34,019 nucleotides of DNA from Alphaproteobacteria bacterium (lineage in GTDB: Bacteria; Pseudomonadota; Alphaproteobacteria; Rhizobiales; Hyphomicrobiaceae), in assembly GCA_024275435.1 (NCBI GenBank), contig JAJRZC010000016.1, positions 1 through 34,019 on the forward strand. Direction: 5' to 3'. Positions 1 to 34,019 of the stretch are shown here, one piece after another. The position numbers and the translations under genes are program-made. Position 1 is the first letter of the stretch, and each line of letters starts with the position of its first letter. Below the pieces are notes generated by a model. The model was not told where the DNA came from. It did no database searches and saw nothing but the letters and a program-made list of their open reading frames with translations.

Positions 1-1199
1 GCCTCACCATGCATCGGTATCAAAACTTCGGGTTTGATCAGCTTATATAACGTAGACAATTCATCACGCCGAGGGTGCCCGGTAACATGAACAAGCGCCT
101 CGGCGTCCGTTAAAACATCAACCCCCATCCGGGCAAGCTTGTTTTTCACCAACCCAATGGCCCGTTCATTTCCAGGAATATCCCGCGACGAGAAAATCAC
201 AACATCCCCTCTCGCCAACTTGACATCTGGATGCTCTCCATCAGCCACACGAGACATCGCAGCCCTCGGTTCGCCCTGGCAGCCCGTGCATAAAAGTAGC
301 ATCTTGCGCCGGTCAATATCCGAAAACGAACGCTGATCCACGTACTCCATATCCTGTGGAAGATACCCCTGGTCCATGGCCACACCGATAACCCGGTGCA
401 ACGAACGCCCGGCAACACAAAGCTTTCGCCCACTCGCCGCTGCAGCATCCGCCGCTGCCTTGATCCGCCCAACATTCGAAGCAAACGTCGTCATGACAAC
501 TCGCCGCTTCTGATCTTTCACAATATCTATAAGAGAGTTGGCAACATCCGTCTCTGATGGTGAAACACCATCGCGTAAAACATTTGTCGAATCGCACACC
601 AAGGCGCGAACACCTTCTTTCCCCAAAGACGCAAGACGGTCTTCATCTGTCGGATCACCAATGATCGGCGTCCTGTCCAGCTTCCAATCTCCCGTATGAA
701 ACACAAGCCCGAGCGGTGTGCGAATGGCCAACCCTGAAGGTTCAGGAATCGAATGCGCCATCGGCACCAGTTCAATATCGAAAGGCCCCGCTTTAAACGA
801 GCCTCCAACAGGCACTTCATTGATCTTAACTTCAAGCCCGCCACCGTAATCAACCAGTTTGGACTTCAGCATCCCAACGGTAAAGCCGGTAGCATAAATC
901 GGCGCCCCCAAACGTGGCCAAAGATCAATAACCGCGCCCACATGATCTTCATGAGCATGAGTAATAACAATACCCACCAACTGATCTTTGATCGCCTCGA
1001 TAAAACGCAGATCCGGCAACACAATATCGACACCGGGCTCCCGTTCACCTGGAAACGTCAAGCCAAGATCCACCATCAACCACTTGCGTTCCTGCGGTGG
1101 ACCATATCCGTAAAGATAGGCATTCATGCCAATCTCGCCCAGCCCGCCTAGTGCCATAAAGACAAGCTCGTCCTGCGACTCAGAGGATTTCACCGCCAT
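1..1199 (-). CDS. rnj: Ribonuclease J, partial (3' end beyond left edge)
   Basis: Metallo-beta-lactamase/beta-CASP ribonuclease with 5'-3' exo- and endonuclease activity in RNA maturation and decay. The first 399 or so residues of an expected 550 are visible; the frame is open to base 1. Seen: HAHEDH at residues 81-86 (zinc motif), H149 in AHSIPE, D171 in HTGDWK, VCDSTN at 201-206, a beta-CASP segment with CTGCQGEPRAA, a late VTGHPRRDEL motif and a PMHGE motif at the edge. The start is the ATG at 1199, which gives the usual N-terminus leading into MALGGLGEIG; a GAGAG-type ribosome site lies about 12 bases upstream. It is the last visible gene of the leftward run after nuoN-birA, separated from birA by 304 bases that contain a hairpin. 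Family call very secure. Confidence 0.96.
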   Translation of the reverse strand, partial: MAVKSSESQDELVFMALGGLGEIGMNAYLYGYGPPQERKWLMVDLGLTFPGEREPGVDIVLPDLRFIEAIKDQLVGIVITHAHEDHVGAVIDLWPRLGAPIYATGFTVGMLKSKLVDYGGGLEVKINEVPVGGSFKAGPFDIELVPMAHSIPEPSGLAIRTPLGLVFHTGDWKLDRTPIIGDPTDEDRLASLGKEGVRALVCDSTNVLRDGVSPSETDVANSLIDIVKDQKRRVVMTTFASNVGRIKAAADAAAASGRKLCVAGRSLHRVIGVAMDQGYLPQDMEYVDQRSFSDIDRRKMLLLCTGCQGEPRAAMSRVADGEHPDVKLARGDVVIFSSRDIPGNERAIGLVKNKLARMGVDVLTDAEALVHVTGHPRRDELSTLYKLIKPEVLIPMHGE

Positions 1200-1503
1200 A
1201 TTAGAATCGTTTCTCTCGTGTTATGAGCGCAACCCAAAACCACCAATGCACTTCTATAAAAAGCACATTGGTGGATCAGATATCCGCACGAGCAGTTCCC
1301 ACGCATTCCCTTTAAAAAATAAAGAAAACATGCGAGGCACCGCCCCAACCAAAAATGTCTAACGCTTTCTTCTTGAAAAGGTCATTCACCTTTCCCAAAA
1401 CAAAGCGCTGGTTCACAAATATCACAATACCAGAAATGATGCTCACACCGTCGTAACACCAAGATAAAGAGATCAGCCTGCCTTGATCCTCAATCGACAC
1501 AAC
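1200..1503. other. Intergenic stretch between birA and rnj
   Basis: 304 bases without a supported gene. It holds a perfect 9-bp inverted repeat close to rnj (listed separately) and an A/T-rich stretch near 1310-1330. A 62-codon reading frame on the minus strand begins at GTG 1500, three bases after the birA stop, but has no ribosome site and no recognisable family. Many relatives carry coaX (type III pantothenate kinase) at this position; I see no trace of its DVGNT motif here. Confidence 0.6.
1240..1274 (-). promoter_or_regulatory. Hairpin in the rnj leader (or birA terminator)
   Basis: Perfect 9-bp stem (CCACCAATG at 1240-1248 with CATTGGTGG at 1266-1274) around a 17-base A/T-rich loop. 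Read on the minus strand it is followed by G-TTTT and ends 40 bases before the rnj start codon. It could end nuo-birA transcripts or form a structured rnj 5' leader. The T tract is short, so the terminator reading is not certain. Confidence 0.5.
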
Positions 1504-2358
1504 TCAAATATCCATCACATCCCCCCAAGCGACCTCAATAACATCTCCCTTTTGTTGCCTCACCAGCAGATATCCCTCATCGCCCACCCCTGCGAACATT
1601 CCTTTTACCACAGTTGAGCCATCATGTACCGTGATCGCTCGCCCTAATTCTCCTGCGCGAGCAAGCCAAGCGGTACGAATTTCTCCAAAACCCAATCCGC
1701 CATCCCATTGAGTAAGCCGAAATATCATTGCCCGATCCACATATCCCAGCATGTCACGTGCCCGAAGCTCAAATCCCAAGTCCCTAAGGCAAGTGGTTGC
1801 CCGACCCTCCAAATTAGGACCGTGGTCAAGATTCAATCCCACCCCAAGGACAGCCAAAATGTCCCCACCTCGCACTGATGAACTTGTTTCAACAAGAATA
1901 CCGCCACACTTGGCAGCCCCAAACATAATGTCATTAGGCCATTTCAGCCAAAAGTCATGAGCATCAAGGGAAATATCTTTGTCTTGTGCTGCGGAAAAAA
2001 TGGCATCTGCCATGGCAACGCCCGCAACAAGAGATAATTGACCAACATGAGGTATTGGCCCAGGCAATCGAACAAACAGACTAGCCATCAGGTTGCCCGG
2101 TAAAGACTCCCACAAGCGCCCGGAACGCCCACGGCCCTCTTCCTGTCGAAAAGCCGAAACCCATATCGGGCCCGCCTCCCCGGAAATGGCAAGCCTCATT
2201 GCTTCCTTGTTTGTGGAACCACAAGTCTCAAGTTCTAGAAAGGTACTTTCGCCAAAGCGTACACTCACGCAATCATCTCCGCTTGCCAGCCCGTCACCAA
2301 ATGACCCGACAAGGCATTCTACAGGAGCCATAAAATGATGAACATCCCGCGCAGGCAA
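1504..2358 (-). CDS. birA: Biotin--[acetyl-CoA-carboxylase] ligase
   Basis: Biotin protein ligase, which makes biotinyl-AMP and attaches biotin to the carrier lysine of carboxylases in the cytoplasm. Seen: the ATP/biotin loop GRGRSGR at residues 75-81, KWPND at 139-143, K150 in KCGGILVE, and a C-terminal SH3-like segment. There is no N-terminal winged helix, so this is the ligase-only type without BirA repressor function. The start is uncertain: TTG at 2358 gives 284 aa, ATG at 2331 gives 275 aa; neither has a strong ribosome site. It starts 8 bases after the nuoN stop, so it is most likely cotranscribed with the nuo genes, as in many alphaproteobacteria. Confidence 0.93.
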   Translation of the reverse strand: MPARDVHHFMAPVECLVGSFGDGLASGDDCVSVRFGESTFLELETCGSTNKEAMRLAISGEAGPIWVSAFRQEEGRGRSGRLWESLPGNLMASLFVRLPGPIPHVGQLSLVAGVAMADAIFSAAQDKDISLDAHDFWLKWPNDIMFGAAKCGGILVETSSSVRGGDILAVLGVGLNLDHGPNLEGRATTCLRDLGFELRARDMLGYVDRAMIFRLTQWDGGLGFGEIRTAWLARAGELGRAITVHDGSTVVKGMFAGVGDEGYLLVRQQKGDVIEVAWGDVMDI

Positions 2359-2366
2359 GCAAAGCT

Positions 2367-3857
2367 CTATTTTAAGAAACTTAAAGACTTTGCAGCATCT
2401 GTGGCAGCCTGCACCAAAGGCGACGGCACCACCATAAATCCAATTATGAAAATCACAGCCGCCCCCATAATCAGACTAAGCTTCCCATGGACCGGAGAAA
2501 ATTTCTCCTTAGGCTCATCAAAGAACATCACCTTAACAACACGTAAGTAGTAGTAAGCAGCAATAACACTGGCCAACACCCCAATGATTGCCAATGGATA
2601 TAAACCAGCCTCTATGGCGGCGCTAAAAACATAAAGCTTACCAATAAACCCAGCCAGTGGCGGTAACCCGGCTAGCGAAAACATCAAAATCGCAATACCA
2701 GATGCCAACGGTAGGTTATTTTGCGCAAGTCCAGAAAGCCCATCAATGTCTTCAACGAGAAGGTCATGCCGGCGCATCGCCAAAATTCCAGCAAACACGC
2801 CCAACGTCATCGCCAGGTAAATCGCAAGATAGACAAGCGTTGCCTGTGCCCCATCCTGGGAATTGGCTGCAACACCTACCAGCGCAAACCCCACATGACC
2901 GATCGAGGAATAGGCCATCATCCGTTTGATGTTGTTTTGACCAATTGCGGCAACCGCCCCCAAAACCATGGAGGCAATAGAAACAAAAATAATGATCTGC
3001 TGCCACTGGTCGCTTAGGCCTGAGAACGCTCCACCAAGAACTCTCATCAAAAGTGCCATCGCTGCAAGCTTGGGAGCCGCTGCAAAAAAAGCCGTGACCG
3101 GTGTAGGAGCCCCTTCATATACGTCCGGAGTCCACATGTGAAAAGGAACAGCAGAAACTTTGAACGCCAGCCCCACAAGCAAAAACACCAAGCCAAAAAT
3201 AAGCCCGACGTTGAGCACCCCATCTTGTAGTGCAGGAACCTTGGCAATTTCGCTAAAGGCCGTTGAACCGGTAAATCCGTAAATCAACGAAGCACCATAA
3301 AGCAGCATTCCTGAAGACAACGCACCTAACACGAAATATTTCAAGCCCGCCTCACTGGATCGCAGGTTATCGCGGTGAAAAGCGGCAAGGATATAGAGCG
3401 GCAACGAACTCAGTTCTAAAGCGAGATAAAGCGAAATCAGGTCATTCGCGGAAACCATAAGCAACATGCCGGCACACGAAAGCAGCACCAAAACCGGATA
3501 CTCAAATTTCGACAACCCCTTTCCTTCAAGGTAGTCAAACGAAAGTATCAGCCCGCCAATGCCGGCGATCAAAATAAGAACCTTCATAAACTGCGAGAAT
3601 GAATCAACAACCAGTGCGCCCCCAAAGATTAACTGGCTCTCAGAAGGCAGCGTGAATATCAGGGCACAAGCCAAAGCCAAAACGGCAATCCCAGCCCAGA
3701 TCATGCCGCTTTCATGTTGCGTTTCAACGATCTGATCAGTTGAAACGCTCGCAGTTTTGCTCGAGAAAGCCCCCGCCATCAATAGCGCCATTGCACCAAT
3801 GGCAAGGACTATCTCAGGCGCAATCGCGGAAATATTTGCAAGCTCGGACATCGCCAA
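2367..3857 (-). CDS. nuoN: NADH-quinone oxidoreductase subunit N
   Basis: Antiporter-like membrane subunit of complex I, one of three proton-channel subunits in the membrane arm. 496 aa, about 14 transmembrane helices. Seen: the TM5 glutamate region LELSSLPLYI, the TM7 region with PFHMWTPDVYEG and PTPVTAFFAAAPK, and the central lysine motif near NNIKRMMAYSSIGHVG. Start: TTG 3857 has GAAGGG five bases upstream; ATG 3851 (494 aa) is the alternative. It lies 12 bases after nuoM and is the last nuo gene. Confidence 0.97.
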   Translation of the reverse strand: MAMSELANISAIAPEIVLAIGAMALLMAGAFSSKTASVSTDQIVETQHESGMIWAGIAVLALACALIFTLPSESQLIFGGALVVDSFSQFMKVLILIAGIGGLILSFDYLEGKGLSKFEYPVLVLLSCAGMLLMVSANDLISLYLALELSSLPLYILAAFHRDNLRSSEAGLKYFVLGALSSGMLLYGASLIYGFTGSTAFSEIAKVPALQDGVLNVGLIFGLVFLLVGLAFKVSAVPFHMWTPDVYEGAPTPVTAFFAAAPKLAAMALLMRVLGGAFSGLSDQWQQIIIFVSIASMVLGAVAAIGQNNIKRMMAYSSIGHVGFALVGVAANSQDGAQATLVYLAIYLAMTLGVFAGILAMRRHDLLVEDIDGLSGLAQNNLPLASGIAILMFSLAGLPPLAGFIGKLYVFSAAIEAGLYPLAIIGVLASVIAAYYYLRVVKVMFFDEPKEKFSPVHGKLSLIMGAAVIFIIGFMVVPSPLVQAATDAAKSLSFLK

Positions 3858-3869
3858 AAAGGCCCTTCG

Positions 3870-5399
3870 TTATGGTGAAACCGCCAGCGCGGCAGCTGAT
3901 TGTGAGATAGCCAAATGATAATTCGCAACAAGGTTTTGAACAGATACAGCCATCACATCCAACAGTGGCGCCGGATAAACACCAAATAAGATCGTCAAGA
4001 TCACCAGCGGTGCAAGGATCGCGATCTCCCTTGGATTCATATCAAGAATGTTTTTCAAGCTCTGCTTTTCCAACTCCCCGAACACAACCCGTCGATAGAG
4101 ATAGAGCGCATAAGCTGCAGACAAGATGACTCCCAGTGTCGCCAATGCTGCAACCGTGGTGTTGACTTTAAAAGCCCCCAGCAAAGTCAAGAACTCTCCC
4201 ACAAACCCACTTGTTCCCGGCAAACCGACGTTGGCCATGGTGAACACCATGAAGCAAAAAGCAAATATCGGCATCCGCTCCACAAGCCCGCCAAACGCCT
4301 TGATCTCGCGCGTATGCATCCGGTCATAGATGACCCCGACACATAAAAACAGCGCAGCGGAAACAAGACCGTGCGACAACATCTGGAAAATTGCACCATC
4401 GATACCCTGGCGCGTGAAAGTAAAAATCCCCAGAGTAACAAATCCCATATGCGCAACCGACGAATAGGCGATCAGTTTCTTGATATCTTCCTGGGCAAGC
4501 GCCACCAGCGACGTAATAATAATGGCCGCCACCGACAAGGCGAACACGAACATCGCAAAATCGTGACTGGCGAGCGGAAACATCGGCAGCGAAAACCGCA
4601 AGAAGCCGTACCCGCCCATCTTGAGCAGAATCCCCGCGAGAATAACAGAACCCGCCGTAGGCGCTTCCACATGCGCATCCGGAAGCCAGGTATGCACCGG
4701 CCACATCGGCAGTTTCACTGCAAAGGAAGCAAAAAACGCCAGCCACAACCACCACTGCATATCCGCAGGAAAATCAGTCTTCAAAAGAACGCGTATATCG
4801 GTCGAATTGGCAAAGTCATACATCGCCAGCATGGCCAGAAGCATCAGCACTGAACCAAGAAGCGTGTACAAAAAGAACTTGTAACTTGCATAGACTCGGC
4901 GTTTCCCGCCCCACACACCAATGATCAGATACATCGGAATGAGACCGGCTTCAAAGAAGATGTAAAACAACATCAGATCAAGCGCACAGAACACACCGAT
5001 CATCATCGTTTCCAGCAGCAGAAACGCAATCATGTATTCCTTAACGCGATGCTTAATGCTCTCCCAACTCGCCAGAATGCACAACGGCATCAGGAATGTC
5101 GTCAAAATAACAAACAGCATCGAGATACCATCGACACCCATTCGGTATCGAATAGAGCTGGCATCATCGGCAGCGCCAAACCAGGCAAAGTCCTCGACAA
5201 ACTGGAAATCCGCCGTGGTTGCATCAAAATTGATCCACAGCAGAAGCGAAACGCCGAAAGTAAACAGCGTCGTATAGAGCGCAGCGTGTTTCGCGTTGCG
5301 ATCGCCACCTTCCGACCTGGGAAGAGACAGAATAAACAGCACGCCCACCAAAGGCAGAAACGTAATGACGGACAAAATCGGAGAGGTCACAGCGTTCAT
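3870..5399 (-). CDS. nuoM: NADH-quinone oxidoreductase subunit M
   Basis: Antiporter-like membrane subunit of complex I. 509 aa, about 14 transmembrane helices. Seen: [16 protein letters not shown] (TM5 glutamate), [18 protein letters not shown] (TM7 region), [18 protein letters not shown] (TM8 lysine) and FVGEF near the C-terminus. The start is the ATG at 5399, which overlaps the nuoL stop as ATGA; the frame is open further upstream inside nuoL but that extension is not family-like. Translational coupling to nuoL is likely. Confidence 0.97.
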
Positions 5400-7381
5400 G
5401 GTGTTGGCCCTCCCGACATGAGAAGACTTCGAATAAACAATGTCAGCAACGCAGCAACACCAATGAGCATCACGAAGGCATAGTGATAGACATACCCAGT
5501 CTGCAATCGCACAGCTTTGCCCGTTGCCCAAGCCACGCTTCGCGCTGTTCCATCAACCGTACCGTCAATAACGGACCCATCAACGCGTTTCCATAAAAAG
5601 CGCCCAATGGCCATAGTAGGTCTCACAAACAGCCAGTCATAAAGCTCATCGAAATACCACTTGTTCAGCAAGAACAAATACACCGGCCTGAATATGCGCG
5701 CGGTCAATTCAGGCAACCACGGCATACGAATATAGTATAGCCAGGCAAGAGCGAACCCCCCGGCCATCGCGCCAAATGGCAGCCAGCCCACCCATTTCGG
5801 TACCACCGACCTGTCATGCATATCGTGCATAATGTGATTGTTAGATGCCTCGAACAGTGAGTTGCCCCAAAACTCTTTGTAGTGGTGCCCGATAAAGAAA
5901 TCCTTGAATACAAAACCGGCAGCCACAGCACCAACTGCCAGCACACCAAGCGGGATAAGCATCACCCATGGGCTCTCATGTGCATGACGAAACGTATCCG
6001 GTTCCGCGCGTGTCTTGCCGTGGAAGGTCATGAAAATCAAGCGCCAGGAATAAAACGACGTCATTGCTGCAGCAGCCACAAGTGTAATGAACACATAGTT
6101 GTAGGGAGTATTTCCGGCAAACGCCGCTTCAATGATCGCATCTTTGGAGTGAAATCCGGCAAACCCGATAAGATGAGGAATTCCAAAGCCGGTAAGCGCC
6201 AAGGTCCCGATCAACATCATGATCCAGGTCGTACGAATTTTCGGAGCAAGCCCTCCCATGTTGCGCATGTCCTGCTCATGATGCATCGAATGAATGACGG
6301 AACCCGCGCCTAAAAACAAAAGTGCCTTGAAGAAGGCGTGGGTAAACAGGTGAAAAATCGCGACCCCATAGGCCCCAAGACCACATGCCGCAAACATGTA
6401 ACCCAGCTGCGAACAGGTTGAGTAGGCAATAACCCTTTTGATATCGTTTTGAACAAGCCCGATCGTCGCTGCAAAAAATGCTGTTGCTGTTCCCACAATC
6501 GTAACAACCTGCAAGGCAACAGGTGCCAGATCAAACAGCGGAGACATCCGAGCCACCATAAAGACACCGGCTGTTACCATGGTCGCTGCATGGATAAGCG
6601 CTGAGACCGGCGTCGGCCCCTCCATCGCATCTGGCAACCACGTATGCAAAAGAAACTGGGCCGATTTGCCCATGGCCCCCATGAACAAAAGCAGACATAG
6701 CGTTGTCAGCGTATCAAACTGATATCCGAGGAATTCAATTGTATTTTTGGGATTGTTTTCCAGTGCAACCATTTGCGCTTCAGCAAACAACTGGTCGAAG
6801 TTGATCGAATTAAACACGAAAAACAGACCGAAAATCCCAAGAGCAAATCCGAAATCTCCAACCCGGTTGACAATGAATGCCTTCATTGCCGCTGCATTCG
6901 CCTCGGGCTTTTTATACCAAAACCCAATCAAGAGATAAGAGGCGAGCCCGACACCTTCCCAGCCAAAAAACATTTGCAGCAGGTTATCACTCGTAACCAG
7001 CATCAACATCGCAAATGTAAATAAGGACAGGTAGGAGAAAAACCTCGATCGCGAGGGATCATCCTGCATGTAGCCGATGGAATAAATGTGCACCAGCGAC
7101 GACACCGTCGTAACCACAACCAACATTACGGCGCTTAACGTATCGATCCGTAAGGCCCAGGACACATCCAGTTCACCACTGGTAATCCACTGAGCCACAG
7201 GAACACGTGCAGTCTCATGATAAAAACCAACGTTTACGAATGCGATCCACGACAGCACAGCGGCAATGAGAAGAAGTGCCGTGGTCACAATCTCGGAGCC
7301 GCGCGCAGTCAGCACGCGCCCGAAAAATCCTGCGAGCAGTGCTCCCAAAAGCGGCAGAAAAACAATTGCGATGTAAATCAT
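5396..7381 (-). CDS. nuoL: NADH-quinone oxidoreductase subunit L
   Basis: Largest antiporter-like subunit at the distal end of the complex I membrane arm, with the long lateral helix at its C-terminus. 661 aa, about 16 transmembrane helices. Seen: [16 protein letters not shown] (TM5 glutamate), [20 protein letters not shown] (TM7 region), [19 protein letters not shown] (TM8 lysine region), and the hydrophilic linker before the last helices. ATG start at 7381, 44 bases after nuoK; the only purine-rich ribosome-like sequence is a G-run rather far upstream. Overlaps nuoM by four bases. Confidence 0.97.
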
Positions 7382-7425
7382 GAGGAGAAACCGCCCCCTG
7401 CTAAGCTACGCACGATCAGCATGGC

Positions 7426-7761
7426 CTAACCCTTCATCATGTTGATATCGTCGACTGCAATAGAGCCACGGTTTCGAAAATAGGCCACAACGATTGCAAG
7501 CCCGATGGCCGCCTCAGCTGCTGCGACAGTAAGCACGAACAGAGCAAACACCTGCCCCGTAAGATCTCCGGTAAGCCCGCCTTCGCGAGGCATGAAAGAC
7601 GAGAACGCAACAAGATTGATATTGACAGCAAGAAGCATCAGTTCGATCGACATCAAGATCACGATGACATTCTTACGATTCAGGAAAATTCCAAGAATGC
7701 CCAGAGTGAACAGGCACGCTGCAACACTCAGATAATGGCCGATCCCAATGTCCATCCCCAT
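7426..7761 (-). CDS. nuoK: NADH-quinone oxidoreductase subunit K
   Basis: Three-helix membrane subunit next to NuoN, carrying conserved membrane glutamates of the proton path. 111 aa from ATG 7761, which has GAGGA just upstream; ATG 7755 (109 aa) and TTG 7764 are alternatives. Seen: [21 protein letters not shown]40 and E83 (equivalents of E. coli E36 and E72), and the [17 protein letters not shown] tail typical of alphaproteobacteria. The loop between helices 2 and 3 (about residues 55-69) looks about seven residues longer than the rhizobial form as I recall it. Confidence 0.96.
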
Positions 7762-7826
7762 CAATCCTCAATCTTCTCAACAATCACGCTCATATCCGAA
7801 ACTCTCCTTGAACCCTTGGAACGCAG

Positions 7827-8471
7827 CTATTGCCCCTCAACGGACGGAATAACCGCTCCACCCGAGGGAACCTTCACCACTTCCACAGCATCCTTTGGAT
7901 TACGGGAAACCTGTTCACTGATCGACTGGCGCTTGACACCCGTCTTGTGTCTCAGCGTTAAAACAATTGCGCCGATCATCGCCACCAGCAGAATAAGACC
8001 CGACACCTGGAAGAAAAACGCATATTTTGTGTAGATAAGCCGACCCAGTGCATCGACATTCGAAATGCCCGAATTCACATCAGGAACCGGTGAGGACACA
8101 GCACCAACCCCCGCGGCACCAAGCGAGAGATCACGAAACGCGAACAAAACAATAAGCTCAGCCAGCACCACGCCGGCAACCAGAAGACCAAACGGAGCAT
8201 TCTTGATGAACCCGGCCTTGAGCTCGGCAAAGTCCACATCAAGCATCATAACGACGAACAAAAACAGCACCGCAACCGCACCAACATAAACGATGACCAG
8301 CAGCATCGCCAGAAACTCCGCGCCCAGCAGCACGAATAGTCCCGCCGCATTAAAAAACGCAAGGATAAGTGACAGCACCGCATGCACAGGATTTCGCGCG
8401 AGAATCACACCCGCGCCCGCCACAACACATAGAATGGCAAAAAGATAGAAAAACACCGCCACCAGGGTCAT
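7827..8471 (-). CDS. nuoJ: NADH-quinone oxidoreductase subunit J
   Basis: Five-helix membrane subunit of complex I whose TM3 forms a pi-bulge at the quinone-channel junction. 214 aa. Seen: NPVHAVLSLILAFFNAAGLF, the TM3 segment with VIVYVGAVAVLFLFVVMML, and the last helix ending LTLRHKTGVKRQ followed by a soluble tail of about 40 residues, as usual in alphaproteobacteria. ATG 8471 overlaps the stop of the preceding 123-aa unknown protein (ATGA). Confidence 0.97.
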   Translation of the reverse strand: MTLVAVFFYLFAILCVVAGAGVILARNPVHAVLSLILAFFNAAGLFVLLGAEFLAMLLVIVYVGAVAVLFLFVVMMLDVDFAELKAGFIKNAPFGLLVAGVVLAELIVLFAFRDLSLGAAGVGAVSSPVPDVNSGISNVDALGRLIYTKYAFFFQVSGLILLVAMIGAIVLTLRHKTGVKRQSISEQVSRNPKDAVEVVKVPSGGAVIPSVEGQ

Positions 8472-8839
8472 TTCAGTTCCGATCCCATCCTCATCATTCC
8501 CTTACCTCGACGCACAAACTCGCCATTAACAGCAGCAAAATGTCTCGACCACAATTTCCGCGCCTTGGCACTCCGGTATATCCAGTAGATCACGATCACC
8601 ACCGGAGCGATCCAATACACACTCTCTATTTTCAAACCAGTTTTCAAATCAGACCAAATCCCCCAACACGCGATACCGACAGCCCATACCAGCGCAACAA
8701 TCTGAAGCCAGAACCATCGACCCGCCAGCGCCAATTGATCCAGTGCGATCTGACCGTATTGCCGAAGCTCCTCAAGCGTAAGCGCTCCCAGCAATTCGCC
8801 CCAGTCTTCAGTGCTTAAGTCATCACCTGTATTTTGCAT
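8468..8839 (-). CDS. Unknown 123-aa membrane protein between nuoI and nuoJ
   Basis: I do not recognise this family. An acidic soluble N-terminus (about residues 1-42, with TEDWGELL and [10 protein letters not shown]) is followed by two transmembrane helices (about 45-66 and 75-92), then a basic C-terminus rich in R and K. ATG 8839 lies inside the last codons of nuoI (17-base overlap), and the stop overlaps the nuoJ start as ATGA, so it is translationally tied to both. This close fit is the main evidence that it is real. A role as an accessory or assembly factor of complex I is inference only. Confidence 0.85.
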
Positions 8840-9311
8840 CAAGCTCAATGTTCTTTGCGATCTCGCGTTCCCAGCGATCCCCATTCGCCAACAGCTTGTC
8901 TTTGTTATAAAACAGCTCTTCGCGGGTTTCCGTTGCAAATTCGAAATTCGGTCCTTCCACAATCGCATCTACCGGACATGCTTCCTGGCACAAACCGCAG
9001 TAAATGCATTTCGTCATATCCAGGTCGTAGCGCGTTGTTCGTCGCGTTCCATCATTGCGTCGCGGACCTGCCTCAATTGTAATTGCCTGTGCCGGACACA
9101 CCGCCTCGCAAAGCTTGCACGCGATACAACGCTCTTCCCCATTAGGATAACGTCGAAGGGCATGCTCACCACGAAAACGCGGCGACAAGGGTCCTTTCTC
9201 AAACGGATAGTTGAGCGTTGACTTGGGCGCAAAGAAATAGCGCATGGTCAGAAAGAACGCCGAAACGAACTCCGTAAGAAACAATGATTTGACGGCCAAA
9301 CCGACACTCAT
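8823..9311 (-). CDS. nuoI: NADH-quinone oxidoreductase subunit I
   Basis: Ferredoxin-like subunit carrying [4Fe-4S] clusters N6a and N6b, which pass electrons from NuoG to N2 in NuoB. 162 aa, usual alphaproteobacterial length. Ligands are complete: C62, C65, C68, C72 and C102, C105, C108, C112 in two CxxCxxCxxxCP motifs. The N-terminal segment ([17 protein letters not shown]) is the amphipathic membrane anchor region. ATG 9311 has AAAGG eight bases upstream. It follows a 72-aa unknown gene and overlaps the next unknown gene. Confidence 0.98.
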
Positions 9312-9337
9312 TCTAAAAGCCTTTCCTCACACCCGCC

Positions 9338-9556
9338 TCAATCAAATACCATCGGTCCGACAAAGTAGCCAAACACAACGAATAAAAACACGTCAACAAC
9401 CGCCACAGTGCGTAGAAGCCGCGCAGATTGATGTTGATCCTCTGTCTTTGCTCTCTCCTCAATATGTTCTGCCAATCCTCTGAGCAATACCAGGGAAATC
9501 AATCCCACACCCAGCCCCACAAGCATACCAAGAACCTCGGGAGACAGACCAAACAT
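9338..9556 (-). CDS. Unknown 72-aa membrane protein between nuoH and nuoI
   Basis: I do not recognise it. The 72 residues form a hairpin of two transmembrane helices (about 6-27 and 51-69) joined by a charged linker containing EHIEERAKTEDQHQSAR. ATG 9556 shares one base with the nuoH stop (TAATG), a classic coupling arrangement; the stop is 26 bases before nuoI. A longer in-frame start at 9634 would lie inside nuoH and has nothing in its favour. Size and topology resemble small single-subunit accessory proteins of membrane complexes, but function is unknown. Confidence 0.8.
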   Translation of the reverse strand: MFGLSPEVLGMLVGLGVGLISLVLLRGLAEHIEERAKTEDQHQSARLLRTVAVVDVFLFVVFGYFVGPMVFD

Positions 9557-10623
9557 TACACCAAGCCCCCAAACTGCAACACGCCCGCAACCACCACCAC
9601 CATCAGCAACGACAAAGGCAGAAAGACCTTCCACCCAAGCCTCATAAGTTGGTCATACCGGTAGCGCGGCACCATCGCTTTCACCATCGAGAACATGAAG
9701 AAAACAAACACCACCTTGCCCAAAAACCAGAAGATTCCTGGAACCCACGTAAACGGCGCAATATTAAGAGGAGGCAGCCATCCACCAAGAAACAGAATTG
9801 TCGTCATGGCGCACATGGTCACGATTGCCACGTACTCGCCAAGCATAAACAACAGGTAGGGGGTCGAAGAATATTCCACCATGAACCCTGCAACAAGTTC
9901 AGATTCAGCTTCAGGCAGATCAAACGGCGGGCGGTTTGTTTCAGCTAGCGCAGAAATAAAGAACACCACAAACATTGGAAACAGCGCCAACCAATACCAA
10001 TCGAGAAATGAGTTCGGCAGCCCCATCGCTGTCCCCAGACCGATCTTTTGCGCATTGACAATAGCGCCCAGGTTGAGAGATCCCGCACACAGAAGTACGG
10101 TGATGATGACAAAACCGATCGAAACCTCATAAGAGATCATCTGTGCCGTCGATCTCAAAGCACCCATAAACGGATACTTTGAGTTGGAGGCCCACCCCCC
10201 CATAATGACACCGTAAACACCAAGCGAAGAGACCGCCAGAATATACAAGATCCCGACATTAAGGTCCGAAATCACCCACAGACCAAAGCCATCTTCATTC
10301 AACGGAATGACAGCCCAGGCTGCTAACGCGAACGTCGCCATTGCAACAGGCGCAAGTAAAAAGACGCCTTTATCGGCACCCGCTGGAATGATGGGCTCCT
10401 TCAAAGCAAACTTCAACAAGTCGGCAAACGATTGCAGCAACCCGAACGGACCAACCACATTGGGCCCGCGCCTCATCTGCACCGCTGCCCAAACCTTGCG
10501 ATCCATCAACAATAGAAACGCAATAATCACCAGCAAGCCCACAAGCACAACAAGGCTGACACCCACGTAAAAAGCGAGCCACAGCCCATACTGCCACAAC
10601 ATATCTATCGTCTCTTGGCTCAT
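9556..10623 (-). CDS. nuoH: NADH-quinone oxidoreductase subunit H
   Basis: Eight-helix membrane subunit that forms the quinone-access chamber with NuoB and NuoD. 355 aa. Seen: [20 protein letters not shown] near the N-terminus, [12 protein letters not shown], the hallmark loop [20 protein letters not shown] with its acidic residues, and GFMVEYSS. The ATG at 10623 is chosen because GGGAGG lies five bases upstream; a TTG at 10635 is in frame but overlaps that ribosome site. Its stop shares a base with the start of the 72-aa gene. Confidence 0.98.
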
Positions 10624-10671
10624 CGAGCCTCCCAAAAAAATCCAGCTGTTTAACAGCTTAATCGCTCGAAC

Positions 10672-12783
10672 CTATTCTGCAGCGACCCGAGTTCCTTTGT
10701 TTTTCATACGTAAGTTCAGCTCACTCATCTGAGCCATAATTTTTGAAGATCGCGCAATGGGGTTTGTGAAATAGAAATCTTGCACGCCCCCTAAAAACGC
10801 ATCACTATCGCAAGAACGCGAAACAGCGGCCAGTTTTTCAACACCAGACTGATCAGCAAGCTCGACTTCATCAACATGCGCAAAATGCGGAACTAATTTA
10901 TACATCTTGGAGCGAAGCTCAGAAAGAGTGTTAAACGGCAACACTTGGCCAACATGCTCGCAAAGCGCCCGCACGATTTTCCAATCCTCTTTTGCCTCAC
11001 CAGGTGGATAAACCGCCCGCGAACCAATCTGTACCCGCCCTTCTGTATTCACATATGTGGCACTCTTTTCCGTGTAAGCTGATCCGGGCAACACAACATC
11101 GGCCCAATGTGCCCCACGATCACCATGGCTGCCCTGATAAATGACAAAGGTATCGCTATCGGCTTTGCCAGAAAATTCATCGACACCCAATAAATACAAA
11201 ACCTCAAGAGCACCGCTATTGGTCTTCGCCAAGAGAGAAGATGTATCAAAGCCACCCTCAGAGGGAACAAACCCCAAATCCAGCCCCGCCACGCGCCCAG
11301 CAACCGCATGGAGAACATTAAACGCTTGCCATGCCGGATCCGAACCTTCACAAGCCATCTTCGCAATTTGGGCACACAAGCCAAGAACAGCTTCACCATC
11401 TTTTCGCGTGAAACCACCACTGCCAACAATGACCATAGGTGCTTGTGCACGCCGCAACTTCTCTGCAAAAGGGTGACTTCCACGTGCAATCTCGGCAAGT
11501 TCCTTCGGACCTCGCCCGAGATCCTCATAGGCATACGTCAGGTCGACAGGCTCACCCACAAGCCCAACCTCAAGTCCTCCATGAGTCCACCGTCCTCTTA
11601 TCCGTGAATTTAAAACCGCAGCTTCAAGGCGCGGATTCGTGCCCACGAGAAGAATCGCATCCGCATGATCAATGCCTTCAATCAAAGAATTGAACAAATA
11701 GCTCGCACGGCCATAAGACGGATCAAGCGCTTCATACGGTGCACGACAATCAATGCTCTTGACCCCGAGCTGATCCATCAAACTCTTGAGCGCAAACATC
11801 TCCTCAGCGCCACACAAGTCTCCCGCAAGCGCGCCCACCCGTGACGGCTCAGCCGACTTCAAGCGTGTAGCAATGGCACCAAGCGCTTCATCCCAAGAGA
11901 CAGGGCGTAACTTCCCATCAATACGCAAATACGGATTATCGAGACGTTGCGACTTCAAACCATCACAAACATAGCGGGTCTTGTCCGAGATCCATTCCTC
12001 GTTCACAACATCATTGTTTCGCGGCAGAATTCGCATCACTTCGCGCCAGCGCGTATCAACACGTATCGCAGACCCCACACCATCCATGACATCAATGGTC
12101 TCGGTCTTTTGCAACTCCCACGGTCGCGCCGCATGTGCCCAAGGCCGATGCGTCAACGCACCGACAGGACAAAGATCGACCACATTGGCACTCATCTCGG
12201 AAAGAATGCCTCTTTGCAGGTATGTCGTGATTTCTGCATCCTCACCGCGCCCTGAAAGCCCAAGCTCCTCAACGCCGGCAATTTCGGTCATGAAACGTAC
12301 ACATCTCGTACAGTGGATGCACCGCGTCATCACCGTCTTTATGAGCGGACCGATATTCTTTTCTTCGACAGCACGCTTGTTTTCCTCGTAACGCGACCCT
12401 CCTAAACCAAACGCCATCGCCTGGTCCTGAAGATCGCATTCCCCACCTTGATCGCATATCGGACAATCGAGCGGGTGATTGATAAGCAAAAACTCCATCA
12501 CCCCTTCGCGGGCCTTGCGCACCTTCTCAGTTTTTGTCTTGACTTCCTGCAAGCTGCCATCACGACTTGGCGGCATATCTGAAACAGACATGGCACAAGA
12601 GGCTATAAGCTTCGGAGCTCCGGAAATTTCAACGAGACACATCCGGCAGTTCCCGGCAATGGACAGGCGCTCGTGATAGCAAAAGCGCGGTATCTCAGAG
12701 CCCGCCAGTTCGCATGCTTGAAACACCGTGAGGTCATCGTCCACCTCGATGGTTTTACCGTCAATGATCAGAGTCTTTGTCAT
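10672..12783 (-). CDS. nuoG: NADH-quinone oxidoreductase subunit G
   Basis: Large peripheral-arm subunit that carries electrons from NuoF to NuoI. 703 aa from ATG 12783. N-terminal 2Fe-2S ferredoxin domain with C35, C46, C49, C63 (N1b); H103, C107, C110, C116 (N5, one histidine ligand); C155, C158, C161, C205 (N4); then a molybdopterin-oxidoreductase-like fold without obvious molybdenum ligands, as usual. No sign of the extra N7 cluster motif of E. coli. An in-frame start 36 bases upstream (12819) gives a less family-like N-terminus. 65 bases after nuoF, 48 before nuoH. Confidence 0.97.
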   Translation of the reverse strand: MTKTLIIDGKTIEVDDDLTVFQACELAGSEIPRFCYHERLSIAGNCRMCLVEISGAPKLIASCAMSVSDMPPSRDGSLQEVKTKTEKVRKAREGVMEFLLINHPLDCPICDQGGECDLQDQAMAFGLGGSRYEENKRAVEEKNIGPLIKTVMTRCIHCTRCVRFMTEIAGVEELGLSGRGEDAEITTYLQRGILSEMSANVVDLCPVGALTHRPWAHAARPWELQKTETIDVMDGVGSAIRVDTRWREVMRILPRNNDVVNEEWISDKTRYVCDGLKSQRLDNPYLRIDGKLRPVSWDEALGAIATRLKSAEPSRVGALAGDLCGAEEMFALKSLMDQLGVKSIDCRAPYEALDPSYGRASYLFNSLIEGIDHADAILLVGTNPRLEAAVLNSRIRGRWTHGGLEVGLVGEPVDLTYAYEDLGRGPKELAEIARGSHPFAEKLRRAQAPMVIVGSGGFTRKDGEAVLGLCAQIAKMACEGSDPAWQAFNVLHAVAGRVAGLDLGFVPSEGGFDTSSLLAKTNSGALEVLYLLGVDEFSGKADSDTFVIYQGSHGDRGAHWADVVLPGSAYTEKSATYVNTEGRVQIGSRAVYPPGEAKEDWKIVRALCEHVGQVLPFNTLSELRSKMYKLVPHFAHVDEVELADQSGVEKLAAVSRSCDSDAFLGGVQDFYFTNPIARSSKIMAQMSELNLRMKNKGTRVAAE

Positions 12784-12848
12784 GCGTGTCCCAGTACTAC
12801 CTGACCCAGTGTAAAACACTTACCGTCATTGGCCCTTTTCAAAACAGC

Positions 12849-14168
12849 TCATTCAGCGGCCTCAATAAACTCCGCGCGATCCATGTCGCCTTGAGCAGAC
12901 TTGCTTTTTGCCTGATACGAATCGATCCGCTCTTCAATCACATGCCGAAAATTTCGAATAAGCCCTTGCACAGGCCACGCTGCGGCATCTCCCAGCGCGC
13001 AAATCGTTTGACCCTCAACCTGCTTGGAGACTTTCAGCAAAAGGTCGATTTCGCTCTTTTGCGCGCGTCCCTGCGCCATACGCTCCATCACCCGCCACAT
13101 CCAGCCGGTACCTTCACGGCAAGGCGTACATTGCCCGCAACTTTCATGCTTATAAAAATACGAAATCCGCGCAATCGCTTTCACGATGTCCGTTGACTTA
13201 TCCATAACGATCACCGCAGCGGTTCCAAGACCCGACTTCGCCGCTGACAACGCGTCAAAGTCCATAGTGATCTCACCACACACATCCGTTGGCAGACAGG
13301 CAACCGAAGACCCGCCTGGGATGACCGTCAGCAAATTATCCCAGCCACCGCGAACACCGCCCGCGTGCTTTTCAATAAGCTCGCGCAAAGGAATGGCCAT
13401 CTCCTCTTCCACCACACACGGCTGCTCTACATGCCCCGAAATCTGAAACAACTTGGTTCCGGTGTTATTGGCTTTGCCCAACTTAGCAAACCAGCTCCCG
13501 CCGCGCCTCAAGATATCCGGTACAACCGCAATGGATTCGACATTATTGACAGTAGTCGGCGCACCATAAAGCCCGCAACCTGCTGGGAAAGGCGGCTTCA
13601 GGCGAGGCTGCCCTTTTCGTCCTTCAAGACTTTCCAGCAGTGCCGTTTCCTCACCGCAGATATAAGCTCCTGCTCCATGGTGAACAAAAAGATCTAGGTC
13701 CCAGCCATGGACATTTCCCTGACCGATCAGTCGCGCTTCATAAGCCTCGTCAACCGCCCGTTGAAAGGCTTCACGTTCACGAATGAATTCACCACGAAAA
13801 TAGATGTAACACGTATGCGCGCGCATTGCGAAAGACGCCAACAGCGCTCCTTCTATCAGCAAATGCGGATCATGGCGCAAAATCTCGCGGTCCTTGCAGG
13901 AACCAGGTTCCGACTCATCGGCATTGATCACCAGATAGGACGGCCTGGGATCATCTTTCGGCATGAACGACCATTTGAGGCCGGTTGGAAAACCCGCACC
14001 CCCGCGCCCCCGCAAACCCGATTTCTTCACCTCACCAATGATCCAATCATGTCCCTTTTCAATAAGGGCCTTGGTATTGTCCCAAGCACCACGGACCCGC
14101 GCACCGGAAAGCCCAGCGTCGTGAAAACCATAAAGGTTCAGGAATATGCGATCTTTATCCTGCAGCAT
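12849..14168 (-). CDS. nuoF: NADH-quinone oxidoreductase subunit F
   Basis: NADH-binding subunit with FMN and cluster N3, where electrons enter complex I. 439 aa. Seen: [10 protein letters not shown] at 54-63 (NADH/FMN loop), [13 protein letters not shown] at 83-94, the [19 protein letters not shown] region at 165-183, and N3 ligands C344, C347, C350 in [12 protein letters not shown] plus C390. ATG 14168 is preceded by GAGAG; it lies 11 bases after nuoE. Confidence 0.98.
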
Positions 14169-14179
14169 GTCTCTCAGCC

Positions 14180-15166
14180 TCAGGCTTCGTTTTCATTTTC
14201 GTCACGAGCGTTCGCCTTTCGTGCGGAAAATTCGGTTTCACCACCAGACGCCAACACTTTCGCCTGCGAGATCCAGTCTTCCCGTTCAATTCGACCTTTG
14301 AAACTCAAATACGTATCAACCCAATTGGCTGTTTCCTTGCTCCACGAAGCAATCTGATCAAAGTGATAAATACCCAGACCATTGAGTGTTTCTTCTAGTT
14401 TCGGCCCAACGCCACTTATCAGCTTCAAATCATCAGCCTTACCGTCCCGAGGACCACTAAGTGCCTCAGGTTTAGCAGAATTATCTGTTTGAAGGAGGGA
14501 CACTTCGCCAGAGGTCGCTGTCTCAGATATTTCACGCTTACCGGCACGGCTGCCGTCATAAAGTGCCGGATCCGTAAGTGTGGTCGGCCCACCTTGTGGG
14601 CTAGAAGCCTGACGGCCAATCTGCGAGCCTGGTTTGACCGGATTGCCATCCGCAAAACCATCAAGAACCTTTTCAAACAGCTCTGGCGTCAGATCCTCAT
14701 AGGTATCTTTCCAGATCTGCACCATGGGCGCGTTGGCACAAACACCAAGGCACTCCACTTCCTCCCACGAATAATCTCCATCCGCGCTCAACTCATGAGG
14801 CTTGGGTGCAATTCTTGATTTACAAACCGCAATAAGGTCACCGGACCCACGCAACATGCAAGGCGTCGTACCACACACCTGAACATGCGCCTTACGACCC
14901 ACCGGAGACAGCTGAAACATCGTGTAGAAAGTCGCAATCTCATAAACGCGGATGTAGGCCATTCCAAGCATATCGCCAACCAGACGAATAGCGGGTTCGC
15001 ACAACCAGCCATCAAATTGCTCCTGGGCGCGCCACAGAAGCGGTATAACGGCTGACGCCTGCTTCCCTGCTGGATATTTGGCAACCAACTGCTTGGCCCA
15101 GGCTTCGTTCTCCTTCGTAAAGGCGAAACTGGCCGGTTGTTCTGGACACAAACGACGAACGGACAT
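14180..15166 (-). CDS. nuoE: NADH-quinone oxidoreductase subunit E with C-terminal HhH-like extension
   Basis: Thioredoxin-like 2Fe-2S subunit (N1a) paired with NuoF at the NADH site. Ligands C98, C103, C139, C143 are present in VCGTTPC and [10 protein letters not shown]. The core ends near residue 180; a low-complexity linker (about 181-245) leads to a domain at 246-305 starting [20 protein letters not shown], a helix-hairpin-helix-like motif seen as an extension of NuoE in many alphaproteobacteria. Total 328 aa versus about 165 in E. coli. ATG 15166 has AGGGAG six bases upstream, and the gene follows a 468-base gap, so it may have its own promoter. Confidence 0.97.
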
Positions 15167-15634
15167 CGTGTCTCCCTAAACGGAATGAAAGTGAACCTCA
15201 GCAATAAGGCTCATAAAACAATTATTCAGACGAAGCGACCCATCGATAAGAACAATCCAGGATCGAAACAATCTCAACTTCGTGGCACACTTCTATACCG
15301 CAAGTCTTCACAGATCACAGGTCCAAATCAGATAGACACTTCGATCTCTATCATTCTCCAATGACCTCGCTCAAATCTGAGCAAATCTTCAAAAAGAATA
15401 CGGCACCAGACATGACCTACGGATATCACGAGCACAACGCAAGGCGAGCAGTCAAAACGACGCCTTAACGGTGTGGATGCCATAAATTTTAAGATAAATC
15501 AGAGCTGTGGTTACAAAAGCTCACAGAGCTTGAACAAGCTGCATTGCTCAAACACAATTCATGAAAAATAACGCACGCAATTTATTGTGCTGATACGCAA
15601 ATCAAAAAGCACACTGTCTTCTGCCAAAGTGGGC
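15167..15634. other. 468-base non-coding gap inside the nuo cluster
   Basis: No supported gene on either strand. It holds short inverted repeats near 15500-15540, including AGCTTG/CAAGCT at 15527-15540 and CTGTG/CACAG just before it, which could form weak hairpins downstream of the 147-aa gene on the minus strand. No clear T tract follows and I could not find a convincing -35/-10 pair before nuoE. This is by far the largest gap in the cluster. Confidence 0.6.
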
Positions 15635-16078
15635 CTAGCCAGAAATATATCGGCCCTTCGCATCTTTAGGGCTCTCATAGGACTGCTGCTGGAGATAATC
15701 CGCAGGTCGCTCATATGCCCAACCCGGACGATCAAAGCCAAACATCACTGAAAGCCAGCCAATTAGTAGCAACACAGTGACAGCCGGGGCCAAAAACAAC
15801 GATATTTGAGAACCAACGCGCAAAAAGCCAATCCAGAACAGCGCCAGCAAAAAACCGCAACCAATTATCATCGCTCCACCCGCATCAACCCCGCGCGAAG
15901 CTGCAAACAACAGCCCCGTCATCAGCGAGGCAACACCCAGAATGACCGGTATCGCTGGTAAATCAGCATGTAACGCACCCATTGGCCAGGAAAACCGCCG
16001 TGCAAACATTCGGTAGGTGGCAAGGCTCAACCCCCATCCAAATGCACCCACAGCAAGCAAAAACAGATTGTCAATCAT
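15635..16078 (-). CDS. Unknown four-helix membrane protein between nuoD and nuoE
   Basis: I do not recognise this 147-aa protein. Four hydrophobic stretches (about 4-22, 42-60, 68-88 and 94-112) are followed by a soluble tail with YERPADYLQQQ and ending ISG. ATG 16078 has GGAG about nine bases upstream; a TTG six bases earlier is in frame. It lies between the DUF4267-like gene and the long gap before nuoE, all in nuo orientation. Its link to complex I rests on position alone. Confidence 0.8.
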   Translation of the reverse strand: MIDNLFLLAVGAFGWGLSLATYRMFARRFSWPMGALHADLPAIPVILGVASLMTGLLFAASRGVDAGGAMIIGCGFLLALFWIGFLRVGSQISLFLAPAVTVLLLIGWLSVMFGFDRPGWAYERPADYLQQQSYESPKDAKGRYISG

Positions 16079-16241
16079 GACCAAAACTCCAATGAGCTTA
16101 GGTTAGGAGGCAAATTACCAGCGAGATAGCAACCCACACCCACAAAGCACCCAAGTTGTAACACCCCACACGGACGCAAGACGCCCAAAGGCATTCCTGA
16201 CATTCTCAACCGGCAAATACCAGCAACGGATGCAACAGAGG

Positions 16242-16637
16242 TTAAGCCAGCTTATGCTCAGCGCGTGCAGCAACACCTGCAGCCAAGCAAAATGCACCAG
16301 AAATCACATGAAAAGCAACCGCTTGCCACGGTCCGGCAAAGCTCGAAACCACATAAGCATCCGAGAAGCAAACAACAGCCCCAGCCAGAAACCAGAGGCT
16401 TAAAGGGCTAAAAGCCCGCGCCAGAGCAAATGCCACAGCCAGCAATCCCAACCACACATCCCGCAACCCGATGACATAATGCAAACCAGGCTGACCCTCA
16501 TAAGCGCCCAGGCCAAAAGTGATCGAAGCGCTGTGGGGCCAAACTAGAAATCTTATCCCAATGACCGTTAAAACAGCTCCCGCCAGCACACCGTAGGCCA
16601 CGACGCGCTCTGCTCTTCCAATTCCAAAAACGGTCAT
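16242..16637 (-). CDS. DUF4267-like membrane protein
   Basis: 131 aa with four hydrophobic segments. The pattern FLVWPHSAS...FGL near the N-terminus, then VIGLRDVWLGLLA, then FSDAYVVSS and a late histidine segment, fits the DUF4267 family as I recall it; function of that family is unknown. Start taken as ATG 16637, which is preceded directly by AAGG; the frame stays open upstream to 16718 but that part is not membrane-like. It lies 125 bases after nuoD and 163 bases before the four-helix protein. Family assignment is from memory of the pattern and moderate. Confidence 0.72.
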   Translation of the reverse strand: MTVFGIGRAERVVAYGVLAGAVLTVIGIRFLVWPHSASITFGLGAYEGQPGLHYVIGLRDVWLGLLAVAFALARAFSPLSLWFLAGAVVCFSDAYVVSSFAGPWQAVAFHVISGAFCLAAGVAARAEHKLA

Positions 16638-16762
16638 CCTTGAGGTGCCCCACCCTAGCAGAAACGTATTGTCCGGACACGGTGTAGGTTCGCACAAAAG
16701 CCGGTCCGACACCAACAATCAGCTAAGATCAAAGCTCAAAAGAAAGAAATTCAATTCTCAGA

Positions 16763-17953
16763 TCAGCGGTCGATTTCACCAAACACCACGTCAAGTGAGC
16801 CGATAATCGCCGAAACATCCGCCAGCATATGACCGCGATTGAGAAAATCCATCGCCTGGAGATGGGCAAAGCCTGGCGCTCGGATCTTGCAACGATAAGG
16901 TTTGTTTGATCCATCCGAAATCAGATAAACGCCAAACTCACCCTTGGGAGCTTCCACGCAAGAATAAATCTCGCCTTTGGGCACATGAATCCCTTCCGTG
17001 TAAAGCTTGAAGTGATGAATCAAGGCTTCCATAGAGCGCTTCATTTCGCTCCGTTTCGGAGGGACCACTTTTTTATCTTCAGCAGAACATGGCCCGCGTC
17101 CCTGCTCGCCCAAAAGCCTTTCACAACATTGCTTCATGATATGAATGGATTGGCGCATCTCCTCCATCCGGATGAGATAGCGATCATAACAATCACCATT
17201 CTTTCCGATGGGAACATCAAACTCCATTTCATCATAACACTCATACGGCTGAGACTTTCTCAAATCCCACGCCGCCCCGCAGCCACGCACCATGACGCCC
17301 GAAAAACCCCAATCGAAAGCATCTTCCAATGATACAACACCGATATCCACATTGCGTTGCTTGAAAATACGATTGTTCGTCAAGAGCCCTTCAATATCGT
17401 CACAGACCTTCAAAAACGGGTCACACCAATTCAAGATATCTTCGACAAGTTGATCCGGTAAATCCTGATGCACACCGCCAATACGGAAATACTTTGCATG
17501 CATCCGGCTGCCCGACGCACGCTCATAAAACACCATCAGCTTTTCGCGCTCTTCAAAGCCCCACAGCGGAGGAGTCAAAGCACCCACGTCCATCGCCTGT
17601 GTCGTGACATTCAACAGATGAGAAAGAATGCGGCCGATCTCGGAATATAGTACGCGAATGAGTTGCCCGCGATACGGCACACCAAGCCCCAAAAGCTTTT
17701 CAGCCGCCATGCAAAAGGCATGCTCCTGATTCATGGGAGCCACATAATCGAGCCTGTCGAAATACCCAATTCCTTGCAGGTAGGTCTTGTTCTCGATAAG
17801 TTTCTCGGTACCACGATGCAACAACCCAATATGCGGATCGACGCGCTCGATGACCTCCCCATCAAGCTCCAGAACCAGCCGCAACACCCCGTGCGCGGCT
17901 GGATGCTGTGGCCCAAAGTTTATATTAAATTGGCGTATCTCAGTTTCAGCCAT
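16763..17953 (-). CDS. nuoD: NADH-quinone oxidoreductase subunit D
   Basis: 49-kDa-type subunit that forms the quinone-binding pocket with NuoB and NuoH; evolved from NiFe hydrogenase large subunit. 396 aa, separate from nuoC. Seen: [15 protein letters not shown] at the N-terminus, [12 protein letters not shown], the [16 protein letters not shown] segment with the quinone-site tyrosine and aspartate, and the C-terminal [14 protein letters not shown]. Hydrogenase metal ligands are absent as expected. It follows the GFA gene by 42 bases. Confidence 0.98.
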
Positions 17954-17995
17954 GAGCCTATCGTCAGTTGCTAGATTTGATCTTTAAAGGCAATT

Positions 17996-18430
17996 TCAGT
18001 CCTTGCTCTCACCGCCAGAAAACGCAGCAAAGACTTCTTCCCCGGTCATCTTCTTCGTGTCATTGGCAAAATCGTAAAAGGACGGCTTTTCATCCACAAA
18101 AATTTCATGAGAGAGAACCAGACCATCCATATCTTCCAAGGCTCCGACAGAAACCACGTAATGACTGCGATCCGCCATGCGCCAAAACAAGTTAGTCCCA
18201 CATTTACTGCAAAACCCACGCTCTCCCCATTCGGAGGATTTATAGACGCCGATCGACTCTTCGCCCGTAAAGGCAACGTCCCCACTAGCATCCAGAACCA
18301 TCAACGGTCCACCGGACCATCTTCGGCACATACTGCAATGGCACGCCGCCACCTCACTCGTTCCCTCACTCACACGAAACGTTACCGCGCCACACAAGCA
18401 ATGCCCTTTGCGTGTCCCATCATCTGCCAT
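17996..18430 (-). CDS. GFA/CENP-V-fold zinc protein inserted in the nuo operon
   Basis: 144-aa member of the glutathione-dependent formaldehyde-activating enzyme (GFA)/CENP-V family. The zinc cysteines are complete: C11 and C13 in CLCG, C30, C32, C35 in CHCSMCRRW, and C74, C77 in FCSKCGTNLF. ATG 18430 has GGAG eight bases upstream. It sits between nuoC (33 bases) and nuoD (42 bases) in the same orientation, so it must be transcribed with complex I unless it is processed. Known GFA enzymes speed formation of S-hydroxymethylglutathione, but most family members have no proven reaction; a role linked to complex I is speculation. Confidence 0.93.
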   Translation of the reverse strand: MADDGTRKGHCLCGAVTFRVSEGTSEVAACHCSMCRRWSGGPLMVLDASGDVAFTGEESIGVYKSSEWGERGFCSKCGTNLFWRMADRSHYVVSVGALEDMDGLVLSHEIFVDEKPSFYDFANDTKKMTGEEVFAAFSGGESKD

Positions 18431-18463
18431 AACGTTCTCCAGCTAATAAGAGTGTCACCAACT

Positions 18464-19090
18464 TCAGGTTTTTCCCGCCGGCTTGTCACTCTCCTCAGAG
18501 CCGCTCGCCTTTTCATCACCTGGCAGAATGCCCTCCCAAGGGCTTTCAAAATCAAATGTCCGATAAGCCTGCATAAGAGCCACGGGTTCGCGCACCACCC
18601 GCTTTTTCTCGTCATCGTAGCGAACTTCCCAATATCCCGTAAGTGGAAAGTCCTTCCGTAGGGGATGTCCATCGAATCCATAGTCCGTAAGAATCCGCCG
18701 AAGATCCGGATGCCCGGAAAACAACACACCGTACATGTCGTAGGCTTCCCGCTCCATCCAGTTTGCGCTGGAAAACACATCGACAATACTCGGCACAGGT
18801 GTCATCTCATTAGTCTCAAGCTTTACCCTGATCCTTTGATTGATGCGCGGCGAAAGCAGATGATAAACAACATCAAATCTGTTTTCCCGACCGGGCCAGT
18901 CAACGCCGCAGATGTCTATCAAAACCTCAAACCGGCAACGCGCATCATCCCTCAGGAATTTACAAACCCTGGGAATGCTCTCTCGCGAAACCATAATGGT
19001 CAGCTCGCCATTTACGAAAGTTGAGCCAAGAAAACCTGCCGCCATTTTAGCGCTGATGAAATTCCCAAGCTCTTCCAAGTTTTCATTCAT
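18464..19090 (-). CDS. nuoC: NADH-quinone oxidoreductase subunit C
   Basis: 30-kDa-type peripheral-arm subunit that bridges NuoB and NuoD. 208 aa. Seen: [22 protein letters not shown] and the family signature [21 protein letters not shown] with [11 protein letters not shown] after it. The last 20 residues are a polar tail. ATG 19090 overlaps the nuoB stop as ATGA; the open frame upstream to 19171 lies inside nuoB and is not family-like. Confidence 0.97.
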
Positions 19091-19683
19091 CTCGCAATTG
19101 TCCCCGTGCGGCGGATTTTTCTTTGCAATAGCAAAATTCCATAGACCAAGGCCTCGGCCGTTGGCGGGCATCCTGGAACATAGATGTCAACGGGCACAAT
19201 TCGATCACAGCCACGCACAACGGAGTAGGAATAGTGATAGTAGCCCCCGCCGTTGGCACAACTGCCCATCGAAATAACATAACGCGGTTCCGGCATCTGA
19301 TCGTAGACTTTGCGCATAGCCGGCGCCATTTTGTTCGTCAGCGTTCCAGCAACAATCATCACATCTGATTGGCGCGGAGACGCGCGCGGCGCAAAACCAA
19401 ACCGCTCCACATCATACCGAGGCATTGACGCTTGCATCATTTCCACAGCACAGCACGCCAAACCGAACGTCATCCACATCAATGAACCGGTCCGAGCCCA
19501 GTTGATCAGATCGTCACTCGTCGTAACGAGAAATCCCTTATCGGCTAGTTCGTTATTGATTTCAGAAAAATACAGAGCTTCCGGCGCACCATCGTGCCCT
19601 ACCCCTCCAGCCACAGGCAAGGATCCACCCGACAATTGCCCGCTCTGGGAAACGGAGCGCCCAGCAGGTTTAATTAATCCCAT
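19087..19683 (-). CDS. nuoB: NADH-quinone oxidoreductase subunit B
   Basis: Subunit with [4Fe-4S] cluster N2, the last electron carrier before quinone. 198 aa. Ligands complete: C77 and C78 in [11 protein letters not shown]142 in [10 protein letters not shown]172 in VPGCPP. Start ATG 19683, which lies inside the end of nuoA (10-base overlap); this is the usual nuoA-nuoB arrangement in alphaproteobacteria. The first 35 residues are variable and Gly/Ser-rich. Confidence 0.98.
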
Positions 19684-20039
19684 TCCAGCGCACCCTTCTT
19701 CCATTCATAGATGAAGCCAACTGTCAGCACGCCAAGAAAGATCATCATCGACCAGAATCCAAACAAGCCGATTTCACGAAACGCAGCCGCCCACGGAAAC
19801 AGGAACGCCATTTCCAAATCAAAGATGATAAACAAGATGGCGACGAGGTAAAAACGAGCATCAAATCTCATCCGCGCATCATCAAACGCTTCAAACCCAC
19901 ACTCATAAGCTGAAACTTTTTCAGGATCTGGGTTGGAAACAGCAATTACAAATGGCGCAATCATCAATGCTGCAGCAATAAACAGTGCCACACCGAGAAA
20001 GATTATGATTGGCAAATAGTCGGTAAGCAGTTGGGTCAT
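19674..20039 (-). CDS. nuoA: NADH-quinone oxidoreductase subunit A
   Basis: Three-helix membrane subunit at the quinone-chamber junction; first gene of the nuo operon. 121 aa. Seen: [20 protein letters not shown], the TM1-TM2 loop with its conserved cysteine, then [21 protein letters not shown] and [11 protein letters not shown] at the end. ATG 20039; the upstream ribosome site (GAGA) is weak. The operon promoter should lie in the 227-base region shared with the divergent gene at 20267. Confidence 0.98.
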
Positions 20040-20131
20040 GGTATCTCAAACGCTGTTAGAACGTTGCAAGGATCTAAGGCCACACCAGTCACACGACAAC
20101 CTCGTCGACATGATCAGGGGATCTACCATGA

Positions 20132-20158
20132 TTGGTGTTATCCCAGCACCAACACCAA
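20132..20158. promoter_or_regulatory. Inverted repeat between nuoA and the divergent gene
   Basis: Perfect 8-bp inverted repeat, TTGGTGTT at 20132-20139 and AACACCAA at 20151-20158, 11-base spacer. It is 93 bases upstream of the nuoA start and about 108 upstream of the divergent gene. It could be an operator for one or both, or a leader hairpin in the nuo transcript. No regulator is identified. Confidence 0.4.
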
Positions 20159-20266
20159 CGCAACCAGCACTTGGTCTCACCCCATTGTTATTTTCAAACT
20201 TAGTCGCCCATTAGACCCTAAGATTCACCGAAACCTCGTATAGAAACATTTGCGGGAGCAAGGTCT

Positions 20267-20665
20267 ATGGCAATCTTGAATTACTTCGCGGCAGGAATCA
20301 TGACGATCCTGGGCGGTCTTCACCTGATCTATGCCTTATATGATTTATTCTTCCATCCGCGTTACTTCCGCCCAGCGGACAAAGCGCTCATGGCAGCGAT
20401 GCAAAAAACACATCCTTCAATATCCCCTCACGCGCGTAACTACTGGCTCAGCGTGGTGGGTTTTAATATCAGCCATGCCATTGGTGTTTTGCTGTTTGCC
20501 CTTCTGATCATCCTAGCAGCCGACGAAAAAGTATCTTACCTCCAACCTGGCTTGATAGCCGTAGCCATGGCCTACACTTTTATTTCATGGAAATGCTGGT
20601 TTTTCATACCGACACTGGGATCAGCTATCACTGCCATACTCCTCGCAGCCGCCTTGATGCTATAA
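20267..20665 (+). CDS. Small four-helix membrane protein, LIC_13387-like
   Basis: 132 aa, four hydrophobic segments (about 5-26, 61-84, 92-112, 114-131). The middle segment WLSVVGFNISHAIGVLLFAL, with a conserved-looking NxSH, resembles a family of small membrane proteins named after LIC_13387 as I recall it; function unknown. ATG 20267 is preceded by GGGAG and AAGG. Transcribed away from nuoA. No nearby partner on the same strand. Confidence 0.8.
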   Translation: MAILNYFAAGIMTILGGLHLIYALYDLFFHPRYFRPADKALMAAMQKTHPSISPHARNYWLSVVGFNISHAIGVLLFALLIILAADEKVSYLQPGLIAVAMAYTFISWKCWFFIPTLGSAITAILLAAALML

Positions 20666-20758
20666 AATACACAGGAAGCAGACACGACAAAACTCGCTCG
20701 CTAGCAAGAGAAACAAGCAAGCCGAAATAAATCATGTAAAGAAGAATCTAAGGAATAA

Positions 20759-20835
<77 letters not shown>

Positions 20836-21260
20836 GCAAGCGGAACACTGACCCTGATGGTAGGCAGTATCATCGGGCCGAACGTTTCGGAGCGCCCGAT
20901 GTACGTCTTCAACAGGCCCAAGTCAAGGACCGGTTAGGATCCATGATCTGCGACATCAAAAGCCGCTAAAATTCACCAAAGCTCAAATGCCAGCTTAAAA
21001 TCAAACCAACCAATCCACAAAACAAGGAAACAAACCATACATTTGAGCATAACGAGGCTTCCCCACAATATGCCCTCACAAGACCCAATGTCAGCCACAA
21101 TTCATAAGCCGCAGCCTGATAAATTTAAATTTCATTCATCAGGAGTTCAGGTAACCAGTGCTAGTTCAACAAACAACGTGCTGCAAAATGCGCGCATTAT
21201 ATCAAAAAAACCATTGATTATGGATCAAAGAACTGCCGGAAGAATTTTGGAGATGAGGCA
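20836..21260. other. Stretch between tRNA-Asp and the His/Cys-rich protein gene
   Basis: 425 bases. It holds the hairpin at 20871-20901 (listed separately), then A-rich sequence. A frame from TTG 21043 (or ATG 21070) to TGA 21264 overlaps the next gene start as ATGA, but has no ribosome site and no family; its part NNVLQNARIISKKPL loosely resembles NTVLKNAAVTQSKGL in the next protein. I do not call it a gene. Confidence 0.5.
20871..20901. repeat. GC-rich hairpin upstream of tRNA-Asp
   Basis: Nested inverted repeat: CATCGGG (20871-20877) pairs with CCCGATG (20895-20901), and inside it CCGAA (20878-20882) pairs with TTCGG (20886-20890). No T tract follows on either strand, so it is not an ordinary intrinsic terminator. 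It sits 36-66 bases upstream of the tRNA on the minus strand, where promoter elements would be expected. Confidence 0.5.
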
Positions 21261-21680
21261 ATGAAGACAATCAGCAAAACTCTCGGTATCCTGGCATTCG
21301 CTGTCTTGATGCCTTTCACAGTCAGTGGGGCCATGGCAGCCCAGGCACCAGATACTCTTACTGTAACAACACCTACCAACACGGTTCTTAAAAACGCGGC
21401 CGTTACTCAGTCCAAGGGGCTTGTTGAAAAAACAGTAAAACCAGAAACCATTAAAGTGGCCGGCCGCCGAGGCCGTGGACTAGCACTGGGCATTATCGCT
21501 GGAGTTGCAACAGCTGCCATTTTATCAGGGGCTGCACGTTCCCATCACTACGATTCCCATTACGGCTATCGTCATTCGCGTGCCTACCGTCGTCACCAAA
21601 GACGATGCAATCGTTGGGCCCACCGTTGTGATTATGGCAACGACCGCGCTTGCCACGAATACTACACACACTGCGAATAA
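21261..21680 (+). CDS. Small exported His/Cys-rich protein
   Basis: 139 aa; no family recognised with confidence. N-terminal signal peptide (MKT...SGAMA, likely cut after about residue 26), then a Thr/Val-rich region, RRGRG, a glycine-rich hydrophobic segment (about 73-92), and a C-terminal part rich in His, Tyr and Arg with four cysteines spaced CNRWAHRC and ACHEYYTHC. Small proteins with a W..C..GN..AC..Y...C pattern occur in Hyphomicrobiales envelopes. The histidines and paired cysteines could bind metal or form disulfides; both are guesses. ATG 21261 has GAGG just upstream; a strong terminator follows. Confidence 0.85.
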   Translation: MKTISKTLGILAFAVLMPFTVSGAMAAQAPDTLTVTTPTNTVLKNAAVTQSKGLVEKTVKPETIKVAGRRGRGLALGIIAGVATAAILSGAARSHHYDSHYGYRHSRAYRRHQRRCNRWAHRCDYGNDRACHEYYTHCE

Positions 21681-21711
21681 AAACCCAACAAAACGCACCT
21701 TGAAATAAGAG

Positions 21712-21748
21712 ACAGGCGCTTTGGAATAGTCCGGAGCGCCTGTTTTTT
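21712..21748 (+). terminator. Intrinsic terminator after the His/Cys-rich protein
   Basis: Perfect 9-bp stem ACAGGCGCT (21712-21720) / AGCGCCTGT (21735-21743), followed by TTTTTT (21743-21748), 31 bases after the stop codon. A textbook Rho-independent terminator on the plus strand that insulates ccrM from the upstream gene. Confidence 0.92.
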
Positions 21749-22155
21749 GTGCTCTGGTCTTATGCATTGACCTTCAAACACATATTTAACGCCGCAAATT
21801 GTTCGCCATTTGTTTGTCAAAATCTACTGATTCCTTGGCCCCCAAGAAATGATCCTATGACCTGCAGCCCGCAGCGTTAATCATTCGTTAACCATCCTCA
21901 ACGAGCATCCCGCCCCGCTCCTTTTGCACCAAAACAAGAGAACCTAAGACCAACTAACAAGCGTTATATGCACCTGAAAACAAATTTGAAATATGGGAGA
22001 TCACAACGTGCCCTCCATAGGATAGGGTCGGTGTCAGAAAGTAAAAAACCAGCCCAAGCACCAATCATAAGGTGAAGCCAGCTGGCTATCAGTTCGAGTA
22101 AGTACCAAAAGCGCCAATAAAGCGCACCAGTGTTAGCGTAAGAGAGTTTTGTAGA
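21749..22155 (+). promoter_or_regulatory. ccrM upstream region with long leader
   Basis: 407 bases without a gene between the terminator and ccrM. It contains one GANTC site (GATTC at 21829-21833), the CtrA-like box at 21877-21891, a Pribnow-like TTATAT near 21964, and a 12-bp palindrome AGCCAGCTGGCT at 22076-22087. If transcription starts near the CtrA-like box the leader would be roughly 200 bases or more. Confidence 0.6.
21877..21891 (+). promoter_or_regulatory. CtrA-like binding site TTAA-N7-TTAA
   Basis: TTAA at 21877-21880 and TTAA at 21888-21891, separated by exactly seven bases; the second half continues as TTAACCAT, the alternative CtrA half-site. It lies 265 bases upstream of ccrM. 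In Caulobacter, CtrA activates ccrM late in the cell cycle through such a site, so the match in motif and target supports the call. Confidence 0.75.
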
Positions 22156-23292
22156 ATGGTTTCGCGTCGCCCCAAACTCAAGAAATCCGCCCAGAATCTC
22201 AATACAGTCCTTGTTGGAGACTGTGTTGAAGAACTAAGAAAACTAGAAGACGCCAGCGTTGATCTCGTTTTCGCCGACCCTCCCTACAACCTCCAGCTTG
22301 ACCGGGAACTTCTTCGCCCAAACAACAGCCGTGTCGACGGCGTTGATGATGATTGGGATAAATTTCCAAGTTTTGAGGATTACGATCGCTTTTGCCGTGC
22401 TTGGCTTGCTCAGTGCCGCCGTGTTCTCAAACCCCATGGAGCAATTTGGGTCATCGGCTCTTACCACAACGTGTTCCGGCTTGGAGCCTCTCTTCAGGAC
22501 CAGGGCTTCTGGCTTCTCAACGACATCATCTGGCGAAAAGTAAACCCAATGCCTAACTTCCGTGGGCGTCGTTTCACCAACGCCCATGAAACTCTGATCT
22601 GGGCCGCTCGTGATCAAAAGTCCCGCTATACATTCAACTACGAATCCATGAAGGCACTAAATGACGACCTCCAAATGAGATCGGATTGGTTGTTTCCAAT
22701 TTGCGCCGGGCCAGAACGTCTAAAAAACAAACAAGGAAAAAAGGCTCACCCGACTCAAAAGCCGCAATCCTTGCTTCATCGCATCGTGCTAGCCACCACA
22801 AAACCCGGTGATGTAGTCCTAGACCCATTTTTCGGAACAGGCACCACCGGCGCGGTCGCCAAGGAGCTGGGCCGCAACTGGATCGGTATTGAACGCGATA
22901 AAGCCTACGCCAAAATTGCCACCAAACGCATCAAGGATGTGAAGCCTCTGCCCGCCCCCGCCCTTGAAACTCAGCGCTCCAAGCGCGCAGAACCACGCGT
23001 ACCATTTGGCACCATTATCGAAATGGGAATTATCGAACCGGGCACGAAATTATTTGACCCACGAAAAAAATTCCGCGCAGAGGTCAAAGCCGACGGAACC
23101 TTGGCCTATAAAGGTAACCAAGGTTCAATCCACCGCTTGGGGGCACAGGTTCAGGGCAAAAGTGCTTGCAATGGCTGGACTTTCTGGCACTTCGAAACCA
23201 AAGGCAAACTCCAACCCATCGATAACCTTCGCGATATCGCACGAGACCGCCTCGGCCTCAAAACACCGCCCTCCCTTGTCGCAGCAGAATAG
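22156..23292 (+). CDS. ccrM: CcrM-type adenine-N6 DNA methyltransferase (GANTC)
   Basis: Cell-cycle-regulated methyltransferase that methylates adenine in GANTC and helps time transcription in alphaproteobacteria. 378 aa. Beta-class order: DPPYN at residues 41-45 first, HPTQKP near 198-203 and the SAM-binding DPFFGTGT at 223-230 later. After the catalytic part (to about 265) comes the additional C-terminal domain typical of CcrM (about 275-370, with [11 protein letters not shown] and NGWTFWHFE), which separates it from shorter restriction-associated enzymes. No restriction endonuclease lies nearby, in keeping with an orphan methylase. ATG 22156 has AGAGAG about ten bases upstream. Confidence 0.96.
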
Positions 23293-23415
23293 TTCAGTCA
23301 TAAGCTAGACTGGACCGTAACAGGAACACTGCATAAGCAGGACTTGAACCCAAGCAAAGACTGTACTCTTATGGAAAAAGCTTGGAAATAATCCCGCCTA
23401 CCCAGGAGAGTGTTT

Positions 23416-24798
23416 GTGCAAAGTACGACCCGGCGAGCCAGCCTGCTTAGCGACCTTGCGGTCTTCAAAGCTCAAATCACAAAACCGATCCTGTCAGCAC
23501 ACCAATTGTCTGCAAATCTCAGCGGCGTCCACCGTGCCTTTCTCACCATGAAATTCAATCACTATGATTTAGGCGATCATAACAGCTCGGTCCCCGCCCT
23601 CATGAACGCAGTGTTTGACTTGCGCCAAGCACTACGTGCCAAAATCACCCGTTGGAACAACCTAGGCCTAATGCCCCAAGAGGTCCAAAAAGCAGCCCGC
23701 GATATCCTTCGAGATTCAAGATATATAGGAGATATTCTGGGAGAAATCTGGGTCAATCATGAACGCCTCGATGCCGACCGAAAATCACTACGCGCCTTCA
23801 CCGGAACAAATTACAATACCTTCGTAGCCAGCCAATACGACAACGGACAAAACATAACCTTCAAATCCGGGGACGTGATTTTAAGCCGTGGACGGCTGCA
23901 AAATTCTGCCGCCATTGCGCGCATCGGTGATATTGATTCACAGTTTTCCCATGTCTCCATGGTCTACATCGACCCAAAAGGCGGCCACTGGGCTGTTGAA
24001 AGCCTGATCGAGGAGGGCGCCCATATTGTACCCCTCCAAACGGCGCTGGAACACGGCTTAGCCCGCGCAATTGTCTTCCGCCACCGAGATGAAAACCTAG
24101 CCCAGCGCGCCGCCCACATCATTCATGATCGCATTTTACAATCGCGATCAAAGCATGGTCAGCGCATCTGGTATGATTTTACAATGCAGATCGACCAAGG
24201 TCGAAATCTGTTTTGCTCAGAACTCGTCCATCGCGCCTTCAAAGAAGCAAGCCAGGGCTCTGTTCTTCTTCCCACCTTTCCCACCAAGCTCCATATGAAG
24301 AATTATGACTTCCCCGACCGTATAGGTGTAACAGCGCGCGAAACATTTGCCCCCGGCGATCTCGAACTGGAACCCGATTTCGATATTGTAGCGGAATGGC
24401 AAGACTATCGAACCACGGCCGATCTGCGCTTGCAGGATATCGCAATGGATAAGATGTTCGAGTGGATGGACAATGAAAACTTCAAGTTCAGGGAAACGTT
24501 CCTGATCAAGCTTATTTCCATGTTCGGCCGTACCGCGACTTATATGTCGACCACACTCCAGGACATCGTATTCCAGGTAATTCCCAAAATACCACCGAAC
24601 ATGAGCCGCAAGGCCGTCGCGACAATCGCAATGCTGAACGAAACCGGTCAGGAACTTCTCATACCTTTGCGCAAGCACGACGAAAGCACAGCTAAGTCAA
24701 CAGGCTTTCCCATGCACCCTTCCGAGATCATGAATATGCTTGATGAAATCTACGCCCAGTCGCCAGACGAAATCGGGTACTTGCGGCGCGCGCGCTAA
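23416..24798 (+). CDS. YiiX-type permuted NlpC/P60-like hydrolase
   Basis: About 460 aa, cytoplasmic by appearance. The middle part (about 150-280) has the permuted papain-like layout of YaeF/YiiX proteins: GDVILSRG, then histidine in FSHVSM (about residue 179), a Glu in WAVES (about 195), and the cysteine later in LFCSELVHRAF (about 267). This order (His before Cys) is the permuted form; known relatives are suspected amidases or acyl-hydrolases acting on lipids or peptidoglycan. The N-terminal 145 residues are helical and the last 170 include two weakly hydrophobic stretches; neither is recognised. GTG 23416 is chosen because AGGAG lies seven bases before it; GTG 23410 is too close to it. 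Ends overlapping the convergent gene by four bases. Confidence 0.88.
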   Translation: MQSTTRRASLLSDLAVFKAQITKPILSAHQLSANLSGVHRAFLTMKFNHYDLGDHNSSVPALMNAVFDLRQALRAKITRWNNLGLMPQEVQKAARDILRDSRYIGDILGEIWVNHERLDADRKSLRAFTGTNYNTFVASQYDNGQNITFKSGDVILSRGRLQNSAAIARIGDIDSQFSHVSMVYIDPKGGHWAVESLIEEGAHIVPLQTALEHGLARAIVFRHRDENLAQRAAHIIHDRILQSRSKHGQRIWYDFTMQIDQGRNLFCSELVHRAFKEASQGSVLLPTFPTKLHMKNYDFPDRIGVTARETFAPGDLELEPDFDIVAEWQDYRTTADLRLQDIAMDKMFEWMDNENFKFRETFLIKLISMFGRTATYMSTTLQDIVFQVIPKIPPNMSRKAVATIAMLNETGQELLIPLRKHDESTAKSTGFPMHPSEIMNMLDEIYAQSPDEIGYLRRAR

Positions 24799-25034
24799 CG
24801 ACGCCCTTTCATCAAGACTCGGCCCACTACAAACACGATGGCAGGAACAACAAGTGCGATTGCGCCATAGCTCAGCACATGCCACGTGACGGCGGCATCA
24901 TAGGCCGAAAGTGTCCCAGCATCCGTCGGGCTAAGATCCAATGACAAATGCGGCCAAGCGCCAACACAGGCGTAACCAACACCGATAATCCAGCCCACAG
25001 AAGCGACAACCCATAAACCTAACAATATTCTCAT
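24795..25034 (-). CDS. Small two-helix membrane protein
   Basis: 79 aa, not recognised. Two transmembrane helices (about 3-26 and 52-74) with a short region containing PTDAGTLSAYDAAVTW between them and a basic end (VLMKGRR). ATG 25034 has GGAG eleven bases upstream and GAGA nearer. Its stop overlaps that of the YiiX-like gene on the opposite strand (CTAA), so the two are tightly convergent. Length and lack of family leave some doubt. Confidence 0.7.
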   Translation of the reverse strand: MRILLGLWVVASVGWIIGVGYACVGAWPHLSLDLSPTDAGTLSAYDAAVTWHVLSYGAIALVVPAIVFVVGRVLMKGRR

Positions 25035-25343
25035 TGTCTCGTGTCTCCAGCTAGATTTATGACTATGAAAATCACGAACTGATAACCGGTCCGCTTCACC
25101 AATCCAACATTTGAAAAAGCCAAAGCTTGAAAAAGTCCGCGTTTTTCAATCCTTCAAAACACCAGATTACCGCGCCACGCTAGATTTACCAATCCGCGAT
25201 AAATACTTCGCCAAACACCAAACAATCACACCCCGGTCTGGTGCGGGTTTTGCTTAGAACAAGCTTAGCAGGCTGAACAGGTAGAAAACCAATAAAACCA
25301 AAAGCCTGAAAATCGAAAGCAATTCCGACAATGGTGTATCAAA
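25035..25343. other. Divergent intergenic stretch
   Basis: 309 bases without a supported gene. It holds the repeat TTGAAAAAG twice (25111-25119 and 25127-25135) and a perfect 8-bp inverted repeat TTGAAAAA/TTTTTCAA at 25127-25149. It should contain the promoters of the small membrane protein (minus) and the JmjC-like gene (plus); no clear -35/-10 pair stands out. Confidence 0.5.
25127..25149. repeat. Perfect inverted repeat TTGAAAAA-N7-TTTTTCAA
   Basis: TTGAAAAA at 25127-25134 and TTTTTCAA at 25142-25149 with a 7-base spacer; a third copy of the half-site lies at 25111. Its symmetry and the position between divergent genes suggest an operator, but the minus-strand copy could also act as a weak hairpin. 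Confidence 0.4.
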
Positions 25344-26309
25344 ATGAACCAAAACCAAGCACATGCCTCAATGGTAACGTTTAGCAACGACGAAGCAAAT
25401 AAGTTTGGTGACAGCTTTGTGCACTTCCGACACAGATTTCTGGAGTCGGGCCTGTTTACCGATGACAAGCTCGCAGAACTCATTGAGCGCTATCCGCGTG
25501 AGTTTTATGTCCTCACCAACATGACCAAACAGGGCGACGAACCAGTCTGGCGCAACGGAGACCTGAACGGCGTTTCGGGAAAGTTCGCCCTAGAGGCCAT
25601 CAAACAAGGTCGCCTATGGTTATGCTTGCGCCGCTTCGATGTCGTCGCTCCCCAATACGATGAATTGATAAAAGACAGCTTCAGAGACATAGAACGTCAA
25701 AATCCCGGACTGAAAACTTCTGACCACAAGTCGAGCATGTTGATCTCTTCTCCTGGTGCACGTGTTCTGTATCATGCAGATGTCCCAATGGTTTCGCTTT
25801 GGCACATCCGCGGAAGAAAACGCGTCTGGCTTTACGACCCAGAAAACAAACAGCACCTACCGGAAACAAGTCTAGAAAAAATCATTCTGCGCGAAACCGA
25901 AGAGGAACTGCACTACGATCCATCCTGGGATCAAGATGCCAAAAACATCATTCTAGAACCTGGATACGCTTTGAGCTGGCGGCACAATGCCCCTCACCGC
26001 GTCGACAACCTGGATGAACTCAACGTCTCCATAACAACGGATTTCTTCACCCCAATGACCAAGCGTCGCTACGGCGTGATTTACACCAACGGCCACATGC
26101 GCCGCCGTCTTGGGATAAATCCAAGCAGCACCAACCCCAATAGCGTCGCAGCCTATGCAAAGTGCGCTGCCGCATTGGCGCTCAAGAAAGTTGGATTCGG
26201 GAAATCAGGAGAACGTGAGATGATCCAGGAATTCAAATTAAACCATCACAAACCAGGAACGCTCATCGAGCTTCCTAAGAACCAACAGCACCCCATTCCG
26301 CAAGTGTAA
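25344..26309 (+). CDS. JmjC/cupin-like protein, putative Fe(II)/2-oxoglutarate oxygenase
   Basis: 321 aa. The core has H144-x-D146 in YHADVPMVSLWHIRG, followed by GRKRVWLYDP, and a later histidine H218 in WRHNAPHRVDN, with VSITTDFF after it. This is the HxD...H metal triad and strand order of JmjC/cupin-8 proteins, which usually hydroxylate proteins or small molecules with Fe(II) and 2-oxoglutarate. The 2-oxoglutarate-binding residue is not certain. The C-terminal 80 residues (from about 240) are basic and not recognised. ATG 25344; no strong ribosome site seen. Stands alone; the gene ends 22 bases from the convergent mutY stop. Confidence 0.82.
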   Translation: MNQNQAHASMVTFSNDEANKFGDSFVHFRHRFLESGLFTDDKLAELIERYPREFYVLTNMTKQGDEPVWRNGDLNGVSGKFALEAIKQGRLWLCLRRFDVVAPQYDELIKDSFRDIERQNPGLKTSDHKSSMLISSPGARVLYHADVPMVSLWHIRGRKRVWLYDPENKQHLPETSLEKIILRETEEELHYDPSWDQDAKNIILEPGYALSWRHNAPHRVDNLDELNVSITTDFFTPMTKRRYGVIYTNGHMRRRLGINPSSTNPNSVAAYAKCAAALALKKVGFGKSGEREMIQEFKLNHHKPGTLIELPKNQQHPIPQV

Positions 26310-26331
26310 ATCACAAAAAACGTGACGTTCT

Positions 26332-27438
26332 TCAATGCTCCTTTAAAGCGTGGGAAATAACTTTGTTCATCACCGATGGCAGAGCGAACTGCGAAATTTT
26401 GTTTCGATTCACCCAACGGCAGCGTTCAGAATTCGCCCAAAGAGTAACGGCCGCATCCGCCGCAACCAATGTGCGGTACACCAAAAGTTCAAGCTTGAAA
26501 TGCGTAAATGTGTGCACCACCATTCCCGGCACCAACCACCATTCACCTTTGACCGGAGCCATCCCCAGCGCTTCATCTTCCACGGGCCACTCTTGATCCC
26601 AGTCCGTTGAAGGCACCTCATACATGCCGCCCAAAAGCCCAGCCTCAGGCCGTCGTCGCAACAGCACATGACCATCCTCGCGTAACGCCAGAAAAGCCAT
26701 GCCGCGACGAACCGGCCGCACCGGCTTCGCCAGGCGCTTGGGTAGTGTATCGGCGATCCCCTTTGCATAGCCATGACAATCACCCCGCAGCGGACACACC
26801 ATGCACGACGGCCGCTTTGGCGTACAAACACCCGCTCCCAAATCCATCATTGCCTGGGCAAAATCACCTGGTCTTTTTTGCGGTGTCATAGTCGCCGCCA
26901 ACCGTCTCAATTCAGCCTTGGCCGTTGGCAGAGGTGTGCTCAAAGCAAAAAGCCGCGCCACCACACGCTCAATATTGCCATCCACTGGTGTCGTTGGCTC
27001 TTGAAATGCAATGGCCGCAATTGCAGCAGCCGTATAAGGCCCAATGCCCGGTAGCGCCACCAGCTCAGACTCACTTTGAGGAAACCGACCGTCTAGTTCA
27101 CCGGCCAGCACCTTGGCGCATTTATGAAGACTCCGCGCCCGCGAATAGTACCCAAGCCCCGCCCAGGCCGTTAAAACATCATCAAGCTTCGCCTCAGCGA
27201 GACAAAAAACATCAGGCCATCGCTCCAGGAAAGATAGATAATAGGGGATAACGGCCTTGACCGTAGTTTGCTGAAGCATGACCTCGCTGATCCAAATTCG
27301 GTAAGGATCAATAGGCTCTCCTGCCTTGACCCGCCATGGCAGGTCACGCTTCTCGCCATCGTACCAATCAAGCAGAGCCGCCACCGTATCTGGCCCCGCA
27401 GGTCTCAATGGCAGTTGTATTCTAGCAACAGCCCCCAA
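26332..27438 (-). CDS. mutY: A/G-specific adenine glycosylase
   Basis: Removes adenine mispaired with 8-oxoguanine. About 368 aa. Seen: LPWR, the catalytic glutamate E52 in SEVMLQQT, WAGLGYYSRAR, the helix-hairpin-helix LPGIGPYTAAAIAA, catalytic D153 in VDGNIERV, and the 4Fe-4S cysteines C205, C212, C215, C221 (C-x6-C-x2-C-x5-C). The last 120 residues are the Nudix-like 8-oxoG recognition domain. No ATG is usable at the 5' end: TTG 27438 is chosen because AGGGGGA lies five bases upstream; TTG 27474 has no ribosome site. Divergent from the DUF721 gene. Confidence 0.95.
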   Translation of the reverse strand: MGAVARIQLPLRPAGPDTVAALLDWYDGEKRDLPWRVKAGEPIDPYRIWISEVMLQQTTVKAVIPYYLSFLERWPDVFCLAEAKLDDVLTAWAGLGYYSRARSLHKCAKVLAGELDGRFPQSESELVALPGIGPYTAAAIAAIAFQEPTTPVDGNIERVVARLFALSTPLPTAKAELRRLAATMTPQKRPGDFAQAMMDLGAGVCTPKRPSCMVCPLRGDCHGYAKGIADTLPKRLAKPVRPVRRGMAFLALREDGHVLLRRRPEAGLLGGMYEVPSTDWDQEWPVEDEALGMAPVKGEWWLVPGMVVHTFTHFKLELLVYRTLVAADAAVTLWANSERCRWVNRNKISQFALPSVMNKVISHALKEH

Positions 27439-27466
27439 AACGTCCCCCTGCCTCAAGCGCGAATCA

Positions 27467-27481
27467 TTTACCAAACGTTAA
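27467..27481. promoter_or_regulatory. Near-match CtrA box beside a GANTC site
   Basis: TTTA-N7-TTAA at 27467-27481, one mismatch from the CtrA box, with a GANTC site (GAATC 27461-27465) next to it, in the region between mutY and the divergent DUF721 gene. Weak on its own; noted because the same two motifs occur before ccrM. Confidence 0.25.
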
Positions 27482-27607
27482 GCATGTTCGCGCGTCCTGA
27501 ATACCAGTGGTCCCCGCCTGTACACCACAACATGACGATCCAGGCGGGAAACACGAAGCAGACAAGGCTGGATACCACCGCCACATCAACTCAAATGGTG
27601 CGAAAGC

Positions 27608-28237
27608 ATGATAACTCACCCTATCACAGCGCCCCGCCTTACGCGTCGGATGTATATAAAGTCCGTTGGCAGCTTTGTACCGAAATTGGCGCAAAAAGCA
27701 TTTGAAAAGTATGGGTTTTCACGGGTTACGCTACTGACCGACTGGGCCTTTATAGCTGGCCCCGAACTGAGCAGTTACACCCAGCCCGAGCGGCTAAAAT
27801 GGCCCCGTAAAGTAGCATCAAGCACGCAAATTGAGGACGCCGACAAAGGGCGCCCTGGCGCAACGCTTGTGCTTAGGGTCGACCCGGCCCATGCTCTGGA
27901 AGTTCAATACACCACAGCCCAGCTGATTGAGCGGATTAACAGCTATTTCGGCTATAACGCCGTTCAAGGCATCAAAATCCTGCAAGCTCCCATTAAATCC
28001 ACCATCAACAAACCAGCCCGGCTTGAGAAAACAACTGCCTTGCCAAAGGCTTACAAGAATTCTAGCTTGTCTAGTGTTGAAGCAAAACCCGACACAGCCC
28101 CAAGAAAGACCGTCACAAAACGCCTCAATAGACTGAAAAACGCTGGCCAGCCTCCCTCAGATGAAGCCCTGAGCCTGGCGCTGGAGCGCCTTAAGGCAAC
28201 CTTCCAAGTGACCAGCACCACGTCCAACGCCCCTTAA
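27608..28237 (+). CDS. DUF721 (DciA-like) protein
   Basis: 209 aa. The N-terminal 125 residues fit DUF721: a first segment VPKLAQKAFEKYGF, then LLTDWAFIAGPELSSYTQPERLKWPR, then GATLVLRVDPAHALEVQYTTAQLIERINSYFGYNAV. DciA of this family helps the DnaB helicase in bacteria lacking DnaC; the alphaproteobacterial form usually lies between mutY and a DsbA-like gene, exactly as here. The C-terminal 80 residues are polar, Lys/Ser/Pro-rich and probably disordered, ending in a predicted helix. ATG 27608 fits the family N-terminus; ATG 27650 is the alternative. Confidence 0.88.
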   Translation: MITHPITAPRLTRRMYIKSVGSFVPKLAQKAFEKYGFSRVTLLTDWAFIAGPELSSYTQPERLKWPRKVASSTQIEDADKGRPGATLVLRVDPAHALEVQYTTAQLIERINSYFGYNAVQGIKILQAPIKSTINKPARLEKTTALPKAYKNSSLSSVEAKPDTAPRKTVTKRLNRLKNAGQPPSDEALSLALERLKATFQVTSTTSNAP

Positions 28238-28501
28238 GGAGGCTCACAATATCCTTCAATAAAAGGGGGAAATCCCCCAAAAAACCGGCTTCACGAATTT
28301 GTGCGCTACAAATGTCATATCAGTTCCGTTGCCGTTCAGGTACTTTTTGCCTTAATAGAGCGCTCAGCACATGCTAACCGCTTGGGCGACATGGTCATCT
28401 CGCGAAACCGCCTTCAGAACCGGCACCTACCCTCTTCTGATACGGACGAAGTCAGGCCAACTGATAAAATACATTGAGCCCCTGGAAAGGAGCCCCAGAT
28501 C

Positions 28502-29197
28502 TTGTTCAACAAAAATCCCAGCCACAATCGCATCGCCATATTAAAACAACCCCTCCAGGCCGTATCTTCCCTGGTAGTGGCCATGATGGCACTTGCGCTG
28601 TTTTCCCTTCCAGCCCTCTCGCAAAAGCCCACAGGCGACATACCCGTCGAACAGATCATGCAGCCCGGTGATCTACCCGAGCTGACCCTCGGCAGCAAGG
28701 AGGCCAAAGTGACAATCGTCGAATATGCCTCAGCGACGTGTGGTCATTGTGCTCGTTTCCATGAAAACGTGCTCCCCAAGCTCAAGGAAAAATACATCGA
28801 CACCGGTAAGGTGCGCCTCATCCTGCGCGAGTTTCCCCTCGACAATCTCGCGGCAGCAGCCTCCATGCTCGCCCGTTGTGCAGGCGGCGACAAGTCAGTC
28901 CCCCTCATCGATGTCTTGTTCAAAAAACAACGTGATTGGGCATTTGCCGAAGGTAGTCCAATTCCAAAGTTGTTCGAGATCGCGAAACAGGCTGGATTTA
29001 CCCAAGAGAAGTTTGACGCCTGTTTGAAGGACCAAAAACTGCTCGAAAAGATTTTAAAAACGCGCGAGCGGGCCTCCAAAGTTTTTGGTGTTTCCTCAAC
29101 CCCAACTTTCTTCATCAACGGCAAAAGACTGAAAGGTGGACAAACACTCAAAAGCTTTGAAGATATCATCGATCCCATGCTTGAAGAGAAAAAATGA
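28502..29197 (+). CDS. DsbA-family thiol oxidoreductase (CGHC), exported
   Basis: 231 aa. Signal peptide to about residue 40 (hydrophobic 21-38, ending ALS), then a thioredoxin fold with an inserted helical domain. Active site C80-G-H-C83 in SATCGHCARFH; cis-proline loop ST-P201-TFF. A CGHC centre is that of protein disulfide isomerases and suits a DsbA/BdbD-like oxidase or an isomerase. Start TTG 28502 with AAGGAG nine bases before it; the next ATG would lie inside the signal peptide and lose its basic part. It is followed by a second DsbA-like gene with ATGA overlap. The same gene order before smc is common in alphaproteobacteria. Confidence 0.92.
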   Translation: MFNKNPSHNRIAILKQPLQAVSSLVVAMMALALFSLPALSQKPTGDIPVEQIMQPGDLPELTLGSKEAKVTIVEYASATCGHCARFHENVLPKLKEKYIDTGKVRLILREFPLDNLAAAASMLARCAGGDKSVPLIDVLFKKQRDWAFAEGSPIPKLFEIAKQAGFTQEKFDACLKDQKLLEKILKTRERASKVFGVSSTPTFFINGKRLKGGQTLKSFEDIIDPMLEEKK

Positions 29198-30075
29198 GAA
29201 ATCTCCTCAGCCAGAGTTATGCGTCTCAAACGTCTCCTTCCAGCAATCATATCTCTCTTGCATGGAAAAGCGTGAAGCCTCGCCTCCAGCGAGCAGGACA
29301 ATCCTTGGTCCCCATAACTCTAGCCCTCTTCATAAGCGCATGCAGCAATGAAAAACTGCTGCCCGACGCCAACCTCTCCGGCGCCACCAAATCATCTGCA
29401 AGCGCCTTCAATGTAACGACCGACAATGACAAAGACCAAGCCTTCAATCCATTCAGTGGCCCAACCACAAGCGTCAAAAAACGCATTATTATAGAAAACC
29501 CAACCATGGCGCAGGTCATGAAACCCGGACCGTTTCCGGAAATGTCACTGGGGCGCAAGGATGCTCCCGTGACCATCATTAAATACGCTTCCCTGACCTG
29601 CCGATACTGCCGTAAATTCCAACTTGAAGTGTTTCCCAAACTCAAACGCAACTACATCGACACCGGCAAAGTCCGTTTCATCATTCGTGGCTTCCCCATC
29701 GGCCGCAGCTCCGGCAATGCGGCAATCGCCCTGCAATGTGCCGATCCTTCCAAACAATTCTCCCTCTACGGGAAATTCATGGCCCAGCAAAGCTCCTGGG
29801 TTTCTCAGGAAGTCCGCCTGGACGCCATCTACAAAATCGCCCAACAAGTGGGTTTATCCCGAGCCAGGTTTGACGCCTGCCTACAGAATCAGGACATGAT
29901 CAAGAATCTGAAACAGGTGAAGGACCGCGGTCGGATGTTAGGCGTAATCGGTACACCAAATTTCTTCATCCAAAACGAACTCGTGAAAAGCGTCCTGACC
30001 TATGACGAACTGAGCAAGCGCATCGACAAACTGCTTATGGCGCCGGCCACATCGGTCGCCGCTACCAACGGATAA
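29194..30075 (+). CDS. DsbA-family lipoprotein (CRYC)
   Basis: 293 aa, a second thioredoxin_4/DsbA-like protein clearly related to its neighbour (for example KYIDTGKVR versus NYIDTGKVR). Residues 1-50 form a long signal sequence ending in a lipobox, FISAC with C50, so the mature protein should be a lipoprotein. A linker of about 55 residues leads to the fold, with active site C136-R-Y-C139 and cis-proline loop GT-P255-NFF. The centre CRYC differs from the neighbour's CGHC, which should change redox potential. ATG 29194 overlaps the previous stop (ATGA), so the two are coupled and likely work on the same substrates. Confidence 0.9.
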   Translation: MRNLLSQSYASQTSPSSNHISLAWKSVKPRLQRAGQSLVPITLALFISACSNEKLLPDANLSGATKSSASAFNVTTDNDKDQAFNPFSGPTTSVKKRIIIENPTMAQVMKPGPFPEMSLGRKDAPVTIIKYASLTCRYCRKFQLEVFPKLKRNYIDTGKVRFIIRGFPIGRSSGNAAIALQCADPSKQFSLYGKFMAQQSSWVSQEVRLDAIYKIAQQVGLSRARFDACLQNQDMIKNLKQVKDRGRMLGVIGTPNFFIQNELVKSVLTYDELSKRIDKLLMAPATSVAATNG

Positions 30076-30176
30076 AATCCTGCTTCTCGAAAGTTCGACC
30101 TATTTCAGTTTGCAAGTGCTTAACCCCCCTCACAAGGTAAAAGCACCAAGCATGCTCTGTGGCAAAAAGGAACGTG

Positions 30177-33100
30177 ATGCGCATCAGCCGCCTCAGATTA
30201 TTGGGCTTTAAGTCCTTCACCGAACCCACCGAGCTTATCATCGGTCCTGGGTTGACAGGTGTTGTTGGCCCTAATGGCTGCGGAAAATCGAATCTGCTCG
30301 AAGCACTTCGCTGGGTAATGGGTGAATCGTCACATAAGTCGATGCGAGCCGCTTCGATGAACGATGTCATATTCTCGGGAACCAACCTGCGCCCACCGCG
30401 AAACTCTGCCGAAGTGACCATGTTTCTTGACAACACCAATCGTCAGGCACCAACACAATATAACGATACCGACACCATTGAGATAACACGTCGCATCGAA
30501 CGGGATGCCGGATCTGCCTACCGCATCAATGGCCGCGAGGCACGCGCGAAAGACGTCAAGATCCTGTTTGAGGATGCCGCAACCGGAGCACGCTCACCTG
30601 CTCTTGTTCGCCAAGGTCAGATTGGCGATATCGTCAATGCAAAACCGCAAGCACGCCGACGCATTCTCGAAGATGCAGCGGGCATTACCGGCCTTCATTC
30701 CCGGCGCCACGACGCCGAACTGCGCCTAAACGCTGCAGAGCGAAACCTGACCCGCCTCGACGATGTCATGGGCGGTCTTACCGGACAAATTGAAAGCCTG
30801 AAACGACAAGCCCGCCAAGCGCGGCGCTACAAAGATGTCTCCGAAAAAATCCGGCGCACCCAGGCTCTCGCGCTGCACTTAAGCTGGAGTGAAGCTAACG
30901 AGCTTCTCAAAAAAGAGGACCAGGAACTTCAAGAGATCTTGGCCGCCCTGGCACTTGCCGTAAAACAAGAGGCCCAAGCGCTCTCCCTCGAAAGCGACAT
31001 ATCCGAAAAGATTCAGCCCCTGCGTGAGGAAGAAGCAACCCGCGCGGCCATATTTGCCCGCCTCAGGGTTGAGCTGGAAAATTTCGAACGAGAAGCCGAA
31101 CGAACCCGCAAACGGGAAACAGAACTGGCGGAGCGCTCACAACAACTCGAACGCGACATTGCACGCGAAGAAAACTTCTCCCGCGAGGCCGGTGAAATAA
31201 TCACCCGATTGAAAGCCGAAATCGCTGACAACACCAGTAGAAGCGAAACAGCTCTCAGCGCCATGCACGCAGCGCAAGAAGAAGTTGAGCAAGCGCAAAA
31301 AGCCCTCGATCAGAGTGAAACACTACTAGCCAATCTCACCAAACAAAGCGCCGACATATCAGCCCGACGCTCGGCGCAGGAAGCCACCCTGGCCGAAACC
31401 AACAAGGCCATAAGCCGTCTGAAAAACCAGATTGCAAACCTGGCGCTTCAGTCCGAACAGATCACCAACCAGGCTCCCAACACCGCCTTGCTCGACAAAT
31501 CAGAGGCAATTCACGCACAACTTGCGAAAGACATTGCAGACATCGAGCAAGAGACAACCGCCGCCGAAGCCCATCTAAAAACACTTGAAGCCGACCTGAA
31601 AACAAAAAGAGAAGCCGCGACACAGGCTCGCCTCCAATACAACGCTCTGAAAACAGAACGCGAGACTCTGTCAAAACTCCTCACGCCGGCCCAAGGGGAA
31701 GACTATCCCGCCATTGTTGATTCACTCACCGTCACCCCTGGCTTTGAAACAGCACTGGGAGCGGCCTTGGGCGATGATCTTGATGCCCCTATTGCCGAAA
31801 ATGCTCCCGTACACTGGACCCACATTCGCTCCCCTGGCACCGACCCAGGTTTCCCCGATGGCATCGTAAAACTTAGTGATGTCGTACAAGGTCCGCCGGA
31901 ACTGCAAAGACGCCTCGCCCAAATTGGCGTCATTGAAAAATCACAAGGCCCCAACCTGCAATCTCAACTCGCACCCGGCCAGCGTCTTGTTAGCCGACAA
32001 GGAGACTTATGGCGATGGGACGGCTTCACCGCCGCTTGCGAAGGAACCACAGCCGCCGCACTTCGCCTCGCCCAACGCAATCGTCTAACGGCGCTGGCAC
32101 ATGAGGAAATTGCACTTAAGGAAGCCTTGGACGCAAAAACGTCAGAAGAACAAAATTGTCTGTCGAAACTGAATGATGCGCGCAACAAAGAACAGAAGCT
32201 GCGGACTTCCTGGCGGCAGATGCAGGCGGACATCACAAAACATCGTGAAGAGCTTTCACGCATGGAAAGCACCGCACGCGAGATAAATGCCGAACTTGCC
32301 TCCATCAGTTCTTCCAAGGCGCGCTACGAGCAAGACCTGCTCGAAGATATTCAAAAAGCCGAGGCTATTGCCAAAGCCATCAAGGACACAGAACCAAGCG
32401 CAAAAGAGTTACAAGACAAACTCGAAGAAGCACAAAAATCTGCACAGGCCCTGCGCATAACGGCAGCCAAAAAACAAGCCGCCCTCGCCGGTCTCCAGCA
32501 TGAACAGAAGATTCGCGCCGAACGCCTGGAAGCACAAAAAACCGAACTCAATGGATGGACACAACGCGCCCAGAGTGCCACCCAGCAAAGTGAAGTTTTA
32601 ACAGAGCGTCTCAACGAAACAAAAACCGAACTCTCAACACTTTCAGACCTTCCCTCTCAGATGGAGCAAGGCCGCCAACAACTTCTTGATAAAGTCCAAA
32701 AGGCTGAAAAAGACCGCCAGCTTGCCGCCGATACCGTTGCCCAAGCTGAGGCCACCTTGAAAGACACAACCTCAGCTTTGCGCCTGGCCAACGCAGCCGT
32801 CAGCGAGGCCAAGGAACGACGCGCCCGCACCCAGGCGCGCAAGGAGGCTTTGCTTGAACGCCTGGAAAATGACTGCAGGCGTATTCGTGAATCCTTAAAC
32901 GTCGAGCCGGAACACTGTCTGGCACTGGCGGAATTGTTGGATGACACTCAATTGCCGGCCCTTTCGCAGGTTGAAACGGACCTGGCTCGCCTTAAAGCCG
33001 ATCGCGAGCGTTTGGGTGGGGTAAATCTTCAAGCCGACGATGAACTCAGCGAACTCGTAAAACAGCGCGACAGCATGGAAGCCGAACGCAATGATGTCGA

Positions 33101-33641
33101 AGAGGCTATTGCCAAATTAAGAGCTGGTATCGCGAAGCTGAATCGTGAAGGCCGCAAACGCTTGAACGAAGCATTCAAAACCGTCGACGAGCACTTCCAA
33201 AAACTCTTCAAGGTTTTGTTTAGTGGGGGTGAAGCCCGTCTTGAAATGGTTGAATCGCAAGACGATCCGCTGGAAGGAGGATTAGAAATCATCGCCCGGC
33301 CTCCAGGCAAAAAACCCGCAACCTTGTCTTTGCTTTCTGGTGGCGAACAAACTCTAACTGCGCTTTCTTTGATTTTCGCAGTCTTTCTGACAAACCCTTC
33401 GCCAATTTGCGTTCTTGATGAAGTCGACGCCCCATTGGACGATGCCAATGTCGATCGGTTCTGCACCTTGATGGAAAAAATGTCGGAAGATACCGAAACC
33501 CGTTTCCTCGTCATTACCCATCACCCCATGACAATGACCCGCATGAATCGTTTGTTTGGTGTGACCATGGCGGAAAAAGGAATTTCGCAACTCGTATCTG
33601 TCGACCTGGAAACAGCACAGGGTTTCAAGCAAGCCAGCTAA
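30177..33641 (+). CDS. smc: Chromosome segregation protein SMC
   Basis: Condensin ATPase that organises and segregates the chromosome with ScpA/ScpB. 1154 aa. N-terminal head with RLRLLGFKSF and Walker A GPNGCGKSN (about residues 34-42); coiled coil from about 165 to 490; hinge about 505-625 (GFETALGAALGDDLD and GDLWRWDGF), of the form usual in Hyphomicrobiales; coiled coil to about 970; C-terminal head with signature LLSGGEQTLTALSL (about 1053) and Walker B PICVLDEVDAPLDD (about 1078). ATG 30177 has AAAAAGG six bases upstream; GTG 30159 is in frame but overlaps it. 101 bases after the DsbA-like lipoprotein gene. Confidence 0.97.
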   Translation: MRISRLRLLGFKSFTEPTELIIGPGLTGVVGPNGCGKSNLLEALRWVMGESSHKSMRAASMNDVIFSGTNLRPPRNSAEVTMFLDNTNRQAPTQYNDTDTIEITRRIERDAGSAYRINGREARAKDVKILFEDAATGARSPALVRQGQIGDIVNAKPQARRRILEDAAGITGLHSRRHDAELRLNAAERNLTRLDDVMGGLTGQIESLKRQARQARRYKDVSEKIRRTQALALHLSWSEANELLKKEDQELQEILAALALAVKQEAQALSLESDISEKIQPLREEEATRAAIFARLRVELENFEREAERTRKRETELAERSQQLERDIAREENFSREAGEIITRLKAEIADNTSRSETALSAMHAAQEEVEQAQKALDQSETLLANLTKQSADISARRSAQEATLAETNKAISRLKNQIANLALQSEQITNQAPNTALLDKSEAIHAQLAKDIADIEQETTAAEAHLKTLEADLKTKREAATQARLQYNALKTERETLSKLLTPAQGEDYPAIVDSLTVTPGFETALGAALGDDLDAPIAENAPVHWTHIRSPGTDPGFPDGIVKLSDVVQGPPELQRRLAQIGVIEKSQGPNLQSQLAPGQRLVSRQGDLWRWDGFTAACEGTTAAALRLAQRNRLTALAHEEIALKEALDAKTSEEQNCLSKLNDARNKEQKLRTSWRQMQADITKHREELSRMESTAREINAELASISSSKARYEQDLLEDIQKAEAIAKAIKDTEPSAKELQDKLEEAQKSAQALRITAAKKQAALAGLQHEQKIRAERLEAQKTELNGWTQRAQSATQQSEVLTERLNETKTELSTLSDLPSQMEQGRQQLLDKVQKAEKDRQLAADTVAQAEATLKDTTSALRLANAAVSEAKERRARTQARKEALLERLENDCRRIRESLNVEPEHCLALAELLDDTQLPALSQVETDLARLKADRERLGGVNLQADDELSELVKQRDSMEAERNDVEEAIAKLRAGIAKLNREGRKRLNEAFKTVDEHFQKLFKVLFSGGEARLEMVESQDDPLEGGLEIIARPPGKKPATLSLLSGGEQTLTALSLIFAVFLTNPSPICVLDEVDAPLDDANVDRFCTLMEKMSEDTETRFLVITHHPMTMTRMNRLFGVTMAEKGISQLVSVDLETAQGFKQAS

Positions 33642-33692
33642 ACCACTCCGGACAATTAAGACCATCGCAGCCCAAAAGCCATGGCGCTGCCT

Positions 33693-34019
33693 TTACTCGT
33701 GCATCACACGAAAACCCACACCATCCACGGCCATATCTTTCGGCAAAGCACCACGCATCGCAAAGCCGGTCTGCCTGACGGTACTCGCCCATCCGCCACC
33801 CTTAACAATCCGTCGTGAACAGTCCAAACCCTTCGGCTTCTTGTCACCTGTCACTTGATAGTATCTCGACCAGCAGTCACCAACCATCTCCCACACATTG
33901 CCATGAATGTCATAAAGACCGTTTCCATTGGAGGAAAATGTTCCCACCTCCAGGGTCCCCTGTCTGCCCTTGCCTGTGCGTGGACGAAAATTCGCAACCC
34001 TTGGGCTCAATTGCTCGCC
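33693..34019 (-). CDS. Formylglycine-generating-enzyme-like domain, partial (5' part beyond right edge)
   Basis: C-terminal 108 residues of a protein with the FGE/SUMF1 fold: NGLYDIHGNVWEMVGD, then RIVKGGGWAS and GFRVMHE at the end. Family members include true formylglycine-generating enzymes, which oxidise a cysteine in sulfatases, and many others, such as ergothioneine-type and uncharacterised exported proteins; the visible part cannot tell them apart and the usual active-site cysteine pair is not in view as a clear motif. The frame is open to the last base. Convergent with smc, stop codons 51 bases apart. Confidence 0.88.
   Translation of the reverse strand, partial: GEQLSPRVANFRPRTGKGRQGTLEVGTFSSNGNGLYDIHGNVWEMVGDCWSRYYQVTGDKKPKGLDCSRRIVKGGGWASTVRQTGFAMRGALPKDMAVDGVGFRVMHE

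Follow-up and report, generated by a model that had tools for sequence, protein, structure and literature searches.

Our analysis suggests, with a confidence only a little above even, that ORF123, an orphan gene lodged between nuoI and nuoJ, encodes a membrane protein that serves complex I as a lineage-specific accessory in Hyphomicrobium-related bacteria. The complex I role is the best reading because of the position of the gene, its copy number, the selection acting on it and a start codon that is apparently kept inside nuoI. Two properties that one would look for in an accessory protein were found: the gene is encoded together with complex I core genes in all 17 genomes that carry it, and it is under purifying selection. 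Note, on the other hand, that the carriers all belong to one family, so that the fixed slot may be nothing else than the inherited synteny of a conserved operon. If the protein is indeed a bound subunit, it would show how a bacterial complex I acquires additional subunits embedded in the membrane; in mitochondria, this step lies too far back to be seen.

Results

The locus

The features of the locus are collected in Table 1; by the window we mean the whole stretch of DNA that was analysed, 34,019 nucleotides in length.

Table 1. Genes and overlaps around ORF123 in the window.
Feature	Position	Strand	Description
ORF123	8468..8839	minus	two-TM orphan of 123 aa, starting with ATG; assessed by homologues, dN/dS and invariant residues
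nuoI	8823..9311	minus	ferredoxin-type subunit, 162 aa; named from sequence and operon order
nuoJ	7827..8471	minus	membrane subunit, 214 aa; named from sequence and operon order
nuoH	9556..10635	minus	upstream neighbour; named from sequence and operon order
ORF123/nuoI overlap	8823..8839	minus	17 bases; ATG within nuoI Asp-Ala codons (GATGCA)
ORF123 stop/nuoJ start overlap	8468..8471	minus	ATGA, 4 bases; seen in no carrier other than the window (1 of 17)
orf72	9338..9556	minus	72 aa, two hydrophobic stretches, in the nuoH-nuoI slot; ATG shares a base with the nuoH stop

The initial annotation had described a frame of this length between nuoI and nuoJ, overlapping the one by 17 bases and the other by ATGA, and its coordinates as well as both overlaps proved exact in the window. 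Counted back from the last base of nuoI, the ATG of ORF123 stands at base 17, and the frame stays open further upstream, within nuoI, to position 8968, giving 166 amino acids. The first residues of the protein, MQNT, correspond to the C-terminal codons of NuoI (DAKYR) read in a frame shifted by one; since they are dictated by these codons, conservation of MQNT is no evidence for an ORF123 protein. Downstream follows a run of membrane-subunit genes, nuoJ-K-L-M-N. A sequence scan of the minus strand from nuoI to nuoJ gave no promoter- or terminator-like match, and a single terminator-like match was found further downstream, within nuoJ (7990-7970, minus strand), to be read against a background of 9 such sites in the region and a mean of 4.7 in shuffled sequence. 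The GC3 of ORF123 is 0.540, compared with 0.534 for nuoI, and the latter has one match at E <= 1e-40 in its own genome.

The operon also contains other genes. Between nuoD and nuoE lie a gene for 149 amino acids, without a Pfam match and hydrophobic by eye, and a DUF4267 gene (15635-16084 and 16242-16718, respectively, minus strand), and between nuoC and nuoD lies a GFA-domain gene (17996-18430, minus strand). The product of nuoE itself (14180-15166, minus strand), at 328 amino acids, has a long tail past the ferredoxin domain, its Pfam match ending at residue 170.

Distribution of ORF123

A search with the single sequence found homologues in 13 of 100 genomes, the own genome included, and from these 13 a profile was built, which finds ORF123 in 17 of 103 family genomes (again with the own genome) and in 7 of 25 genera. 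When the genomes are restricted to a completeness of 90% or more and a contamination of 5% or less, 13 of 76 have the gene. The nearest named neighbours of nuoJ are Hyphomicrobium species and Hyphomicrobiaceae MAGs, which suggests that the family searched is Hyphomicrobiaceae. In every carrier, ORF123 lies between nuoI and nuoJ and points in the same direction; in other words, homologues at this position in relatives, whose absence the initial annotation had named as evidence against its proposal, are there in 16 of the 102 other family genomes. It is a single copy in 16 of the 17 carriers, and in the remaining one (G016, locus L013) the homologue is split into two frames and matched in two pieces, which reflects either a sequencing error or decay.

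Outside the family, no convincing homologue was found in samples of the order (397 genomes), the class (385) and the phylum (299). Namely, the profile matches six genomes of the order sample (four family members and two weak matches), two of the class sample (the own genome and one weak match) and two of the phylum sample (likewise the own genome and one weak match). At most 11 or 15 candidates were scored per genome in these samples, so that a strongly diverged copy could escape. The weak matches (G272, G469, G569 and G143; E 7e-5 to 8e-4) fall within frames of 626, 948, 441 and 820 amino acids and cover the profile in part, and we take them as chance, as we do a match at E 0.09 obtained when the collected loci were searched with hmmsearch (L095).

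Within the family, 86 of the 103 genomes have no match to the profile, and ORF123 is accordingly a dispensable, lineage-specific addition. Some of these absences reflect incomplete assemblies: in the genus richest in carriers, two non-carriers reach a completeness of only 67% and 70%. When the nuoI-nuoJ slot was opened in 24 family non-carriers and in 16 genomes from other families of the order, no homologue was found, and the gaps ranged from 4 to 472 nt in these 40 genomes; the remaining 62 family non-carriers were covered by the profile search only. In particular, nuoI and nuoJ lie 4 nt apart in G018 (locus L026), which belongs to the same genus as the carriers G035 and G047, and 10 nt apart in L073, the sister of the window on the tree, both lacking the gene. 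Together with the 86 genomes without a match, these two close sisters indicate that ORF123 is dispensable. What is more, since carriers and non-carriers coexist within one family, and once within one genus (G018 as against G035 and G047), a direct comparison of the effect of ORF123 would be possible.

The broader setting comes from 170 further loci, 80 named ones and 90 taken from the class sample; the window is included, and some of the loci may represent one genome twice. Both genes are present in 168 of them, at a median distance of 85.5 nt. Open reading frames were sought in the 17 gaps longer than 180 nt, and same-strand frames of at least 100 amino acids were found in three of these, namely the window, L182 and L190. 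Finally, when presence is mapped on a FastTree phylogeny of NuoH/I/J/K (56 tips, rooted at the midpoint and with several weak deep nodes), it takes 5 changes, compared with a mean of 14.7 and a minimum of 10 in shuffles. The presence of ORF123 is clustered on the tree, with losses or transfers.

Selection on the protein and probable selection on its start

For all pairs that allowed an estimate of dS, dN/dS falls in the range 0.09-0.37; the dS values are rough, many of them exceeding 1 and at least nine pairs being saturated. In an alignment of 16 sequences, from which the broken G016 copy was excluded, the members share 29-42% of their residues with the window protein, and ten residues are invariant: L17, L25, Y28, A32, Q35, W97, H100, E107, R110 and R111. 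NuoI, by comparison, is 85-93% identical in the first 12 relatives, so that ORF123 evolves much faster. Judged from these sequence comparisons, ORF123 is a real gene under purifying selection.

Codon use at the start concerns the coupling of ORF123 to nuoI. Namely, the Asp-Ala codons of NuoI yield the ATG of ORF123 when Asp is written GAT, which is the case in 13 of the 17 carriers, where 6.3 would be expected if this position followed the remaining Asp codons of nuoI in each genome (simulated P 0.0004, which is too optimistic given that the carriers are related, seven of them coming from one genus). Taken by genus, GAT is dominant in 5 of 7. Among family non-carriers the same codon is GAT in 8 of 24, with 5.5 expected (Fisher P 0.011 for carriers versus non-carriers), and among other non-carriers there are 56 GAT versus 120 GAC. 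The four carriers with GAC lack the shared ATG and must start at another codon, possibly a TTG in the same frame that lies 25 bases ahead of the nuoI end. All in all, the overlapping start within nuoI looks as if it had been kept by selection.

The junction with nuoJ is looser. Of the 17 carriers, only the window has ORF123 and nuoJ overlapping by ATGA; the nearest nuoJ ATG follows ORF123 at 4-15 nt in 6 carriers, at 59-110 nt in 7 and at 288 nt in 1, and overlaps it by 14 nt in 2. In one carrier (L068), an in-frame GTG is also present at the ORF123 stop. The initial annotation had seen the gene as locked to both neighbours, a view that is supported for nuoI, where codon choice favours the overlapping ATG, but not, as a conserved arrangement, for nuoJ.

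Protein features and searches against known families

The window protein shows the features that had been noted from the sequence: it has two hydrophobic stretches, and its N-terminal part is acidic (net -6), its C-terminal part basic (net +7). The same pattern extends to the 16 intact members: the N-terminal part is negative in 15 and neutral in one, and the C-terminal part is positive in 15 and slightly negative in one. Following the positive-inside rule, both ends of ORF123 would lie in the cytoplasm. A single-sequence structure model (mean pLDDT 64.9, pTM 0.34), with helices at 10-19, 22-67 and 77-121, suggests a long hairpin at best, and this poor model gave 0 matches in a Foldseek search of the PDB.

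The initial annotation did not recognise the family, and this is borne out by our searches, which place it in the nuoI-nuoJ slot only. Namely, the window protein has no credible Pfam, NCBIfam or PDB match, with nothing in Pfam at E <= 1 and no CMD domain, and no Pfam or NCBIfam family reaches its cut-off among the members; the matches of 16 members in NCBIfam are weak, the best at 0.01, and PADLOC gives BnzA for one member at E 0.01. Searches of PDB sequences (two to E 10, one to E 1) returned no complex I chain. We read the PDB profile match to TRAP-gamma (E 0.0083-0.021) and the PDB match to penicillin-binding protein 1B (E 0.19-0.24) as reflecting transmembrane composition. Among the literature matches listed there is no published account of ORF123. 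We also compared the residues of NuoH/I/J/K with the presence of ORF123: the best column scores 0.48, against a 95% point of 0.43 in shuffles that ignore phylogeny, yet it is merely L versus L/I/V, and no residue tracks presence cleanly.

Discussion

Proposed mechanism

If ORF123 is an accessory protein of complex I, one can picture its action as follows. The nuo transcript would carry the gene, and ribosomes would start it inside the end of nuoI. The product would insert as a hairpin of two helices, its two ends remaining cytoplasmic. On the cytoplasmic face would lie an acidic N-terminal helix (conserved L-x7-L-x2-Y-x3-A-x2-Q) and a basic C-terminal helix with the invariant W, H, E and R-R. 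These helices would be found at the meeting point of NuoI with NuoH and NuoJ in the membrane, and in contact with these subunits ORF123 may help to hold or to build the NuoI/NuoH/NuoJ joint, with a possible effect on activity.

Alternative explanations

Would the same observations arise if ORF123 had nothing to do with complex I? A small membrane protein of unrelated function may have landed in the nuo operon and been carried along for its constant expression. We regard this as possible but clearly less likely than an accessory role, and we give it the weight we do because all carriers belong to one family and the operon order is conserved anyway. The operon of the window does contain GFA-domain and DUF4267 genes, unrelated genes occupy the nuoI-nuoJ slot in other alphaproteobacteria (L182 and L190, and a coiled-coil-like protein in L030), and the absence in the two close sisters is clean (gaps of 4 nt in L026 and 10 nt in L073), all of which would suit a passenger. 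Against it, one can argue that an independent role might place copies elsewhere, while no convincing copy outside nuo turned up in any sample, and that the overlapping start is apparently kept by selection. That the frame has no product at all is a reading which the sequences already contradict and to which we attach next to no credence: the ATG at the shared position is missing in four carriers and the frame is broken in G016, but every pair with estimable dS points to purifying selection, and residues stay invariant over deep divergence.

The initial annotation had suggested an accessory subunit or an assembly factor, and a role in complex I need not be that of a subunit. The protein could escort NuoI or NuoJ while the peripheral and membrane arms join and then leave, and its location between nuoI and the membrane-subunit genes nuoJ-K-L-M-N would fit such a part, just as fast evolution and dispensability would be compatible with a helper. 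However, with no Pfam or NCBIfam family at cut-off, no known assembly factor is matched, and nothing here distinguishes such a factor from a stable subunit. We consider a transient factor improbable, and a stable subunit the more likely of the two. Finally, ORF123 might be a small membrane protein of the 8xMP or SLATT kind recruited into the operon. Like ORF123, 8xMP (PF24838) consists of an N-terminal helical part, TM1, TM2 and a charged stretch; 5 of 13 members match it at E <= 1, the best of them at 4.1e-5 and several aligned in much the same register, and one member matches SLATT_1 (PF18181) at 4.2e-4. These scores stay under the curated cut-offs, at best 23.9 bits against 30 for 8xMP and 20.8 against 26.3 for SLATT_1, and the window protein has no match. 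The 8xMP members compared are longer than ORF123, with an extra C-terminal hydrophobic stretch by eye, and hhalign gives a probability of 9.6% against six of them (E 0.0033, a single comparison) and 1.0% against one. The comparison drew on nine 8xMP matches, of which six were aligned, leaving out L251 (internal stops), L252 and L253 (at the cut-off); among the literature matches listed there is no published account of 8xMP. In view of the scores under the cut-offs and the 9.6% in the profile comparison, we reject the kinship, which strikes us as very improbable.

Comparison with known systems

To our knowledge, an extra subunit embedded in the membrane has yet to be described for a bacterial complex I. 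The nearest case in the class is the enzyme of Paracoccus denitrificans, for which an excerpt of PMC11522691 lists four supernumerary subunits, NDUFS4, NDUFS6, NDUFA12 and PIMT, the last being called there specific so far to that enzyme. As ORF123 is proposed to be, these are additions to the core of a complex I from the Alphaproteobacteria, but they sit, in the same excerpt, on the hydrophilic arm and the heel, whereas ORF123 has two hydrophobic stretches. In this respect it resembles NDUFC2 of mitochondrial complex I, which the excerpted part of PMC8762328 describes as two transmembrane helices that bind lipids and core subunits of the membrane arm. Unlike the position proposed for ORF123, NDUFC2 is located at ND2/ND4, with its terminal coils in the intermembrane space (same excerpt), and we found no sequence relation between the two.

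The nuoI-nuoJ slot is put to other uses as well. The proteins of L182 (138 amino acids) and L190 (135 amino acids), from two genomes of one family, share the slot and a similar length with ORF123, but they are unrelated to it and no hydrophobic stretch was found in them; the L190 copy, which was the one tested, matches PF02627 CMD (56.1 bits, 3.8e-15). The uncharacterised frames of the Rhodobacter and Paracoccus nuo operons may include this slot protein. In L030 (G023), which branches off first within the family when the tree is rooted at the midpoint, the slot holds a 121-residue protein that is weakly CCDC90-like (22.9 of 33.5 bits).

The nuoH-nuoI slot

The most interesting lead, in our view, is the joint filling of the nuoI-nuoJ and nuoH-nuoI slots. 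A transmembrane frame of at least 50 amino acids occupies the nuoH-nuoI slot in 15 of the 17 carriers of ORF123 (the exceptions are L002 and L008), compared with 5 of 22 family non-carriers, these being the ones with nuoH located, as two of the 24 lacked it. Fisher's test gives 7e-5, uncorrected for kinship and with several sequence types pooled as one. On this basis we put forward, tentatively and as a rather unlikely extension of our preferred reading, that ORF123 and the protein of the nuoH-nuoI slot form a membrane-embedded supernumerary set of the Hyphomicrobiaceae's own, which would clamp the NuoH/NuoI/NuoJ joint. Such a clamp would be the bacterial counterpart of the accessory subunits that mitochondrial complex I has in its membrane part.

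In the window, the slot is held by orf72, which is rich in glycine and for which Pfam gives nothing above cut-off; Gly-rich proteins resembling it are present in many carriers of ORF123 and in some non-carriers. Elsewhere, other types of small transmembrane frames fill the slot, and frames of a size similar to orf72 are also seen outside the family, within the same order (L039, L043, L045 and L049). In L010, two different small transmembrane frames, of 82 and 68 amino acids, stand there in tandem.
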